Positions 1 through 64,000 of a DNA stretch of 64,000 nt are shown here, in pieces. Each line of letters begins with the position of its first letter. Positions within the stretch are counted from its first letter, which is position 1. This DNA comes from Sneathiellales bacterium (GTDB lineage Bacteria > Pseudomonadota > Alphaproteobacteria > JANQFL01): positions 62,001 to 126,000 of the forward strand of contig JANQFL010000011.1 in NCBI GenBank assembly GCA_028277845.1, written 5' to 3'. The translations under genes and the position numbers were made by a program. The notes beneath the pieces are model-generated. The model was not told the origin of the DNA, did not search any database, and was given only the letters and a program-made list of their open reading frames with translations.

Positions 1-64
1 GCATCTGTCTATCCCGAGCGAGCAGTGGCATTCCCCATCGAGGGAATGGCAGGCTGATTGTCGT

Positions 65-835
65 CTAGCTGCCGTCTACCGGCTCCGTCAGCTTGTCGCC
101 CACGGCAACACGACCGGCATCGACAACGGTGGCGTAAACCCCAAGGTCGGCATGACCAAAGGCCTTTTGCAGGGTCCGCGGAATGTTCATGTCCCGCTCG
201 CCCTTGCCGGGATCGACATTGGTGGCCGCACAGCGTTGCGTCCTGTCGATGATCCGCATTTTGACATCGCCGATGACCACTTCCTTACCGACCCAACCGA
301 ATTCCCGCCAAGCATCCAATCCATCGATATAGATGTTGCCGCGGAATCGCATCGGATCGACGGGCGCGCCCACGACCCTTTCCAAATCGCGCACACTGGA
401 CAGGTTGATCAGCGACAACAACTGAATGCCGACATCCGAAAAGCAATGATCCTTCGCTGACACGAGCCGCGGGCTGCCGCGGACCTCGCCCTCCAGCCAG
501 GCGCCGAAGAACTGCTCGATCAGCTTCCGGCCGATCGGCGTATTGATGTCGCCGCGCGCAACATCCTTGCCATCGCGCCGGATGATCAGTACGCCGTTGG
601 CTTCGTCGAAGCGGGTCTGCAGTTTGGCCAACCGCGGGTTGGCCATCAGCATCAGGAAGTGGGTTTTGGACAAAGGTTTCGGATCGGCCGGATCGAACGG
701 CGCCGACCCTTGCGCCAACGCAAAGGCGCGATCCAAGGGAATGCCGCCGCGCTCTTCCAGTTGCGTTTCCGTCAAGGCCTCTGGACTCAGGCCCTTTACA
801 GGGTAGCGGTAAATATGGCCGACGGTGGCAGTCAA
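65..835 (-). CDS. MOSC domain-containing protein
   Basis: MOSC-fold protein, a domain shared with molybdenum-cofactor sulfurases; stand-alone members are thought to handle sulfur or Moco, with the substrate unknown. An N-terminal beta-barrel (about residues 3-95, opening with HIYRYPVKGLSPE) precedes the MOSC core (about 120-255), which keeps its conserved cysteine, C202 in QRCAATNVDPG. The start is TTG, and its bases overlap the TGA of the upstream DUF1178 gene (TTGA), so the pair is probably translationally coupled. No in-frame ATG lies nearby, and 256 aa is a normal length for the family. Confidence 0.88.
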   Translation of the reverse strand: MTATVGHIYRYPVKGLSPEALTETQLEERGGIPLDRAFALAQGSAPFDPADPKPLSKTHFLMLMANPRLAKLQTRFDEANGVLIIRRDGKDVARGDINTPIGRKLIEQFFGAWLEGEVRGSPRLVSAKDHCFSDVGIQLLSLINLSSVRDLERVVGAPVDPMRFRGNIYIDGLDAWREFGWVGKEVVIGDVKMRIIDRTQRCAATNVDPGKGERDMNIPRTLQKAFGHADLGVYATVVDAGRVAVGDKLTEPVDGS

Positions 836-1257
836 CTGTTGCGCCGTGGCAGCCAGGGCAGTTGGCCGATCTCCAGGCCTTCCTCGACCATTTCCTTGGC
901 GTCCTCGGCCGACGCCTCGCCGTAGATGCCCCGCTTCTCAGATTCGCCGTAATGGATCTTGCGCGCTTCCTCGGGAAACTCGGAACCGACATAGTCGCAA
1001 TTGGATTCGACATGGTCGCGCAGCTCGCGCAGCAATTCCATTGCTTTGCTGTCCGAGTCATCGGACACGACGGTCGTCGGTTTTTCTTCCGACTTTGTGG
1101 AAATGCGCGGGGCCATCGGCGCTTTCTTGACCTTGGTGTCGCCGCAGACCGGACACTGCACGGCCTTCGCCTTGACCTGTTTCTCGAACGATGCGCTGTC
1201 CGGGAACCAGGCCTCGAAAACGTGCTCGGATGTGCATTTCAAATCGAAAAGAATCAT
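832..1257 (-). CDS. DUF1178 family protein
   Basis: Small conserved alphaproteobacterial protein of unknown function (141 aa). It opens with MILFDLKCTSEHVFEAWF, the typical DUF1178 N-terminus, and has a zinc-ribbon-like set of C8, H12 and a CPVCGD knuckle (C35, C38). The middle is low complexity and acidic. I chose the ATG at 1257 over the TTG six bases upstream because family members start at MI. It is the first gene of a two-gene unit with the MOSC protein and overlaps it by 4 bases. Cysteine pairs suggest metal binding, which is inference. Confidence 0.87.
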   Translation of the reverse strand: MILFDLKCTSEHVFEAWFPDSASFEKQVKAKAVQCPVCGDTKVKKAPMAPRISTKSEEKPTTVVSDDSDSKAMELLRELRDHVESNCDYVGSEFPEEARKIHYGESEKRGIYGEASAEDAKEMVEEGLEIGQLPWLPRRNS

Positions 1258-1375
1258 TGCCAATCAACGCGCTATGTCGTTTTACTACGCTTACGTTCCC
1301 TATATTTGGCGATTTTTGGTCGATTGGGCAAGCCTTGCGGCCATCCCATGGCCAGAGCCGATTGCAGATACTCCC

Positions 1376-1885
1376 GTGAATTCCACTCCGTCACCCTGGA
1401 TCCTTCAATTTTGTCACCTTGTTCCGGCCGGCGGAAGCGTGCTCGATCTCGCTTGTGGCGGCGGCCGTCATTCCCGCCTGATGCGCGATCGCGGACATCG
1501 AGTGACCGCCGTCGATATCAATGTCGGAAAGCTGGAAGACTTGGCGAGCGATCCGCAAGTCGAGGTGGTGCAAGCCGACCTGGAAAACGATGGCTGGCCG
1601 TTCACCGATCGTTTGTTCGATGGCATCGTCGTCACCAACTACCTGCACCGTCCGCTAATGCCTGCCTTGGTGTCGGCCCTGGCACCGGGCGGCGTTCTGA
1701 TCTACGAGACGTTCGCCATCGGCAACGAGCGCTTCGGCAAGCCGAGCAACCCGGATTTTCTGCTCAAGCCCAACGAACTCCTGCATGCGGCTCTGCCAGC
1801 GCTGACCGTCATCGCTTACGAACACGGCGAGGACACGGAGCCCAAGCCGGCGATGCGCCAACGAATTTGTGCCGTGAAATCCTAA
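1376..1885 (+). CDS. Class I SAM-dependent methyltransferase
   Basis: Small methyltransferase of unknown substrate. The SAM-binding motif I is clear (VLDLACGGGRHS), followed by an acidic residue after strand 2 (VTAVDIN) and a motif-II-like segment (FDGIVVTNYLHRP). The start is uncertain: an ATG at 1274 would add 34 residues that look unlike coding sequence, in an AT-rich stretch only 16 bp from the divergent DUF1178 start. I therefore prefer the GTG at 1376, just before SPWILQFCHLVPAGG. It converges with the TfoX-like gene, their stop codons overlapping by 3 bases. Confidence 0.8.
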   Translation: MNSTPSPWILQFCHLVPAGGSVLDLACGGGRHSRLMRDRGHRVTAVDINVGKLEDLASDPQVEVVQADLENDGWPFTDRLFDGIVVTNYLHRPLMPALVSALAPGGVLIYETFAIGNERFGKPSNPDFLLKPNELLHAALPALTVIAYEHGEDTEPKPAMRQRICAVKS

Positions 1886-2133
1886 CCGGCTTCGGATTTG
1901 AGTTTCTGTTTCAGATCGCGTGGCAAGGCATTCCAGTGCACGTCGGTCAGTGCGCCATGCAATGCGTACAGGCAAACCAGGGATGTGCCGCGCGGGTTCA
2001 TATGTTTGAGCCGGCGATAGGCGTCGACGGCACCCACCTGGCGCAGAGCCTGCTCATCGTCGATGCCGGCGTCGCGCAATTTGCGCGCCGTCACGGCGCC
2101 GATATTGCGCAGCTTACCTAAAGGCCGGTTCAT
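1882..2133 (-). CDS. TfoX C-terminal domain protein
   Basis: Protein of 83 aa consisting only of the TfoX/Sxy C-terminal domain, a helix-hairpin-helix-like fold. It begins RNIGAVTARKLRDAGI and ends ALPRDLKQKLKSEAG. In gammaproteobacteria full-length TfoX promotes competence gene expression; stand-alone C-terminal domains are common in alphaproteobacteria and have no proven role. The ATG at 2133 lies inside the end of the upstream AMP nucleosidase gene, so coupling is likely. A start at 2181 is possible but the extra residues are not family-like. Confidence 0.82.
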   Translation of the reverse strand: MNRPLGKLRNIGAVTARKLRDAGIDDEQALRQVGAVDAYRRLKHMNPRGTSLVCLYALHGALTDVHWNALPRDLKQKLKSEAG

Positions 2134-3589
2134 CGAAGCTGCGCAGTTTGCGGGAATGCAGTTGCCCGACACCGGTTTCACCGATCAGGCGGATCGCTTC
2201 AAGTCCGATGCGCAAATGCTGACTGATGCGTTCGCGGTACATGGCATTGGCCATGCCGCGCAATTTGATCTCGCCGTGCATCGGCTTGTCGGACACACAC
2301 AGCAAGGTGCCGTACGGCACGCGGAAGCGGAAGCCGTTGGCGGCGATGGTCGCCGATTCCATATCGACGGCGATGGCCCGCGCCTGGTTGAGGCGCTGGA
2401 AAAGCTCGTGGTAGCGCAATTCCCAATTGCGGTTGTCGGTGGATGCGACCGTGCCCGTACGCATGCGGGTTTTGAGTTCGGTGCCATGCAGACCGGTGAT
2501 CGACGCCACCGCATCCTGCAGGGCCACCTGAACTTCGGCGATGGGCGGTACCGGCGCCCACAAGGGCAGATCCTGATCCAGCACATGGTCCTCGCGCACA
2601 TACCCGTGGGCCAGGACGTAATCCCCCAACTGCTGGCTATGGCGCAGGCCGGCGCAGTGGCCGAGCATCAGCCAGCAATGCGGCCGCAATACCGCGATGT
2701 GGTCGGTGGCCGTCTTGGCGTTACTCGGACCGACGCCGATATTGACCAGGGTGATGCCGCTACGGTCGGGCTTGACCAAGTGATAGGCCGGCATTTGCGG
2801 CAAATGCTGCGGCGCTTCGCCGCTGCGCGGATCATCACTGAATCGCGGGTTCGGGGTGACGACGTCACCGGGTTCCACCATGGCCGTGTATTCCGATCCC
2901 GTGTAGACCTGCTCGCGGCCATACTCGACGAATTCGTCGACGTAGCGCTGATAGTTGGTGAAAAACACGAAACGCTGAAAATACTTCGTCGAGGTGGCCG
3001 TGTAATGCCCCAGCCGGTGCACCGAATAGTCGACCCGCTCGGCCGGAAACAACGCCAGGGGGTCAGGCTCGCCGGGTACGGACACGTCGGTCCCGTTGGC
3101 GATGTCGTCACTGGTCGCGGCAAGGTCCGGCATGGCGAAGTGGGTCGACATGCGCCGGACATCCTCGGACGTGACGCCGGCCGTCGAATCCTCGACCACG
3201 AACGGCAAGGGAATCTTGCGGTCGCTGAGTCCGACCACCACCGGCGCCCGGTGATTGTCCAGCAGATGACCGATTTGCGAGGTGTAGTAGTCGGCAAACA
3301 GATCCGGGCGGGTCACGGTCGTGCCGTAGACACCGGGATCATGCAAGGCACCATAGGACAGCCGGTTTTCGGCCGCCAGTTCGCCGGGACCTATGGTAAT
3401 GCCGACATAGGGATAACACGCCGACTGCAAGGCCGACGCATCGGGTGCGCCACCTTTGGCGGCCTTCTCAAATTCCTGACGGATAATGTCCGCGCTGCGC
3501 TCGTAAATCTCGATGATGCGCGCGACGGCTTGTTCTGCGTTGTCAAATTCCGCGAGATCGGAAACGTTTCCGTGTCCTTCGCCTGCCAT
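2114..3589 (-). CDS. amn: AMP nucleosidase
   Basis: Hydrolyses AMP to adenine and ribose 5-phosphate, a purine-salvage and adenylate-pool control enzyme in the cytoplasm. The 491-aa length is close to the E. coli enzyme (484 aa). An N-terminal AMN-specific domain (about residues 15-180) is followed by a nucleoside-phosphorylase-like domain. Recognisable segments include HRLGHYTATSTKYFQRF, TLVNIGVGPSNAKTATDH and the late AIAVDMESATIAANGFR, where the DMES stretch matches the ribose-binding Glu region of phosphorylases. It starts at an ATG and overlaps the TfoX-like gene downstream. Confidence 0.95.
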   Translation of the reverse strand: MAGEGHGNVSDLAEFDNAEQAVARIIEIYERSADIIRQEFEKAAKGGAPDASALQSACYPYVGITIGPGELAAENRLSYGALHDPGVYGTTVTRPDLFADYYTSQIGHLLDNHRAPVVVGLSDRKIPLPFVVEDSTAGVTSEDVRRMSTHFAMPDLAATSDDIANGTDVSVPGEPDPLALFPAERVDYSVHRLGHYTATSTKYFQRFVFFTNYQRYVDEFVEYGREQVYTGSEYTAMVEPGDVVTPNPRFSDDPRSGEAPQHLPQMPAYHLVKPDRSGITLVNIGVGPSNAKTATDHIAVLRPHCWLMLGHCAGLRHSQQLGDYVLAHGYVREDHVLDQDLPLWAPVPPIAEVQVALQDAVASITGLHGTELKTRMRTGTVASTDNRNWELRYHELFQRLNQARAIAVDMESATIAANGFRFRVPYGTLLCVSDKPMHGEIKLRGMANAMYRERISQHLRIGLEAIRLIGETGVGQLHSRKLRSFDEPAFR

Positions 3590-3616
3590 TTAACTGCCTT
3601 TTGTTGTTATCGAAAT

Positions 3617-4474
3617 TCATTCGGCGGCTTCCACATCGATCAAGGGCGTCGGCGCGGCGTAAAGCCGGTCGTGGTCGAGCGACGGTATCCGTCCCCGCAC
3701 CTCCGCAACCCTTGCCATATCCAGTTCGGCCATCACGAAGCCCGGCTCGTCGCCGCCGTCGGCCAGGACCTCACCCCACGGATCGATGATGAGCGAATGA
3801 CCAAATGTGCGCCGCTCGCCGGGATGAACCCCGCATTGCGCCGGCGCAAACACGAAACAGCCCGTCTCCACCGCCCGTGCCCGCAACAGCAAATGCCAGT
3901 GCGCCTCGCCCGTCACCTTGGTGAAGGCGGCCGGTACGCTGATCATGCGCGCGCCACCCTTGGCCAGCGCCCGGTACAGATGCGGGAAGCGCACGTCGTA
4001 GCACACGGTCATGCCGAGCACGCCCCACGGCGTCTGTACCAGCACGGCCGAGTCGCCGGGGCGGTAGGTCTTGGATTCGCGGTAGGATTCGCCCGACGGC
4101 AAATCGACGTCGAACATGTGAATTTTGTCGTAGCGGGCTGCAATAGTGCCCGAAGAGTCGATCAGGAACGACCGGTTGGCGATGCGCTCCTCATCGTCGA
4201 CCCGCACGGAAAGCGATCCGATCAGCAGCCATCGTCCGGTCTTGGCGGCCAGTTCCCGGAACGCCGAAAGAGCGGCGTGCTCACTCTCGATTTGCGCCTT
4301 GTCCCATGCCGCACGGCGACGGAATTCGATCATGCCCGTCGTTTCGGGTGTCGCAATGAGGTCCGCGCCGGCTTCGGCGGCCCGTATGATCCAGTCCGTG
4401 GCGTGCGCGATGTTCTCCGCGACCTCGGCCCCGGAATTCAACTGCAGGCATGCCAGCTTGAACGGATCGGCCAT
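3617..4474 (-). CDS. Carbon-nitrogen hydrolase (Nit1-type amidase)
   Basis: Nitrilase-superfamily amidase of 285 aa. The catalytic triad is visible: E44 in ATPETTGMIE, K117 in YDKIHMFDVD and C158 in GMTVCYDVRFP. The Nit1/NIT2-like subgroup includes deaminated-glutathione amidase and omega-amidase; which applies here cannot be told from sequence. The ATG at 4474 shares its A with the TGA of grxC (TGATG), indicating translational coupling with glutaredoxin. That pairing is common in alphaproteobacteria and fits a glutathione-repair role. A TTG one codon upstream is a less likely start. Confidence 0.92.
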   Translation of the reverse strand: MADPFKLACLQLNSGAEVAENIAHATDWIIRAAEAGADLIATPETTGMIEFRRRAAWDKAQIESEHAALSAFRELAAKTGRWLLIGSLSVRVDDEERIANRSFLIDSSGTIAARYDKIHMFDVDLPSGESYRESKTYRPGDSAVLVQTPWGVLGMTVCYDVRFPHLYRALAKGGARMISVPAAFTKVTGEAHWHLLLRARAVETGCFVFAPAQCGVHPGERRTFGHSLIIDPWGEVLADGGDEPGFVMAELDMARVAEVRGRIPSLDHDRLYAAPTPLIDVEAAE

Positions 4475-4734
4475 CAAGCAGCCTCCAGCATTGCGTCCAG
4501 CTTGCCGTCATAGTCGAGTTCGAAGAGATCGTCACAGCCACCCACATGGGTATCGCCGATAAAGATCTGCGGCACCGTGTGGGCGCCACCGGCGCGCTCC
4601 ATCATCTCCTGACGGGCACCGGGCGTGGAACCAACGTCAATTTCGTTGAATTGAACGCCCTTTTTCTCAAGCAACTGCTTGGCCCGGAAGCAGAAGCCGC
4701 AGAACATACTGGTGTAGATGGTTACGTCGGACAT
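4474..4734 (-). CDS. grxC: Glutaredoxin 3
   Basis: Dithiol glutaredoxin, 86 aa, reducing protein disulfides and glutathione mixed disulfides. The active site is C12-G-F-C15 rather than the usual CPYC or CPFC, so the proline after the first cysteine is glycine. The cis-proline loop HTVPQIF and the glutathione-binding GGCDDLFEL are intact. It overlaps the downstream C-N hydrolase gene by one base and follows the comF-like gene by 32 bp on the same strand. Confidence 0.94.
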   Translation of the reverse strand: MSDVTIYTSMFCGFCFRAKQLLEKKGVQFNEIDVGSTPGARQEMMERAGGAHTVPQIFIGDTHVGGCDDLFELDYDGKLDAMLEAA

Positions 4735-4766
4735 GGTTCGATTCTCACTCGCACTGGCGTTCCTAC

Positions 4767-5558
4767 CTATATAACGCCGGCATCCTGCCGCACAACCCGA
4801 GTCACGGTGAGAACATTGACCTCCCGGCAGCCCGCACGGAGCAGGGTGCGGGCGCAGTTTTCCGCGGTGGCGCCCGTGGTCATGACATCGTCCACCAAAA
4901 CAGCACGGCGGTCGACGATGCGCGCCCGGTCCGAGTCCCGGACGGATATGGCGCCCTGCAGGTTGCGGAACCGGGCTTGGCGGCTCAATCCCTTTTGCGG
5001 CGGGGTCGGCCGGCGGCGGACCAACGTTCTCGCCCCCACCTCGGTTCCGGTCAGTTTGCCGATTTCGGCCGCCAGCAGCGCGGACTGGTTGAACCGGCGA
5101 TCGAACAACCGCCGGCGATGCAGGGGTACGGGGACGACCAGGTCGCCCTTTTCGATTAAATCTCCCGCTGTTCGCACCATCCACGCGGCGAGTGCCGGAA
5201 CCGTTTCCGTCCGGTCACCGTGTTTCAGCGCCAAGACCAACGACCGGCCCGTCCCTTCGTACCGCAGCGCCGAGCGCGCCTGATGAAAAGCCGGAGCGCG
5301 CCGTGCACATTCGCCGCACACCGCGCCCGGCCCCACATCGTAATCGAGCGGCAAGCCGCAACACCGGCAATAGGGCTCGCTGATGAATTCCGCCCCGGTC
5401 CAACAGGGACCACACAGTTGGCCCACCGTCGCCACCGGTTCGCCGCAGGACAGGCATCGGGGCGGCAGCACGATATCGATCGCGCGCCGGACTACTTTAC
5501 CGAAACCGGGATATTTGGAGAATATACCGCCCACGGCACTATTTTGCGTGGAAGGCAC
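4767..5558 (-). CDS. ComF family protein (double zinc ribbon, PRTase)
   Basis: ComF-type protein of about 263 aa. The N-terminal half has a double zinc ribbon (RCLSCGEP and LCGPC, then YCRCCGLP and VCGEC, about residues 35-85). The C-terminal half is a type I phosphoribosyltransferase fold with the PRPP loop AVLVDDVMTTGATAENC near residue 220. Homologues take part in DNA uptake in naturally competent bacteria, but most environmental copies are uncharacterised. The start is a GTG (5558); a second in-frame GTG at 5534 is equally possible. The gene diverges from the methyltransferase at 5627. Confidence 0.9.
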   Translation of the reverse strand: MPSTQNSAVGGIFSKYPGFGKVVRRAIDIVLPPRCLSCGEPVATVGQLCGPCWTGAEFISEPYCRCCGLPLDYDVGPGAVCGECARRAPAFHQARSALRYEGTGRSLVLALKHGDRTETVPALAAWMVRTAGDLIEKGDLVVPVPLHRRRLFDRRFNQSALLAAEIGKLTGTEVGARTLVRRRPTPPQKGLSRQARFRNLQGAISVRDSDRARIVDRRAVLVDDVMTTGATAENCARTLLRAGCREVNVLTVTRVVRQDAGVI

Positions 5559-5626
5559 CGCCGGGAGTCAATGCCCCCGGCAGCAATTTTTCTTGCCAAT
5601 GGACCGCGTGGCGCCATAGTTCCGGC

Positions 5627-6517
5627 ATGAACGATACCGTCGCCCCGTTTGACCGCCCAGCCGTACGCCGCAAACGTGACCGGGCGGCCGGAAACCATGA
5701 CTGCGAGTTCCTGTTTGCCGAAGTGGCGGAGCGTCTCGCCGACCGGCTGGCGGACGTGAAGCGGGATTTTCCATTGGCGCTGGAGCTGGGCAGCCGGTGC
5801 GGCCATTTCAGCCGCAGTTTGAATGGCCGGGGCGGCATCCAAACCTTGATCCAAAGCGATCTGTCGGCGGCCATGCTCGATGGCACGGATGGATTGCGGG
5901 CGGCCGCGGATGAAGAGGCCCTGCCCTTCGCCGAAAATCGCTTCGATCTGGTCGTCGGCAGTCTCTCCCTCCACTGGGTCAATGATCTGCCGGGTACGCT
6001 GATACAGGCAAACCGCTGCCTGAAGCCGGACGGCTTGTTTCTCGCCGCCTTGTTCGGCGGCGATACTCTGTCGGAATTGCGCCAGGTTCTGTTGGAGGCC
6101 GAAGCGGACATGGAAGGCGGCGTCAGCCCGAGGGTCTCTCCCTTCATCGACATACGCGACGCCGGCGGGTTGTTGCAGCGGGCCGGCCTGGCGTTGCCGG
6201 TGGTCGACAGCGAAACCATCACCGTCACCTATGAGGACCCACTCAAACTCATGCGCGATCTTAACGCCATGGGGGAGAGCAATGCCTTGGTCCAGCGGCG
6301 CAAGACATTCAGCCGGCGCGATACGCTGGCCAAGGCGGCGGCGCTCTATCATGCAAAATACGCCGGTTCCGACGGGCGGGTGCCGGCCACATTCCAGATC
6401 ATCACCCTGACCGCCTGGGCGCCCGACGCCAGCCAACCGAAGCCCTTGAAACCCGGCAGCGCGAAGACGCGCCTGGCGAAGGCGCTGGGTACGGACGAAC
6501 AAACGATCGACGATTGA
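5627..6517 (+). CDS. NDUFAF5/BioC-like methyltransferase
   Basis: SAM-dependent methyltransferase of 296 aa. Motif I is LALELGSRCGHFSRSL, and the segment LSLHWVNDLPGTLIQANRCLK is typical of the NDUFAF5 (C20orf7) branch of the BioC-like family. Mitochondrial NDUFAF5 hydroxylates an arginine in a complex I subunit; alphaproteobacterial homologues are presumed complex I assembly factors, which is an inference here. The C-terminal segment RDLNAMGESNAL and the late TFQIITLTAWAP also fit. It starts at an ATG 68 bp from the divergent comF-like gene. Confidence 0.88.
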   Translation: MNDTVAPFDRPAVRRKRDRAAGNHDCEFLFAEVAERLADRLADVKRDFPLALELGSRCGHFSRSLNGRGGIQTLIQSDLSAAMLDGTDGLRAAADEEALPFAENRFDLVVGSLSLHWVNDLPGTLIQANRCLKPDGLFLAALFGGDTLSELRQVLLEAEADMEGGVSPRVSPFIDIRDAGGLLQRAGLALPVVDSETITVTYEDPLKLMRDLNAMGESNALVQRRKTFSRRDTLAKAAALYHAKYAGSDGRVPATFQIITLTAWAPDASQPKPLKPGSAKTRLAKALGTDEQTIDD

Positions 6518-6635
6518 TTGTCCTCAAGGCCGTGGCGATCGGTCAGGGTTTACTATTTCGTTACTAACTTCACGGCACTTGAACCCGGAAGGGTGGTTTT
6601 CAATAATCGGCTCGATACGATCCGAGTTGTAAGCG

Positions 6636-6965
6636 ATGAGGGTTTCCATGCTTGTGCGAGCAATGACGACGGCTGTGATTGTAATGATGAGTACGGCGTC
6701 CGCCTGGGCCGCCGATCCCGCCGAGGGCAGGAAAATCGCGCAGCGCTGGTGCGCCGAATGCCATTTGGTCAGTCCCGATCAGAGCGGCAGCGTTCCCGTC
6801 GGTCCGCCCACGTTCGAGACCATCGCCAAGGGCCAGGCGGGCAATGCCGATTATCTGAAGACCTTCCTGGCAGCACCCCACACCAAGGACATGCGCGGCC
6901 TCAAACTGAACCGCTACGACATCAATGATCTGGCGGCGTATATCGGCTCCCTGGGCACCAACTAA
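6636..6965 (+). CDS. Small class I c-type cytochrome
   Basis: Periplasmic monohaem cytochrome c. A signal peptide covers about residues 1-25 (hydrophobic core, then SAWA before DPAEG). The haem-binding motif is C39-AE-C42-H43, and M86 in HTKDMRGLKL is the likely sixth ligand. Two starts fit: the ATG at 6636, or the ATG at 6648 preceded by GAGGG at good spacing. Both give a usable signal peptide. It converges with the nudix gene, separated by one base, and no redox partner is adjacent. Confidence 0.9.
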   Translation: MRVSMLVRAMTTAVIVMMSTASAWAADPAEGRKIAQRWCAECHLVSPDQSGSVPVGPPTFETIAKGQAGNADYLKTFLAAPHTKDMRGLKLNRYDINDLAAYIGSLGTN

Positions 6966-6966
6966 G

Positions 6967-7380
6967 TCACAGCAGGTCGCGCAGCATGGCGACCAAGGGG
7001 ACGTCCGCCGCCGGCATGGGCAAGTCGGCCATATGGACCGGCCTGACCCACTTCAGGGTTTGGCCTTCCAAGGGCCGGACCGTGCCTTCCCAACGCCGGC
7101 AAACGTAGAGCGGCATCAGCAAATGAAAATCGTCGTATTCATGCGACGCGAACGTAAACGGCGCCAGGCAGCTTTCCGTCACGTCGATATCCAGTTCTTC
7201 TTTTAGCTCGCGGATCAGGGCGGCTTCCGGAGTCTCCCCGTCATGCACCTTGCCGCCGGGAAATTCCCACAGCCCGGCCATCGATTTGCCTTCCGGCCGC
7301 TGCGCCATGAGAACGCGCCCGTCGATGTCCACCAGCGCGACGGCAACGACGAGGGTCATGGTCAGTTCCGTGCCGGTCAT
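6967..7380 (-). CDS. MutT-type nudix hydrolase
   Basis: Nudix hydrolase of 137 aa, probably an 8-oxo-dGTP or related (d)NTP diphosphatase that protects the nucleotide pool. The nudix box is complete (GGKVHDGETPEAALIRELKE, then EL), with the metal-binding REL-KEEL core. It starts at ATG 7380, which overlaps the TGA of the upstream GNAT gene (ATGA). It is the last gene of the argJ-GNAT-mutT unit, an arrangement widespread in alphaproteobacteria. Confidence 0.92.
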   Translation of the reverse strand: MTGTELTMTLVVAVALVDIDGRVLMAQRPEGKSMAGLWEFPGGKVHDGETPEAALIRELKEELDIDVTESCLAPFTFASHEYDDFHLLMPLYVCRRWEGTVRPLEGQTLKWVRPVHMADLPMPAADVPLVAMLRDLL

Positions 7381-7925
7381 GCCGGATCCACCGTGTAGTC
7401 CCACAGGCTGACCCTGCGCACGCCGCCGCGATGGGGATAGGTTCTGTCTTCCTCGCCGGTCTTCACGAAGCCGATTTTACGCAACACGTTCTCGGACGCT
7501 TGGTTGCCAAGAAAAACACGGGCCAGGATGCGATCCAGAACCATTTTCTCGGCGGCAAACTCGATCATCGCCGCCGCCGCTTCCGTTGTATATCCCTGCC
7601 CCCAATAAGGCTCGCCCAGCCAGTAGCCGAGGATACCTTCGTTCCTGTTTTGACGGTAATTGACGGAGATAACGCCGATCAGCCCCTCACCGGCTTTGAC
7701 GATGGCCAGGGCGTAGTCCTCATCGGCCTTGATCTTGTCGCGGGTTTCCTGGATCCACACCTCGGCCAAGCCGTCCGGATAGGGATACGGCACCACGTCC
7801 AGGGTCTGCGACACGGTCCAATTGCCGGCCAGGGACTGAACCCGCGCCGCATCCAAAACAATCAGCGGCCGCAATTCCAGCCGTTCGGTGCACAACGGCC
7901 ACGGTTGTCCGGATAATGCCGTCAC
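7377..7925 (-). CDS. GNAT family N-acetyltransferase
   Basis: RimJ/RimL-like GNAT acetyltransferase of 182 aa. It begins with the usual ERLELRPL strand and carries the acetyl-CoA pyrophosphate loop YWGQGYTTEAAAAMI, then ASENVLRKIGFVKTGE. The substrate is unknown; relatives acetylate ribosomal protein N-termini or small molecules. The GTG at 7925 is chosen because it overlaps the argJ stop codon (GTGA), mirroring the ATGA overlap at the other end. The ORF is open further upstream but that part lies within argJ. Confidence 0.88.
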   Translation of the reverse strand: MTALSGQPWPLCTERLELRPLIVLDAARVQSLAGNWTVSQTLDVVPYPYPDGLAEVWIQETRDKIKADEDYALAIVKAGEGLIGVISVNYRQNRNEGILGYWLGEPYWGQGYTTEAAAAMIEFAAEKMVLDRILARVFLGNQASENVLRKIGFVKTGEEDRTYPHRGGVRRVSLWDYTVDPA

Positions 7926-9157
7926 GAGCGGTAATCGGCATTGATGGAAATGTATCCGTGCGTGAGATCGCAGGTCCACACGGTCGCCTTGCCGCGGCCC
8001 AGACCCACGTCGACGCTGATGTCGATGGCGTCGCCCTTCATATGCGGCACCACATCGTCCTCACGGTAGCCGTCAAAGCGGGCGCCGTCCTTGGCGACCA
8101 GCACGCCGCCGATGGTCAGACGCAGCTTGTCCCGGTTGGCGGGAATGCCGGATTTGCCGACGGCCATGATGATGCGGCCCCAGTTGGCGTCCTCGCCGGC
8201 AATCGCCGTCTTGACCAACGGCGAATTGGCGATGGCCCGGGCAATCCCCCGTGCGTCACCGGTGTTGCGGGCGCCGGTCACGTTGACCGTGACGAACTTG
8301 CCGGCCCCTTCTCCGTCCCGCACGACCTGTTGCGCCAGATCGCGCATGACGGCGGCCAACGCCGTCTTGAAGGACCTGAGCCGCCTGTCCGATGCCGAAC
8401 CGACATCTTTGTGCCGTGCCTTTCCGGTCGCGAACAGCAGAACCGTATCGCTGGTCGACGTATCGCTGTCCACGGTGATGCAGTTGAACGATTGCCCGTT
8501 AGCCTGCCTCAGCACCGACTTCAGCACGTTCGCGGGCAAACGGGCATCGGTAAAGACGAACGCCAGCATGGTGGCCATGTCGGGCGCGATCATACCGGAG
8601 CCCTTGGCGATGCCGCTGACGGTGACCGCCTTGCCGTCGATCTCGCAGGTCGCCGAAGCCGCCTTGGGAAACGTGTCCGTCGTGGTGATGGCCTTGGCCG
8701 CCTTCGGCCAGGCATCCGCCTGCAACCGCGCCTTCAGTTTCGGCAGGACCGCCGTCATCTTGTCGACAGGCAGGGTCTCGCCGATCACGCCGGTCGACGC
8801 CGCGAACACCTCCTCCTTCTTGCACCGCAGGAGCCGTGACGTGGTGCCGACGGTGGCCTGGACGGCGTCATGACCCGCCTGGCCGGTGAACACATTGGCA
8901 TTGCCGGCGTTGACGACGAGCGCCCGTGCCGCGCCGGCCTTGACGATCCTGCGGCACCAGTCGACCGGGGCGCCGGGCATGGACGATTGTGTAAAGACCC
9001 CGGCCACGCGCGTCCCGCGGGCCAGCTCGACCAAAAGCAGATCGTCCCGGCCACGGTAGTGCACGCCGGCCCGGCCGGCGGCCAGGCGGACGCCGGCGAC
9101 CGGATGGACACGGGGAAAGCGTTTGGGGGCAAGCGGTGACCGCGTCAATTCCGGCAT
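7922..9157 (-). CDS. argJ: Glutamate N-acetyltransferase / amino-acid N-acetyltransferase
   Basis: Bifunctional ornithine acetyltransferase of arginine biosynthesis: it moves the acetyl group from N-acetylornithine to glutamate, and some versions also use acetyl-CoA. The 411-aa precursor has the self-cleavage site in ASTGVIGE; the Thr becomes the N-terminal nucleophile of the beta chain. Other family marks are AGNANVFTGQAG and ITVDSDTSTSDT. I chose the ATG at 9157 (MPELTRSP); an ATG three codons upstream is possible. It is the first gene of the unit with GNAT and mutT and diverges from secA. Confidence 0.96.
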   Translation of the reverse strand: MPELTRSPLAPKRFPRVHPVAGVRLAAGRAGVHYRGRDDLLLVELARGTRVAGVFTQSSMPGAPVDWCRRIVKAGAARALVVNAGNANVFTGQAGHDAVQATVGTTSRLLRCKKEEVFAASTGVIGETLPVDKMTAVLPKLKARLQADAWPKAAKAITTTDTFPKAASATCEIDGKAVTVSGIAKGSGMIAPDMATMLAFVFTDARLPANVLKSVLRQANGQSFNCITVDSDTSTSDTVLLFATGKARHKDVGSASDRRLRSFKTALAAVMRDLAQQVVRDGEGAGKFVTVNVTGARNTGDARGIARAIANSPLVKTAIAGEDANWGRIIMAVGKSGIPANRDKLRLTIGGVLVAKDGARFDGYREDDVVPHMKGDAIDISVDVGLGRGKATVWTCDLTHGYISINADYRS

Positions 9158-9328
9158 GAGGCACATACACTCGAAAAATGGGAAAAAATCCCGGATTTCC
9201 GGGCGGCGCGATCCTACACGGGCCGTTCCTCGGAAATCAAGGCGTGAAGCCCGGGAAAATCCGTGATTTCGCCCGTTCACATTAACGAAATTGCCGCATT
9301 TCCCGGCTTTAGTGTCGGCCCTCTGTCG

Positions 9329-9356
9329 TTGACAGAACTGCCCCTTATCCTTATGT
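9329..9356 (+). promoter_or_regulatory. Possible secA promoter
   Basis: TTGACA at 9329-9334 is followed after 16 bases by TTATGT (9351-9356), about 55 bp before the secA ATG. The -35 is a perfect consensus and the -10 is poor. This is the best promoter-like element in the 253-bp argJ/secA divergent region. There is an ACGGAG ribosome-binding site at 9397-9402. Confidence 0.4.
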
Positions 9357-9410
9357 GTCTGGCGGGCTTTCAGCAATCCAACCGCCCTGCTGTTTTACGG
9401 AGTCCCCTGC

Positions 9411-12116
9411 ATGTTCGGCGCGCTCGCCAAGAAGCTGTTCGGTTCGGCCAACGACCGGACCATCAAGACCATGTTCAAGCCCGTGGAGGCGATCAACGGG
9501 CTGGAATCCGACTACGAAAACCTGTCGGACGACGAGTTGCGGGCCCGTACTGACGACTTCCGTAAACGCCTTGAGGGCGGCGAGTCCCTGGACGACATCC
9601 TCACCGAAGCCTTCTCCGTGGTGCGCGAGGCCGCCAAGCGCACCCTGGGCCAGCGCCACTACGATGTCCAGATGATGGGCGGCATGGTGCTGCACAGCGG
9701 CAAGATCGCCGAAATGAAAACCGGTGAGGGCAAGACCCTGGTGGCGACGCTGGCGGTGTACCTCAATGCCCTCGAAGGCAAGGGCGTGCACGTGGTCACG
9801 GTCAACGACTATCTGGCCCAGCGTGACGCCGAATGGATGGGCGCCATCTACCGGTTTCTCGGCCTGACCGTCGGCTGCATCGTGCACGGCCTGGACGACG
9901 ACGAGCGCCGTGCCGCCTACGCCGCCGACGTCACATACGGCACCAACAACGAATTCGGCTTCGACTATCTGCGCGACAATATGAAGTTTGAATTGGAATC
10001 GATGGTGCAACGCCCGTTCAATTTCGCCATCGTCGATGAAGTGGACTCGATCCTGGTGGACGAAGCGCGCACACCGTTGATCATCTCGGGCCCGACCGAG
10101 GACAATTCGGAACTCTACCGCACCGTCGATTCCCTCATTCCCAAGCTGAGCGAGGATGACTACGAAATCGACGAGAAGGCCAAGGCGGTGTCATTTACGG
10201 AAAGCGGCACCGAACACATCGAGCAGCTCTTGAACGACGCCGGCCTGCTGCGCGGCCCCAATCTCTACGACATCGAAAACGTCAGCGCCGTGCACCACGT
10301 CAATCAGGCCCTGCGCGCCCACAAGCTGTTTGCCCGCGACACCGATTACATCGTCAAGGACAACAAGGTCGTCATCATCGACGAGTTCACCGGCCGCATG
10401 ATGGAAGGCCGGCGCTATTCGGAAGGTCTGCACCAGGCCCTGGAAGCCAAGGAAAAGGCCGAGGTTCAGAACGAGAACCAGACCCTGGCGTCGATCACCT
10501 TCCAGAACTATTTCCGCATGTATCCGAAACTGGCGGGCATGACCGGCACGGCGTTGACCGAAGCCGACGAGTTCATGGACATCTACAAACTGGATGTCGT
10601 CGAAATTCCGACCAACGTGCCCTGCGTCCGCAAGGACGAGGACGACGAGGTCTACCGCACGGCGGCGGAAAAGAACAACGCCATCCTCGAGCTTATCCAG
10701 GACTGCCACAAACGCGGCCAGCCGATCCTGGTCGGCACGGTAACCATCGAGAAGTCCGAGGACCTGGCGGCGCTGCTGAAGAAAAACAAGATCCCGCACA
10801 ACGTGCTCAACGCCCGCTATCACGAGCAGGAAGCCCATATCATCGCCCAGGCGGGGCGGGTCGGCGCCGTCACCATCGCCACCAACATGGCCGGCCGCGG
10901 CACCGACATTCAGTTGGGCGGCAACGCGGACATGCGCATCGCCACGGAACTGGACGACATCGCCGACGAGACCGAACGCGAACGGAAAATCGCCGAAATC
11001 CGGTCGGAAATCGAAACCGCCCGGAAGACGGTACTGGACAATGGCGGCCTCTACATCGTCGGCACCGAACGGCATGAAAGCCGCCGCATCGACAACCAGC
11101 TGCGCGGCCGGTCCGGCCGCCAGGGCGATCCGGGCGCGTCCAAGTTCTTCCTCTCCCTCGACGATGACCTGATGCGCATCTTCGGCTCCGACCGCATGGA
11201 CGGCATGCTGCGCAAGCTGGGTCTGAAGGAAGGCGAAGCCATCGTCCACCCGTGGATCAACAAGGCCCTGGAAAAGGCGCAACAGAAGGTCGAGGCGCGC
11301 AACTTCGATATCCGCAAGAACCTGCTCAAGTTCGACGACGTGATGAACGACCAGCGCAAGGTGATCTACGAACAGCGCATCGAACTGATGCGCACCGACG
11401 ACGTGTCCGAGACCGTCAACGGCATGCGCCACGAGGTGGCCGAGACGCTGGTGTCGGAGCACATCCCGGAGAACGCCTACCCCGAGCAATGGGATGCCCA
11501 CGGCCTAGAAGTCCGGGCCAAGGAGATTTTCGGCCTGGAGCTGCCGATCGAGGAGTGGTCGAAGGAAGAGGGCATCGCCGACGAGGAAATCACCCACCGC
11601 ATCATCGACGCGGCCGACCGCAGGATGGCCGAGAAAGCCGCCAATTACGGCCCCGACGTCATGCGCATGGTGGAGAAGAGCCTGCTGCTGCAGATCCTCG
11701 ATCAGCACTGGAAGGAACACCTGCTGCAGCTCGATCATCTGCGCCAGGGCATCGGCCTGCGGGCCTACGGCCAACGGGACCCGTTGAACGAATACAAGGC
11801 CGAAGCGTTCAACCTGTTCGAAGGCCTGCTGCTGCGGCTGCGTGAATCCGTGACGTCGCTGCTGGCGCACGTCGAATTACGCGCCGACCCGCCGGCGGAT
11901 ATGTTCGCCCATCCCGAGCAGGAAATGCACGAGTCCCACATCGATCCGCTGACCGGCGAGAACGAGGCGGAACCGGCGTCGGCCCGGCACGGTGGCATGG
12001 CCGTCGCCGAACTGGACCCGAACGATCCAGCCACCTGGGGCAAAGTGCGGCGAAATGCCCCCTGCCCCTGCGGTTCCGGCAAGAAATACAAGCACTGCCA
12101 CGGGCGAGCGGTCTGA
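9411..12116 (+). CDS. secA: Preprotein translocase ATPase SecA
   Basis: Motor ATPase that drives post-translational export through SecYEG at the inner membrane. The 901-aa length is normal. Walker A is [14 protein letters not shown] (near residue 100), the DEAD-like motif is [15 protein letters not shown], and helicase motif VI is around [12 protein letters not shown]. The C-terminal zinc finger [14 protein letters not shown] (SecB and lipid binding) is intact. It starts at an ATG with ACGGAG upstream. The neighbour argJ is often seen beside secA in alphaproteobacteria. Confidence 0.98.
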
Positions 12117-12138
12117 TCCCTTCTCCCCTGGTTCGAAC

Positions 12139-12531
12139 ATGGAGAAGGAAACCGTGAGCAAGGATTTTTCGGCGATCGCCGACGACCTCAACGCCAAGAT
12201 CGCCGTTCTCAAGGACGGCAGCCCGGACGCCATGGCGGCCTTCGGCGCGCTGGGCAAGGCAACCTACCGCGACGGCGCGCTGAGTGCGAAAACCAAGGAA
12301 CTGATCGCCCTGGCCATCGGCATCACCGACCGGTGCGACGGATGCATCGCCTTCCACGCCCGGGCGGCCATGCGGCGCGGTGCGACACGGGACGAAGTCT
12401 TGGAAACCATCGATGTCGCCATTCAAATGGGTGGCGGTCCGTCCATGGTGTATGGGTCTGAGGCTTTGGCGGCGTTCGATGCGTTCGTCGAAGAACGCGC
12501 CCAACGGCGGAAAACCCGACCGGACGGCTAG
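12139..12531 (+). CDS. Carboxymuconolactone decarboxylase (AhpD-like) family protein
   Basis: AhpD-fold protein of 130 aa. The redox motif C66-DGC69 with H73 (CDGCIAFHAR) matches the catalytic CxxC-xxx-H of AhpD-type alkylhydroperoxidase reductases. A peroxidase or thiol-disulfide role is therefore more likely than lactone decarboxylation, though no AhpC is adjacent. The ATG at 12139 lies 22 bp after secA. Its stop overlaps the convergent accA stop by 3 bases. Confidence 0.9.
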   Translation: MEKETVSKDFSAIADDLNAKIAVLKDGSPDAMAAFGALGKATYRDGALSAKTKELIALAIGITDRCDGCIAFHARAAMRRGATRDEVLETIDVAIQMGGGPSMVYGSEALAAFDAFVEERAQRRKTRPDG

Positions 12532-13496
12532 GCGTCCATCGCCCGTCCCATTTCGAGAAACTTGCGCCGGCGCTGTTCGCGCAATACGCCCCGTTCCTCG
12601 CCGACCAGCTCCTGCAGCGCCTTGTCGATCATATCGCCGAGGTTGGTGATGGCGGAGTGCGGGTCGCGATGGGCGCCGCCCACGGGTTCCGGGACGATTT
12701 CATCGACGACGCCCAGCTTGATCAGATGCTGCGCGGTGATGCCCATCGCCTCGGCTGCATCCTGGGCCTTGTCGGCCTCCTTCCACAGGATGGATGCGCA
12801 GCCTTCCGGCGAGATGACCGAATAGACGGCGTGTTCGAACATCAGCACCTTGTTGCCGGCCGCCAAGGCGATGGCACCGCCGGAACCGCCTTCGCCGACA
12901 ATGGCCGAGACCATGGGCACGCCGATGTCGAGGCAGACGTCGATGGACCGGGCGATGGCCTCGGCCTGGCCCCGTTCCTCGGCGCCCATACCGGGATACG
13001 CCCCGGTGGTGTCGATCAAGGTGATCACCGGCAGACCGAAACGGTCGGCCAGCCGCAAATGACGGACGGCCTTGCGGTAGCCTTCGGGCCGGGCCATGCC
13101 GAAATTATGGGCCAGACGGCTTTCCGTATCTGACCCCTTTTCGTTGCCGATGACCATGACCGAGCGGCCGCGGAAGCGGCCCAGACCGCCCAGAATGGCC
13201 TTATCCTCGGCGAAGGCCCGGTCGCCGGCCAGTGGTGTGAAGTCCTCGATCAGATCGGACACGATGTCGGAAAAATGCGGCCGGCTGGGGTGGCGGGCAA
13301 CCTGGGTTTTCTGCCAGGCCGTCAGATTGGAATAGGTCTGACGCAGGAGCTGGTCCGCCTTGCTCTCAAGGGTGGTCAATTCGTCGCCGATATTGACATC
13401 TACATCGCCGTTCTCAGCATCGCCAAGGTGCTTCAACTCCTTGATTTTGCCTTCCAATTCGGCGATCGGGCGTTCGAAATCGAGAAAACTGCTCAT
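12528..13496 (-). CDS. accA: Acetyl-CoA carboxylase carboxyltransferase subunit alpha
   Basis: Alpha subunit of the acetyl-CoA carboxylase carboxyltransferase, which with AccD transfers CO2 from biotin to acetyl-CoA to make malonyl-CoA. The 322-aa length fits (about 319 in E. coli). Typical segments are the N-terminal coiled MSSFLDFERPIAELEGKI, IDTTGAYPGMGAEERGQ, and VGEGGSGGAIALAAGNKV, which forms the oxyanion and CoA site. The ATG at 13496 is preferred; the open frame upstream is not family-like. accD is not in this window. Confidence 0.97.
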   Translation of the reverse strand: MSSFLDFERPIAELEGKIKELKHLGDAENGDVDVNIGDELTTLESKADQLLRQTYSNLTAWQKTQVARHPSRPHFSDIVSDLIEDFTPLAGDRAFAEDKAILGGLGRFRGRSVMVIGNEKGSDTESRLAHNFGMARPEGYRKAVRHLRLADRFGLPVITLIDTTGAYPGMGAEERGQAEAIARSIDVCLDIGVPMVSAIVGEGGSGGAIALAAGNKVLMFEHAVYSVISPEGCASILWKEADKAQDAAEAMGITAQHLIKLGVVDEIVPEPVGGAHRDPHSAITNLGDMIDKALQELVGEERGVLREQRRRKFLEMGRAMDA

Positions 13497-13815
13497 GAAA
13501 TGGACTTCGTCATCCTTGGTTACGCTAAGGGATCCGACGCGCGGCGCACCTTGTCGCGGCCCGTCATCAATGTCAACCGGCGTTTGTGGCTGAAAATTGC
13601 CCTCTTCCGTCACGTTTACAGCCGCCCTCCCGTCCGTGTGCGGGCGAACGTCTAACGTCGAATTGCGGTCAATTTGTGACCGCCTGTCCCCAAACTATCT
13701 TGGCACGGCGCAGGCAATATCAAGGGTGCCACGAAACCGCCAGACGGCGGGTGGAACAAATTTGTGGGAACGAAGAGAGGACGGCCACGGCGGAATTGCG
13801 CCGTGACCTGTTCTA
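13497..13815. other. Intergenic region upstream of accA
   Basis: A 319-bp stretch with no credible gene. On the minus strand a possible accA promoter is TTGATA (13718-13723) with AGATAG (13695-13700), 17 bases apart; this is weak. A perfect hairpin CACGGCG/CGCCGTG (13786-13792 with 13799-13805) lies just after the malyl-CoA lyase stop, but no T-run follows, so it is at best a processing or attenuation structure. Confidence 0.45.
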
Positions 13816-14793
13816 TCAGGATCCGGAGATCATTTCCGCCTGTTTGACCAGCGCTTCCGCCTGCTTGATGGAGGCGATGTCGATCAGGCGGCCATCGAGG
13901 GCCACGGCGCCCTTGCCTTCCTTCTGGGCCTGTTCCATGGCCTCGAGGATGCGCTTGGCCTTGGTCACTTCTTTTTCCGACGGGCTGTACATTTCGTTGG
14001 CCAGGGCGACCTGCGATGGGTGAATGGCCCATTTGCCTTCACAGCCCAGGACGGCGGCGCGGCTGGCCTGCGCCTTGTAGCCGTCGGGATCGGAAAAATC
14101 ACCGAACGGACCATCGATCGGCCGCAGCCCGGCAGCCCGGGCCGCCACCACCATGCGGGCGATGGCGTAATGCCACATATCCCCCCAATGGGTCTCGCGG
14201 CCGCCATTGTCGTCGGGATCCGTCAGCACGATGTAATCCGGGTTAGGGCCGCCGATCTGGGTCGTGCGGGCCTTGGTCGACGCCGCGTAGTCCGCAACGC
14301 CGAAATGCAGGGATTCGTTACGCGGGCTGGCCTTGGCGATTTCATGCACGTTGGCCATACCCAGCGCCGTTTCGATGATCATCTCGAAGCCGATGCGCTT
14401 CTTGCGGTCCATCGCGGTTTCGATCTGCGTCACCAGCATGTCGACGGCATAGACGTCCGCCGCCGTGCCCACCTTCGGGATCATGATGACGTCGAGACGC
14501 TCGCCGGCCTGTTCCAGCACATCGACCACGTCGCGGTACATGTAGTGGGTATCGAGACCATTGATGCGGACGGACAATGTCCTGTCGCCCCAATCCAGGT
14601 CGTTGATGGCGTCGATGACGTTCTTGCGGGCCTGCACCTTGTCATCGGGGGCGACGGCGTCTTCGAGATCAAGGAACACCACGTCGGCATCGCTTTGCGC
14701 CGCCTTTTCCAGAAATTTCGGGTTCGAACCCGGCACCGCCAACTCGCTGCGGTTCAGACGGGCCGTGGTCTGTTCGACGATCGTAAAGCTCAT
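13816..14793 (-). CDS. L-malyl-CoA / beta-methylmalyl-CoA lyase (Mcl1 type)
   Basis: Citrate lyase beta-like (HpcH/HpaI superfamily) enzyme, 325 aa. It matches the Mcl1 type, which cleaves (S)-malyl-CoA to acetyl-CoA and glyoxylate and beta-methylmalyl-CoA to propionyl-CoA and glyoxylate. Seen: VVFLDLEDAVAPDDK (Mg site), LSVRINGLDTHYMYRDVV (CoA/substrate Arg), FEMIIETALG (catalytic Glu region), and a C-terminal RLIDIASIKQAEALVKQAEM lid. Mcl1 serves glyoxylate assimilation and the ethylmalonyl-CoA pathway, but no other pathway gene is adjacent. GGGAGG precedes the ATG. Confidence 0.88.
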   Translation of the reverse strand: MSFTIVEQTTARLNRSELAVPGSNPKFLEKAAQSDADVVFLDLEDAVAPDDKVQARKNVIDAINDLDWGDRTLSVRINGLDTHYMYRDVVDVLEQAGERLDVIMIPKVGTAADVYAVDMLVTQIETAMDRKKRIGFEMIIETALGMANVHEIAKASPRNESLHFGVADYAASTKARTTQIGGPNPDYIVLTDPDDNGGRETHWGDMWHYAIARMVVAARAAGLRPIDGPFGDFSDPDGYKAQASRAAVLGCEGKWAIHPSQVALANEMYSPSEKEVTKAKRILEAMEQAQKEGKGAVALDGRLIDIASIKQAEALVKQAEMISGS

Positions 14794-15019
14794 GCTATGC
14801 CTCCCTTCGGCGGCGGCCAGCGGGCCTTTTCAACAGGCGCCGGCTACGGCATCACCGCAATATTCTAGGTCATCCGGGGCGAGTGCATATCACCTGTGCG
14901 GCCCGGCGAAAAGAGGCAACGGTATATTTTGGAATGCTATCCCACGATGCGGGACATCCGAATTCCCGCCGGTTCATACCCTGCGTAATCAGGCTTAGGC
15001 GGTGTTGATCGTCCAGGGT

Positions 15020-15442
15020 CTATCCGTGTTCGTCTTCGAAGTCTTCACACGAAATCTCGAACTGATCCAATGCGTCCTGCAAGTATTCGCCGAGCAGCGG
15101 CATGGCAAGCAGATACTCGGCCGTATGGTCCGAGCGGCGTTCCCGGGCCAGATTAACCAGGTCGCCCCATTCGTTCTTGCCGGCGTCGCCGCGTCCGAGC
15201 CACGCCAGCGCGATGAGGTCGCACTGATCGTCCCCGCTCAATTCGTCGATGAATCCCTTGATCTCGTAGTAGGTCGGATCGTGCTCCCGTTCCTCATGGA
15301 CGACGCGGCCTTGCTGCATATCCTCCAGCAATTCGTCGGCATCGGTTTCGGCGCCGACGCCGGTCTCCTGCATGGCCTCGATGGCATTGAGTTGGCGTGC
15401 CTTAAAGATGATGTGGCACACATTTTCCGGTTTTATATCCAT
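15020..15442 (-). CDS. DUF3775 domain-containing protein
   Basis: Acidic 140-aa protein of unknown function, assigned to DUF3775 from the run IKPENVCHIIFKARQL and the later YLLAMPLLGEYLQDALDQF. It has no signal peptide or membrane segment and is probably cytoplasmic. The ATG at 15442 is chosen; the 26 codons upstream in the same frame are basic and unlike the family. It stands alone between malyl-CoA lyase and the crotonase gene. Confidence 0.8.
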   Translation of the reverse strand: MDIKPENVCHIIFKARQLNAIEAMQETGVGAETDADELLEDMQQGRVVHEEREHDPTYYEIKGFIDELSGDDQCDLIALAWLGRGDAGKNEWGDLVNLARERRSDHTAEYLLAMPLLGEYLQDALDQFEISCEDFEDEHG

Positions 15443-15565
15443 GACACCAGCCCTTACAGATTTGGGACCAACCCGGCGTGGAAACTCGACGCCTCGTATT
15501 CCCGTCATTATGGGCGCCATGTATGCGCCGGGCTTTGATCAGGCTCAAACAGTCGGCGCCGGATG

Positions 15566-16414
15566 TCAATTCCCTTCGAACACCGGTTTTTCCTTGGCGA
15601 CGAAGGCGTGATAGGCGCGGGCGAAGTCTTCGGTCTGCATGCAGATGGCTTGCGCTTGCGCTTCCGCCTCGATGGCCTCGTCCAGACTCATATCCCATTC
15701 CTGATGGATACAGGTCTTGGTCATGGCGTGGGCAAAGGTCGGGCCGTTGGCCAGCTTGGCCGCGAACGCCTGAGCCTCGCCCAACAGCTCGTCCGATGTG
15801 AACAGTCGGTTGTGCAACCCCCAACGCTCCCCTTCCTCGCCGCCGATGGCGCGGCCGGAATACAGGACCTCCGCGGCACGGCCGACGCCGATGATCCGGG
15901 GCAGCAGATTGCAGGCGCCCATATCGGCACCGGCCAGGCCAACGCGGACAAACAAGAAGGCCGTCTTGCTTTCGGCCGTGGCGTAGCGGATATCGGATCC
16001 GATGGCGATCAAGGCACCCGCTCCGGCACAAATACCGTCGATGGCGGCGATGATGGGCTGCGGGCAATGGCGCATGGCCTTGACCAGATCGCCGGTCATG
16101 CGGGTGAACTCGAGCAGTTCATCCATGCGTCCGGCTTCCTTCATCCTGACCAGGGGTCCGATGATCTCGTGCACGTCGCCGCCCGAGCAGAAGTTGCCCC
16201 CGGCGCCGGTAATTACGACGGTCTTGACGTCGTCGGCATACTTCAACTGGCGGAAGGTGTCCCGAAGCTCGGCATAGGACTCGAAGGTCAGTGGATTTTT
16301 CCGCTCAGGCCGGTTGAGAGTAATCGTGGCGACCTTGCCGTCGAGCGACCAACTGAAGTGCTCCGGCTGAAAGTCGGCGAAACTGGAACGGGACATCCCG
16401 GCGCTGAAACCCAT
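15566..16414 (-). CDS. Enoyl-CoA hydratase/isomerase family protein
   Basis: Crotonase-fold CoA enzyme of 282 aa. The oxyanion-hole segments are present: [20 protein letters not shown] and [20 protein letters not shown]. The two glutamates that catalyse hydration in classic crotonases are not visible: the first falls in AGALIAIG and the second in [12 protein letters not shown], where an Asp follows. It is therefore probably an isomerase, hydrolase or lyase rather than a hydratase. The ATG at 16414 (MGFSAGM) or at 16396 (MSRSSF) may be the start. No linked gene defines the pathway. Confidence 0.86.
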
Positions 16415-16570
16415 GGCGTGCGAACTCCTTGCAAGGGCCGAACGTGTCGGAAAGACGGGACGATCGGCAATATGGTGTGGTTTGCGCCCATCCTGTGGAC
16501 AGGCACCCATGGGGTCAAGCACGAACCCGTTTACACGTTGTCAAAGATACGCGCGGCGACGGACAAGCGA

Positions 16571-16596
16571 AAACGGCGCCCATTCGGGCGCCGTTT
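16571..16596 (-). terminator. Hairpin terminator after the GST gene
   Basis: Perfect 11-bp inverted repeat AAACGGCGCCC / GGGCGCCGTTT around an ATTC loop, 20 bp downstream of the GST stop codon. Read on the minus strand the stem ends in GTTTTCG, a short U-tract. This is consistent with an intrinsic terminator separating the GST from the crotonase gene. Confidence 0.7.
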
Positions 16597-16615
16597 CGTT
16601 GATGAATGCCGCGCG

Positions 16616-17260
16616 TTATTCGGCGGCTTGCTGGCCGGGCATGGGCGGTATGGTGGCCTGGAAACTCGGACGGGCCGAGATGCGTTGTTTCCAACCACCG
16701 ATATTGGATTTGCCGCCGAACAGTTTCTCACCTTCGGGCTGCAGCCCGACATAGAAAAAGATCGGCGCCAGAAACAAATCGGCGAGGCTGAGCGAATTGC
16801 CAGCCAGGAAGTCACGGCCCGAAAGCCCTTCCTCAACGATCTCGACTTGTCGTTCGATACGCGGCATGGCCTCGGCGATACGTTCTTCATCGGGTTCGCG
16901 GCCACGGGTTGGCGCCAACACGCGCTCCAGAATGAACGCCTTGATCATGTCGGGGTAGTAGTAGTCCATGATGGCGCTGGCCCACTGGTTCATCAGGCCC
17001 CGTTCGCGCACGTCGATAGGCTGCAACTGCGGACCATCGAAGGTCTCGTCCACATAACGGGCGATGGCACTGGTTTCGTAGAGATAGAAATCATCATGGC
17101 TGAACGCCGGCATCTTGCCATGCGGGTGCAGCTTCAGATGATCTTCCGATCCCGGATCGATCGGCAGCAGATCGTAAGACACGCCCTTCTCTTCCAGCGC
17201 CAAGCGCGCGGTGCGGACATAGGTGCTTTGGGGAAATCCATACACTTTGACATCGGCCAT
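16616..17260 (-). CDS. Glutathione S-transferase family protein
   Basis: Cytosolic GST of 214 aa with an N-terminal thioredoxin-like domain (MADVKVYGFPQSTYVRTARLA, residues 1-78, with the glutathione-contacting KMPAF and ETSAI segments) and an all-helical C-terminal domain containing LSLADLFLAPIF. The Ser/Thr near residue 12-13 (PQST) is a likely thiolate-activating residue. The substrate is unknown. It starts at an ATG with GGAGGAAAC upstream and ends in a strong terminator hairpin. Confidence 0.92.
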   Translation of the reverse strand: MADVKVYGFPQSTYVRTARLALEEKGVSYDLLPIDPGSEDHLKLHPHGKMPAFSHDDFYLYETSAIARYVDETFDGPQLQPIDVRERGLMNQWASAIMDYYYPDMIKAFILERVLAPTRGREPDEERIAEAMPRIERQVEIVEEGLSGRDFLAGNSLSLADLFLAPIFFYVGLQPEGEKLFGGKSNIGGWKQRISARPSFQATIPPMPGQQAAE

Positions 17261-17290
17261 TGGTGTTTCCTCCCGTTGTGGCCGGCGGGA

Positions 17291-17755
17291 TCAGCCCGCC
17301 AGATATTTGTTCAGGTCGTTGAATGAGCTGGTCCAACCCAGATTGTGGTTGTCGCGGGATTCGCGGTCGGCAAACAGGCTGTGGGTCAAAATCAGCTCGG
17401 TCTCGGCGCCATGGTCGGTGAATTCCAGGGTGACCAGGGTTTCCGGCCCGTCCGAATCCTCCCATGCCCACGTGTAGACCAGCTTTTCCGGTTCAGTGAC
17501 TTCGCGGTACTCGCCGAACACCACGTGAATGCCGCCTTCCGGCGAATGCATCTCCAGCCGGAATTTGCCGCCGGGACGGGCGTCCAGCTCCGCCACCGGG
17601 CAGGTGAATCCTTCCGGTCCCCACCACTTCTGCAATTCGGCCACGTCGGTGAAGGCACGGAAAACGCGGTCACGCGGGGCGGCGAAACGCCGGTTCAATC
17701 GGAGGACGGTATCTTCGTCAGCGGCGCTTGCGCCGATCGGGCTTGCTTGAGCCAT
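17291..17755 (-). CDS. SRPBCC (AHSA1-like) domain protein
   Basis: Protein of 154 aa with the Activator of Hsp90 ATPase 1-like START/SRPBCC fold, recognised by FTDVAELQKWWGPEGF and YTWAWEDSDGPETLVTLEF. These hydrophobic-pocket proteins bind unknown ligands. The upstream ArsR-type gene overlaps it, a well-known ArsR-SRPBCC pairing that implies ligand sensing and co-regulation. I chose the ATG at 17755 because GGGAGA lies 8 bases before it; an ATG at 17777-17779 is also in frame. Confidence 0.9.
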   Translation of the reverse strand: MAQASPIGASAADEDTVLRLNRRFAAPRDRVFRAFTDVAELQKWWGPEGFTCPVAELDARPGGKFRLEMHSPEGGIHVVFGEYREVTEPEKLVYTWAWEDSDGPETLVTLEFTDHGAETELILTHSLFADRESRDNHNLGWTSSFNDLNKYLAG

Positions 17756-18101
17756 CGTCTGTTTCTCCCTTGTCGTCATAGGTTTCCAGGTACTTGGCCA
17801 GGCTGTCGAGCTGACCTTCCCAGAACTGCCGGTATTGTTCGATCCAGTGCGCCGCGTGGCGCATGGGTTCGGGTTCCAAATGGCAGCGCCGCACGCGCCC
17901 GTCCTTATGCCTGGTCAGCAAGCCGGCATCCTCCAGGACACCGAGATGCTTGGACACGGCCGGCAGGGACATGTCGAACGGCGACGCCAACTCGCCGACG
18001 GTGGCATCCCCCAACGTCAAACGGGCCAGAATGGCCCGTCGCGTAGGATCGGCCAGGGCGGCAAACGTCGCATCTAATCCGTGATCTTGATACTTAACCA
18101 T
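17718..18101 (-). CDS. ArsR/SmtB-type winged-helix repressor
   Basis: Metalloregulator-fold repressor of 127 aa. The winged helix runs from ATFAALADPTRRAILARLTL to the recognition helix MSLPAVSKHLGVLEDAGL. There is no ELCVCDL-type metal site, so it belongs to the non-metal subgroup that accompanies SRPBCC proteins. It probably represses its own operon: a palindrome overlaps its start codon. Its C-terminus overlaps the SRPBCC start. Confidence 0.92.
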   Translation of the reverse strand: MVKYQDHGLDATFAALADPTRRAILARLTLGDATVGELASPFDMSLPAVSKHLGVLEDAGLLTRHKDGRVRRCHLEPEPMRHAAHWIEQYRQFWEGQLDSLAKYLETYDDKGETDDGSSKPDRRKRR

Positions 18102-18109
18102 ACGGTTAA
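18094..18109. promoter_or_regulatory. Candidate ArsR operator
   Basis: TTAACC (18094-18099) and GGTTAA (18104-18109) form a perfect 6-bp inverted repeat with a 4-base spacer. The palindrome covers the ATG of the ArsR-type gene (18099-18101). A dimeric winged-helix repressor bound here would block transcription or early elongation, so autoregulation is likely. Confidence 0.6.
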
Positions 18110-18218
18110 ATATATGCCATGCACGAAGATGCGCAAGGGCCATGCCGTTATGAAATTTCACAAAACCGTGATGGGCGTATGGCGTCGGCTGGCGCGGAAA
18201 ATCGAACTCAAGATCCGG

Positions 18219-18923
18219 TCAATACGGAATCGTCCGGGATCCGAATGCCCATTCATGCCCATAGAGCGCGACGGCGACGAAGATCGCCAAACCGAGCACG
18301 ATCCGCCACCAGCCGATCTCGCTGACGACCAACCGGTTGCGCCGGCTGACGATGGCCGCAAACGGGATATTGGACGTGACGGCCGAGAACCGTTCCCATT
18401 CCTCCGGGAACAGCCTTTTCTTCTTGTTGTCGAGCATCACCGTCCCGGCCAGGGCGAGAAACGCCATACCGCCGAACAGAAGCAACGACGCCGGGTCGGT
18501 GCGATTGACAAGATGCGCGATGCCCCACAATCCGAACGACCACATCAACGGATGCCGGGTAACCCGTATGATGCCTTTGGCCGGTTCGTCCTTTTTGAGC
18601 AACTTTTCGGCACCGGCGATGGTTGGATTGGGGGATGTCAGGCTGCAGACGAACAGGATGAACGAAATCGCCATCATCCACAGGGCCGTGTGCTTGGCGC
18701 CGTGCCGCCCGGTCCACAGAACGTTATCCAGAACGGGTGCCTGGATGTAGGCCCAGACAACCCACACCATGCCGGCGGCGGACACCAGCGAGAACACGCC
18801 GCGAAAGGCGTTTTCACCCATCGCCCCGACCGCCGCGGCGCGCACGCTGCCGATGGCGGGTACCGCATGAATGCCGACGAAGAAAGCGACGGCTAAAGCG
18901 AGAAATCCGATGCCCTGTTCCAT
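18219..18923 (-). CDS. NnrU family membrane protein
   Basis: Integral membrane protein of 234 aa with about six hydrophobic segments, placed in the NnrU family by GMVWVVWAYIQAP and IIRVTRHPLMWSFGLWGIAH, where a histidine follows RVTR. NnrU is linked to nitric-oxide or nitrite reduction in denitrifiers, and the family resembles isoprenylcysteine methyltransferase-like (MddA/NnrU) proteins. No denitrification gene is nearby, so the role here is open. The ATG at 18923 is the natural start. Confidence 0.87.
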   Translation of the reverse strand: MEQGIGFLALAVAFFVGIHAVPAIGSVRAAAVGAMGENAFRGVFSLVSAAGMVWVVWAYIQAPVLDNVLWTGRHGAKHTALWMMAISFILFVCSLTSPNPTIAGAEKLLKKDEPAKGIIRVTRHPLMWSFGLWGIAHLVNRTDPASLLLFGGMAFLALAGTVMLDNKKKRLFPEEWERFSAVTSNIPFAAIVSRRNRLVVSEIGWWRIVLGLAIFVAVALYGHEWAFGSRTIPY

Positions 18924-18988
18924 GGCCGAAAGGTGACACACCGGGCCATGTCAGGCAATGCCGGAAGAATGTCGTGTGACCCGTACCG

Positions 18989-19219
18989 TCAGGGATTGAC
19001 GAGCGAGCGGCCCTTGTCGGTCAACTTGCAGACCAGCCAGTCGGGCTTCATGGGATTGCGGAACCAGGGCTCCGCCCAGCCATGCTCGATACAGGACCGA
19101 ACGGTTTGAGAATTGACCCGCTGCCCACGCTGATCGAACAGCGGCAACTTGCCCCCGGGCTGGTCGAGCCCGCGTTCGAGATAGCGCCGTTGTGCGTCGG
19201 TTGGCCGAGCGGAATTCAT
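18989..19219 (-). CDS. Small conserved hypothetical protein
   Basis: A 76-aa basic protein that I do not recognise beyond a likely winged-helix look: TDAQRRYLERGLDQPGGKLP, then TVRSCIEHGWAEPWF and a C-terminal KLTDKGRSL, a pattern common in helix-turn-helix domains that end in a wing. It starts at an ATG, has no signal peptide, and sits between NnrU and an alpha/beta hydrolase on the same strand. It could be a small DNA-binding protein, but this is a guess. Confidence 0.65.
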   Translation of the reverse strand: MNSARPTDAQRRYLERGLDQPGGKLPLFDQRGQRVNSQTVRSCIEHGWAEPWFRNPMKPDWLVCKLTDKGRSLVNP

Positions 19220-19256
19220 GGGTCTCAGTTTAACGGATGCCGCTTTACGGCGCGAG

Positions 19257-20054
19257 TCAGGCTTTGACCAGAAAACGCTCCTGAATGAAGGCCGTTGCCG
19301 CTTCCAACACGGCCTCCTCCTGGTCCCGGTGCGGCGAATGTCCGCATTCGGGCAGCATCAATGCACGGCTGTCAGGCACCGCGTCGGAGATTGTCTCGAT
19401 CTGCTTGGGCGTCCCGTACTGATCGTCCCAGCCCTGGATCGCCAAGGTGGGCACACCGACCTTGGGCAGATACTCTTCCAGGTTCCATTGCATGAAGTCC
19501 GGGTGCAGCCAGGCGCCGTTCCAGCCCCAGAACGCGCAATCCACATTGTCACCATGATACCGTGCCAGCTTTTCCTTCAAATCGGTGTTCCGGTAGGCAT
19601 CGGCGGCCTCGGAGATGCTCTTGACCGAGATGTCCTCGCAGAACACGTGCGGTGCCTCGAGGATCAGTCCGCGCAGGGGACGTGCGAGTGTCCCGCCGGC
19701 GTAGATCAAAGCGACCGACGCCCCGTCCGAGTGACCGAACAGGACGGCATCGCCGATCTCCGCCGCGTCCAGGACCTGCGGTAATATCTCGAGGCCTTCC
19801 TCATGCACGTATTCGACCGGCCGCGGCAGGTCGACCGGCGCCGAACGGCCATAACCGAACCGGCTGTAGACCATGGCGCCGAGACCGGTGGCGTCCGCCA
19901 GTTTGGCGGGAAAATCCTGCCACATATCGACACAGCCCAACCCTTCGTGCAGGAACACCAGCGTGGGGTTGCCGCGGGCGGCGACATCGTCGGGCCGCGG
20001 GCCGTGCCAGGCGACTTCCAGCCGCCCGCGTTCCAACTCGAGATACTCGACCAT
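19257..20054 (-). CDS. Alpha/beta hydrolase
   Basis: Hydrolase of 265 aa with a complete triad: nucleophile Ser in LFGHSDGASVAL, Asp in IQGWDDQYGTP and His in ECGHSPHRDQ. The oxyanion segment is FLHEGLGCVDMWQDFP. It begins 22 bp after the benzoate-CoA ligase stop, so it is probably co-transcribed with the ligase; hydrolases of this kind are common in box clusters, where roles in lactone or thioester hydrolysis have been proposed. The ATG at 20054 is used because the open frame further upstream overlaps the ligase gene. Confidence 0.92.
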   Translation of the reverse strand: MVEYLELERGRLEVAWHGPRPDDVAARGNPTLVFLHEGLGCVDMWQDFPAKLADATGLGAMVYSRFGYGRSAPVDLPRPVEYVHEEGLEILPQVLDAAEIGDAVLFGHSDGASVALIYAGGTLARPLRGLILEAPHVFCEDISVKSISEAADAYRNTDLKEKLARYHGDNVDCAFWGWNGAWLHPDFMQWNLEEYLPKVGVPTLAIQGWDDQYGTPKQIETISDAVPDSRALMLPECGHSPHRDQEEAVLEAATAFIQERFLVKA

Positions 20055-20076
20055 CGTTTCGGCTATCGCCTTCCCG

Positions 20077-21666
20077 TCATTGCCTGAGCTTGAACCGCTG
20101 GATCTTGCCGGTCGCCGTTTTGGGTAATTCATCGCGGAATTCGATCCAGCGCGGATACTTGTACGGCGCCAAACGGTCTTTGACAAAGAGCTTGAGCTGA
20201 TCCGACAAGGTGTCCGACGCCTCTTCCCCTTCCTTGAGCACGATGAAGGCCTTGGGCTTGACCAGTTCGTCCGCGTCTTCCTGGCCGACCACGGCGGCTT
20301 CCAGCACCGAATCGTGCGCCACCAGCGCCGATTCCACCTCGAACGGCGAGACCCAGATGCCGCCGACCTTCAGCATGTCGTCGGTGCGGCCGGCGTAAAC
20401 GAAAAAGCCGTCCTCGTCCTGCGTGTACTTGTCGCCGGTACGGGTCCACGGCCCTTCGAACGTGGCCAGGCTTTTGGGCCGGTTGTTGAAATAGCAGACG
20501 GCGCTGGACGGGCCGGAAACCAGCAGCTCGCCGATCTCGCCCTGCGGCACCTCGGTGCCGTCCTCGTCGACGACTTTCAGTTCATAGCCCGGCACCGCCA
20601 CGCCCGAGGTGCCGTACCGCAGCTTGTCGTGCTGGTTGGACAGGAAGATGTGCAGCATCTCCGTCGAACCCAGGCCGTCGAGGATGTCGACGCCGAACCG
20701 TTCCACCCAGCGCTCCGCCACATCCTTGGGCAACGCTTCACCGGCGGACACGCAGGCGCGCAGACGCGGCGAGCCCTTGCTCCTGTCGTTGGCCGGATCG
20801 GCGAGGATCGCGCCGTACAGGGTAGGAACACCGTAATAGATGGTCGGCTCGTGTTTCTTCAGAACACCCAGGACCGACCCCGGGGTCGGCCGTTCGGCCA
20901 TCAATACCGCCGTGGCACCGACCTGCAGCGGAAACGTCATGCCGTTGCCCAGGCCATAGGCGAAAAACAGCTTGGCGGCCGAGAACACCACATCGTCCTC
21001 GCGGATCCCCAGCACGCCCTGCCCGTAATAGGCCGACGTGAACAGCATGTCGGTCTGCAAATGCACCGCGCCTTTTGGCGCGCCGGTCGATCCGGACGAA
21101 AACAGCCAGAAACCGGCATCATCGTTGACCGTCGGCGCGGCGCCCAGGGCCGTGTCCGCCGCAGCCAGAAGCGTATCCAGGCTTTGATGGGCGCCGGCGC
21201 CTGCCCCCTTGTCGTCGATGATCACGTGTTCGACGAACGGCTGCCCGTCCAGAATGGGCTCGAATTTCTCAAACAGCGGCGCACTGACCACCATGACGCC
21301 GGCGCGCGTGTTGCGCACCATGTAATCGTAATCCTTGCCGGTCAGCAGCGTGTTCACAGGAACAGGCACGGCGCCGATCTTGATGGCGCCCCAGAACACG
21401 GCCATGAACTCGACGGCGTCCAGCATGCACATGAAGACGCGTTGCTCCATGCCGACGCCCAGGCTCTTCAGCATGTTGCCCGCCCGGTTCACCTTCTCCG
21501 CCAGTTCGGCGTACGTGTATTCGCCCCGGTCGTCGATCACGGCCACCTTGCCGCCGCGGCCTTCGCCGAGATGGCGGTCGATGAAATCCACGGTCGCGTT
21601 GTAGTCACGCGGCACTTCGACCGCCGGCGGCGAAACGCTGGCGTCGATCTTGGCAATTTCAGGCAT
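20077..21666 (-). CDS. Benzoate-CoA ligase
   Basis: Activates benzoate to benzoyl-CoA with ATP, the entry step of the box pathway. The 529-aa protein has the ANL AMP-binding loop LFSSGSTGAPKGAVH (near residue 180), VPTLYGAILADP, DGLGSTEMLHIFLSN (aromatic acid pocket and A5 motif) and the C-terminal catalytic Lys in TATGKIQRFKL. The strand KLFFAYGLGNGMTFPL is characteristic of benzoate-CoA ligases. GGGGAGGAA precedes the ATG. It heads a minus-strand row with the hydrolase, DUF4863 and flavodoxin genes, divergent from boxR. Confidence 0.94.
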   Translation of the reverse strand: MPEIAKIDASVSPPAVEVPRDYNATVDFIDRHLGEGRGGKVAVIDDRGEYTYAELAEKVNRAGNMLKSLGVGMEQRVFMCMLDAVEFMAVFWGAIKIGAVPVPVNTLLTGKDYDYMVRNTRAGVMVVSAPLFEKFEPILDGQPFVEHVIIDDKGAGAGAHQSLDTLLAAADTALGAAPTVNDDAGFWLFSSGSTGAPKGAVHLQTDMLFTSAYYGQGVLGIREDDVVFSAAKLFFAYGLGNGMTFPLQVGATAVLMAERPTPGSVLGVLKKHEPTIYYGVPTLYGAILADPANDRSKGSPRLRACVSAGEALPKDVAERWVERFGVDILDGLGSTEMLHIFLSNQHDKLRYGTSGVAVPGYELKVVDEDGTEVPQGEIGELLVSGPSSAVCYFNNRPKSLATFEGPWTRTGDKYTQDEDGFFVYAGRTDDMLKVGGIWVSPFEVESALVAHDSVLEAAVVGQEDADELVKPKAFIVLKEGEEASDTLSDQLKLFVKDRLAPYKYPRWIEFRDELPKTATGKIQRFKLRQ

Positions 21667-21731
21667 CGGTGTTCCTCCCCGAATGTGGTTGTCGCGAAGC
21701 CCCGATTGACGTCTTGTTCGTTCTGTTGCGT

Positions 21732-22199
21732 TCAGCGTTTGGTGAATTCGATGGCGCCGCCCGGCAGCAGGTACAGCACCAATGCCTTGCCGCCGCGCAC
21801 CGTCGGACTGTGCGCCGTGTCCGGCCCGTAGACCAGCCAGCCGGCGCCCTGTCCGTCGAATTCGGCGCCGTCGTCGATGGGCATGACCATGTCGATCTCA
21901 CCGTTGGGATGGGCATGGTGCGGCCCCTTGACGTCGTCCATCTCGACCACGTCGACACTGAAGCCGTGCAGCGCATCGTTGGGCTTGATCACCCGGCCGT
22001 AGCGCAGGGGCGCGTCACCGTAATTGCACATCCAGCCGTCGGCGATGGCGGCATGGCAGGCTTTCTCGATGGCTTGAAAGGCGTCGCTGTCCGGCGGAAA
22101 GGTCTCGTTGAGATAGCTGCCGAGTTCGGCATCGACCGGCCTGCCGGCAATGGCATCGGCCACCGTCGACACAACGGCCTGAAAATCTTCCACCGTCAT
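21732..22199 (-). CDS. DUF4863 family protein (box-cluster associated)
   Basis: Cupin-like protein of 155 aa, assigned to DUF4863. Visible marks are HAHPNGEIDMVMPIDDGAEF, with metal-ligand-like histidines and a glutamate, and GWLVYGPDTAHSPTVRGGK with another His. As I recall, the family includes 4-hydroxylaminobenzoate lyase and recurs in box benzoate clusters; its step in benzoyl-CoA metabolism is not established. It lies between the ligase and flavodoxin genes in one orientation, so shared transcription is likely. Confidence 0.82.
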   Translation of the reverse strand: MTVEDFQAVVSTVADAIAGRPVDAELGSYLNETFPPDSDAFQAIEKACHAAIADGWMCNYGDAPLRYGRVIKPNDALHGFSVDVVEMDDVKGPHHAHPNGEIDMVMPIDDGAEFDGQGAGWLVYGPDTAHSPTVRGGKALVLYLLPGGAIEFTKR

Positions 22200-22266
22200 T
22201 CGTCTCTCCCTCTTGCGTTCGTCATGCACTCGGGTGGGCTTCGGCCGTCCCACGCCGGCGTCGGTA

Positions 22267-22743
22267 TTAAGCGGCTTCGGGTTGGCTTGTCAGCAGTTCC
22301 ACCCATTCCCGGACCCATTCCACGGCCACGTCCTCCGGCAAATCGTCACTCGATGCGTTGTGTTCCATGCGCTCGCCGACCCGCTTGGCGCCGAGCTTGG
22401 TCAGCAAGGCATCGAATTTTCGGCAACCTTCGTTGAACGTATCGGCGTAGGTGCTGTCCCCCAGGCCGAACACGCCGTAGCGAATGGCCGACAAATCCGG
22501 TTTGCCCGATTCCAGCGATTCGAAGAAATCGCGCGCATTGTCGGGCACATCCCCCTGACCGTAAGTCGACGTACATATCAAATATGCCGGCTCAGCGTCA
22601 TCGAACGCTGTGGCGTCGAGGGAATCCATCGGCGTCACTTCCACCGACAAGTCCATTTCCTCGAGCGCACCCTGCAATTCCTCGGCCACGATTTCGGCCG
22701 TGCCCGTCATGGTGCCCACCAGGATCGTAATTCGGTCTGACAA
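22267..22743 (-). CDS. Flavodoxin domain protein (MioC-like)
   Basis: Short-chain flavodoxin of 158 aa. The FMN phosphate loop is GTMTGTAEIVAEEL, and the isoalloxazine-binding loops are STYGQGDVPDNA and FGLGDSTYADTFN. The start is a TTG, supported by a strong AGGAGG site 6 bases upstream. It is the promoter-proximal gene of the ligase row, divergent from boxR. As no boxA reductase is in the window, this flavodoxin is a candidate electron carrier for BoxB, which is an inference from position only. Confidence 0.9.
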   Translation of the reverse strand: MSDRITILVGTMTGTAEIVAEELQGALEEMDLSVEVTPMDSLDATAFDDAEPAYLICTSTYGQGDVPDNARDFFESLESGKPDLSAIRYGVFGLGDSTYADTFNEGCRKFDALLTKLGAKRVGERMEHNASSDDLPEDVAVEWVREWVELLTSQPEAA

Positions 22744-22810
22744 TCGAACCTCCTGCCCCTTCGCGGAGCTATTCGGCTTTTTGTTGCTTTGATCTGATTT
22801 TGGATCAATG

Positions 22811-22880
22811 AGATATACTGCACAATCCTCTCGATTTCCATAAGAAAAGCACTATAATGCATATTACAGCGTGCATTATT
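22811..22880. promoter_or_regulatory. BoxR operator and divergent promoter
   Basis: A perfect -10, TATAAT (22853-22858), lies 42 bp before the boxR ATG. It forms the left arm of an inverted repeat, ATAATGC (22854-22860) with GCATTAT (22873-22879), containing TGCA at 22858 and 22872. A further TGCA (22819-22822) beside TATACTGCAC sits toward the divergent flavodoxin gene. BzdR/BoxR regulators are known to bind TGCA-containing operators, so this region likely controls both directions. Confidence 0.72.
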
Positions 22881-22899
22881 TCCGAAGGTCTTTGCCTAA

Positions 22900-23865
22900 A
22901 TGGCCGCCGACACCAAGCTTCAGGACGCCAAGCCCAAAGCCGATCAGGCGCCCGCCGGGCGCGGACGCACAGGGGGCAACCGGGCCAATGGCAAACCCTG
23001 CGGCGTGGCCGAGGCGCATGAAGCCTATCTGCGCATGCTGGGCGATCGGGTGCGGAACGCGCGGGCGCGGCGCGGCGTGACGCGCAAGACGCTGTCGCGG
23101 GATTCGGGGGTATCGGAACGCTATCTCGCCCAGTTGGAAGCCGGCCAGGGCAACATCTCCATCGGCCTGCTGCGACAGGTCGCCCAAGCCATGAACATGA
23201 CCTTGGCGGACCTGGTCTATGAAGGCCCCGAACGCCCGGTGGAGTTTTCGCTCCTGCTCGAACATCTCGGCCGTCTCAGCCCGGCCGAACTGGCCCAGGC
23301 ACAATCCATTCTGGTCGAGAAATTCGGCCAGGGTAGCGACCGCGGAGACCGGGTCGCGTTGATCGGACTGCGTGGCGCCGGTAAATCGACGCTGGGACGC
23401 ATGCTGGCCGACAGCCGTGAGGTGCCGTTCGTCCAGTTGGCAAAGGAAATCGAATTGGATGCGGGAATGAGCGTTTCCGAGATTTTTTCCCTATCCGGCC
23501 AAGCGGCCTATCGCCGGCATGAACGCCGCGTGCTCGAACGGCTGGTCGACAGCTACCCGGCCGCGGTCATCGAAGTCGGTGGCAGTTTGGTCGCCGAGGC
23601 CGGGACATTCGACCTGCTGTTGAACACCTGCTACACGGTTTGGCTGCAGGCCAGCCCCGAGGAACACATGAACCGGGTGATCGGCCAAGGTGATACCCGC
23701 CCCATGGCGGGCAATGCCGAAGCCATGGACGACCTGCGCCGCATTCTGAGCAACCGCGAGGCCCTGTATGCCAAGGCCAGTGCGGTTCTCAATACGTCGG
23801 GCCGCCCCATCGACGACTGTTTTGCGGAATTGACGGCCTTGTGCCCGGTTCAATCGACGACCTAG
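22900..23865 (+). CDS. boxR: BoxR/BzdR-type benzoyl-CoA-responsive repressor
   Basis: Transcriptional repressor of 321 aa with the diagnostic two-domain build: an XRE-type helix-turn-helix (about residues 45-105, RKTLSRDSGVSERYLAQLEA) joined to a shikimate-kinase-like domain (about 150-315) with the P-loop LIGLRGAGKSTLG. In Azoarcus BzdR/BoxR the kinase-like domain senses benzoyl-CoA and releases the operator. The ATG at 22900 follows a perfect -10 and a TGCA palindrome, so autorepression is expected. It diverges from the ligase row. Confidence 0.94.
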   Translation: MAADTKLQDAKPKADQAPAGRGRTGGNRANGKPCGVAEAHEAYLRMLGDRVRNARARRGVTRKTLSRDSGVSERYLAQLEAGQGNISIGLLRQVAQAMNMTLADLVYEGPERPVEFSLLLEHLGRLSPAELAQAQSILVEKFGQGSDRGDRVALIGLRGAGKSTLGRMLADSREVPFVQLAKEIELDAGMSVSEIFSLSGQAAYRRHERRVLERLVDSYPAAVIEVGGSLVAEAGTFDLLLNTCYTVWLQASPEEHMNRVIGQGDTRPMAGNAEAMDDLRRILSNREALYAKASAVLNTSGRPIDDCFAELTALCPVQSTT

Positions 23866-23936
23866 CCGGTATCACAACAGGGTGACCGGACGACTGGGCT
23901 CTTGCCTCCCGTCCGCAACGCGCCGACAATTACGGC

Positions 23937-24578
23937 ATGCGACGAAAAGCCCTGAAATCCATGTGGTTGGCGGTGTTGTTGCTGGGTTGCGGCCTGCCGT
24001 TTGCGGCGAACGCCGACACGTACACGGCCAACGGTATCAGTTTCAGCGATGAAGGCGGCGGGTTCCGCTTGGTGTCCGTGTCCGGTTCGGGCAACCGCGC
24101 CGATCCGTTTGTCGTGGTCGAAGAGTTCGTCGGCCCCGCGGCAGCCGTCATGGTCATACGCGGACTGAACGATCAACTGAACACCGACAAAGGTACCATC
24201 GCGCTCAGGTCGGCGGGTTTCACGCTGCGCAAAGTCGTCATCAACAAGTCGGGCCGTGACTGGCAGTTGTTCGACATGGAACTGCGCGAAGACCTGTCCC
24301 TGCCCAGCGACTATCACGACGGACTATCCTTCGACCAAATTCGCAGCGCCCCGCGGCCGTTTCGTGCGGACCGTTTTGCCTTGTCGCGTGAAGTCTCCGA
24401 ACCGTTCGACTATATCCGTTTCAGCCAGGGCACGGTCCGTAACGGCGAAACGGTCACGTTCAACGTAACGGTGACGGATACGTCGCCACGCAATGAGTTC
24501 TTCCTGATCCAACGGCCGCGCCGGCCGATCGCACAACGCTTCTCCCCGCCGTACGACCTGTTGGCTGCCACGGAATAG
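23937..24578 (+). CDS. Secreted hypothetical protein
   Basis: A 213-aa protein with a clear signal peptide (basic MRRKALKSMW, a leucine-rich core, then FAANADTYTANG). The mature part is beta-rich (FSDEGGGFRLVSVSGSG and TVRNGETVTFNVTVTDTSP), suggesting an immunoglobulin-like or cupredoxin-like sandwich in the periplasm. I do not recognise a family. It follows boxR by 71 bp on the same strand, without a terminator between them, so read-through is possible, but nothing ties it to benzoate. Confidence 0.78.
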   Translation: MRRKALKSMWLAVLLLGCGLPFAANADTYTANGISFSDEGGGFRLVSVSGSGNRADPFVVVEEFVGPAAAVMVIRGLNDQLNTDKGTIALRSAGFTLRKVVINKSGRDWQLFDMELREDLSLPSDYHDGLSFDQIRSAPRPFRADRFALSREVSEPFDYIRFSQGTVRNGETVTFNVTVTDTSPRNEFFLIQRPRRPIAQRFSPPYDLLAATE

Positions 24579-24688
24579 CCACACCCGGACATGATGTCTT
24601 CAGGCTGAATAACTGGTAACTTGCGGCGCCCGTGTGTCGGGTTATCGTTGGATCCATCTGAAGCCACTCGAACAAAGGAAACGAGGCC

Positions 24689-25282
24689 ATGACCAATTTC
24701 GTGCGCGGCACCAACGCGTTTATCAGCAAAGCGACAGGTTTGTTTGCCGCGCTCGCCTTTCTCACCGCCGCCACGCAACAACCCGCCATGGCCGGCGATG
24801 ACACTTACAGCGAGAACGAAATCCTCGCAAAGGCGGAAGGATTTTTCGGCGACACGACGGAAGGGCTGGCCAAGGCCATTCAAAAGGTGTTCGCGGATCA
24901 GGGTCGGCCCAACGGCTATATCGCCGGAGAGGAAGTGTCGGGCGCGATCGGTGTCGGTCTCCGTTACGGCAACGGCCAACTCAATCGCAAGGCCGGCGGC
25001 GGCCGTAAAGTCTACTGGCAAGGCCCGTCCATCGGCTGGGATATCGGGGCCAATGCGTCGAAGGTGTTTGTACTGGTCTACAAGCTGAACACTGTCGAGG
25101 ATCTGTTCCAGCGGTTTCCCGGCGTCGAGGGCAGCTTTTACTTCGTCGCCGGTGTCGGCGTGAATTATCAGCAAAGCGGAGACATCGTGCTGGCGCCCAT
25201 CCGGACCGGCGTGGGGCTGCGCGCGGGCGCCAACGTCGGATATCTGCACTACGGCAAGGAACATTCCTGGCTGCCGTTCTGA
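24689..25282 (+). CDS. DUF1134 domain-containing exported protein
   Basis: Exported protein of 197 aa with a signal peptide ending near QPAMAGDDTYS. The body carries DUF1134 features: EILAKAEGFFGDTTEGLAKA, then a glycine-rich beta region (VSGAIGVGLRYGNGQLNRK, SIGWDIGANASKVFVLVY). DUF1134 is a conserved alphaproteobacterial family without a known activity, resembling EipA of Brucella, an envelope-integrity protein. An AAACGAGG ribosome-binding site precedes the ATG. It is a monocistronic-looking gene. Confidence 0.9.
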   Translation: MTNFVRGTNAFISKATGLFAALAFLTAATQQPAMAGDDTYSENEILAKAEGFFGDTTEGLAKAIQKVFADQGRPNGYIAGEEVSGAIGVGLRYGNGQLNRKAGGGRKVYWQGPSIGWDIGANASKVFVLVYKLNTVEDLFQRFPGVEGSFYFVAGVGVNYQQSGDIVLAPIRTGVGLRAGANVGYLHYGKEHSWLPF

Positions 25283-25396
25283 CTCTTTCACCGGGTATCC
25301 GGCACATCTCCGATGCGTTGACCGCAAGCGCGCCGGTCGTGATCCGTTCTTCACGCCATTCTTCCCGTTACGGCAACTGGTGATTGAGTATCGAAC

Positions 25397-25939
25397 GTGG
25401 GTTCCGTAGAGGAATATGTCGCCGGCCTGGACGACTTGCCCGTCCGTGATACCCGCCTGCGCGCGTTGCTCAAATACTGGCTGGACATCAGGGACGGCTG
25501 TGCCGTCCCTGATAAGCGGCGTTTCGACCCTGTTTCCGTCCCAAATCTGCTGCCGTACATTTTTCTTTGGTCCTATGACTGGCGCAGCGGCGACCTGCTG
25601 TTCCGTTTGGCCGGGGAACACATTCTCAACATGTTCGGGCGCGAACCGAAGCCGGGAATGGCACTGGAAGATTGCTTTCCCGGGAACGCCGGTGAACCGG
25701 CGCGCAGGCATTTCCTAATCGTCGTCAATGAAAAATCGATCATGCATCTCCAGTGGAAAGTGCGTACGGACGAAGGGACTGCATTGTCGTCTGAGAGGCT
25801 CATATTGCCCTTGTCCGACGATGGCGACGTTCCCACGCACGTGGTCGGTGCGACGCTGTATTCGACGGGCCGGAAAGAATCCCGGTCCGGAACATATCTG
25901 TCCGAACATTCCCACGCACGCATTTGCCCGGTGCCCTGA
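25397..25939 (+). CDS. PAS_5-type PAS domain protein
   Basis: Stand-alone single-PAS protein of 180 aa, similar in layout to the gene at 27858. Shared marks are RLRALLKYWLDIRDG, then a proline and FDPVSVPNLLPYIFLW, and LSSERLILPLSDDG. These PAS_5 proteins are abundant in Rhodospirillales and have no output domain. The start is a GTG without an obvious ribosome-binding site, so the exact start is uncertain. A perfect 9-bp hairpin (25490-25510) lies within the coding sequence. It precedes an acyl-CoA dehydrogenase by about 100 bp. Confidence 0.82.
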   Translation: MGSVEEYVAGLDDLPVRDTRLRALLKYWLDIRDGCAVPDKRRFDPVSVPNLLPYIFLWSYDWRSGDLLFRLAGEHILNMFGREPKPGMALEDCFPGNAGEPARRHFLIVVNEKSIMHLQWKVRTDEGTALSSERLILPLSDDGDVPTHVVGATLYSTGRKESRSGTYLSEHSHARICPVP

Positions 25940-26043
25940 CGCTTTCCAAGGCAGCATGGACCGACCGGCGATTGGCGCTGGCCTTGGCGCCTGCATGCAC
26001 TACAATCGCCAAAATTTTTATCGAACAATCGTTAGAGAGATCT

Positions 26044-27192
26044 ATGGATTTCGGATTCAGCGCCGAACAGGAAGCCATCCGGGAAACAGCCTTGCGTTTT
26101 GCGCGTGAAGAACTGGCACCGCGATACCAGACGCGGGAACGTGAAGGCATGCTCGAACGGGATGTCGTCCGGCAGATGGGAACGCTGGGACTGATCGGAC
26201 CGGAATTCCCTCCCGAGCACGGCGGATTGGGGGCCGATTACGTGACCAGCGGGTTGGTCATGGAAGCCGTGTCCGAGGGCGATCTCAACGCGGCCTATGT
26301 GCAGTTGCTCGGCTCCTTGATCGGCCAGATCATCGCGCATCATGCCCGCCCCGAACCGGCCGCGGAATGGCTGCCCCGCATATGCCGTGGCGAGGTATTG
26401 CTCTCCATTGCGTTGACCGAACCGCAAGGTGGTTCGGACGCGGCGGCGCTACGTCTCAAGGCGGTGCGGGATGGCAAACACTACGTTCTGAACGGCGAGA
26501 AGACGTCGGTCTCGATGGCCGACCAGGCGGATCTGATTGTCGTGTTCGCAAGAACGGGAAGCACCGAGTCCAAGGCCCATGGCGTGACCGCCTTCATGCT
26601 GCCGGCCGATACGACCGGGCTGACGGCCACCCGGTTTTCCGATCTTGGCGAACGCGCCATAGGACGCGGATCACTGTTCTTCGACGATGTGCGCGTGCCG
26701 GCCGAATACCGTCTTGGAGAAGAAGGCACGGGTTTCGTCCAGGTCATGCAGGGGTTTGATTTCAGCCGTGCTCTGATCGGCCTGCAGTGTATCGCGATCG
26801 CCCGGACATCCCTGGACGAAACCTGGACACACATCGGAGAGCGCAGCGCATTCGGGCAGAAACTGGCCGCCTTTCAGGGCGTGACGTTCCCGTTGGCCGA
26901 ATTCGAAACCTACGTCGAAGCCGCCCGCTTGATGTGTTACCGCACACTCTGGCTCAAGGACCGAGGTCTGCCCCACACCACGGAAGCCGCCATGTGCAAG
27001 TGGTGGGCGCCAAAGCTGGCCTTCGACGTGGTTCACAAATGCCTGTTGCTGCATGGCCATTCGGGATACAGCACCGAATTGCCTTACGAGCAGCGCCTTC
27101 GCGACGTCCTGGGACTACAGATCGGAGATGGCACGGCGGAGATCATGAAGATGATCATCGCGCGCGCGAAAGCGGGTCGCGTCTCCGATTAA
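26044..27192 (+). CDS. Acyl-CoA dehydrogenase (possibly cyclohexanecarboxyl-CoA type)
   Basis: FAD-dependent acyl-CoA dehydrogenase of 382 aa. N-terminal helices begin MDFGFSAEQEAIRETALRF, the flavin-binding ALTEPQGGSDAAALRL is present, and the end is EIMKMIIARAKAG. At the position of the usual catalytic Glu (YEGT in MCAD-type enzymes) it has Asp: LQIGDGTAEI. Asp at or near this site also occurs in alicyclic-ring acyl-CoA dehydrogenases, and the box genes nearby make a cyclic substrate plausible, but this is inference. The ATG at 26044 is family-like. It converges with the MaoC gene, overlapping by 4 bases. Confidence 0.87.
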   Translation: MDFGFSAEQEAIRETALRFAREELAPRYQTREREGMLERDVVRQMGTLGLIGPEFPPEHGGLGADYVTSGLVMEAVSEGDLNAAYVQLLGSLIGQIIAHHARPEPAAEWLPRICRGEVLLSIALTEPQGGSDAAALRLKAVRDGKHYVLNGEKTSVSMADQADLIVVFARTGSTESKAHGVTAFMLPADTTGLTATRFSDLGERAIGRGSLFFDDVRVPAEYRLGEEGTGFVQVMQGFDFSRALIGLQCIAIARTSLDETWTHIGERSAFGQKLAAFQGVTFPLAEFETYVEAARLMCYRTLWLKDRGLPHTTEAAMCKWWAPKLAFDVVHKCLLLHGHSGYSTELPYEQRLRDVLGLQIGDGTAEIMKMIIARAKAGRVSD

Positions 27193-27692
27193 CCGTCCAA
27201 GGGTCCCCGCAAATGCGCCGACCCGAGGCGCAACAGGTATTTGTGCTGCCCCTCCATGACCAGCACGTCGTTCTGATTGTGGACCGTGGCCCGCATGGTG
27301 ACGACGCCGGTCGTAGTCTGAGGCTGCAAATCGGCGATGGTGAGTGCCGAATAAAGGGTATCCCCCCGCAACACCGGTTTGCGGATTTGAAACGATGCCT
27401 CGATCATGCCGACCAATGCGCCACCGATCATGTGCGGGAACAACCCGGCGCCGGCAGCCGTCTGGATGAACACCTGCATGCCATGCGCGAGCAAATCGTC
27501 ATGGCCGTGGCGCCGGCAGTACTCCACATCGTAGTGAATCGGATGGTTGTCGCCGGACGCCGCCTGGAACGCGGCGAAAATACCGTCCGTCATGGTGCGC
27601 GAGGGTAGGGGAAACACTTCTCCGACCTGCAAGTCCTCGAAACTACGCAACGGGCAAACATTATGATCGGAAGTTCGGTACGTCTCGGTCAC
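27189..27692 (-). CDS. MaoC-like dehydratase
   Basis: Hotdog-fold R-specific hydratase family protein of 167 aa. The catalytic hydratase-2 motif is visible as FQAASGDNHPIHYDVEY, with the Asp and His in ASGD-NPIH-type order, followed by LLAHGMQVFIQTAAGAG. It probably hydrates a 2-enoyl-CoA. The start is a GTG with GGAGG 9 bases upstream. It converges on the acyl-CoA dehydrogenase, so the two are a functional rather than a transcriptional pair. Confidence 0.9.
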   Translation of the reverse strand: MTETYRTSDHNVCPLRSFEDLQVGEVFPLPSRTMTDGIFAAFQAASGDNHPIHYDVEYCRRHGHDDLLAHGMQVFIQTAAGAGLFPHMIGGALVGMIEASFQIRKPVLRGDTLYSALTIADLQPQTTTGVVTMRATVHNQNDVLVMEGQHKYLLRLGSAHLRGPLDG

Positions 27693-27857
27693 GATGGGGC
27701 CTCCGGTTGATCGGCCCTACCCTCGCCGCCGGACCAGGCCACGTCAACCGCCACTGCATTGCTTGTCACCAAAATAGAGGAACGCGCTCAAGTCGGACGA
27801 TGCTCCGTGTCCCGAAACGAAACTCATTCAACGATTGCGAGTCAGGATCACCTGCCG

Positions 27858-28373
27858 TCAACAGCCCTGAAGCGTCGTGACCGCTCTGCCCGAGTCCAAA
27901 TCCAAACGGTTGAAGACGACTCCGCCCAAAATCATATCCACCGATTGGCCGTCGGAAGCCAAAGGCAGATAAATCCGTTCTTGGCTGGAAAAAACATCGC
28001 TCCAGTCCGCCGGCGGATCACCAATGTAGTAGTGCGGCGAACCGGTTTCGACAACCTCACGGCGCGACACGTAGAATTCCGAATTCTGGTAGTTATCCAC
28101 AGCTTCGTCGAAGTACCGGCCGGTCAAATCCTCATTGATCGCGTCGACGACGGCCGTGCCGATCAGGCGGAAACGAAAGCGGAGAGGTGCGTGCTCGACA
28201 TCGGTCAGCACGATATACGGCAGGATGCCGGGAATATCGACAGGATCAAAATGCTCGCGTCCGGGCATGCCCTGATCGGGACAGATCGACACCCAATAGT
28301 CCGCCAATCGCGCAATGGAATCGTGCCTGGCACTCCCCCGAATGGCGGATACCGTATCTCGTAATGATTGCAT
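27858..28373 (-). CDS. PAS_5-type PAS domain protein
   Basis: Second small PAS protein, 171 aa, with a similar plan to the gene at 25397: DSIARLADYWVSICPD, then FDPVDIPGILPYIVLTDVE, FRFRLIGTAVVDAINEDLTG and ERIYLPLASDGQSVD. There is no output domain, so it probably senses a ligand and acts through a partner, unknown here. The ATG at 28373 has no good ribosome-binding site. The 238-bp divergent region to the next plus-strand gene is AT-rich and probably carries its promoter. Confidence 0.82.
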   Translation of the reverse strand: MQSLRDTVSAIRGSARHDSIARLADYWVSICPDQGMPGREHFDPVDIPGILPYIVLTDVEHAPLRFRFRLIGTAVVDAINEDLTGRYFDEAVDNYQNSEFYVSRREVVETGSPHYYIGDPPADWSDVFSSQERIYLPLASDGQSVDMILGGVVFNRLDLDSGRAVTTLQGC

Positions 28374-28611
28374 AGCTTCGTGCGCATCAATTAATTCGCG
28401 AGGTTGTATACACGAAAAGAATATCGATTTGTATCAAAAGGTTGATAGACAGGCTTACTTCTACACCCTTCGCGGTGTCACGCCGGCATGCATCTGAATT
28501 CGGGCCCCTCTTCGTGTTGTCGCGGCACGGGGAGACGGTTTCACGCTAAGGTTCCGGCTGATACGCTGCCGCCAGCGTAAACAACACGAACGGGAATTGC
28601 GGGAGGTCAGC

Positions 28612-29220
28612 GTGAAGAGTGTCGAAGTTTTTTTTGACGTGTCGAGCCCATGGACCTACCTGGCATTCGAAGGTCTCGAAGCCATGCGCCGGGAGCTGGC
28701 ATTCAACATAGCCTGGCGGCCATTTTTGGTTGGCGGAGTCTTCAACGCCGTCAATCCCACCGTCTACGAGTTTCGCAACAATCCGCCACCGGCCAAACTG
28801 GCCTATCAGGCCAAGGACCTCGCCGACTGGGCCAGGGCCGGTGGACTGACCATCACATGGTTGCCACGCGTATTCCCGGTCAACAGCGTCAAGGCCATGC
28901 GGGGTTGCCTCGTCGCACAACGGGACGGACAGCTGGTGCCCTTTGCACGCGCGGCCTTCGAAGCCTACTGGCGCGACGATCGCGACATTTCCCAGGAGGA
29001 CGTGCTTGCCGATGTCTGCCGTACCGCAGGCGTCGACGCCGACACCGTACTCGCCGCCATTGCCGCACAGGACGTCAAGGACCAGTTGCGTGCCAACACG
29101 GATGAATTGATCGAACGTGGCGGTTTCGGCACACCGACCATCTACGTCGGCGGCAACGACATGTATTTCGGCAATGACCGCTTGCCGCTGGTCCGGCGAG
29201 CATTGACGGGAGCGGACTAA
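28612..29220 (+). CDS. 2-hydroxychromene-2-carboxylate isomerase family protein
   Basis: DsbA/kappa-GST-fold protein of 202 aa. The N-terminus EVFFDVSSPWTYLAFEG carries the Ser that in HCCA isomerase contacts glutathione, then the helical insertion, and the C-terminal ERGGFGTPTIYVGG with the cis-Pro. HCCA isomerase acts in naphthalene degradation, but the family is broad; with box genes around, another aromatic ring-cleavage intermediate is possible. I chose the GTG at 28612 because GGGAGG ends 5 bases upstream, rather than the TTG at 28597. It converges with a GST. Confidence 0.85.
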   Translation: MKSVEVFFDVSSPWTYLAFEGLEAMRRELAFNIAWRPFLVGGVFNAVNPTVYEFRNNPPPAKLAYQAKDLADWARAGGLTITWLPRVFPVNSVKAMRGCLVAQRDGQLVPFARAAFEAYWRDDRDISQEDVLADVCRTAGVDADTVLAAIAAQDVKDQLRANTDELIERGGFGTPTIYVGGNDMYFGNDRLPLVRRALTGAD

Positions 29221-29912
29221 TTCGTCGACTGCGCCGTTTGTTCGAACAGGACCTTGCGGGCCTCGTCGTCCATGGGTTTGCCGTATGTGCGCAAATCCTT
29301 GCCCACGTCCACGCCGCGGGTCGCACCGGGGCGCGCCTTCATGGCATCGTGCCAGCGCCGCACGTTGGTCAGATGATCCAATGACTGGCCGAAACGCTTG
29401 TAGGGAATGAGCCAAGGCCAGGATGCCATGTCGGCGATGGAATAATCGCCGGCCAGGAATTCCCGGTCAGCCAGACGGCGGTCCAGCACGCCCAGCAAAC
29501 GGTCGTATTCCTTGGCATAACGCTCGTGGGCGTAGGGATTGGGTTCCGGTGCATAGTTGACGAAATGGCTCAACTGCCCCGCCATGGGTCCAAGCCCCCC
29601 CACCTGCCAGAACAGCCATTGCATCACGTCGCGCCGCCCCGCCGGATCGGTTGGCATGAACTTGCCGGTTTTCTCGGCCAGGTACATCAGGATGGCCCCG
29701 GATTCGAACAGGGCCACCGGCTTGCCTTCACCCGAATCATGATCGACGATCGCCGGCATTCGGTTGTTGGGGCTGATGGCTAGAAACTCTGGTTTGAACT
29801 GGTCTCCACGCCCGATATTGACTGGAATAAGGTTGTACGCCAGGCCGCACTCCTCCAGCATGATGGAAATCTTCCAGCCGTTCGGCGTAGGCCAGTAGTA
29901 CAGGTCGATCAT
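29217..29912 (-). CDS. Glutathione S-transferase (YfcG/YghU-type)
   Basis: Nu-class-like GST of 231 aa. It begins MIDLYYWPTPNGWKISIMLE and contains NIGRGDQFKPEFLAISPNN, a mark of the YfcG/YghU subfamily that has disulfide-reductase activity with bound glutathione disulfide. The helical C-terminus has LAGDYSIADMASWPWL. The ATG at 29912 has AAGGA upstream; a TTG at 29933 is in frame but not family-like. It sits among aromatic-compound genes, so conjugate or epoxide detoxification is one possibility. Confidence 0.91.
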   Translation of the reverse strand: MIDLYYWPTPNGWKISIMLEECGLAYNLIPVNIGRGDQFKPEFLAISPNNRMPAIVDHDSGEGKPVALFESGAILMYLAEKTGKFMPTDPAGRRDVMQWLFWQVGGLGPMAGQLSHFVNYAPEPNPYAHERYAKEYDRLLGVLDRRLADREFLAGDYSIADMASWPWLIPYKRFGQSLDHLTNVRRWHDAMKARPGATRGVDVGKDLRTYGKPMDDEARKVLFEQTAQSTN

Positions 29913-30061
29913 GTGCCAAGTCCTTATCGTCAATATCGGGAAGGAGCATACAATATTCCGCGCAGTGTCGCGGTTACATCAGTTTTGCGGGTTGGATTTG
30001 TATTCGTTGGAACACGGATGTCCCGAACTATCCACTGTTTCTGATAGACTTTTAGGCGTCC

Positions 30062-30793
30062 ATGGAAAAATCATCGGGCTTTCTTGTCATGGTTCGCGCA
30101 ATCGGATTGTTGGTCGTTTTGTCGATCCTCCTGCCGTCAGCGGTCACGACCGACACGCATGCCGCCGAAAAACGCATTCCCGTCGACCTGGAACTCGCTT
30201 TTGTGGTCGATGCCTCGGGCAGTATCGATGACGCGGAAACCCAGTTGCAGCGCCAGGGGTATCTCGACGCGCTTTCCAACCCCAAGGTCGTGCAGGCGAT
30301 CACCAGCGGGTTTCTGCAATCCGTTGCCGTGGCTTACATCGAGTTCGCCGCCGACGGTTGCGAACGCCTGAGCGTACCATGGACCCGGATCCACGACCGG
30401 GCCTCGGCCATCGCGTTCGGCCGGCGTGTTCTTCAGCAGCCGCAGATGTACTGCCCCGGCGGCAATGCCGTGGGCGACGCCATTGCCTTCGCCGCCTTGT
30501 CGATCGAAGGCAATGGATTCGAAGGCACGCGCCGGATCATCGATTTCTCCGGCGATGGTCCCAACACGCTGGGGCTACCGGCGCATCTGGCCCGCGACGA
30601 CGCCGTGCGCGTCGGTATCGTCATCAACGGTCTGGTCATCGAACGCCCGACCATGCCCGATCTGGACGACTATTTCCGATCCGATATCATCGGCGGTCCG
30701 GGCGCGTTCGTGGTCAAGGCCGAAAGCCGTCGCACCTTCGCTGCCGCCATTCTGAAGAAATTGATACTCGAAATCGCTTCCGCCCAGCGATAG
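30062..30793 (+). CDS. DUF1194 (VWA-fold) secreted protein
   Basis: Exported protein of 243 aa with a signal peptide (hydrophobic residues about 9-30, then THAAEKRIP) and a von Willebrand A-like domain. The MIDAS motif is visible as VVDASGSID (DxSxS), with a later SGDGPNT. The family is DUF1194, common in alphaproteobacteria, of unknown function, likely a periplasmic metal-dependent adhesion or scaffold protein. It converges on a small secreted gene and starts at an ATG. Confidence 0.9.
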   Translation: MEKSSGFLVMVRAIGLLVVLSILLPSAVTTDTHAAEKRIPVDLELAFVVDASGSIDDAETQLQRQGYLDALSNPKVVQAITSGFLQSVAVAYIEFAADGCERLSVPWTRIHDRASAIAFGRRVLQQPQMYCPGGNAVGDAIAFAALSIEGNGFEGTRRIIDFSGDGPNTLGLPAHLARDDAVRVGIVINGLVIERPTMPDLDDYFRSDIIGGPGAFVVKAESRRTFAAAILKKLILEIASAQR

Positions 30794-30796
30794 CCG

Positions 30797-31117
30797 TCAC
30801 TGGTTCTTGGCCATGGGTGCCGGCGGGTTGGTCGTCACCAGACATACCGCCGTGCCGACGATTCGGACCTGCCCGCGCGAGCCGTCCTTCTGGCGATAGT
30901 CGAGATAGGATTCACCGCCCGCCTGTGTCACCGACGTCAGTGGGCCGATCTGAAATATTTGCTGGCCGTTCTGATAGCAGACCAGCATCGGCGTGTCCTG
31001 ACCGGGCAAACGCGGCGATGTATTTTGTGCCCACGCTTGGTGCGAAAGTAAGAAACCACCCGCCAAAACCGAACAGATACCGAATCCCGCGACCAAACCT
31101 ATCGTACGCACCGACAT
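30797..31117 (-). CDS. Small secreted hypothetical protein
   Basis: A 106-aa protein with a signal peptide or membrane anchor (SVRTIGLVAGFGICSVLAGG, followed by SHQAWAQ). The mature part has only two cysteines (LVCYQNGQQIFQIG and GTAVCLVTTN) that could form a disulfide, and no recognised domain. I chose the ATG at 31117 because GGAGAAGG precedes it; an upstream ATG at 31141 and a GTG at 31147 are in frame. It is the last gene before the boxC promoter region, on the opposite strand. Confidence 0.72.
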   Translation of the reverse strand: MSVRTIGLVAGFGICSVLAGGFLLSHQAWAQNTSPRLPGQDTPMLVCYQNGQQIFQIGPLTSVTQAGGESYLDYRQKDGSRGQVRIVGTAVCLVTTNPPAPMAKNQ

Positions 31118-31555
31118 CAGCCTTCTCCTCACGCCATCCATGGACACACCCTAACAATAAAGCCGATCCATGATCATGACGATCACGGGCCGTCCATTCG
31201 ATGTCACCGAAATCCTACGGTTCCCCGCGGCCGGCGAGATCGGGAAATCCGATGCTGTCGCGCGGCGGAAATATTGTAAAGCAGACCGACAAGCCAATAG
31301 TGGATGATCCGGTTCGTGGTTCGCTACGAAGTCCCGAAAACATTGTATTTCAATGCATTACGCGAACCGAAACGACAACGCCGTGTTGCATGAATTACCG
31401 ACGATTGAGCGGTTGAACGCCTTCATCATTCGTAACGGATGGCATAAACCGGCATCATTGTGCATGCACTATAGATGCAAAATCGTGCTTGATCTTCGTC
31501 AAATATGCATTATACTGCGTATTCAATCATAAACGTTCAGACGACAGGCCCCGCA
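31118..31555. other. boxC upstream control region
   Basis: Gene-free 438 bp between a divergent secreted protein and boxC. It contains six TGCA tetranucleotides (31354, 31387, 31461, 31465, 31476 and 31506), far more than chance in GC-rich DNA. They cluster toward the boxC promoter, described separately. The left half has no gene-like ORF that I would support; an ORF at 31201-31416 is not family-like. Confidence 0.6.
31461..31517 (+). promoter_or_regulatory. boxC promoter and TGCA operators
   Basis: A -35 TTGATC (31489-31494) and -10 TATACT (31511-31516) are separated by 16 bases, about 40 bp before the boxC ATG. The operator-like GCATTATA (31507-31514) overlaps the -10, and TGCA repeats at 31461, 31465 and 31476 lie upstream. 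The overlap fits repression by BoxR with benzoyl-CoA as inducer. The link to BoxR is inferred from the motif shared with the boxR promoter. Confidence 0.65.
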
Positions 31556-33205
31556 ATGATCGACTATCAAACCAATCCGAGTCAGTACCGGCACTGGAAA
31601 CTCAGTTTTGACGGCCCCGTCGCCACGCTCGCCATGGACGTCGACGAACAGGGCGGTCTCAAGCCGGGCTACGAACTGAAACTCAATTCCTATGACCTGG
31701 GCGTCGACATCGAACTCTACGACGCCATTCAGCGCATCCGCTTCGAGCACCCCGAAGTCGGCGCGGTCGTCCTGACGTCGGCCAACGACAAGGTGTTCTG
31801 CGCCGGTGCCAACATCCGCATGTTGGGCTTGTCGGCCCATTACGAAAAAGTCAATTTCTGCAAATTCACCAACGAGACCCGCAACGGCATCGAGGATTCG
31901 AGCGACAATTCGGGACTGACCTGGATCACCGCGGTCAACGGGTCCTGCGCCGGCGGCGGTTACGAACTGGCGCTGGCCACCGATCAGATCATCCTGGCCG
32001 ACGACGGCGCCTCGTCCGTGTCCCTGCCCGAACTGCCGTTGCTGGCCGTGCTGCCGGGCACCGGCGGCCTGACCCGTCTGGTTGACAAACGCCATGTGCG
32101 CCGCGACCGGGCCGACTTCTTCTGCACCATCGAGGAAGGCATGCGCGGCAAGCGCGCCGTCGACTGGCACCTGGTCGACGAAGTGGTGCCGCGCTCGAAA
32201 ATGGCCGACCGTGTTCAGGCCGCCGCCACCGACGCCGCGGCCAAGAGCGATCGGCCGAAGGATGCGACAGGTGTCGCCCTGGCGGCGCTGAACCGCACCA
32301 TCGATGGCGACACCGTTTCTTACACCTACGTCTCCGTCAGCATCGACCGCGACGTTCGCGCCGCCGACATCACGATCAAGGCACCCGAGACCGCGCCGCC
32401 CGCCGACGCCGCCGCCATCGCCGAACAGGGCGCCGATTTCTGGCCCCTGGCCATGGCCCGCGAGCTGGAAGACGCGGTTCTGCACCTGCGCACCAACGAA
32501 ACCGACGTCGGCACCTGGTCGTTCCGCACCGAAGGCGACCCGGCCATGGTCGCGGCGGCCGACGCCGCCCTGCTGGCCAATGCCGACGACTGGTTCGTGC
32601 GCGAGGTCACGTTGTTCCTGAAGCGGCTGATGAAGCGGGTCGACGTGTCGTCGCGGTCCATCTTCACGCTGGTCGAGCCCGGCAGTTGCTTCACCGGCAC
32701 GTTGCTCGAGCTGGTCCTGGCCGCCGACCGGTCCTACATGCTGGACGGCCAGTTCGAGGGCGACAACCGGCCGCCGGCCACGGTACGGCTGACCGGCATG
32801 AACTTCGGCCCCTTGCCCATGGGCAACGGCCTGACCCGTCTGGCCAGCCGTTTCCTCGACGATCCGTCGCAGGTCGACGACGCCAAGGCGCGCATCGACG
32901 AGGACCTGGAAGCCGAGGATGCCGACGAACTGGGTCTCGTGACCTTCATTCCCGACGATATCGATTGGGAAGACGAGGTTCGCATCGCCATCGAGGAACG
33001 GGCGGCGTTCTCCCCCGATTCCCTCACCGGCATGGAAGCCAACCTGCGCTTCGCCGGCCCCGAAACCATGGAATCCAAGATCTTCGCCCGGCTGACCGCT
33101 TGGCAGAACTGGATATTCCAACGTCCCAACGCGGTCGGCGACGAAGGCGCCCTCAAGCTCTACGGCACCGGCCAGCGCAGTGAATTCGACAAGAGGAGGG
33201 TCTAA
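31556..33205 (+). CDS. boxC: Benzoyl-CoA-dihydrodiol lyase
   Basis: Box pathway lyase: it opens the 2,3-epoxide of benzoyl-CoA hydrolytically to 3,4-dehydroadipyl-CoA semialdehyde and formate. The 549-aa length matches BoxC of Azoarcus (about 555). Two crotonase-like modules are evident, the first with AVVLTSANDKVFCAGANIRM and ITAVNGSCAGGGYELALATD. The second half ends in a region rich in EDAD acidic residues. The ATG at 31556 (MIDYQTNPSQYRHW) is family-like and follows the TGCA promoter. boxB starts 4 bases after its stop. Confidence 0.96.
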   Translation: MIDYQTNPSQYRHWKLSFDGPVATLAMDVDEQGGLKPGYELKLNSYDLGVDIELYDAIQRIRFEHPEVGAVVLTSANDKVFCAGANIRMLGLSAHYEKVNFCKFTNETRNGIEDSSDNSGLTWITAVNGSCAGGGYELALATDQIILADDGASSVSLPELPLLAVLPGTGGLTRLVDKRHVRRDRADFFCTIEEGMRGKRAVDWHLVDEVVPRSKMADRVQAAATDAAAKSDRPKDATGVALAALNRTIDGDTVSYTYVSVSIDRDVRAADITIKAPETAPPADAAAIAEQGADFWPLAMARELEDAVLHLRTNETDVGTWSFRTEGDPAMVAAADAALLANADDWFVREVTLFLKRLMKRVDVSSRSIFTLVEPGSCFTGTLLELVLAADRSYMLDGQFEGDNRPPATVRLTGMNFGPLPMGNGLTRLASRFLDDPSQVDDAKARIDEDLEAEDADELGLVTFIPDDIDWEDEVRIAIEERAAFSPDSLTGMEANLRFAGPETMESKIFARLTAWQNWIFQRPNAVGDEGALKLYGTGQRSEFDKRRV

Positions 33206-33208
33206 CCC

Positions 33209-34624
<1,416 letters not shown>

Positions 34625-34672
34625 GCCTACCGGCCGGTTGCAAGCTCTGCAAAACACTCCCTGTAAAAACCT

Positions 34673-34695
34673 GGGGCGCTTCGGCGCCCCTTTTT
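34673..34695 (+). terminator. Intrinsic terminator after boxB
   Basis: GGGGCGC (34673-34679) and GCGCCCC (34684-34690) form a 7-bp stem closed by a stable TTCG tetraloop, followed directly by TTTTT (34691-34695). It lies 50 bp past the boxB stop and ends the boxCB unit, so the ICL/PEPM gene needs its own promoter or read-through. Confidence 0.88.
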
Positions 34696-34785
34696 CTTGT
34701 CGGCACCGCGGCGATAGTCCTTGCGCCCACAAGAACAAAATGGCAACATTCGATTCCGTCATTTCAAGAGGGATTGGGGAGCATC

Positions 34786-35607
34786 ATGTCACAAGCAGAC
34801 AAAGCCGCCCGTTTCAGGGCGTTGCACGCGCGCGACGGCGCATTCATCATTCCCAATCCCTGGGATATCGGCACGGCGCGGATATTCGCCACCATGGGTT
34901 TCGAGGCCCTGGCGACGACGGGCGCCGGGTATGCCTTCACCCGCGGGCGGGGCGACAGCACCCTGACCCGGGGCGAGATGCTGGACTATTGCCGGGCCAT
35001 CGTCGAGGCCACGCCCCTGCCCGTTTCCGCCGACCTCGAGGAAGGCTTCGGACCGACGCCGGCCCATGTGGCCGAAACGGTGACCCTGGCGGGCGAAGCA
35101 GGCCTGGCCGGCTGTTCGATCGAGGATCAGACGAAAAACCCGGACGCCCCCATATATCCCTTCGAGGAAGCCGTCGAGCGGATCGTCGCGGCCGTCAATG
35201 CGGCCCGGGCGCTGCCGGAGGACTTCGTTCTCACCGCCCGCTGCGAGAACTTTCTCTACGGCAACCCCGACCTGGACGACACCATCAAACGCCTTCAGGC
35301 CTACGAAGCCGCCGGTGCGGACGTACTGTACGCGCCGGGCCTCAAGGACCTGGACTCCATCCGCGCCGTGTGTGACGCCGTCTCCAAGCCGGTCAACGTG
35401 GTCATGGGCCTGCCCGGCCCGACCTTCGGGCAACGGGAACTGTCCGACGCCGGCGTGACACGCATCTCGGTGGGCTCGGCCATCGCCCGCTTCGCCTTCG
35501 GCAAGGCTATCGAGGCCGCCACCGAACTGGCTGAAAAAGGCACGTTCTCGTTCGCCGATGACGCCATGGGCTTCAAGCAACTGGAGGCCTATTTCGACGG
35601 CTACTGA
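34786..35607 (+). CDS. Isocitrate lyase/PEP mutase family protein
   Basis: ICL/PEPM-superfamily TIM barrel of 273 aa. Family marks are FIIPNPWDIGTARIFATMG, SADLEEGFGPT (metal site), CSIEDQTKNPDAPIYPFEEA and TARCENFLYGNPD. The catalytic Cys of isocitrate and methylisocitrate lyases (KKCGH or KRCGH) is not visible, so lyase activity on isocitrate is unlikely; oxaloacetate decarboxylase, phosphonate or other C-C or P-C activities are possible. It lies between two box-linked transcription units but has no TGCA operator of its own directly upstream. Confidence 0.85.
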   Translation: MSQADKAARFRALHARDGAFIIPNPWDIGTARIFATMGFEALATTGAGYAFTRGRGDSTLTRGEMLDYCRAIVEATPLPVSADLEEGFGPTPAHVAETVTLAGEAGLAGCSIEDQTKNPDAPIYPFEEAVERIVAAVNAARALPEDFVLTARCENFLYGNPDLDDTIKRLQAYEAAGADVLYAPGLKDLDSIRAVCDAVSKPVNVVMGLPGPTFGQRELSDAGVTRISVGSAIARFAFGKAIEAATELAEKGTFSFADDAMGFKQLEAYFDGY

Positions 35608-35642
35608 CCAGGCACGCGTTTCCTTCGACCAATAATATGCGA

Positions 35643-35676
35643 TATAATGCTGTCTTGCAGATGATTCTGCATTATA
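35643..35676 (+). promoter_or_regulatory. Thioesterase promoter with BoxR-type palindrome
   Basis: TATAATGC (35643-35650) and GCATTATA (35669-35676) are a perfect 8-bp inverted repeat separated by 18 bases that include TGCA at 35656 and 35668. The left arm contains a consensus -10, TATAAT (35643-35648). This is nearly the same layout as at the boxR promoter, so BoxR control of the thioesterase is likely. Confidence 0.7.
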
Positions 35677-35714
35677 AGGCAACAATCTTATCCGAATGAG
35701 TCGAGGAGATGCCG

Positions 35715-36182
35715 ATGCCCTATCAACAGCGGATCGAGGGAATACCGTTCCGTGTCCGCCGTGTCGTGAAATGGGGTGAAACCGATCCGGCCGGTATCGT
35801 CTACACCGCCCGTTTCCTCGACTACGGCATGGAGACGCTCGAGGCCTGGTTCGCGGAGGTGGTGGGCGTGCACTGGCAGCCGTTCAACGTCGACATGAAG
35901 ATGGGGTCGCCGGTGGTGCACGCATCGCTCGACTTCTTCGCGCCGTTGGCGGGCTACGAGTCGTTCACGCTGACCTTGTCGCTGGAGCATATCGGCCGGT
36001 CCGCCTACACGACCCTGATCGACGCCCATAAGGACGACGGCACCCACTGCTTTCAGATCAAGATCGTCGCGTCGATCGTCGACAAGTCGGAAGGCATGAA
36101 GTCGGTCGCGATCCCCGCCGAGTTCCGCGACCGCATGGAGGCCTACCAGAACGCATGCCGCACCGCGGCTGTGGGCGACTGA
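35715..36182 (+). CDS. Hotdog acyl-CoA thioesterase (benzoyl-CoA thioesterase candidate)
   Basis: 4-Hydroxybenzoyl-CoA thioesterase family, hotdog fold, 155 aa. The active-site segment is VKWGETDPAGIVYTARFLDY with the catalytic Asp in TDPAG, followed by MGSPVVHASLDFFAPL. In Azoarcus evansii a thioesterase in the box cluster hydrolyses benzoyl-CoA to spare CoA; the BoxR-type promoter makes that role likely here. GAGGAG lies 6 bases before the ATG at 35715, which I prefer over the ATG at 35709. It converges with the Mla lipoprotein gene. Confidence 0.88.
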   Translation: MPYQQRIEGIPFRVRRVVKWGETDPAGIVYTARFLDYGMETLEAWFAEVVGVHWQPFNVDMKMGSPVVHASLDFFAPLAGYESFTLTLSLEHIGRSAYTTLIDAHKDDGTHCFQIKIVASIVDKSEGMKSVAIPAEFRDRMEAYQNACRTAAVGD

Positions 36183-36196
36183 CCACCCGGGATTTT

Positions 36197-36853
36197 TTAG
36201 TTCGCGGCGGTCGTCGCCATCGACCATTCGACCGTCTGGCGCAGGACCTTGCCCAGCGCCTCGTCGAATGCCGCAACGATGGCCGGCATGGAATCGCTGC
36301 GCGCCGGCACGACCCGTTCGAAGTTGCGCGAGGCGATGATGGCGAGGCGCGGATGCTTGACGATCTTGACGTTCAGCCGGACGCGGATCTGCGGCACCTT
36401 GCGGCCGTCCAGATACTCGGCCTGAAATTCGCGCAGCTCGCTCTTCAGGTTGAAGTCGGACCGCAAGCCGATGGCCTGGCGGCCGACCGCCACGATCTTT
36501 CCGGTGTTCTCGTAGCTCTCCACCAGCAGGGTCTGAATCATTTTCGGCGCCCGTTCGACCCAGCGCGCCTTGGCGAAGTACTTCAATTCCGTCGCCGACG
36601 GCCGCAGGGCGATACGCGCCGAATCCAGCCCGCCGGATGCCAAGGGTTCCTCGACGACGAGCTGCGACATGACGGAGGGCAGATTGGGCGCAAAGGTGCT
36701 TTTGGGCGTCAGATTGTAGAGATCGGGCGCCGGCCCCGTTCCCGGCACGTCGACGCAACCGGCCAGCAGGAATGCCCCGACGACCGACGCTATGACGATC
36801 GGCATTGCATTACGAAGGACATTGAAAAATGACGAATTCGAAAGGAGCGGCAT
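36197..36853 (-). CDS. ABC transport auxiliary lipoprotein (PqiC-like)
   Basis: Outer-membrane-directed lipoprotein of 218 aa. The signal ends in a lipobox, FLLAGC, followed by VDVPGTGPAPDLYNLTPK, which starts the ABC_trans_aux (DUF330/PqiC) domain. In MCE systems this lipoprotein couples the periplasmic lipid shuttle to the outer membrane. A TTG at 36862 overlapping the mlaD stop (TTGA) is possible, but the ATG at 36853 is preferred. It ends the four-gene Mla-type operon. Confidence 0.88.
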   Translation of the reverse strand: MPLLSNSSFFNVLRNAMPIVIASVVGAFLLAGCVDVPGTGPAPDLYNLTPKSTFAPNLPSVMSQLVVEEPLASGGLDSARIALRPSATELKYFAKARWVERAPKMIQTLLVESYENTGKIVAVGRQAIGLRSDFNLKSELREFQAEYLDGRKVPQIRVRLNVKIVKHPRLAIIASRNFERVVPARSDSMPAIVAAFDEALGKVLRQTVEWSMATTAAN

Positions 36854-36858
36854 GGCGG

Positions 36859-37872
36859 TCAATTCTGTTCCGGTATGTATTCTGCGTCCTCAGTGCCGAA
36901 GATGAACCGGGCCGGGTCATCCTCGATGCGTTCGGTAATGCGTGAAATGCTGCTGACCAGGAGACGGGCCTCGGTAATGAAGCGCGAAAACTGGTTCAGG
37001 CCTTCGCCGGCGAACGCCGACAGCCCGTCGCGGTTGTCGTCCACCAAGGAGGTGATCGATTTGCCGGTATCCTCCAGCGACCGTGCGGCTTCGGCCAGGT
37101 CGGCAAGCGTCGTGCGCAGATCCTTTTCAATCACCGAGTCGACACCCGTAAAGGTACCGCGCACGACCGACAGAGTCTGTTCGACGTCGCTGCTCAATCC
37201 GACAAGTCGTTCCGTCAGTTGATTGATGTTGTCGGTGGCTTCGACCACGTTGGCCGAGGCGCTGTCGGCGGCGGTAATGATGCGGTCGAGGGCGTCGGCC
37301 CGGGCCGCCAACCGGCCCGTCAGCGCGTTGATGTCGTTGAGAATGTCCGTCATGGCGGCGCGATTCTCGTCGTTCAGCAACTCGGCCGCACGGTTGACCA
37401 GAACGATGCCGCGGTTGATCAGTTCCGGCGCGCCCTGGAACAGTTCGTCGATGGCCGACGGCGCCGAGGCAATCACGGCCCGGTCCTGTCCTTCGTCGGG
37501 CGTCAACGGCGGACTGTCCTGCGAACCGCCGCTGATCTGCACCAGCGAGACGCCGGTGATGCCCTGCATCTGAATGACGGCAACCGAGTCTTTCTTGATC
37601 GGAGTTGACGTGGCCACCTCGACGGTGACCCGCACCCGGCTGAGGTCGTCGGGCACGATGGCGATATCGGTTACCGATCCGACGGGAATGCCGTTGAAGC
37701 GGACCTCGCTGGCCGTATTCAGGCCGGACACCGGAGCCTGGAAATAGATATCGAAGTAGGCGAACTCGCGGTCGATTTCGACCTTGGCCAGCCAGATGAC
37801 GAAACCGAACAGGGCGCCGATGACGAGCAGGACGAAGCCGCCGATGAGAACATGATTGGCGCGGGTTTCCAT
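36859..37872 (-). CDS. MlaD/MCE family lipid-transport protein
   Basis: Inner-membrane-anchored MCE protein of 337 aa. A single N-terminal transmembrane helix (VLIGGFVLLVIGALFGFVIW) is followed by the MCE domain (about residues 45-115: YFDIYFQAPVSGLNTASEVR, FNGIPVGSVTDI). After that comes a long helical, probably coiled-coil part rich in Asp and Ala (about 130-310). Such proteins form the periplasmic lipid ring of Mla and Mce systems. The ATG at 37872 lies just after mlaF. Confidence 0.92.
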   Translation of the reverse strand: METRANHVLIGGFVLLVIGALFGFVIWLAKVEIDREFAYFDIYFQAPVSGLNTASEVRFNGIPVGSVTDIAIVPDDLSRVRVTVEVATSTPIKKDSVAVIQMQGITGVSLVQISGGSQDSPPLTPDEGQDRAVIASAPSAIDELFQGAPELINRGIVLVNRAAELLNDENRAAMTDILNDINALTGRLAARADALDRIITAADSASANVVEATDNINQLTERLVGLSSDVEQTLSVVRGTFTGVDSVIEKDLRTTLADLAEAARSLEDTGKSITSLVDDNRDGLSAFAGEGLNQFSRFITEARLLVSSISRITERIEDDPARFIFGTEDAEYIPEQN

Positions 37873-37888
37873 CGTGCGGCGGGTATCC

Positions 37889-38701
37889 TTACGCGTTGGT
37901 GGCCGTGGCCGCGCGGGCACGCGGTCCGTGGAAGTATTCCCTAATCCAGGGATGGTCCTGTTGCAACATTTCCGACATGCTTCCCGCGATCAATACCCGT
38001 TTCTCGGCCAAGACGGCGATACGGTCGCAGATTGCATGCAGGCTGTCCAGGTCGTGGGTCACCATGAACACGGTCAGTCCCAGCGCTTGCTGCAGGCGGC
38101 GGATCAGTTGATCGAACGCCGCGGCGCCGATGGGGTCCAGCCCGGCCGTCGGTTCGTCGAGGAAAAGGATTTCCGGATCGAGGGCGAGCGAACGCGCCAG
38201 CCCGGCCCGCTTGCGCATGCCGCCCGACAGCTCCGACGGGAACTTCGCCCCGGCCTCGGGCGCCAGGCCGACCATGCTGATTTTCATGGCGGCGATTTCG
38301 TCCATCAGGTGTTGCGGCATGTCGGTGTACTCGCGCAACGGCACCTGAATGTTCTGCGCCACCGTGAGCGACGAGAACAACGCACCGTCCTGGAACAACA
38401 CCCCCCAGCGCTGTTCGTAACGGCGCCGTTCGTTGGCATCCATGGCGGTCAGGTTCTTGCCGAACACCTCGACCGTGCCGGTGCGCGGCCGGATCAAGCC
38501 GATGATCGTTCTCAGCAATACGGACTTGCCGGTACCCGAGCCGCCGACGACGCCCAACACCTCACCCCGCCGGACATCGAGATCGAGATTGTCGTGGATC
38601 ACCTGGGTCCCGAACTGGGTCTTGACGCCACGCACCCGGATGATGGCGTCATCGGCCGGCGCCGGCGCCGCTTGCAGCACGGGTTCGATGCGCTCGCTCA
38701 T
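37889..38701 (-). CDS. MlaF-type ABC transporter ATP-binding protein
   Basis: ATPase of an Mla-type phospholipid transporter, 270 aa. Walker A is VVGGSGTGKSVLLRT, the signature is ELSGGMRKRAGLARSL and Walker B is ILFLDEPTAGLDPIG, then the H-loop MVTHDLDSLH. The ELSGGM-RKR-AGLA run and the strand RYEQRWGVLFQDGALFSSLT are typical of the MlaF/Mkl family. It starts at an ATG overlapping the mlaE stop, so the proteins are coupled. Confidence 0.94.
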   Translation of the reverse strand: MSERIEPVLQAAPAPADDAIIRVRGVKTQFGTQVIHDNLDLDVRRGEVLGVVGGSGTGKSVLLRTIIGLIRPRTGTVEVFGKNLTAMDANERRRYEQRWGVLFQDGALFSSLTVAQNIQVPLREYTDMPQHLMDEIAAMKISMVGLAPEAGAKFPSELSGGMRKRAGLARSLALDPEILFLDEPTAGLDPIGAAAFDQLIRRLQQALGLTVFMVTHDLDSLHAICDRIAVLAEKRVLIAGSMSEMLQQDHPWIREYFHGPRARAATATNA

Positions 38702-39852
38702 ATGCCGATCACCGCAAAGAAGATCGAGAACAGAGCATCCGCGATCAGCACCAGGAAAATGGATTCGACCACCGAGCGGGTGGTCATCTGGCCGACGCTC
38801 TCGGCGCTGCCCTTGACCTGGAAGCCCTCGTGACAGCCCACCAGGGCAATCAGCAGGGCGAAAAACGGCGCCTTGATGATGCCGGTCCAGAAACTGCTGA
38901 CCGAAACGGCGTCATTCAGGCGTTCGATGAACAAGTCCGGTGCGATACCCAAGGCGAGCCAGGCCATCAGCCCGCCGCCGAACAGTCCCATCATGTCGGC
39001 GACAAAGCCGAGCAAGGGCAACGAAATGATCAGCGCCATCAAACGGGGCAGGACCAGGACCTCGATCGGATCCATGCCCAGGGTGCGCATGGCGTCCACT
39101 TCCTCGTTGACGTTCATCGAGCCGATCTGCGCCGTGAAGGCACTGCCGGAGCGGCCGGCGACGATGATTGCGGTGAGCAGGATGCCGATCTCGCGCAGGG
39201 TGGAGACGGCGATCAGGTTGACGACGAACACTTCGGCACCGAAGCGGCGCAGCTGGTCGGCCCCCTGGTAGGCCAGGACGACACCGATCAGGAACGACAG
39301 CAACGCGACGATCGGCAGGGCATTGAGCCCCACCTGCTCCACGTGGAATACGATGGGCGTCAGGCGCAGTCGGCTGGGATGGCGCAGCCCCCGGGCCAGG
39401 GTGATCAGGACCAGGCCGAAGAACCCGAGGAACGACCGCGCCTCGGAAAAGACCATCAGGGTCGAGTCGCCGATGCGGGCGATCATGCGCATCAAGGCGT
39501 TGCCCGATGGCGGTGCAATTTCACAGGGATTGTCGTTGACCGACGCCTGTTCGATCAGGGCGGCGAACTCGGGCCGGGCACCGACGGTCTCGGCACGGCA
39601 GCCCAGTTCGCCGAGGGTGCGCAACAGGCGGTAAATCAGCCAGGCGCCGGCCGTATCCATGGCCTCGATGCCCGCCAGGTCCAACCGGACCGGCCGGCCC
39701 TTTTCGGGCGCCACGTCACGGACCATCACGTCCAGCGCGGCGGATTGCTCCACCAGCCAGCGTCCGCCCGCCGTCAGCACCAGGGCGTCGCCCTCCTGCG
39801 TCCGGCGCAGCCAGCCTTGATTTACGCTTACATCCATATGCCCCGAGGGCAT
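38698..39852 (-). CDS. MlaE-type permease with N-terminal STAS domain
   Basis: Permease of the Mla-type ABC system, 384 aa. The N-terminal about 115 residues are a STAS-like domain (GGRWLVEQSAALDVMVRD, RLDLAGIEAMDTAGAWLIY) that in E. coli is the separate protein MlaB. The rest has about six membrane segments with the MlaE marks VALLSFLIGVVLAYQGADQL and IGSMNVNEEVDAMRTLGMDP. Two ATGs are in frame (39852 and 39837). It is the first gene of the operon and diverges from hydroxypyruvate isomerase. Confidence 0.93.
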   Translation of the reverse strand: MPSGHMDVSVNQGWLRRTQEGDALVLTAGGRWLVEQSAALDVMVRDVAPEKGRPVRLDLAGIEAMDTAGAWLIYRLLRTLGELGCRAETVGARPEFAALIEQASVNDNPCEIAPPSGNALMRMIARIGDSTLMVFSEARSFLGFFGLVLITLARGLRHPSRLRLTPIVFHVEQVGLNALPIVALLSFLIGVVLAYQGADQLRRFGAEVFVVNLIAVSTLREIGILLTAIIVAGRSGSAFTAQIGSMNVNEEVDAMRTLGMDPIEVLVLPRLMALIISLPLLGFVADMMGLFGGGLMAWLALGIAPDLFIERLNDAVSVSSFWTGIIKAPFFALLIALVGCHEGFQVKGSAESVGQMTTRSVVESIFLVLIADALFSIFFAVIGI

Positions 39853-39983
39853 CCGCCCTACAATTACCTCGCCGCGGCATATTCGCCGCTAAGGCTTTGT
39901 GTGACAAGGCATAGCAGGCGCGCTTGCTCCCCGTCATCCGAGGTGCGAGGATGCGCCCACATTCAATACAGGGTCGTCGTTCC

Positions 39984-40781
39984 ATGCCACGGTTTGCCGC
40001 CAATCTGTCCTTTCTGTTCGGTGAGGTCGAATTCCTCGACCGCTTCGATGCTGCCGCCCGTGCGGGCTTCGAGGCCGTCGAGTATCTCTTTCCCTACGCC
40101 TGGACGCCGGAACAACTGGCCGAACGCCTGCAACGGCACACACTGACGCAAGCCCTGTTCAACGCCCCTCCGGGCGATTGGGACACCGGCGAACGCGGCA
40201 TCACCTGCCTGCCGGGCCGTGAGGGTGAGTTTCAGGACAGCCTGGAAACGGCGATCACCTACGCCAAGGCGCTGGACTGCAAGAACGTGCATATCGTCGC
40301 CGGATTGATGCCGCAAGGTGCCGACCGCGAGGTTTGCGAGCACGTGTTCAGGGACAATCTGAGGTTCGCCTGTCAGGCCTTCGCACCGCACGGCTTGAAC
40401 GTGATGATCGAACCGATCAATCAACGCGACATGCCGGGCTTTTTTTTGCGCGACACACGGCACGCGATTGCCGTTATCGGCGACGTGAATGCCGCAAATC
40501 TGAAACTGCAGTACGACGTCTACCACGCCCAGATCAGTGAAGGAGATCTGGCGGTGACCATCAAGAACAACCTTGCCCATATCGGTCATGTGCAAATCGC
40601 CAATCCGCCGGACAGGCATGAACCGGGCGAGGGAGAAATCGACTACGGATATTTGTTCGGCTGCCTGGATGCGTGGGGCTATGGTGGTTGGATCGGCTGC
40701 GAATACCGGCCGGCGACGACAACACTGGATAGCTTCGCCTGGGCCGCCCCTTATGGCATCGGACCAAAAGCACAGGAGTAA
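39984..40781 (+). CDS. hyi: Hydroxypyruvate isomerase family protein
   Basis: TIM-barrel isomerase of the Hyi family, 265 aa, interconverting hydroxypyruvate and tartronate semialdehyde in glyoxylate metabolism. Seen: FAANLSFLFGEVEFLDRFDA, HIVAGLMPQGADRE, VMIEPINQRDMPGFFL (metal Glu), LKLQYDVYHAQISEGDLA (Asp and His) and IGCEYRPATTT (late Glu). The ATG at 39984 is chosen; the open frame further left lies in the intergenic region. It is followed by a DJ-1 protein after 3 bases, so the two probably share a transcript. Confidence 0.88.
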   Translation: MPRFAANLSFLFGEVEFLDRFDAAARAGFEAVEYLFPYAWTPEQLAERLQRHTLTQALFNAPPGDWDTGERGITCLPGREGEFQDSLETAITYAKALDCKNVHIVAGLMPQGADREVCEHVFRDNLRFACQAFAPHGLNVMIEPINQRDMPGFFLRDTRHAIAVIGDVNAANLKLQYDVYHAQISEGDLAVTIKNNLAHIGHVQIANPPDRHEPGEGEIDYGYLFGCLDAWGYGGWIGCEYRPATTTLDSFAWAAPYGIGPKAQE

Positions 40782-40784
40782 AGC

Positions 40785-41378
40785 GTGACAACCGTGGGGA
40801 TATTGTTGTTCGATAATGCCGAGGAATTGGATTTCGTCGGACCGTGGGAGGTGTATACGGTCGCCGCCATGGGCGACGACACCATGAACGTCTTCACCGT
40901 TTCCCAGACGGGCGAGACGGTCACCTGCGCCAAGGGTATGCGCGTCCTGCCCGACCACAGTTTCGAAACGGCACCGCCCGTCGACATATTGGTCGTACCC
41001 GGCGGCGAAGGCACCCGCGCTGAAGCCGAAAACACGGTGTTGCTGGACTGGATCACCAAGGTTTCGGAAAACTGCCAGTGGGTGACCAGCGTCTGCACCG
41101 GATCCCTGCTGTTGGCGCTGGCCGGTCCAGCCAAGGACAAAAAAGTGACGACACACTGGAGCTTCGTCGACAGTCTGCGCGAACGCGGCGTCGCCGGCGA
41201 CGTGCTCGCCAACATTCGCTATGTGCGCGACGGCAACGTGGTGACATCGGCCGGTGTGTCGGCCGGCATCGACATGTCGCTATGGGTTTTGGGCCAGCTC
41301 ACCTCGCCGGCCAACGCGCGCAAGGTGCAGCACTACATCGAGTACGATCCGGCACCGCCCTACGCGGCGGACGTTTGA
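40785..41378 (+). CDS. DJ-1/PfpI family protein
   Basis: Glutamine-amidotransferase-like DJ-1/PfpI fold, 197 aa. The nucleophilic-elbow cysteine is in VTSVCTGSLLLALAGP, with the conserved Glu at AEELDFVGPWEVY. Relatives include isonitrile hydratase, glyoxalase III-like and AraC N-domains. AGGAG precedes the GTG start. It follows hyi by 3 bases, so a role in hydroxy-carbonyl or glyoxylate metabolism is plausible. Confidence 0.9.
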   Translation: MTTVGILLFDNAEELDFVGPWEVYTVAAMGDDTMNVFTVSQTGETVTCAKGMRVLPDHSFETAPPVDILVVPGGEGTRAEAENTVLLDWITKVSENCQWVTSVCTGSLLLALAGPAKDKKVTTHWSFVDSLRERGVAGDVLANIRYVRDGNVVTSAGVSAGIDMSLWVLGQLTSPANARKVQHYIEYDPAPPYAADV

Positions 41379-41418
41379 CGGGCCCGCCGGAAGTCGGCCT
41401 TCAGGGAGATATGCCGCA

Positions 41419-42105
41419 ATGAACGTCGCACTGCGCATGTGGGAAACCATGGGCGGCCTGGACCGGACGATCCTGCTGGTATCGGTCGGTCTGGGCTTGC
41501 TGTACTGGTTGTCGACCGACTTTCGCCCCTATCCCGGTGCCGCGGTGATCAAGGGACTGTGCTGCACCCTGCTGGCCATCGTCGCCTTCCGGGTGCTGGG
41601 ACCGAAAGCCGGCTTTCTTTTGGGGTTGGCCTTGTTGTTTTCCGCCGCCGGCGACGTGTTTCTGGCCATAGAAAGACCGAACTTCTTCACCTACGGCCTG
41701 GTCGCCTTCCTGATCGGCCATGTGCTGTACATCGTCCTGTTTGCCCGCAATGTTATGCCGGTCGCCGACATCACCGTTCTACGGTGGACCGGCGCCGGCT
41801 GCGTGATCGCCTTCGCCGTCGTAATGGGTGTCTGGCTGAAACCTTCGCTCGGCGGCATGACGGTCCCGGTGCTGGCCTACGTCGCGGTCATCACGACCAT
41901 GGGCGTGTTGTCGATCGTCGCCGGGTTTCCCACCTGGCTGGTGATCGTCGGTGCATTGCTGTTCATGGCTTCCGATTCCATTCTTGCCGTCAACAAATTC
42001 AAGACGGCGGTACCCGCTTCCGGCTATTTGATTTGGGCCACGTATTACGCCGCCCAGGCATTGATATTGTTGGGCGTCGCCGGCAGTAAACTACGTACGC
42101 CTTGA
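41419..42105 (+). CDS. YhhN family membrane protein (lysoplasmalogenase-like)
   Basis: Membrane protein of 228 aa with about seven to eight hydrophobic segments and the YhhN/TMEM86 pattern: LGLALLFSAAGDVFLAIE and VGALLFMASDSILAVNKF, each with conserved acidic residues, then LIWATYYAAQALILLG. Eukaryotic relatives are alkenyl-ether hydrolases (lysoplasmalogenases). The ATG at 41419 follows AGGGAG. It is 40 bp after the DJ-1 gene, so the three genes may form one unit. Confidence 0.9.
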   Translation: MNVALRMWETMGGLDRTILLVSVGLGLLYWLSTDFRPYPGAAVIKGLCCTLLAIVAFRVLGPKAGFLLGLALLFSAAGDVFLAIERPNFFTYGLVAFLIGHVLYIVLFARNVMPVADITVLRWTGAGCVIAFAVVMGVWLKPSLGGMTVPVLAYVAVITTMGVLSIVAGFPTWLVIVGALLFMASDSILAVNKFKTAVPASGYLIWATYYAAQALILLGVAGSKLRTP

Positions 42106-42296
42106 TCCAGCACCGGCTGTCTTTCCACATCGCGGTCCTTGTCGTTGTGGCACTGTCCGCTGCTCCTCTGACTGGAGACAGCGGTTCTGGTAATTCCCCG
42201 TCAGCCGTGTAGGATTGGGCAAAACCCAGTTTACGACGCGTCACAAGCGGCCCGATCGGGCCACGTGTCACGGTTCGCATTCGGGAGGGGCGGGTC

Positions 42297-43454
42297 ATGG
42301 CAACAAGAACGACAACAGCGCTGATCGCCGGCGTTACCTTGGTCGCCGGGCTGGCGACAGGCTACGGTGTCAGCCGGCACTTGCCGCCACCGCCGTTGGA
42401 TGATCAAGCCGCGGTCAAAATGGGTGCCGTATCCCCGGCCGCCGGCCCCGTGTCACCACCTGCCGCCACAGCTCCTGCCGTCCCCGAACCGGTACAATGG
42501 CGGATGGTGTCCACCTATGCTGGTGATCTGCCGCTTCTCGGCACGCTGGGCAAGCGTCTTGCCGCCACCGTACGCGACGCGACGGGTAAATCACTCGACA
42601 TCACCTTCTTCGAGCCCGATGTCTTGATGCCCCCCCTGGAGGGATTTGATGCCGTCAGCGAGGGGCGCGTCGACGCCGTCTGGGGATCGGCCGCATACTG
42701 GGTCGATGAAATCCCGGCGGCGCAATGGTTTGCCGGAACGCCATTTGGCCCGCGCGCCGAAGTCCTGTTGGCCTGGCTGACCTTCGGCGACGGACAGAAA
42801 CTGTGGGATGCGTTGTATGCGCGTCATGGAGTCAAGGCCCTGCCCTGTGGCGTTGCACCGCCCGACGCGGCCGGCTGGTTTCGCGAACCCATCACGCGTA
42901 CGGCGGATCTTAGGAACAGGAACATCCGGATCTTCGGATATGGCGCCCTGGTCATCGAACGGCTGGGCGCCAACGCCCATCGGACCAGTTCCGCGGAAAT
43001 CGCAACCGGCCTGGCGGACGGAACGTTGGATGGCGCCGAGTTCTCGTTTCCGGCGATCGATGTGAAAGCCGGTTTCGATACCGTTTCCAAACACTATTAC
43101 TTTCCCGGCTGGCAACAAGGTGCCGCCATTCTGGAACTATTGGTCAATAAAAGGGCGTTCGAGGCGCTTCCGGCGACGGCCAAGGCGTCCTTGTTGCTTG
43201 CCTGCGGTGACAACATCAAACGGGGGCTGGCCGAAGGTGGCGCCCTGCAAGCTAAAGCGCTGCAGGAATTGACGGACAAAGGCGTATCGATTCAACGATT
43301 TTCGAACGAATTACTCGCCAGTTTGAATGGCGCCTGGTTGGATGTCGTAAAGACACAAAGCGCCAAAGATAAAGATTTTCGGCAGATTTCTGCGTCTCTT
43401 CGCGCCTTCCGGAAGCAATATACCAACTGGGAGAATGTCGGATACGTACGTTAA
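42297..43454 (+). CDS. Membrane-anchored DctP-like TRAP substrate-binding protein
   Basis: TRAP-type periplasmic binding protein of 385 aa, paralogous to the next gene (shared LEGFDAVSEGRVDAVWGSAAYW and HYYFPGWQQGAAILELLVN-type blocks). Unlike the second copy, it has an uncleaved-looking N-terminal helix (ALIAGVTLVAGLATGYGV) and a Pro/Ala-rich linker (residues about 30-65), suggesting a membrane-tethered form. It ends 137 bp before dctP and may supply or sense the same ligand. A possible start lies at the ATG with GGGAGGGG upstream. Confidence 0.86.
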   Translation: MATRTTTALIAGVTLVAGLATGYGVSRHLPPPPLDDQAAVKMGAVSPAAGPVSPPAATAPAVPEPVQWRMVSTYAGDLPLLGTLGKRLAATVRDATGKSLDITFFEPDVLMPPLEGFDAVSEGRVDAVWGSAAYWVDEIPAAQWFAGTPFGPRAEVLLAWLTFGDGQKLWDALYARHGVKALPCGVAPPDAAGWFREPITRTADLRNRNIRIFGYGALVIERLGANAHRTSSAEIATGLADGTLDGAEFSFPAIDVKAGFDTVSKHYYFPGWQQGAAILELLVNKRAFEALPATAKASLLLACGDNIKRGLAEGGALQAKALQELTDKGVSIQRFSNELLASLNGAWLDVVKTQSAKDKDFRQISASLRAFRKQYTNWENVGYVR

Positions 43455-43456
43455 TG

Positions 43457-43478
43457 AATGCAATTACGTATGCATTAT
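43457..43478. promoter_or_regulatory. TGCA palindrome upstream of dctP
   Basis: AATGC (43457-43461) and GCATT (43472-43476) form an inverted repeat with 10-base spacing, each arm extending to TGCA (43459 and 43471). The right arm continues as GCATTAT, the same core seen at the boxR and thioesterase promoters. It sits 113 bp before the TRAP dctP gene, where no clear -10 is visible, so BoxR control of the transporter is a hypothesis. Confidence 0.5.
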
Positions 43479-43591
43479 TCCACCAATAAGACGTTGCTAT
43501 TGACGTCGGCACGTGTAGCATGGCCTTCGACTAACGCGCTCAATGAAACAAAAAGCGCACTGGGAGCATTACTTAACAGGGAGGATCAATA

Positions 43592-44653
43592 ATGAAGTTT
43601 TCGAGTTTCCTGAAAACCGTCGCCGCTGTCGGCGTAGCCGGCGGATTGACCGCGGCCGTGAGCATGGATGCCAACGCGGCTGACAAGCGGGTCAAATGGA
43701 AGATGCACAGCACCTTCGGCAGCAAGCTGACCCAGCTGGGCACCGGCGGCAAGCGTTTTGAGAAACTGATCAAGGAAATCTCCGGGGGCAACATCCAGAT
43801 CAAGTTCTTCGAGCCGGGTGCATTGGTTCCCGCACTCCAGGGATTTGACGCGGTGCAGGCCGGTTCGGTCGACGCCTCCTGGGGCGCCGCCGGCTACTGG
43901 GTCGGCAAGATCCCGGCGGCCGGTTTCTTTACCGCCGTTCCGTTCGGTCCCCGCGCCAGCGAATATCTTGCCTGGATCAAATTCGGCGGCGGCCAGGAAC
44001 TGTATGACGAGCTGTATGCCGAACAAGGCGTCAAGGGCGTCTTCTGCGGCATCATCGCGCCGGAAGCCTCGGGCTGGTTCCGCAAGGAAATCAAGGGCCT
44101 CGACGACCTTAAGGGTCTGAAAATGCGCTTCTTCGGCCTCGGTGCCCGTGTGATGGAAAAGATGGGTGTGTCGACCCAGTTGCTGGCCAGCGGCGACATC
44201 TTCCCGGCCCTGGAACGCGGCACCATCGACGCCACCGAGTTTTCCATGCCGGCCATCGACCTCAAGCTCGGCTTCTACCAGGTTGCCAAGCACTACTACT
44301 TCCCGGGCTGGCACCAGCAATCGTCGATCCTGGAACTGTTGGTGAAGAAGGACAAGTGGGACGCCCTGTCCGACACGCAGCGCATGCAGATCCTACACAC
44401 CTGCGACGCCAACATCGCGTACATGCTGGCCGAAGGTGAAGCGATCCAGGTCGCCGCCCTGCAGGAACTGCAGAGCAAGGGCGTCACCTTGCACCGCTGG
44501 CCGCAGGATTTCCTGGATGCCCTGCAAAAAGCCTGGGACGAAGTTCTGGCTGAGGAGTCGGCCAAGAACGCTGGCTTCAAGAAGGTTGCCGAATCGCTCG
44601 GCAAGTTCCGCGAGAACTACAAAACTTGGAAGGACATGGGCTATCTGAACTAA
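43592..44653 (+). CDS. dctP: TRAP transporter substrate-binding protein DctP
   Basis: Soluble periplasmic TRAP receptor of 353 aa. The signal peptide (SSFLKTVAAVGVAGGLTAAV, then MDANAADKR) is cleavable, and the mature protein keeps the binding-protein fold: KFFEPGALVPALQGFDAV, GWFRKEIKGLDDLKGLKMR and HYYFPGWHQQSSILELLVK. The Arg in KMRF is the usual carboxylate-binding arginine, so an organic acid is the likely ligand. GGGAGG precedes the ATG. It is followed by dctQM. Confidence 0.92.
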   Translation: MKFSSFLKTVAAVGVAGGLTAAVSMDANAADKRVKWKMHSTFGSKLTQLGTGGKRFEKLIKEISGGNIQIKFFEPGALVPALQGFDAVQAGSVDASWGAAGYWVGKIPAAGFFTAVPFGPRASEYLAWIKFGGGQELYDELYAEQGVKGVFCGIIAPEASGWFRKEIKGLDDLKGLKMRFFGLGARVMEKMGVSTQLLASGDIFPALERGTIDATEFSMPAIDLKLGFYQVAKHYYFPGWHQQSSILELLVKKDKWDALSDTQRMQILHTCDANIAYMLAEGEAIQVAALQELQSKGVTLHRWPQDFLDALQKAWDEVLAEESAKNAGFKKVAESLGKFRENYKTWKDMGYLN

Positions 44654-44697
44654 GCCCGTCGAATTTCAGTCTCGTTACTGTAGACGCGTAGCGAAGC

Positions 44698-44731
44698 GGC
44701 CGGAGTTCCCTTATCGGGGCTCCGGCCCTTT
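44698..44731 (+). terminator. Hairpin between dctP and dctQ
   Basis: GGCCGGAG (44698-44705) pairs with CTCCGGCC (44720-44727); inner CCC/GGG pairs extend it, then a weak T-stretch follows. It lies between the abundant binding-protein gene and the permease genes. Partial termination or mRNA stabilisation would give more DctP than DctQM; which one applies cannot be told here. Confidence 0.62.
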
Positions 44732-44758
44732 GTCCTATTCCCCAATTTTAGGTGTCCC

Positions 44759-45334
44759 ATGGAATCGCTGCTCCGGCTCAGCGCCCGCATGGACAAGATC
44801 GTCATCGGCATCGGTAAGCTTGGTGCCTGGCTCGCCCTGCCCCTGATCGGCATTACGATTTTCGATATTGTCACCCGGCGCTTTTTCGTTCTCGGCTCAA
44901 CCAAGCTCCAGGAACTGGAGTGGCATTTTCACACCGGCCTGTTCGCCCTGTGCCTGGCCTTCGGCTACCTCATGGACGCCCATGTCCGCGTCGACCTGGT
45001 GCGGGAAAGATTGAAAACGCGCACCAAGGCCTGGATCGAGTTCCTCGGTTGCCTGATTTTCCTGCTGCCTTACATGGCGCTGGTCATCTATTTCGGCTGG
45101 ACCTTTGTGGTCACCTCGTACGAAACCAACGAGATTTCCGCCGCCATGACCGGCCTCAGTCACCGTTGGATCATCAAGGCGGTTCTTCTCGCCGGCTTCA
45201 TCCTGGTCGTTTTCGCGGGACTGTCCGTGCTGATCCGCAAGATCGCCTTTCTGTTCGGGTCACCTGAACTCAATGTCCAACTCAGAACCATAAAAACACC
45301 GGGCGATCATCCCGGCGGGCCGGCGAGGGAGTAG
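44759..45334 (+). CDS. dctQ: TRAP transporter small permease DctQ
   Basis: Small membrane subunit of the TRAP transporter, 191 aa, with four hydrophobic segments (GAWLALPLIGITIFDIV, FALCLAFGYLMDAHVRVDLV, FLGCLIFLLPYMALVIYFG, VLLAGFILVVFAGLS). The conserved DAHVRVDLV motif sits after the second helix. It pairs with DctM for Na+-driven uptake. The ATG at 44759 starts 105 bp after dctP; dctM starts 4 bp after its stop. Confidence 0.92.
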   Translation: MESLLRLSARMDKIVIGIGKLGAWLALPLIGITIFDIVTRRFFVLGSTKLQELEWHFHTGLFALCLAFGYLMDAHVRVDLVRERLKTRTKAWIEFLGCLIFLLPYMALVIYFGWTFVVTSYETNEISAAMTGLSHRWIIKAVLLAGFILVVFAGLSVLIRKIAFLFGSPELNVQLRTIKTPGDHPGGPARE

Positions 45335-45338
45335 TCCG

Positions 45339-46709
45339 ATGGATTTCTATATTGAGGACTATTTGCCGATCTTCATGTTCGTCGTCCTGGCGATGCTGCT
45401 GTTTTCCGGCTATCCCGTCGCCTTCGTGCTCGGCGGTATCGGCTTGGCGTTCGGTTTCATCGGCTACTATTTCGACGTTTTTTCGCTGATCGAATTTTTC
45501 AACATCCTGCCCCGCATCTTCGGCGGCATCGCCGAAAACGCGGTACTGACCGCGGTGCCCATGTTCGTGTTCATGGGGACCATGCTGGAACGCAGCGGCG
45601 TGGCCAACGACCTGCTGCATTGCCTGCAGGTCCTGCTCAGGCGCGTGCCGGGCGGCTTGGCTTTGTCCGTCGTCGTCATGGGTACGGTGCTGGCGGCAAC
45701 CACCGGCATCATCGGAGCCTCGGTGGTGATGATGACGTTGTTGGCCTTGCCCGTCATGCTCGACCGCGGCTACAACACGGAACTGGCGACCGGCACCATT
45801 GCGTCGTCGGGCACGCTGGGCATTCTCATTCCACCCAGTATCATGCTGGTCATCATGGCCGATCTGCTGTCGATCTCGGTCGGCACGCTGTTCGTCGCGG
45901 CGCTGTTCCCCGGGCTGATTCTCTCCGGTCTGTATTTCGTCTACCTGATCATGCTGTGCCGGATCAAACCGGCCCTGGCCCCGCCCCTGCCGTCGAGCGA
46001 GGGCCCGGAAGGCATGGGCGCGTTGGCGTTCATGGTTGTGCGCAGTTTCCTGCCGCCGGTCTTCCTGATCGTACTGGTTCTCGGGTCCATCTTCGCCGGC
46101 TGGGCGTCGCCGACGGAAGCCGCCGGCGTGGGCGCGGGCGGCGCCATTCTGCTCGCCGTGTTCAACCGGAAATTCTCGTTTCCGGTGCTGAAGGAAGTGC
46201 TGGAACGCACCGCTCTGACCGGCTCGATGATCTTTTTCATTTTCATCGGTGCCACCGCGTTTTCATATGTCTTCCGGTCCCTGGGCGGCGACGATCTGAT
46301 CACCGAGATGATCGAGGCGCTGGGTTGGGGCTCATGGGGTATTCTGTTCATCCTCATGGCCGTGGTATTTGGTCTCGGCTTCTTCTTCGACTGGGTGGAG
46401 ATCACCCTGATCGTGCTGCCGGTGTTCGCGCCGATCGTCGAACTGCTCGACTTCGGTACTCATATCGAAGGCCGCGATGTCATTTATTGGTTCGCCATCC
46501 TGGTGGCGGTCAATTTACAGACATCATTCCTCACACCACCATTCGGATTCGCCTTGTTCTATATGAAGGGTGTGGCGCCGCCGACGGTGAAGATCCAAAA
46601 CATCTACCGCGGCATCATCCCGTTCGTCGGCCTCCAGCTCATCGGACTGGCGCTGGTGGTCTATTTTCCGGAGATCGCCATGTGGCTGCCGAACAAGATC
46701 CTCGACTGA
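45339..46709 (+). CDS. dctM: TRAP transporter large permease DctM
   Basis: Large membrane subunit, 456 aa, about 12 membrane segments, forming the transport channel of the TRAP system with DctQ. DctM marks are TAVPMFVFMGTMLERSG, GIIGASVVMMTLLALPVML and SSGTLGILIPPSIMLVI, plus LDFGTHIEGRDVIYWFAI. The ATG at 45339 is close to dctQ. A bidirectional terminator follows, closing the dctPQM unit. Confidence 0.95.
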   Translation: MDFYIEDYLPIFMFVVLAMLLFSGYPVAFVLGGIGLAFGFIGYYFDVFSLIEFFNILPRIFGGIAENAVLTAVPMFVFMGTMLERSGVANDLLHCLQVLLRRVPGGLALSVVVMGTVLAATTGIIGASVVMMTLLALPVMLDRGYNTELATGTIASSGTLGILIPPSIMLVIMADLLSISVGTLFVAALFPGLILSGLYFVYLIMLCRIKPALAPPLPSSEGPEGMGALAFMVVRSFLPPVFLIVLVLGSIFAGWASPTEAAGVGAGGAILLAVFNRKFSFPVLKEVLERTALTGSMIFFIFIGATAFSYVFRSLGGDDLITEMIEALGWGSWGILFILMAVVFGLGFFFDWVEITLIVLPVFAPIVELLDFGTHIEGRDVIYWFAILVAVNLQTSFLTPPFGFALFYMKGVAPPTVKIQNIYRGIIPFVGLQLIGLALVVYFPEIAMWLPNKILD

Positions 46710-46734
46710 CGGGCCGGCATCGAACAATCAAAAA

Positions 46735-46765
46735 GGCCGCCGAGACGATCCCGGCGGCCTTTTTT
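46735..46765. terminator. Bidirectional terminator dctM/DUF2336
   Basis: GGCCGCCG (46735-46742) and CGGCGGCC (46752-46759) form an 8-bp stem with a 9-base loop, flanked by AAAAA on the left and TTTTTT on the right. It can therefore terminate both the plus-strand dctM transcript and the minus-strand DUF2336 transcript. Confidence 0.88.
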
Positions 46766-46797
46766 CGTTGCGGTTCCACTGACAAAACCGGCGGTGT

Positions 46798-47976
46798 TCA
46801 GGCGGCGTCCGTTTCGCCGATATGCTCCTGGCTGAGCTTGGCGATCAGATACTCGACGCTTTCGCGGTCGAAACCGTCCTCGAAATGAGTCAACACACGC
46901 TCGATCATGCGGTGTTTGTAACGCTCGCGGTCGTCGGGTCCGCCGTCATAGTCCGTTTCCATGGCCACGTCGACGGCAACGCGGAAGAACGGAAACATCC
47001 GGTCCGGCAGATCGCATTTCTCATAGAGACGGTCGAAGCCGGACTTGCCGTGATCCTGTATCAGCACATGTGCGCTTGAAATCGGGATATTGGCCAAGCG
47101 TGCCAACGCGGCTTCGAAAAAGTCCAGATCGCCGGTGCACAGGGCGCGTAGAATAATGGTCGATGTCAGCCGGTGGTTGCTGTGCAGATGCTCCACCAGT
47201 TCGATGGAGTCCATGGGTCCCTTGCCGCCCTTCAACAACGAAACGGTCGCCCGTTCGCGGCTTTGCAGGACAAGATCGGCGGCCATGTCCGACGGCAATT
47301 CATGGTGGGTCACGAGATGTTCCCGCAGGCTGTCGGACACCAAGTGAACCAGCTGTTCGGCCACAGAAATCGGAATCTGCGAACGTTCGACCATGGACCG
47401 GTTGATGCGCTCGTTGTCGCCGAACGTATCGATGACCTTATGGAATGTCGGCTCGGCGATGTCGGCGCCTTCGTTCGACATCAACGTGGCCACGACATCC
47501 TCGTTCTTGCTGTCGACCAGGGCATCCGCGACGGCCGAGGACACGGACTTGCGTTGCGCGATGGCGACCTGGTGGTCCGCGCCCTTGGACCGGACGATCT
47601 TCAGCAGGTCCTCTTCCGTCAGCACGTCCGACATTTCCAGCATCGGCGCCGCGACTTCCCGTTCGTCCTCGGCCAGGCGCAGGGCGACGTCGTGCGGAAC
47701 CTCGGGGTTTTCGCTGAGGTGCTCGGACAGCGCCTTACGCACACGAATTTCGGCGTCGCGCATCAAGTGGCGGACAATCTCGACCGCGATGCTGCGTTCG
47801 GAATCCGACAGTTCGGTTTGATTGAACTGATGCGCAACTTTCGCCGCGGTTTCAGCGCGGGCGTCCGAGGACGGATCGGTAAGCAATCGCTCGACGTCGG
47901 ACGGAGTGAGATGCAGACCTTCAGACAATGTGATCGGGCTCCGGTTTTCCACCGATCCACACCTGTAGACGGGCAT
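46798..47976 (-). CDS. DUF2336 domain-containing protein
   Basis: Helical repeat-like protein of 392 aa of the DUF2336 family, common in alphaproteobacteria and of unknown function. Successive short helices (AETAAKVAHQFNQTELSDSE, HLMRDAEIRVRKALSEHLS, NPEVPHDVALRLAEDEREVA) resemble HEAT-like scaffolds. It has no signal peptide and is probably cytoplasmic. It starts at an ATG and shares a terminator with dctM. Nearby genes give no clue to its role. Confidence 0.88.
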   Translation of the reverse strand: MPVYRCGSVENRSPITLSEGLHLTPSDVERLLTDPSSDARAETAAKVAHQFNQTELSDSERSIAVEIVRHLMRDAEIRVRKALSEHLSENPEVPHDVALRLAEDEREVAAPMLEMSDVLTEEDLLKIVRSKGADHQVAIAQRKSVSSAVADALVDSKNEDVVATLMSNEGADIAEPTFHKVIDTFGDNERINRSMVERSQIPISVAEQLVHLVSDSLREHLVTHHELPSDMAADLVLQSRERATVSLLKGGKGPMDSIELVEHLHSNHRLTSTIILRALCTGDLDFFEAALARLANIPISSAHVLIQDHGKSGFDRLYEKCDLPDRMFPFFRVAVDVAMETDYDGGPDDRERYKHRMIERVLTHFEDGFDRESVEYLIAKLSQEHIGETDAA

Positions 47977-48064
47977 GAACAGACGGGTTTATTCCTCGCT
48001 ATCACTATGAAAGAGGCAAGTTAAAGGTCTCTTAATCGTTGCCGCGGCCGCCGCGGAAATCCGG

Positions 48065-48787
48065 TCAGGCCAATGCTTTTTCGACCCGGGTAATGGCATC
48101 TTCGACGGAAATCGCCGTGGCCGCGGTGATTTCCAGATCCCGGTCTTCCAGCACGTCGCCGTCCTCATGGTTGTGTTTCCATGCTTCGACGACCGCATCC
48201 CGTTCCGTGACCAGGGCCTCGATCTCGGGCCGGAACAGGACGAACATCGCGGAAATCCAGCGGTTCGCGGGCCAGGAGGGGTAGGCGTGATCGATGACGA
48301 ACCGGTCGATCAACTGGCACACGTCCTCCGACCGGTACCAGGATTCGCCGGTGACCCAGCGGTTGGTGGAAAACAGGCGAAACGGAAAGCCATAGGAATC
48401 CATGGATATGGCGACAAAGTGGGTCAGCGCATCGTCGCCCTTGGGCCATTCCGACTTGTCGGGATGGTCCACCGGCTTGCACGAGGACGGCATGCCTTTT
48501 TTGCGCAGAAAAGTATGGAAGTGACCGTGTTCGTTTTCCGTGCCGCGGTGCGCATGATAGTAGTATTGCGCGTGGGTCTCCTGGTCGTAGACGTCGCCGT
48601 CGGGATAGTGGTTCCATTCGTAAAACGTCTCGGTGCCCGCAATGATTTCGCGGACGACGTTGGAACCGCCCTTCTTCAGCACCCGGTAACACTCGTTGAT
48701 CTCCCGGCCCGCCTCGCGCATGGCCAGCAGTGCCTCCTGCGGCAGATGATGGACATCGGCCAGTTGCTCAAGTTGCGTCGTCGTCAC
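48065..48787 (-). CDS. His-rich conserved protein (DUF6969-like)
   Basis: A 240-aa protein I link to the DUF6969 family, with moderate confidence. Its striking feature is a histidine cluster, THAQYYYHAHRGTENEHGHF, a possible metal site, followed by SMDSYGFPFRLFSTNRWVTG and WYRSEDVCQLIDRFVIDH. There is no signal peptide. The start is uncertain: I chose the GTG at 48787, which has GGAG 8 bases upstream. It lies 67 bp downstream of the SUMF1 gene on the same strand, so co-transcription is likely. Confidence 0.75.
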   Translation of the reverse strand: MTTTQLEQLADVHHLPQEALLAMREAGREINECYRVLKKGGSNVVREIIAGTETFYEWNHYPDGDVYDQETHAQYYYHAHRGTENEHGHFHTFLRKKGMPSSCKPVDHPDKSEWPKGDDALTHFVAISMDSYGFPFRLFSTNRWVTGESWYRSEDVCQLIDRFVIDHAYPSWPANRWISAMFVLFRPEIEALVTERDAVVEAWKHNHEDGDVLEDRDLEITAATAISVEDAITRVEKALA

Positions 48788-48854
48788 TCTCTTCACACTC
48801 CATACATGGATTCGATGGATGCGCCCGTCCAAACTAGCGGCCGTACCATGTGGG

Positions 48855-49751
48855 TCAATGCCCGTCCTCCCTGACCAGGCGGAACCCGATCAGAATATGC
48901 TTGATGTCCAGCGGCCGGCCATGCCGCGCCGCCGGGCGGCAGACGCCACAGCCCTTGTCGTCCCAGGAACCGCCCTTGACCACGAAATGCGTCGGCGCTC
49001 CGTCCGCGTTGCGACGCCATGGCGTGCGCGTCCATTCGAAGACCTGTCCGGCGGCATCCAGCATGCCGTACGGGCTGGCACCGTTGGGAAAGGACGCGAC
49101 GGGCAGCGTGTCGAACGGCCCGCGGTCGTGGCTGTTCAGCCGGTCGGCCTGGTAGGTGTTGCCCCACGGGAAGCGGCGGCCGTCGGTTCCCCTGGCGGCC
49201 TTCTCCCATTCCGTTTCGGACGGCAGGCGCCAGGCCCGGCCCGTTCGTCGACTGAGCCAGGCGGCAAATGCCTCGGCGTCCTTCAGCGATACCATCACGA
49301 CCGGATGATCGCCGCGGCCCTCCGGATATTCCCCGCCGGACCAGGCGAATTTGCGGGTCCGCTGATAGGGATGGATCAGGCCATAGGACGTCCACACCCG
49401 CGGCGCGACGTCGGGCGCGGGATGCCCGGTGGCGGCAACGAACGCGGCGTACTGCCGGTTGGTGACGGGAGTCGCGGTGATGGAAAACGATTTTGTCGAG
49501 CGGACGCCGCGGGCCGGTTCGGATTCGTACCATCGATGTTTCCGGGTAATGCCGTGACCGTAGGCGGCCTCGTCCAGACGGTAGCCGTATTCGCGCTCCT
49601 GGCGGTCCGATCCGGCGACGAATTCTCCCGCGGGAACTGCAACCACGCGTGGAATTTCCGTTGCGCCGCCGGCCGCCGGCGCACTCGTCCCCGACACGGA
49701 CAGGCTGCAACCAAATCCAAACATGGCGGCCGCCAAAACCGAAGACTGCAC
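48855..49751 (-). CDS. Secreted SUMF1/formylglycine-generating-enzyme-like protein
   Basis: SUMF1-fold protein of 298 aa with an N-terminal export signal (SSVLAAAMFGFGCSLSVSG; the Cys in FGFGC could be a lipobox, though atypical). The body shows the FGE pattern: VPAGEFVAGSDRQE, ITATPVTNRQYAAFV, WRLPSETEWEKAARG, GQVFEWTRTPW and VVKGGSWDDKG. Near the end is CGVC (residues about 270-275), where FGEs carry catalytic cysteines, but with different spacing. Function may be oxidation or modification of an extracytoplasmic substrate. It diverges from the NPC-repeat cytochrome. GTG start. Confidence 0.85.
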   Translation of the reverse strand: MQSSVLAAAMFGFGCSLSVSGTSAPAAGGATEIPRVVAVPAGEFVAGSDRQEREYGYRLDEAAYGHGITRKHRWYESEPARGVRSTKSFSITATPVTNRQYAAFVAATGHPAPDVAPRVWTSYGLIHPYQRTRKFAWSGGEYPEGRGDHPVVMVSLKDAEAFAAWLSRRTGRAWRLPSETEWEKAARGTDGRRFPWGNTYQADRLNSHDRGPFDTLPVASFPNGASPYGMLDAAGQVFEWTRTPWRRNADGAPTHFVVKGGSWDDKGCGVCRPAARHGRPLDIKHILIGFRLVREDGH

Positions 49752-49946
49752 GACCTTCCGAGCTCCTTCTATTCGCTACGCTATTGCGTCCGGTCGTCTG
49801 AATATGACGATGCGGACCGGGTCTGTCTGCAAGCTTCACGCACACGTGAGGAGATGTGACTCCTCCCTGTCCGAGCCACATCCTATCGTGGTTTTGCAAA
49901 CCGAATTCAAAAACACAAAACGTGGTCAGACAAGGAAGGCACTCTC

Positions 49947-51239
49947 ATGACCAGTCTCAAAAAGAAACTGCTCTGTACGACGGTCATACCGCTCGTGCTG
50001 GGCGTTGGTGTTGTCGCGACCGGCGTGGTCATCGCGCCGGAAACGCCGCAGGCGTCCTGCGCCGCCAATCCCTGCGCGGCCAAGAACCCCTGCGCGGCAA
50101 AGGCATGCAACCCGTGCGCCGCCAAGAACCCGTGCGCCGTCAAGAAAGTCTGCAATCCCTGCGCGGCCAAGAACCCATGCGCGGCGAAGGCGTGCAATCC
50201 TTGCGCAGCCAAGAATCCCTGCGCAGCGAAGGCCTGTAACCCGTGCGCGGCAAAGGCATGCAATCCGTGTGCGGCGAAGAACCCCTGCGCCGCCAATGCC
50301 TGTAATCCTTGCAACCCCTGCGCCGCCGGCGCCACGGCGTCCGCCAAGTGTTTCGTCCCGCGGCTGCAAGTGGCTGCGTTGAAGAACCCCTGCGCGGCCA
50401 AGGCCTGCAATCCCTGTGCGGCGAAGAACCCATGCGCCGCGAATGCCTGCAATCCGTGCGCCGCGAAGAACCCTTGCGCCGCCAAAACCGCATCGGCCTG
50501 CAACCCCTGCGCCGCCAAGAACCCATGCGCGGCCAAGGCCTGCAATCCCTGTGCGGCGAAAAATCCGTGCGCAACCAAGGTCGCGGCGGCCTGTAACCCG
50601 TGCGCGGCGAAGAATCCCTGCGCGGCCAAGGCCTGCAATCCGTGCGCCGCGCAAAACCCCTGCGCCGCCAAGAACCCCTGTGCGGCCAATGCCTGCAACC
50701 CCTGCAATCCGTGCAACCCCTGCGCCGCTGCGGTGGATGTGGAGCTGACGGCGGCCGAAGCGATTGCCGCCTACGATTGCCTCAAGACCGAGTTGCGCGC
50801 CGGCTACGGAAGGTCGGGCGTGCAGGTCGCAAGCCTCTATCAGGACTGGAAGGTGTACAGCAAACAGCCCTATCAGTCGGGCACCCACGGCGGGCGTTAT
50901 GTGCACAACTACGGCAACGCCTTGGCGCGCGACTACATCAAGTTCGAGGATGTCGGACGGTTGCGGGTCGGCGCCATGCTGGCCAAGGACAGCTATGTCG
51001 CCATGCCGGACGGCAAGCTGGCCGCCGGGCCCTTGTTCCTGATGGAGAAGATGCCGGCCGGCGTGACCACCAATGCCGGCAACTGGGCCTACACGCTGAT
51101 CATGGCGAATGGCCAGGTCGTCGGTACAACCACCGGACAGGGATCCGCCAACGTGGCCTTCTGCAACGAGTGCCACGCGGCGGCCGACGAAACCGACGCT
51201 TTGATGTTCCTGCCCGACGAATACCGGGTGGATCATTAA
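49947..51239 (+). CDS. Cytochrome P460-type protein with NPC-repeat domain
   Basis: Unusual 430-aa exported haem protein. Residues about 1-37 form an export signal (KLLCTTVIPLVLGVGVVATG). Residues about 38-262 are a cysteine-rich repeat of about 30 NPC units, mostly NPCAAKNPCAAKAC, broken once by GATASAKCFVPRLQVAALK. Residues about 263-430 match the cytochrome P460/c'-beta family: YQDWKVYSKQPYQSG, VHNYGNALARDYIKF, AAGPLFLMEKM, and a haem motif C406-NE-C-H410. The repeat may bind metal or form disulfides. P460 versus c'-beta cannot be settled from sequence. ATG start after AAGGCAC. Confidence 0.88.
   Translation: MTSLKKKLLCTTVIPLVLGVGVVATGVVIAPETPQASCAANPCAAKNPCAAKACNPCAAKNPCAVKKVCNPCAAKNPCAAKACNPCAAKNPCAAKACNPCAAKACNPCAAKNPCAANACNPCNPCAAGATASAKCFVPRLQVAALKNPCAAKACNPCAAKNPCAANACNPCAAKNPCAAKTASACNPCAAKNPCAAKACNPCAAKNPCATKVAAACNPCAAKNPCAAKACNPCAAQNPCAAKNPCAANACNPCNPCNPCAAAVDVELTAAEAIAAYDCLKTELRAGYGRSGVQVASLYQDWKVYSKQPYQSGTHGGRYVHNYGNALARDYIKFEDVGRLRVGAMLAKDSYVAMPDGKLAAGPLFLMEKMPAGVTTNAGNWAYTLIMANGQVVGTTTGQGSANVAFCNECHAAADETDALMFLPDEYRVDH
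50058..50732 (+). repeat. NPC-repeat region inside the cytochrome gene
   Basis: About 225 codons encode about 30 copies of NPC separated by AAK or AAKAC, so cysteines are spaced mainly C-x5-C and C-x4-C-x2-C. The units differ at many synonymous positions (CCG, CCC, CCT and TGC, TGT alternate) while the amino acids are kept, which points to selection on the protein rather than recent DNA duplication. Confidence 0.9.
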
Positions 51240-51321
51240 CGGCGTGACGTGACGGAACACAGAGAACCGGGAAAGCGTGAGTCATCCCCCTGAGCGCGAC
51301 CTTCCCGGCCCTCTGACTCGC

Positions 51322-51363
51322 GGACGGTGTGGCTGTGCCTCGTGCCATACCGTCCATTTTTTT
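51322..51363 (+). terminator. Intrinsic terminator after the P460 gene
   Basis: GGACGGTGTGGC (51322-51333) pairs with GCCATACCGTCC (51344-51355) over 12 positions with one G-U wobble, enclosing a 10-base loop, followed by ATTTTTTT. It lies 82 bp downstream of the cytochrome stop codon. The rest of 51240-51527 (288 bp) holds no gene that I would support. Confidence 0.87.
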
Positions 51364-51527
51364 GCCGAATCCTGGCTTTTTTGCCTCAAATCGGGCATAT
51401 TTCGCTGCGACGATAAGTCATGTCGCGGTGCTTACATCGCGAAGCCAAGTATGATAAAACCCCGCGCGTGCGCCTCCGGCGCAAATTGATCGATAACGGA
51501 AATACGACGAGAATCAGGAGAATTTGA

Positions 51528-51908
51528 ATGAAGGCATCGAAGCTGTTCGCCCTGGGCACCGCAGTGGTCATTGCTCTCGCGTCGACCTCGGCGATGGCGG
51601 GCGATGTGAAGAAGGGCAAGAAGGTGTTCAACAAGTGCAAAGCCTGCCACACCTTGAAAGCCGGCGGTAAGAACAAGGTCGGCCCCAACCTGCACGGCGT
51701 GTTCGGCCGCGAGGCCGGTAAGGTCGAAGGGTTCAAATACTCCAAGGCAATGTTGAAATCCGGCGTGGTGTGGGACGACGACACCATGGACAAATATCTG
51801 ACCAAGCCGAAGAAATTCATTCCGAAAAACAAGATGGCGTTCGCCGGACTGAAAAAGAAAAAGCAACGCGACGACGTCATTGCCTACATGAAGGAAATGA
51901 CCAAGTAA
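51528..51908 (+). CDS. Class I cytochrome c (c2-like)
   Basis: Small periplasmic haem protein of 126 aa. The signal peptide ends near [12 protein letters not shown]. The haem site is [10 protein letters not shown], followed by the c2-type [14 protein letters not shown], and the axial Met lies in [19 protein letters not shown]. The long run of lysines suggests docking to an acidic partner. It is the closest plus-strand neighbour of the P460-type gene but is separated from it by a terminator, so co-regulation is not implied. Confidence 0.94.
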
Positions 51909-51933
51909 TTCCGGTCTACCCGGAAAAGAAAAA

Positions 51934-51960
51934 CCCCACCCTGCCGGGTGGGGTTTTTTT
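51934..51960. terminator. Bidirectional terminator cytochrome c/usp
   Basis: CCCCACCC (51934-51941) pairs with GGGTGGGG (51946-51953) around a TGCC loop, with an A-run on the left and TTTTTTT on the right. It serves the cytochrome c gene on the plus strand and the universal stress protein gene on the minus strand. Confidence 0.92.
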
Positions 51961-51984
51961 GTCCGTCCAGCAGCCCTTGGGGGG

Positions 51985-52413
51985 TTACTCGCGTACCACC
52001 AGGACGGACTGGCCGGCATGGCGCACCACACGCGCCGCATTGGGACCGAGGAGATAGTCACTCAATTGCGGCCGGTGCGATGCCAGCACGATGAGATCCG
52101 CGTCGACCGAGTTTGCCGCCGAGATGATCTCTTCGTAGATTGTCCCGTTGGCAACCAGATGACGCACCGAAATACCCTTGGTGTCCGACTTGTCGATCAG
52201 CGCCTTCAGATCCTGCTCCGTCTGCGCCATCGCCTTTTTCTCGAAGTCGGCGGGGAAGAACTGCGCCACCATCGGCATGCCGAAGTCGGGCACAACCGTC
52301 ATGATATGAAGCGTCGCCCCCGACGCCATGCACGTGTCGACGGCTGTCGGCAACGCTTTGCGCCAGGAGCTTTCCTCATTGATGTCGATCGCAAGCAATA
52401 CATCCTTGTACAT
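51985..52413 (-). CDS. Universal stress protein
   Basis: UspA-domain protein of 142 aa, starting MYKDVLLAIDINEES. The ATP-binding glycines of TeaD or MJ0577-type proteins (G-x2-G-x9-G-S/T) are replaced: the region reads LASHRPQLSDYLLGPNAARV. It is thus more like the non-nucleotide-binding UspA class. It is the last gene of the TAXI-TRAP unit, 16 bp after the permease; USPs next to TRAP genes (TeaD of the ectoine transporter) modulate transport. GGGGGG precedes the ATG. Confidence 0.9.
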   Translation of the reverse strand: MYKDVLLAIDINEESSWRKALPTAVDTCMASGATLHIMTVVPDFGMPMVAQFFPADFEKKAMAQTEQDLKALIDKSDTKGISVRHLVANGTIYEEIISAANSVDADLIVLASHRPQLSDYLLGPNAARVVRHAGQSVLVVRE

Positions 52414-52429
52414 GTGTTTCACCCCCCAC

Positions 52430-55018
52430 TTAAGCGGCGACGGCGGCGGCTTTGGCCCGGCGCCCGCGCTGTACCATGAACACCAAGCCCAGCAGCAATA
52501 GCGCCGGAAGGAAGAACCACTGCTTGGCCGGCCGGTCGGCCGGAACCTTGACGCTGACGATTTCGAAGTCGAAGTCGAATCCGGCGCCCTCGGCTTCGCT
52601 GCCGAACGCCATGTTATCGACCAGCATCCTGCCGTCTTCCTCGCGCAGTTCCAGACCGACCTTCATCAGCCGGTCCTTGCCCTCGCCCGGTTCCTGCATG
52701 CCCAGGGTGACAACCTTTTCGACGTCCTTGCCTTCCAGGTTGACCCCGCTGATCATCATTTTCAGGGTATCGCCCTGTGGAATCGACTTGGCGACTTCAT
52801 AGATCCGTGTACCCGCCACGTCTTCGAACGGCGGCTTGATCATATCCATCCAGAAGCCCGGTCTGAACAGGGTGAAGGCGATGAGTAACAAAGCCACCGT
52901 TTCCCAGATCCTGCTTCTGGCGATAAAGAATCCTTGGGTCGCGGCGGCGAAAACGAGCATGGCTAGCACCGCGATCAAGATGGTTATCGCCAAATGTACC
53001 GGTCCGGTAATGCCGATCATCAGCAACTCGGTATTGAAGATGAACAGGAACGGCAGGATCGCCGTGCGGATGTCGTAAGCGAAACCCTGCAGGCCCGTCT
53101 TGATCGGATCGCCGCCGGATATGGCCGCACCGGCAAAGGCCGCCAGACCGACCGGTGGCGTATCGTCGGCAAGGATACCGAAATAGAACACGAACATGTG
53201 GGCGGCGATGAGCGGTACAATCAGTCCGGTCGCCGCACCGAGGTTGACGATCACCGGCGCCATCAGGGACGAAACGACGATGTAGTTCGCCGTGGTCGGC
53301 AGGCCCATGCCCAGGATCAGGCTAATAATGGCGGTGAAGATCAGAATGAGGATCAGATTGCCACCGGAAATCAGTTCGACAAACTCGATCATCACCTGGC
53401 CGATACCGGTCAACGTGATCGTACCGACGATGATGCCGGCCGCCGCGGTGGCGATGCCGATGCCGATCATGTTGCGGGCGCCGGCGACCAGACCGTTGAA
53501 CAGATCTGTCAGGCCTTCCCGGATCTTTGCGGCTTCTTCCCCGCCTTGCCCGCGGAACAACGCGAGCAACGGTTTCTGTGTGACGATAATGAACATCATG
53601 AAGACCGTCGCCCAGAACGCCGACGTGCCAGGCGACAGACGCTCCACCGTCAGCAGCCAGACAAGAACGACAACTGGCAGCAAGAAGTGGAAACCTGCCT
53701 TCACGGTCGGACCGACCGGTGGCAGTTCGTCGATGGCATGATCCATCGGCAAATCGGGAACACGGGACGAATACCCCAGCAGACCGACATAGCCGAAAAA
53801 CAACAAACCAGCCATGACCCAGCCCGTCGCCTCACCGGCGAAGCCCTTGATGAGTTCGACGACCGGCGGCAGAACATAGACCAGGGCGCCGAGCAGGATG
53901 ACAACGCTGAGCACGCCGATCATCTTGGCCTTGAGGTCCATTTTGTGGACACGCGGCAGACCCATCATGTCGGCCTTCATGGCCTCGAGGTGCACGATGT
54001 ACACCAGGGCGATGTAGGAAATCACCGCCGGCAGAAACGCGTGTTTGATGACCTCCACGTAGGAAATGCCGACATATTCGACCATGAGAAACGCCGCAGC
54101 GCCCATGATCGGCGGCGTCAATTGGCCGTTGGTGGACGACGCCACTTCAACCGCGGCGGATTTCTCCGCCGAGAAGCCGACGCGCTTCATCAACGGAATC
54201 GTGAAGGTGCCGGTGGTCACCACATTGGCGATTGAGGAACCGGAGATCATGCCGGTCATGGCCGACGACACCACGGCGGCCTTGGCCGGTCCGCCGCGGA
54301 AATGTCCCATCAAGGCGAAGGCGACCCGGATGAAGTAATTGCCGGCGCCCGCCTGTTCGAGCAACGACCCGAACAGAACGAACAGAAACACCATGGTGGC
54401 GGACACGCCGATGGCGACGCCAAAAACGCCCTCGGTGTCGATCCAGTAGTGCGAGGCACCTTTGGACAGCGACTGGCCCTTGTGGGCGATCACATCGGGC
54501 ATGTATTGCCCGGCAAAGGTATAAATCAGAAAGACGATGGCCACGATCATCAGCGGTGGGCCCAGGGCGCGCCGCGTCGCCTCCAGCAAAAGAAGCACGC
54601 CGACGACACCGACCCAGATGTCCAACTGGGTCGGATCGCCCGACCGGTCAGCCAATTCATCCCTCAATACAATAAGGTAGATGGACGTCGCGGCAGCCAC
54701 GAGGGCCATGACCCAGTCGTGCAGGGGAATTCGATCCCTGGGAGACCGCTTGGTGGCCGGGAAACTAAGAAAGCCAAGAAAAATGGCGAAAGCGAGGTGA
54801 AATCGTTTAACGACGGTTTCGTTCATCCACGGGCTGAATTCCAGCACCAGAGGCGAAGAGACATAAACTTGAAAAACCGACCAGATCAGGGCGGCATAAA
54901 TCAGCAGTTTCGCAATCGTTGTGTTGGTCGGACTCCGAGCGCCGGTATCGGCATCGGCGACCATCTGTTCGGCTTCGCTGCCTGGCGATGGTTTACTGTT
55001 GTCCGCATCGTTGGCCAT
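52430..55018 (-). CDS. Fused TRAP transporter permease (TAXI type)
   Basis: Fused DctQ-DctM-like permease of 862 aa. The first third carries the small-subunit-like helices, and the rest the large subunit with SGSSIANVVTTGTFTIPLM, EVASSTNGQLTPPIMGAAAF and IILGMGLPTTANYIVV-type strands. The C-terminal about 140 residues match DUF3394, a domain typical of TAXI-TRAP permeases. The ATG at 55018 follows AGGAGGGGAG. It transports the ligand captured by the TAXI receptor encoded upstream, from which it is separated by a hairpin. Confidence 0.93.
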   Translation of the reverse strand: MANDADNSKPSPGSEAEQMVADADTGARSPTNTTIAKLLIYAALIWSVFQVYVSSPLVLEFSPWMNETVVKRFHLAFAIFLGFLSFPATKRSPRDRIPLHDWVMALVAAATSIYLIVLRDELADRSGDPTQLDIWVGVVGVLLLLEATRRALGPPLMIVAIVFLIYTFAGQYMPDVIAHKGQSLSKGASHYWIDTEGVFGVAIGVSATMVFLFVLFGSLLEQAGAGNYFIRVAFALMGHFRGGPAKAAVVSSAMTGMISGSSIANVVTTGTFTIPLMKRVGFSAEKSAAVEVASSTNGQLTPPIMGAAAFLMVEYVGISYVEVIKHAFLPAVISYIALVYIVHLEAMKADMMGLPRVHKMDLKAKMIGVLSVVILLGALVYVLPPVVELIKGFAGEATGWVMAGLLFFGYVGLLGYSSRVPDLPMDHAIDELPPVGPTVKAGFHFLLPVVVLVWLLTVERLSPGTSAFWATVFMMFIIVTQKPLLALFRGQGGEEAAKIREGLTDLFNGLVAGARNMIGIGIATAAAGIIVGTITLTGIGQVMIEFVELISGGNLILILIFTAIISLILGMGLPTTANYIVVSSLMAPVIVNLGAATGLIVPLIAAHMFVFYFGILADDTPPVGLAAFAGAAISGGDPIKTGLQGFAYDIRTAILPFLFIFNTELLMIGITGPVHLAITILIAVLAMLVFAAATQGFFIARSRIWETVALLLIAFTLFRPGFWMDMIKPPFEDVAGTRIYEVAKSIPQGDTLKMMISGVNLEGKDVEKVVTLGMQEPGEGKDRLMKVGLELREEDGRMLVDNMAFGSEAEGAGFDFDFEIVSVKVPADRPAKQWFFLPALLLLGLVFMVQRGRRAKAAAVAA

Positions 55019-55119
55019 GCTTGACTCCCCTCCTTGCTCGAATGAGCCGCACCACAACGGTGCCCCGGGTGGCGGTCTCCGCTCTCCCCGGTCGTCTCCC
55101 AAATTCGTTTAGATGGTTT

Positions 55120-55151
55120 GGCCGGAGGAATCGAAATGGATTCCTCCGGCC
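55120..55151. repeat. Hairpin between TAXI receptor and permease genes
   Basis: GGCCGGAGGAATC (55120-55132) and GATTCCTCCGGCC (55139-55151) are a perfect 13-bp inverted repeat with a GAAATG loop. Read on the minus strand it lies between the receptor stop codon and the permease, but is not followed by a U-run. It is more likely an mRNA-stabilising or processing element than a full terminator. Confidence 0.72.
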
Positions 55152-55166
55152 GAACCCGGTGGGCCC

Positions 55167-56147
55167 TTACATCAGGCCTGCTTCTTTGTAGTACTTGGCC
55201 GCGCCGTCATGCAGCGGAGCGGACAGGCCGTCTTTGATCATTTCATTTTTCTTCAGCACGCCGAAAGCCGGATGCAGCTTCTTGAACGTGTCAAAGTTTT
55301 CGAAGACGGACTTCACGACCCAATAGACCGTGTCGGCCGGCGTGGCCGTCGAGGACACGAAGGTCGCGCCGACACCAAAGGTTTTGGTGTCGCCCGCGCT
55401 ACCGCGATACATGCCGCCCGGAATGGTGGCGTGACGGTAGAACGCGTTGTCGCCGACCAGTTTGTCGATTGCGGCGCCGGAAACTTCCACGAGCACGCTG
55501 TCGCACGACGTGGTGGCTTCCTTGATCGACCCGCTGGGATGACCGACGGTGAAGACCATGGCGTCGATCTTGTTGTCGCAGAGCGCCTTCGACTGTTCGG
55601 ACGACTTCAGTTCGGACGCCAGCTTGAAGTCCGCCTTGGTCCAACCCATGGCGGCCATGACGACATCCATGGTGCCGCGCTGACCGGAACCCGGGTTGCC
55701 GATATTCACGCGCTTGCCCTTCAGGTCCTTGAAGTGCTTGATGCCGGAATCGGCACGGGCAACCACGGTGAACGGCTCGGGATGGACCGAGAACACGGCG
55801 CGCAGGCCCTCGAACTTACCCTTGTCCTTGAACTTGCTGGAGCCGTGATAGGCATGGTGCTGCCAATCCGACTGGGCGACACCCATGTCCAACTCGCCGG
55901 CGCGGATGGTGTTGATGTTGTACACCGAACCACCCGTGCTTTCGACCGTGCAGCGGATGCCGTGCGATTTACGGCCCTTGTTGACCAGACGGCAAATGGA
56001 ACCGCCGGTCGGGTAGTACACGCCCGTGACACCGCCGGTGCCGATGGTAATGAACTTCTGCTCGGCTTCGGCCGGCGACGCCGAAAGGGTGGCATAGGCG
56101 CCACCAAGCAGCGCTGTCGCTGCGGCTACAGTGAGAAACTTCTTCAT
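55167..56147 (-). CDS. TAXI family TRAP solute-binding protein
   Basis: Periplasmic binding protein of the TAXI subfamily, 326 aa. The signal peptide ends near [11 protein letters not shown], and the mature start is [20 protein letters not shown], the classic TAXI motif. Later segments are [20 protein letters not shown] and [17 protein letters not shown]. It delivers an unidentified ligand (TAXI proteins include glutamate and other organic solutes) to the fused permease next in the operon. It follows the BKACE gene by 188 bp, a gap with no gene. Confidence 0.92.
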
Positions 56148-56335
56148 CTTGCTCTCCTACAACTGTTTTCACACTCCCTGTCCGCGAAAGATCAACAGCG
56201 TCTTTCGCGGCCGGTTGCGGAATCTCACCGGAAACCGCAACCGATTGCTTTCCGCTCCGGCACGTTCTCGACACCGAAGACGGAAACTCCGCTGCGGACG
56301 GGGCGCGGATACACGCCCCATCCGCATCGAAATAC

Positions 56336-57202
56336 CTATGCAACAAGTTCCAAAAGCATCTCCCTTGCTTGGGACGCTGTTGCGACCGGCCGTCCCAACG
56401 ACGGCACGGTATCCACGACCTGACTGACGAGCTGCCCGTTGTCCGCTGCTATGCTGCCGTCCGCCAGGTGCACATTGTTCTCGAAGCCAACCCGCACATG
56501 CCCGCCCAATCCGGCCGCGGTCAGGGCACAGGCGTTTTCACGCGCGCCAAAGGCGCACACGGCCCAGGGGTGATCACGGTCCTTCAGTTCGGCCAGGAAC
56601 GGTAACAGATCCCGGGGCTGGGACTGGCCGGATACGCTGTACCGGCCCAGCACGCACAGCAAGGCATGGCGTTCGCCGGGAATAATACCTCTGGCGCAGA
56701 AACTCAGGAAGCGGTCGACGTCCTCCGCCGAATAAAGAATGTATTGCGGCATGATGCGCTCTCGGCGCAGCCATGTCAGAAACTCCGAAAAGGCACGTTC
56801 CGACTCATCGCCGGGCTCCCCATCCAAAGGGATGAACTCGCGCAGACCCAAAGACACGGCTTCGGGCCGGATGTCCCGCACGGCCTGCATCTGTTGCGGG
56901 GCGTCATAGATACCGACCGCTTCGGTCGTCATCTGAATGATCATGTCCGGCCCAACGGCGTTTCGCACAGCCGCGGTCACATCGGCGTATATACCGGCAT
57001 CCAATGTATGGCCGCCATCACGGTCACGGACATGAAGATGGATCATGGCGGCGCCGCGCTCCTGGCAGTCCGCTGCGCAGTAAGCGATTTCTCCGGCCGT
57101 CATCGGCAGCGCCGGGTGGTCCGCCTTCCGTTTGCGGGCGCCGTTCGGGGCAACCGTCAGGATCAACGGGACCCACACCGATGTGGCCTGTTCCGCACTC
57201 AT
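56336..57202 (-). CDS. Beta-keto acid cleavage enzyme (BKACE)
   Basis: BKACE/Kce-family protein of 288 aa, a Zn-dependent TIM barrel that reacts a beta-keto acid with acetyl-CoA to give acetoacetate and an acyl-CoA. The Zn ligands are visible as MIHLHVRDRDGG (H55, H57) and HVRVGFENNVH (Glu near residue 240). Kce works in lysine fermentation on 3-keto-5-aminohexanoate. The ATG at 57202 overlaps the aminotransferase stop by 4 bases, so the substrate is likely the aminotransferase product. Confidence 0.9.
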   Translation of the reverse strand: MSAEQATSVWVPLILTVAPNGARKRKADHPALPMTAGEIAYCAADCQERGAAMIHLHVRDRDGGHTLDAGIYADVTAAVRNAVGPDMIIQMTTEAVGIYDAPQQMQAVRDIRPEAVSLGLREFIPLDGEPGDESERAFSEFLTWLRRERIMPQYILYSAEDVDRFLSFCARGIIPGERHALLCVLGRYSVSGQSQPRDLLPFLAELKDRDHPWAVCAFGARENACALTAAGLGGHVRVGFENNVHLADGSIAADNGQLVSQVVDTVPSLGRPVATASQAREMLLELVA

Positions 57203-58533
57203 GGCGTCACCTGATCGATCGCGGCATCGATGGCGCCCGCAACCCGGTCGACGATCTCATGGACGTCGTTCTCGCCGACGATGAACGGCGGCGCCAACAG
57301 AACGTGGTCGCCCTGCTTGCCGTCGATGGTGCCGCTCATGGGGTAGCAGATCATGCGCCGCTTCAAGGCTTCCGTCTTGATTCGGCCGGCCAGCCCGTGG
57401 GACGGGTCGAAGGACGACTTTTCGGTCCGGTCGTGAACGATCTCGATGCCGCGGAACAAGCCACGTCCGCGCAGATCGCCGACATGACGATGGTTGCCGA
57501 GCCGTTCGGTCAAGGCCTCCTCCAACTGGTTGCCGCGTATGCGGACCTGTTCCAGCAGGCCACGGCCCTGGATGGCTTTTTGCACGGCCAAGGCGGCCGC
57601 GCAGGCCGTGGGGTGACCCATATAGGTGTGACCGTGCTGAAAAAAGCCGCTGCCATCCCGAACGGCTTCAAATATCCGGCGTGACACCAGCATGGCGCCA
57701 ATGGGCTGATAGCCCGCACCTAGGCCTTTCGCCGTAATGAGAATATCCGGGCTGACGCCGTCCTGCTCGCAGGCGAACAGCGTCCCCGTCCGTCCCATGC
57801 CGCACATAACTTCGTCCAGGATGAGCAGGATGCCGTGACGGTCGCAGATGTCACGGATGCGCTTGAAATAGCCGGGGACTGCAGGCACGGCACCCAGCGT
57901 CGCGCCGACGACCGGTTCGGCGATGAAGGCGCATACGGTGTCCGGCCCGAGATCCTGAATTGCGGTCTCCAATTCATCGGCGACTCGCAGTCCGTATTGT
58001 TCCGGGGATTCATCATCCCGGCGGCCGCGATAGGCATAACACGGCGAAATGTGGGTGACGTCGGACAGCAGTGGCTCAAAGGGCCTGCGCCGTAACGCAT
58101 TACCGCCAACCGCCAGAGCCCCCAGCGTATTGCCGTGATAACTTTGGCGCCGGGCGATAAAGCGGTTCCGCTCGGGCTGCCCGTTTTCCAGATGGTATTG
58201 CCGTGCGAGTTTGAGCGCCGCTTCCATGGCCTCGGATCCGCCCGAGACGAAATAGACTTTGTCTAAACCATCGGGAGCCAAACCGATCAACAGATCCGCA
58301 AGTTCTTCCGCCGGCGCGCTGGTGAAAAACCCGGTATGGGCGAATGACAGGTTGTCGACTTGAGTCTTGATCGCCGCGATCACGTCCGGGTCGGAATGAC
58401 CGAGGCACGACACCGCCGCGCCACCCGACGCGTCGAGATAGCGGTCACCTTCGCGGTCGACGATAAACACGCCGTCGCCTTTCACCGCAATGGGATAATC
58501 CGCTTTCGTATGCCGGTAAAACACGTGACTCAT
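57199..58533 (-). CDS. Class III aminotransferase
   Basis: PLP-dependent omega-amino-acid-type aminotransferase, 444 aa. The Schiff-base lysine is in DILITAKGLGAGYQPIGA, and ILDEVMCGMGRTGT binds the cofactor ring. The class includes GABA, beta-alanine and taurine aminotransferases. It overlaps the RpiR gene by 4 bases at its start and the BKACE gene by 4 at its end. If the product is a beta-keto acid, the substrate would be a beta-amino acid, consistent with the downstream BKACE. Confidence 0.9.
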   Translation of the reverse strand: MSHVFYRHTKADYPIAVKGDGVFIVDREGDRYLDASGGAAVSCLGHSDPDVIAAIKTQVDNLSFAHTGFFTSAPAEELADLLIGLAPDGLDKVYFVSGGSEAMEAALKLARQYHLENGQPERNRFIARRQSYHGNTLGALAVGGNALRRRPFEPLLSDVTHISPCYAYRGRRDDESPEQYGLRVADELETAIQDLGPDTVCAFIAEPVVGATLGAVPAVPGYFKRIRDICDRHGILLILDEVMCGMGRTGTLFACEQDGVSPDILITAKGLGAGYQPIGAMLVSRRIFEAVRDGSGFFQHGHTYMGHPTACAAALAVQKAIQGRGLLEQVRIRGNQLEEALTERLGNHRHVGDLRGRGLFRGIEIVHDRTEKSSFDPSHGLAGRIKTEALKRRMICYPMSGTIDGKQGDHVLLAPPFIVGENDVHEIVDRVAGAIDAAIDQVTP

Positions 58534-59444
58534 TCCAACCCAACCTTAAGCATCGAGCGGCGCCGTTCGCCATCCTTGCCCCAATATGCGCCGAACTGAC
58601 GTAACTGCTGCTCGGTACGGGACAAGGTTGTGATGGCATCGGCGCCTTTACTGGCGACAAGAAAGGCGACCATGGCTTCCACCAGGCACAGGGCCGCCGC
58701 TATGGAACGGAAAAACGACGGACTGGCGTTCGCAACCACGAACACGTGGTCGGCATCGTCCGCCAGCGGAGAAACCTTGCTGTCCGTGACCGCGACGATG
58801 GGCGCACCCGCGGCCACGGCCAGGCGCGACGACTGAACCGTCTCCCACGTATAGGGGTCGAAACCGATGACCAGCATGGCGTCTTCGGTGGACATGCCAC
58901 GCAATTCATCGGGACCGGCTCCGCTGCGCCCCTCGACCAGCACGGTTCGCGTACCGAACATTCGGCAGGCGTAGTGGAAGTAATAGGCCACGGGGAAGCA
59001 TTTGCGCATGCCGACGATAAATATCTGGCGCGCGGAGGCGAACAGCGCCGCAACGGATTCGAGTTCGGCCGGCGTGGTGGCCGAGAAACTCTGCCGAATA
59101 TTGTCCAACGACGCCTGATTGATTTCCGAAAACAGGGCGCCCGTTTCGCTATCGACACCGCGCATCTGCAGTCTCCGGGCGCGCGAGGCATAACTCGACC
59201 GCCGGCTTTTCAAAGACTGCCGAAACGGCTCCTTAAACGACTGATAGTCGGCGAACCGCACTTCACGCGCGAGTCGCGACATCGTCGACGGATGCACACC
59301 GGCCCGCGCCGCAAGCCCGCGCATGGACTGCAGTGCCACGTCGTCCGGCGCGTCAAGAATGTACCGGGCCGCAAGCTGCAACTGCGGACTCAGCTTCGGA
59401 AACGCTTCCTCCAGTCGGCGCGTGACGGATTCCAAATCCGGCAT
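58530..59444 (-). CDS. MurR/RpiR family transcriptional regulator
   Basis: Regulator of 304 aa with an N-terminal HTH_6 domain (ARYILDAPDDVALQSMRGLA, then GVHPSTMSRLAREV) and a C-terminal SIS sugar-isomerase-like domain (RQIFIVGMRKCFPVAYYF, DAMLVIGFDPYTWET). It probably controls the downstream aminotransferase-BKACE-TAXI genes by sensing a phosphorylated or acidic metabolite. The ATG at 59444 is preferred. The 277-bp AT-rich region before it likely holds the promoter. Confidence 0.93.
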   Translation of the reverse strand: MPDLESVTRRLEEAFPKLSPQLQLAARYILDAPDDVALQSMRGLAARAGVHPSTMSRLAREVRFADYQSFKEPFRQSLKSRRSSYASRARRLQMRGVDSETGALFSEINQASLDNIRQSFSATTPAELESVAALFASARQIFIVGMRKCFPVAYYFHYACRMFGTRTVLVEGRSGAGPDELRGMSTEDAMLVIGFDPYTWETVQSSRLAVAAGAPIVAVTDSKVSPLADDADHVFVVANASPSFFRSIAAALCLVEAMVAFLVASKGADAITTLSRTEQQLRQFGAYWGKDGERRRSMLKVGLE

Positions 59445-59682
59445 TACCGGCAACAGACCTCCCAAAACAAAGGGTTTCCCCCTCTTTTTTGACCGTCCGC
59501 GACGCGCCTTGTCGGCGCGGTCGCAGCTTTCGATTGCCCACAGTTTAGCTTATCAACCGCTTGCTGCAACAAATGATTCATTTTTGACTCAAATGCATCG
59601 AATGTTTCGCAGCATACGATTATTTAAACATATATTTTGTGTGTTATTTTATTTTTACACTTTTATTATGATATAAATCTTG

Positions 59683-59709
59683 AATATCTGATATTTCGTG
59701 TTAGATATT
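59683..59709. promoter_or_regulatory. Inverted repeat in the AT-rich rpiR/rhodanese region
   Basis: AATATCT (59683-59689) and AGATATT (59703-59709) form a 7-bp inverted repeat with a 13-base spacer within an unusually AT-rich stretch (59560-59720). It lies 34 bp before the rhodanese start and 239 bp before the RpiR start. It could be a regulator binding site, but low-complexity DNA makes chance possible. Confidence 0.3.
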
Positions 59710-59742
59710 TGATGGACACCACAAAACGCGATTACCCGAATC

Positions 59743-60111
59743 ATGAACCCGCAGCCGATTACGACAGAGAACACGCGTGAAGACATCGACCTCGTTGAAG
59801 AAATCGATGCCGAAACGCTGAAGGCTTGGCTGCGCGCGGATCGCGCTGTTCTGATCGATGTTCGCGAGCACGAGGAATACGAGGAAGAGCACATTCCCGG
59901 CGCGACACTGATGCCGTTGTCGTCATTTGCCGCCGCGAACCTCCCGGATGACTGGCGCGGCAAGATCCCTGTCCTGCACTGCCTTGTCGGCAGCCGGTCG
60001 GCCAAGGCCGGACGGGTACTGCTGGATGCCGGCGTTCCCGAAGTTGCACAGCTCAAGGACGGCATTCTCGGCTGGGTTGCGGCCGGGGGTGAAACCCGTT
60101 CGATCGCTTAA
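59743..60111 (+). CDS. Single-domain rhodanese
   Basis: Rhodanese-like sulfurtransferase of 122 aa. The domain begins IDAETLKAWLRADRAVLIDV and has the catalytic loop HCLVGSRSAKAG, a six-residue C-x4-R loop with the nucleophilic Cys. It lacks a signal peptide and is cytoplasmic. Typical roles are transfer of persulfide sulfur or cyanide detoxification; the substrate is not evident. The ATG at 59743 starts it; a run of eight or so T follows the stop. Confidence 0.92.
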   Translation: MNPQPITTENTREDIDLVEEIDAETLKAWLRADRAVLIDVREHEEYEEEHIPGATLMPLSSFAAANLPDDWRGKIPVLHCLVGSRSAKAGRVLLDAGVPEVAQLKDGILGWVAAGGETRSIA

Positions 60112-60339
60112 CCTTTTTTTCCGTTCAGCATTCGCTTTTTCCCAGCAAACCCGCGGCGGAGTGCAGGCGATTAATCGCTTGTTTACTCGCTGTCTTTATA
60201 AGCGGTTAATGCCTCCGCAATAACGGACGTGGCGCCACGGCCAGACCGGCCGTTGTGCGTCCCGAAACACCGGTGAGGCGCGGTCGGAGGTATCCCAGTC
60301 ACCCGACCGAAGTAGAGTGGATTTTCTTGGGGCTGAAAC

Positions 60340-62172
60340 ATGATGGGTGACCGCGGCCGCAATCTGAATTCTCCCCCCGCCGCAATGGGCGCGGAGTTTC
60401 ATGACCGCACCGGACATACGACACTGCGCGTTTTGATCGCGCAGCCCGGCCCGCCGGCCCCGCCAACCATATCTGGCGTTCTGGCGTCCCCGGAGAATGC
60501 CGATTCGCGGACCACATTCGATGTGGAGGTCCACGACCTGGCCAGCCGTGCATTCGACACGATACGCAACCATCCGGTCGACTGCGCCATTTTCGATACG
60601 TCCCTTCCTGGGTTCGACGTAGAACAAATCCTTCGGCGCGCGGCAGACGGCATGCAACGGACTCCGGTGATCCTGGTGGCGCCGTCCGCCAGGAATCTGA
60701 TGAAATATGTGGAAGTCGGCAGTGCGGCCGACTGCATCTCATACGACGAAATTACATCCGAGCGCGTCCGGGCCTGTGTGTTGAACGCATGCCGGTACCA
60801 TCAGGCCGAAGAGCAAGCCCGGGACGCCAAACGGCGGCTGTCCCAGGAAAGCATCTACGATGCGCTGACCAAACTGGGAAGCCGGTCACACTACTTTGAC
60901 AATCTGGATCAGGCCATCACGGTCGCCGCCCGCGAACGCAAGCAGATGGCACTGTTGCTGATGGATCTGAATCGCTTTCGCGAGGTGAACGAATCGCTGG
61001 GTCATAAGGTCGGCGACATGCTGTTGGAGGAAGTAGCTGGACGCCTGCGCGGTACGTTCCGGGCCTCCGACATGGTCGCCCGCCTGGGCGATGACGAATT
61101 CGCGGTCCTGCTGCAGACCGGCGCCGCGCCCACCGGGGCGGTCAAGGCGGCCGGCAAACTCCTGGGTTCGATGCAGGAGCCGTTTCTGGTCGATGACCAT
61201 CAGTTCCTGGTCGGCTGCAGTATCGGAATCGCGCTTTATCCAAATCACGGCCACGATGCCGAATCGCTTCTGCGCAGCGCTGAAATCGCCATGCGCACGG
61301 CGAAACGCAACGCCAACGGCTTTGTCGTTTACGCCGGAGACGAAAATGCGGAAACCCAGGATCAATTGACCATGGCGCACGACCTGCGCCAGGCGGTCGA
61401 AAACGATCAGCTGGAACTTTATTACCAGCCGGCCGTCGCCATGGACAACGGCCATGTCTGCGGCGCCGAAGCTCTGCTGCGCTGGCACCATCCCGAACAT
61501 GGCATGGTGCCGCCCGACGTTTTCATTCCGTTGGCCGAGCAAACCGGCAGTATCGAATCGTTGACCAACTGGGTGCTCGATGCCGCGCTGAAGCAGTGGC
61601 GGCAATGGCACGAGATGGGAACGGATATCCGGATCTCCGTCAACCTCTCGCCACTGACACTGCACAACACCGCATTTCCCGATACCGTACGCAGCGCATT
61701 GTCCCGCTGGCGTGTACCGGCCGATCAGCTGATGTTGGAAATCACGGAAAGCGCCATCGTCTCAGATGCCGTGCGCGCGGCCGAAACCGTCAGCCGCCTG
61801 AACGCCTTGGGCGTGAAGATCTCGATCGACGACTTCGGCAGCGGATATTCCTCCCTGGCCTATATCCGCAAACTGGCGATCGCAGAGCTGAAAGTCGACA
61901 AGTCGTATGTTTTCAACATGACCCGGGTAAACGACGATATGGTCATCGTCAAAACCCTGATCGAACTGGCCCATAATCTCGGACTGCAGGTGGTTGCCGA
62001 GGGTGTCGAAGACCAGGAAACCTGGGATGCCTTGGCTGACCTGGGATGCGAAATCAGCCAGGGCTTCTATATGAGCCGGCCGTTGAGTGCCCCGGATTTC
62101 GCCGCCTGGCTCAACGAATCGCCATGGGGACTGGAGGATTCCGAGAATCAGTCCGTGGCCCAAGCGAACTGA
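60340..62172 (+). CDS. GGDEF/EAL protein with REC-like N-terminus
   Basis: Cyclic-di-GMP turnover protein of 610 aa. The N-terminus (about 1-150) resembles a receiver domain with a possible phospho-Asp in CAIFDTSLPG. The GGDEF domain (about 175-335) has the variant signature RLGDDEFAVL, with the inhibitory RxxD (RASD) five residues upstream. The EAL domain (about 350-600) keeps AEALLRWHHPEHG, DDFGSGYSSLAYI, VVAEGVED and QGFYMSRPL, so phosphodiesterase activity is likely, and cyclase activity possible despite the Gly-to-Asp change. ATG start. Confidence 0.94.
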   Translation: MMGDRGRNLNSPPAAMGAEFHDRTGHTTLRVLIAQPGPPAPPTISGVLASPENADSRTTFDVEVHDLASRAFDTIRNHPVDCAIFDTSLPGFDVEQILRRAADGMQRTPVILVAPSARNLMKYVEVGSAADCISYDEITSERVRACVLNACRYHQAEEQARDAKRRLSQESIYDALTKLGSRSHYFDNLDQAITVAARERKQMALLLMDLNRFREVNESLGHKVGDMLLEEVAGRLRGTFRASDMVARLGDDEFAVLLQTGAAPTGAVKAAGKLLGSMQEPFLVDDHQFLVGCSIGIALYPNHGHDAESLLRSAEIAMRTAKRNANGFVVYAGDENAETQDQLTMAHDLRQAVENDQLELYYQPAVAMDNGHVCGAEALLRWHHPEHGMVPPDVFIPLAEQTGSIESLTNWVLDAALKQWRQWHEMGTDIRISVNLSPLTLHNTAFPDTVRSALSRWRVPADQLMLEITESAIVSDAVRAAETVSRLNALGVKISIDDFGSGYSSLAYIRKLAIAELKVDKSYVFNMTRVNDDMVIVKTLIELAHNLGLQVVAEGVEDQETWDALADLGCEISQGFYMSRPLSAPDFAAWLNESPWGLEDSENQSVAQAN

Positions 62173-62295
62173 ACGACAGACAATAAGCCACACTATATTT
62201 GCCAAGTCCGGCAATATGTTGAGGCAATAGCGTTACGAGCAACAAAATTTAGTTGTCGTGGTCAAAATGATCTGATAGGAATTGGGCAAAATAAA

Positions 62296-62410
62296 GGGAC
62301 GTCAGGAGCATAGGTCGGGCCCTATGCTTCGTATCTCGGAGAGATACTCCTGACGCCCCAGGAGCCGGTCAAGCCCCAGTCGCGCGCGACGCGTGGCTGG
62401 GCGGCTTTTT
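62296..62410 (+). ncRNA. Putative structured small RNA with terminator
   Basis: A compact fold. An outer stem GGG-CGTCAGGAG (62296-62308) pairs with CTCCTGACG-CCC (62347-62358) with one bulged A. It encloses two hairpins, CATAGG/CCTATG (62309-62314 with 62321-62326) and GTATCTC/GAGATAC (62331-62337 with 62341-62347), making a three-way junction. After a short linker containing CAGGAGCCGG comes an intrinsic terminator (62372-62410). No ORF is supported. I do not recognise an Rfam family. The promoter is not clear; TTGTCG at 62253 is one possible -35. Confidence 0.62.
62372..62410 (+). terminator. Intrinsic terminator of the putative RNA
   Basis: AGCC-CCAG (62372-62379) pairs with CTGG (62397-62400) and GGCT (62403-62406), with an inner GTCG/CGAC hairpin, followed by TTTTTATT. 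It ends the structured segment described above. It could instead terminate a long mRNA from the GGDEF/EAL gene. Confidence 0.7.
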
Positions 62411-63200
62411 ATTGGCCTGGCGCGTTTCCCGTGAAGAAAACCCACCTGACCAACATGCTCCAACCAAAAAGGCTTCGTCCGATCTACCGTTATGCCCGTT
62501 TTCTTCCGCACAAGAAACCGAACCGATATTTCTTCCGATCTGCCCTGACCCCTTTCCCGAGACCTGCATTCCGGGATCGAAATGCGCGGCTTCAGGGCCG
62601 GAGCCAGCCGGTAACCTCCCCCTTACGACCGTCCCCCGAAGGTTCCGCCCGAAAAGGACAGCCTACCTGCAGAACCCGCCGCCAGTTCACATTCCGGCAC
62701 AGACGGGCAAACCCACCCGTACCGGTCCATGTCCTTGCGGCAAGGCCTTCAAGGTCTGGCGGCTGTGGCACCCACGCACCCGGCTGACGCCGGCCTTGTG
62801 GCTGTCACGGCCACCACCTTCCGCGGATTTCCTTTGGCTTCGGAACGCCCCCGAAAGGGCATTCTGAAAACCGCGGAACCTCCTTCGTCCCGATCGGTCC
62901 ACCGTCATGTCCGCCCCGAAGGGTAGCCATGTCGGATTCCCGGCCGAAACGGTAACCAGCCCCGATCTCTCTTCACTTGGCGCCCGAAGGCGCCACGATC
63001 CAATCAATCGTTTCCGGCTACGCGGAACGCTTTCCAAATCTCCAGACCAGCCGAAACCGGCCCGGGAATTCGCAAATCGCCCCACCGGAAGGGGAACTTG
63101 CCGTCCCCGTCGATTACTTTCGAAGCGCGACCTCTCAAGTAATCGACCGAAGATCAGGTTAGTTATTCGAAGGTTCTTCAAAGAAGAACTACCGGATAAT
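62411..63200. other. Gene-free, C-skewed hairpin-rich region
   Basis: About 790 bp in which no ORF looks like a protein; the longest minus-strand frame (62687-63181) translates to an Arg/Ser/Gly-rich sequence without a family. The plus strand is rich in C relative to G (for example 22 C to 11 G in 62521-62580) and carries many CCGAA runs. Several close hairpins with short loops are visible, such as GGCGCC-CGAA-GGCGCC near 62980 and CCCC-GGGG near 63080. It separates the putative RNA from the DnaA-box region. Confidence 0.55.
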
Positions 63201-63237
63201 GTCCCCTAAACCTTCGACGCTATCGCGTGCAGGAAAA

Positions 63238-63345
63238 GTATCGCTTATATTTTCTTTTATCTGCAACAATAAAATTTTAGAAATGGCAAAAAAATTGTGC
63301 ATAAAATTACTCAAATCGCACAAACAACAAACAAGTTATCCACAG
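63238..63345. other. AT-rich segment with two DnaA boxes (possible oriC)
   Basis: An AT-rich stretch (about 63238-63330) is unlike the GC-rich surroundings and resembles a DNA-unwinding element. It is adjacent to two perfect 9-mer DnaA boxes in opposite orientations: TGTGCATAA (63296-63304, the complement of TTATGCACA) and TTATCCACA (63336-63344). There are also near matches around. Such a combination fits a chromosomal origin, but no dnaA, hemE or parAB gene lies nearby. Confidence 0.42.
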
Positions 63346-63607
63346 AATTACTCACATCAACTATCCAAAGTATGTTCGTTTACTTGGCACCGCAAAATGT
63401 TGTTTGAATCGAACAGCCGGGTTTACCGCGGCCGAAATCCGTAGGACTCACTTTTCACCGCGACGGCCGGTGCAGGCGTTCGAGCGTTCCGTTATCGGCT
63501 TCGGCAACGGTTCAAAGTTGCAACACTGTCGGCTTCATGGAACCATAGGCAGATAGTTCGACAGTCATTTCAATGTGCCTTCCCGGATATCGAGCGAATT
63601 CTCAGTG

Positions 63608-64000
63608 ATGGCTTCTTTTATTCTTCGTCGGAACGTCTTGCATTGCTTGGCCGCGTTTGCGGTCGTCCTGATCCTGTCTACCACCGCGGCGCACGCGGAA
63701 CGGCCCAACCCGGGCGACGCGGCGCGGTTCATTCAAAACCTCGGCGACCGCGCTATCGCGACATTGCGGCAACGGAACCTGTCGATGTCGGCGCGCGAAC
63801 AGACGTTCCGGCGGCTGCTGGCCGAGGGTTTCGCGCTTGATCTGATCGGGCGGTTCGCCATGGGACGCCACTGGCGCCGGGCAACCCCCGTCCAACGCAG
63901 CGACTACACCTCGCTGTTCTCCGTCTACATTCTGAAAACCTATTCCAAACGGCTCGGCGGGTACGCCGGCGAGACCCTTGCGGTCACGGGAACGAGACCG
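63608..64000 (+). CDS. MlaC/Ttg2D-type phospholipid-binding protein (partial)
   Basis: Partial gene cut off by the right edge of the window: 131 codons are visible with no stop. The signal peptide (NVLHCLAAFAVVLILSTTAA, then HAERPNPG) is clear. The mature part is MlaC-like: AARFIQNLGDRAIATLRQRN, REQTFRRLLAEGFALDLIGR and RFAMGRHWRRATPVQRSDYT. It would be the periplasmic lipid shuttle for the mlaE-F-D system at 36-40 kb. The start is the ATG at 63608. Confidence 0.87.
   Translation, partial: MASFILRRNVLHCLAAFAVVLILSTTAAHAERPNPGDAARFIQNLGDRAIATLRQRNLSMSAREQTFRRLLAEGFALDLIGRFAMGRHWRRATPVQRSDYTSLFSVYILKTYSKRLGGYAGETLAVTGTRP

Follow-up and report, generated by a model that had tools for sequence, protein, structure and literature searches.

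What is a cysteine-dense repeat doing on an exported haem protein, and which partner acts with it? The question is raised by an intact open reading frame (49947..51239, + strand) in the window, the whole stretch of 64,000 nucleotides of Sneathiellales DNA that was analysed, which encodes a Cys-repeat/cytochrome P460 fusion protein of 430 aa. The protein opens with a predicted export segment (MTSLKKKLLCTTVIPLVLGVGVVATGVVIAPETPQAS, aa 1–37; 49947..50057, + strand), basic and hydrophobic as read from its letters and similar to a KLLS-TVIP-GxG segment conserved among relatives; export is a requirement for c-type haem, and this also served as a basis for the assignment. The arm that follows (aa 37–262, 226 residues) contains 45 Cys (20%) and 30 exact NPC motifs, with successive Cys separated by x2 (16 cases), x5 (13) and x4 (11). 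A sequence-only reading had proposed the export signal, about 30 NPC repeats over about 225 residues, and C-x5-C and C-x4-C-x2-C spacings, all of which were recovered here. It had taken the repeat to be a single uninterrupted run, but there are two blocks, A (50058..50348) and B (50385..50729, both + strand), delimited by the TRF array, unit comparison and motif counts. They flank a spacer, CFVPRLQVAALK (aa 135–146; 50349..50384, + strand), conserved across family members, in which CFVPRL (aa 135–140) forms a C-x-x-P-R-L motif.

TRF detects the repeat array in the gene; the 19 exact NPCAAK units are written in 16 different DNA sequences, and across all NPC units of the window arm pS is 0.70 against a pN of 0.12 (pN/pS about 0.18), with a pN of 0.065 for the NPCAA codons. 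As the unit differences are mainly synonymous, the DNA of the repeat drifts while the protein is kept, and the repeat is under purifying selection, which bears out the earlier suggestion. An assembly or frameshift artefact, which would have undone that reading, is ruled out by the same architecture in all of the best 80 of 290 relatives, which come from independent genomes, isolates included. Separate database searches of the two modules had been proposed, and they gave different outcomes. The haem domain (50730..51236, + strand) matched Pfam Cytochrome_P460 above the cut-off when searched alone (PF16694, aa 298–419, 2.3e-6), while neither the fusion arm nor the standalone repeat peptides described below matched any Pfam or NCBIfam family above cut-off. 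An AlphaFold model of the haem domain, built from 96 homologues (pLDDT 92), had confident PDB matches to the P460/c'-beta fold only, the top 18 all at probability 1.00 (best 7ead, 6hiu, 9hrk, 7s5o and 2je2), with about 15–21% identity to the solved members in the structural match. The CNECH haem c attachment motif (51162..51176, + strand) belongs to a C-x-x-C-H that is invariant in 96 sequences, and the P460/c'-beta-like domain recognised from the sequence was thus upheld.

Across 84,980 species genomes a scan gave 290 relatives, and the best 80 loci were analysed. Every one of these 80 carries a Cys-rich arm, and all are from Alphaproteobacteria or from records labelled just Proteobacteria, with Sneathiella, Kiloniellaceae, Rhodospirillales, Aestuariispira, Pelagibius, Minwuiaceae and many MAGs represented. 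From one orthologue to another, the arm has anything from about 5 to 88 Cys. Across the family, 65% of 2742 arm Cys are preceded by Pro and 54% lie within NPC, C-x2-C makes up 61% of spacings, and exactly one C-x-x-P-[RG]-[LIVM] spacer is present in 60 of 72 full-length members. The canonical FGE substrate motif CxPxR is absent from the window arm and rare in family arms (8 among 2753 Cys). In a tree of the haem domain, 82 Cys-arm sequences separate from 14 Cys-free paralogues (support 0.89), and as the split is without exception it is consistent with a single fusion event. Cys-free P460 paralogues occur at L002, L024, L049, L087 and other loci; the source genome has one (L002), and in Kiloniellaceae one lies in tandem immediately upstream of the fusion, forming a P460 pair. 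Plasmid records gave no match to the P460 domain.

The divergent neighbour of the fusion gene, which the sequence-only reading had passed over, encodes a predicted exported protein of the FGE/SUMF1 family (48855..49751, − strand; PF03781, 3.7e-49), which also matches FGE structures and which, given its co-occurrence with the repeat, is the proposed enzyme on it. All 33 of 33 aligned orthologues keep VKGGSWDDxGCGxCRxAxRHxRP, including two invariant Cys, so that the active-site Cys, the His and the GGSW motif do not vary among them. FGE itself is a mononuclear Cu(I) enzyme in which two Cys hold Cu(I) with a Kd of about 1e-17 M, and in which the substrate Cys becomes the third Cu(I) ligand and is then oxidised by O2 (PMC12123546). 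Like FGE, PvdO and EgtB/OvsA, the partner has the FGE-sulfatase domain (PF03781) with two invariant Cys near the C-terminus, and PvdO is exported, as is predicted for the partner. Unlike them, it has its own GGSWDDxGCGxCR signature, in which the invariant pair, C268 and C271, is C-x2-C, whereas Cys272/Cys277 of S. coelicolor FGE implies C-x4-C, an arrangement that the partner does not have. Because of this replacement, and because the arms are almost without CxPxR, the canonical formylglycine reaction is not claimed, and its chemistry in this protein is regarded as uncertain. Known PF03781 enzymes are linked to sulfatases or pyoverdine, whereas this one is linked to Cys repeats.

The linkage was followed across genomes. 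In Aestuariispira insulae, a culturable relative, FGE, DUF6969 and the fusion stand together at one locus (L027). The FGE-like gene adjoins the fusion in 32 of the 80 best relatives, and an orthologue (58–69% identity) is present in 28 of the 39 genomes of fusion loci, unlinked cases included; in Kiloniellaceae, the FGE-DUF6969-DUF2336-USP-TRAP block is intact while the fusion is relocated and unlinked, and four Sneathiella genomes searched had no orthologue. A sample of 387 alphaproteobacterial genomes, each at least 90% complete, was scored for an FGE orthologue and for a strong match to the Cys-arm P460: 24 had both, 7 FGE only, 10 P460 only and 346 neither (Fisher p=3e-24), and the same count by family was 14/4/5/143 (p=4e-13), p values to be read with the reservation that related genomes are not independent, although both genes are spread over many families. 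In six of the seven FGE-only genomes (G117, G269, G361, G422, G275 and G405), the FGE gene adjoins a standalone, predicted exported Cys-repeat peptide that has neither a haem domain nor CxxPRL. Such FGE-adjacent peptides are as short as about 75–80 aa, and in G275 and G405 the peptide occupies the fusion's syntenic slot between FGE and USP/TRAP. In the seventh genome (G039) the FGE is more divergent, and no DUF6969 was detected. As six of seven FGE-only genomes pair FGE with a standalone repeat, the FGE-like protein tracks the Cys repeat and not the P460 haem domain, and the genetic linkage of the FGE-like gene and the Cys repeat, with or without P460, is well supported.

A second NPC-repeat peptide of the source genome, standalone, predicted exported and about 80 aa long (L140:9489-9731, contig C90), adjoins genes for a VTT-domain (TVP38-like) protein, a MerA-like pyridine nucleotide-disulfide oxidoreductase and a histidine kinase. 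Since haem-free exported repeat peptides lie beside the FGE-like gene in some genomes, and beside a MerA-like flavoprotein gene in this one, the Cys repeat is an independent, separable module. Mapping of repeat and haem together, as had been suggested, thus found the arm in the best 80 of 290 relatives, and also the repeat on its own, so the earlier idea of the repeat as a mere linker on a haem enzyme is not supported. Not every arm requires FGE, as shown by the 10 sampled genomes with a Cys-arm P460 and no FGE and by the NPC peptide beside the VTT and MerA-like genes. Four genomes (G301, G306, G371 and G337) have 11–19 CNPC-coding sites on one strand, which may belong to other NPC-repeat proteins, and no FGE orthologue, G337 carrying a Cys-arm P460 relative (L130). 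In G183 and G395, CNPC-coding DNA recurs at 270-base spacing, in clusters at two or more positions, and is probably unrelated repetitive sequence.

The gene beside FGE encodes a DUF6969 protein (48065..48832, − strand; PF22308, 3.6e-85) with a conserved His-rich core (HYPxGD, QxYYHAH, GHFH). It is a conserved neighbour of the fusion and almost always accompanies the FGE-like gene. Its confident AlphaFold model had no PDB match at E <= 0.001, and it is possibly a new metalloenzyme fold. Downstream of the fusion lies a predicted exported cytochrome c of the c-550 type (51528..51908, + strand; PF00034, 5.4e-13), which is a frequent neighbour, present in the surrounding sequence at about 25 loci, and a possible electron partner; both it and DUF6969 are likely to be accessory. 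Genes for a fused TRAP transporter, a TAXI-type solute protein, USP and DUF2336 (52430-56147 and 46798-47976 of the window) share synteny with FGE/DUF6969 in many families. None of the genes flanking the fusion locus was identified as a copper gene.

How might these parts work together? The protein has two modules, an NPC/CxxC arm around the C-x-x-P-R-L spacer and, joined to it, a c-haem domain of P460 fold, and we suggest that the arm is a client on which the exported FGE/SUMF1-family protein encoded next door would act. After export, presumably in the periplasm, the partner may oxidise selected arm Cys or load Cu(I) onto the arm. The resulting thiolate arm, modified or metal-binding, would hold or buffer a Cu(I)-like metal near a haem that may bind NO or related ligands. 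This proposal draws on analogy with the Cu(I) chemistry of FGE and on the precedent of bufferins and MNIO enzymes. That the partner modifies arm Cys or handles Cu(I), with the repeat as its client, is the reading we prefer, held tentatively and as something short of probable. The points counted against it, which keep it uncertain, are the C-x2-C pair, the rarity of CxPxR, the 10 P460-only genomes, Sneathiella without FGE, the unlinked Kiloniellaceae fusions and the lack of an adjacent copper gene.

Bufferins are copper chelators, Cys-rich peptides that are exported and that MNIO enzymes modify (PMC12452194). The likeness is that of an exported Cys-rich polypeptide paired genetically with a Cys-modifying oxidative metalloenzyme family, and a Buf1|Cytochrom_C|FGE-sulfatase chimaera has been reported among copper-chelating bufferins (PMC12452194). 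Unlike bufferins, however, the repeat has an FGE-family partner with its own signal sequence, and the NPC repeat matches no known family profile. Membership of the bufferin/MNIO system was rejected: no MNIO gene (PF05114) lies beside the fusion gene, and the sole MNIO of the genome lies on a different contig, where it has a precursor of its own. That bufferin-like operon (contig C34, L089) comprises the MNIO (1465-2343), a Cys-containing predicted exported precursor (2379-2690), a 267-aa gene resembling the DUF2063 partner (696-1499) and a small membrane protein gene (195-677). The 'Cys-every-fifth' RiPP family CefA (NCBIfam NF038108) is alike in that standalone peptides L123 and L124 have a Cys at every fifth residue, but the match is sub-threshold (13.1 bits vs a cut-off of 30).

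The strongest alternative is that the arm stays unmodified and serves in the periplasm as a metallothionein-like buffer of metal or thiol, while the FGE-like protein binds or chaperones it without catalysis or donates Cu(I). The predominance of C-x2-C spacing suits such a buffer, as does the wide range in Cys number between orthologues, which would be expected where capacity is what matters; some relatives with the FGE fold have no known FGE activity (SUMF2, GldK/PorK), and some genomes have the arm without FGE. However, every FGE-like orthologue strictly retains GGSWDDxGCGxCR...H, which has the look of an active site, and we consider this alternative unlikely, if a serious contender. Still more doubtful is a structural role, as a disulfide-linked fibre, a cell-envelope anchor or a multimerisation tether for the haem domain. 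Cys-rich proteins do form coats by self-assembly elsewhere (CdeC of C. difficile), and a variable length with a conserved export segment would fit, but peptides of about 75–80 aa standing alone beside FGE or a MerA-like flavoprotein fit a haem tether poorly, and the FGE link would be left unexplained.

Since the C-x-x-P-R-L spacer is similar to CxPxR, the motif of FGE, its single Cys could be what the partner modifies, while the repeat stays passive. One such motif per protein in most full-length members, and the joint lack of motif and FGE in Sneathiella, agree with this. The standalone FGE-linked peptides lack the motif, which weakens the spacer as an obligatory target, L016 and L021 have an adjacent FGE without it, and several motif-bearing genomes have no FGE; we hold this explanation to be quite improbable.

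The haem domain, for its part, resembles P460/c'-beta proteins (PF16694) in fold, in its CxxCH c-haem and in an invariant Lys at the crosslink position, and differs from them in the arm of 5–88 Cys, in a conserved THGxRYVNNYxN motif and, by weak alignment, in apparently lacking a distal carboxylate. Residue roles at the P460/c'-beta alignment positions are set out in Table 2 of PMC11928373. Lys347 (domain K86; 50985..50987, + strand) aligns with Lys70, the crosslink residue in N. europaea P460, in a weak-scoring profile alignment, which also places it, equally weakly, at a Met of N. europaea c'-beta. Given this alignment, and with K86 invariant across 96 sequences, the haem-Lys crosslink that the sequence-only reading had thought possible is plausible. 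The position of the distal carboxylate (Glu/Asp) falls at Ala110/Gly111, again in weak alignments, so hydroxylamine oxidation is not predicted. NsP460 has the Lys crosslink, lacks the distal carboxylate and does not oxidise NH2OH (PMC11928373), and by analogy a crosslinked haem without NH2OH oxidation is provisionally predicted here. The fold and the conserved crosslink Lys position would speak for a classical cytochrome P460 that oxidises hydroxylamine and has a repetitive linker only by chance, but this is hardly credible given that Ala/Gly position and the example of NsP460, and given an arm that is conserved in all close relatives and exists independently.

Returning to the client reading, a wider and somewhat more tentative possibility is that these proteins represent a new class, in which Cys-repeat proteins, either standalone or as an arm on P460, are first exported and then matured through an enzyme of the FGE/SUMF1 family (with DUF6969), as a counterpart of the MNIO/bufferin systems with different enzymology. 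A search of the open-access literature found no paper linking P460 to Cys repeats or naming DUF6969. FGE-family proteins abound in bacteria, but most are without a known substrate, and the pairing with a simple Cys-repeat client offers a directly testable assignment, probably for thiol or copper modification. The P460/c'-beta branch described here is large (a single scan gave up to about 290 relatives) and apparently undescribed, and in marine Alphaproteobacteria it bears on NO and hydroxylamine chemistry beyond the ammonia and methane oxidisers. DUF6969, which matched no known fold, gains a functional context. Many marine alphaproteobacteria have such an arm on an exported haem protein, and its joint inheritance with an FGE relative suggests a system, not described so far, that produces cysteine arms which are modified or bind metal.
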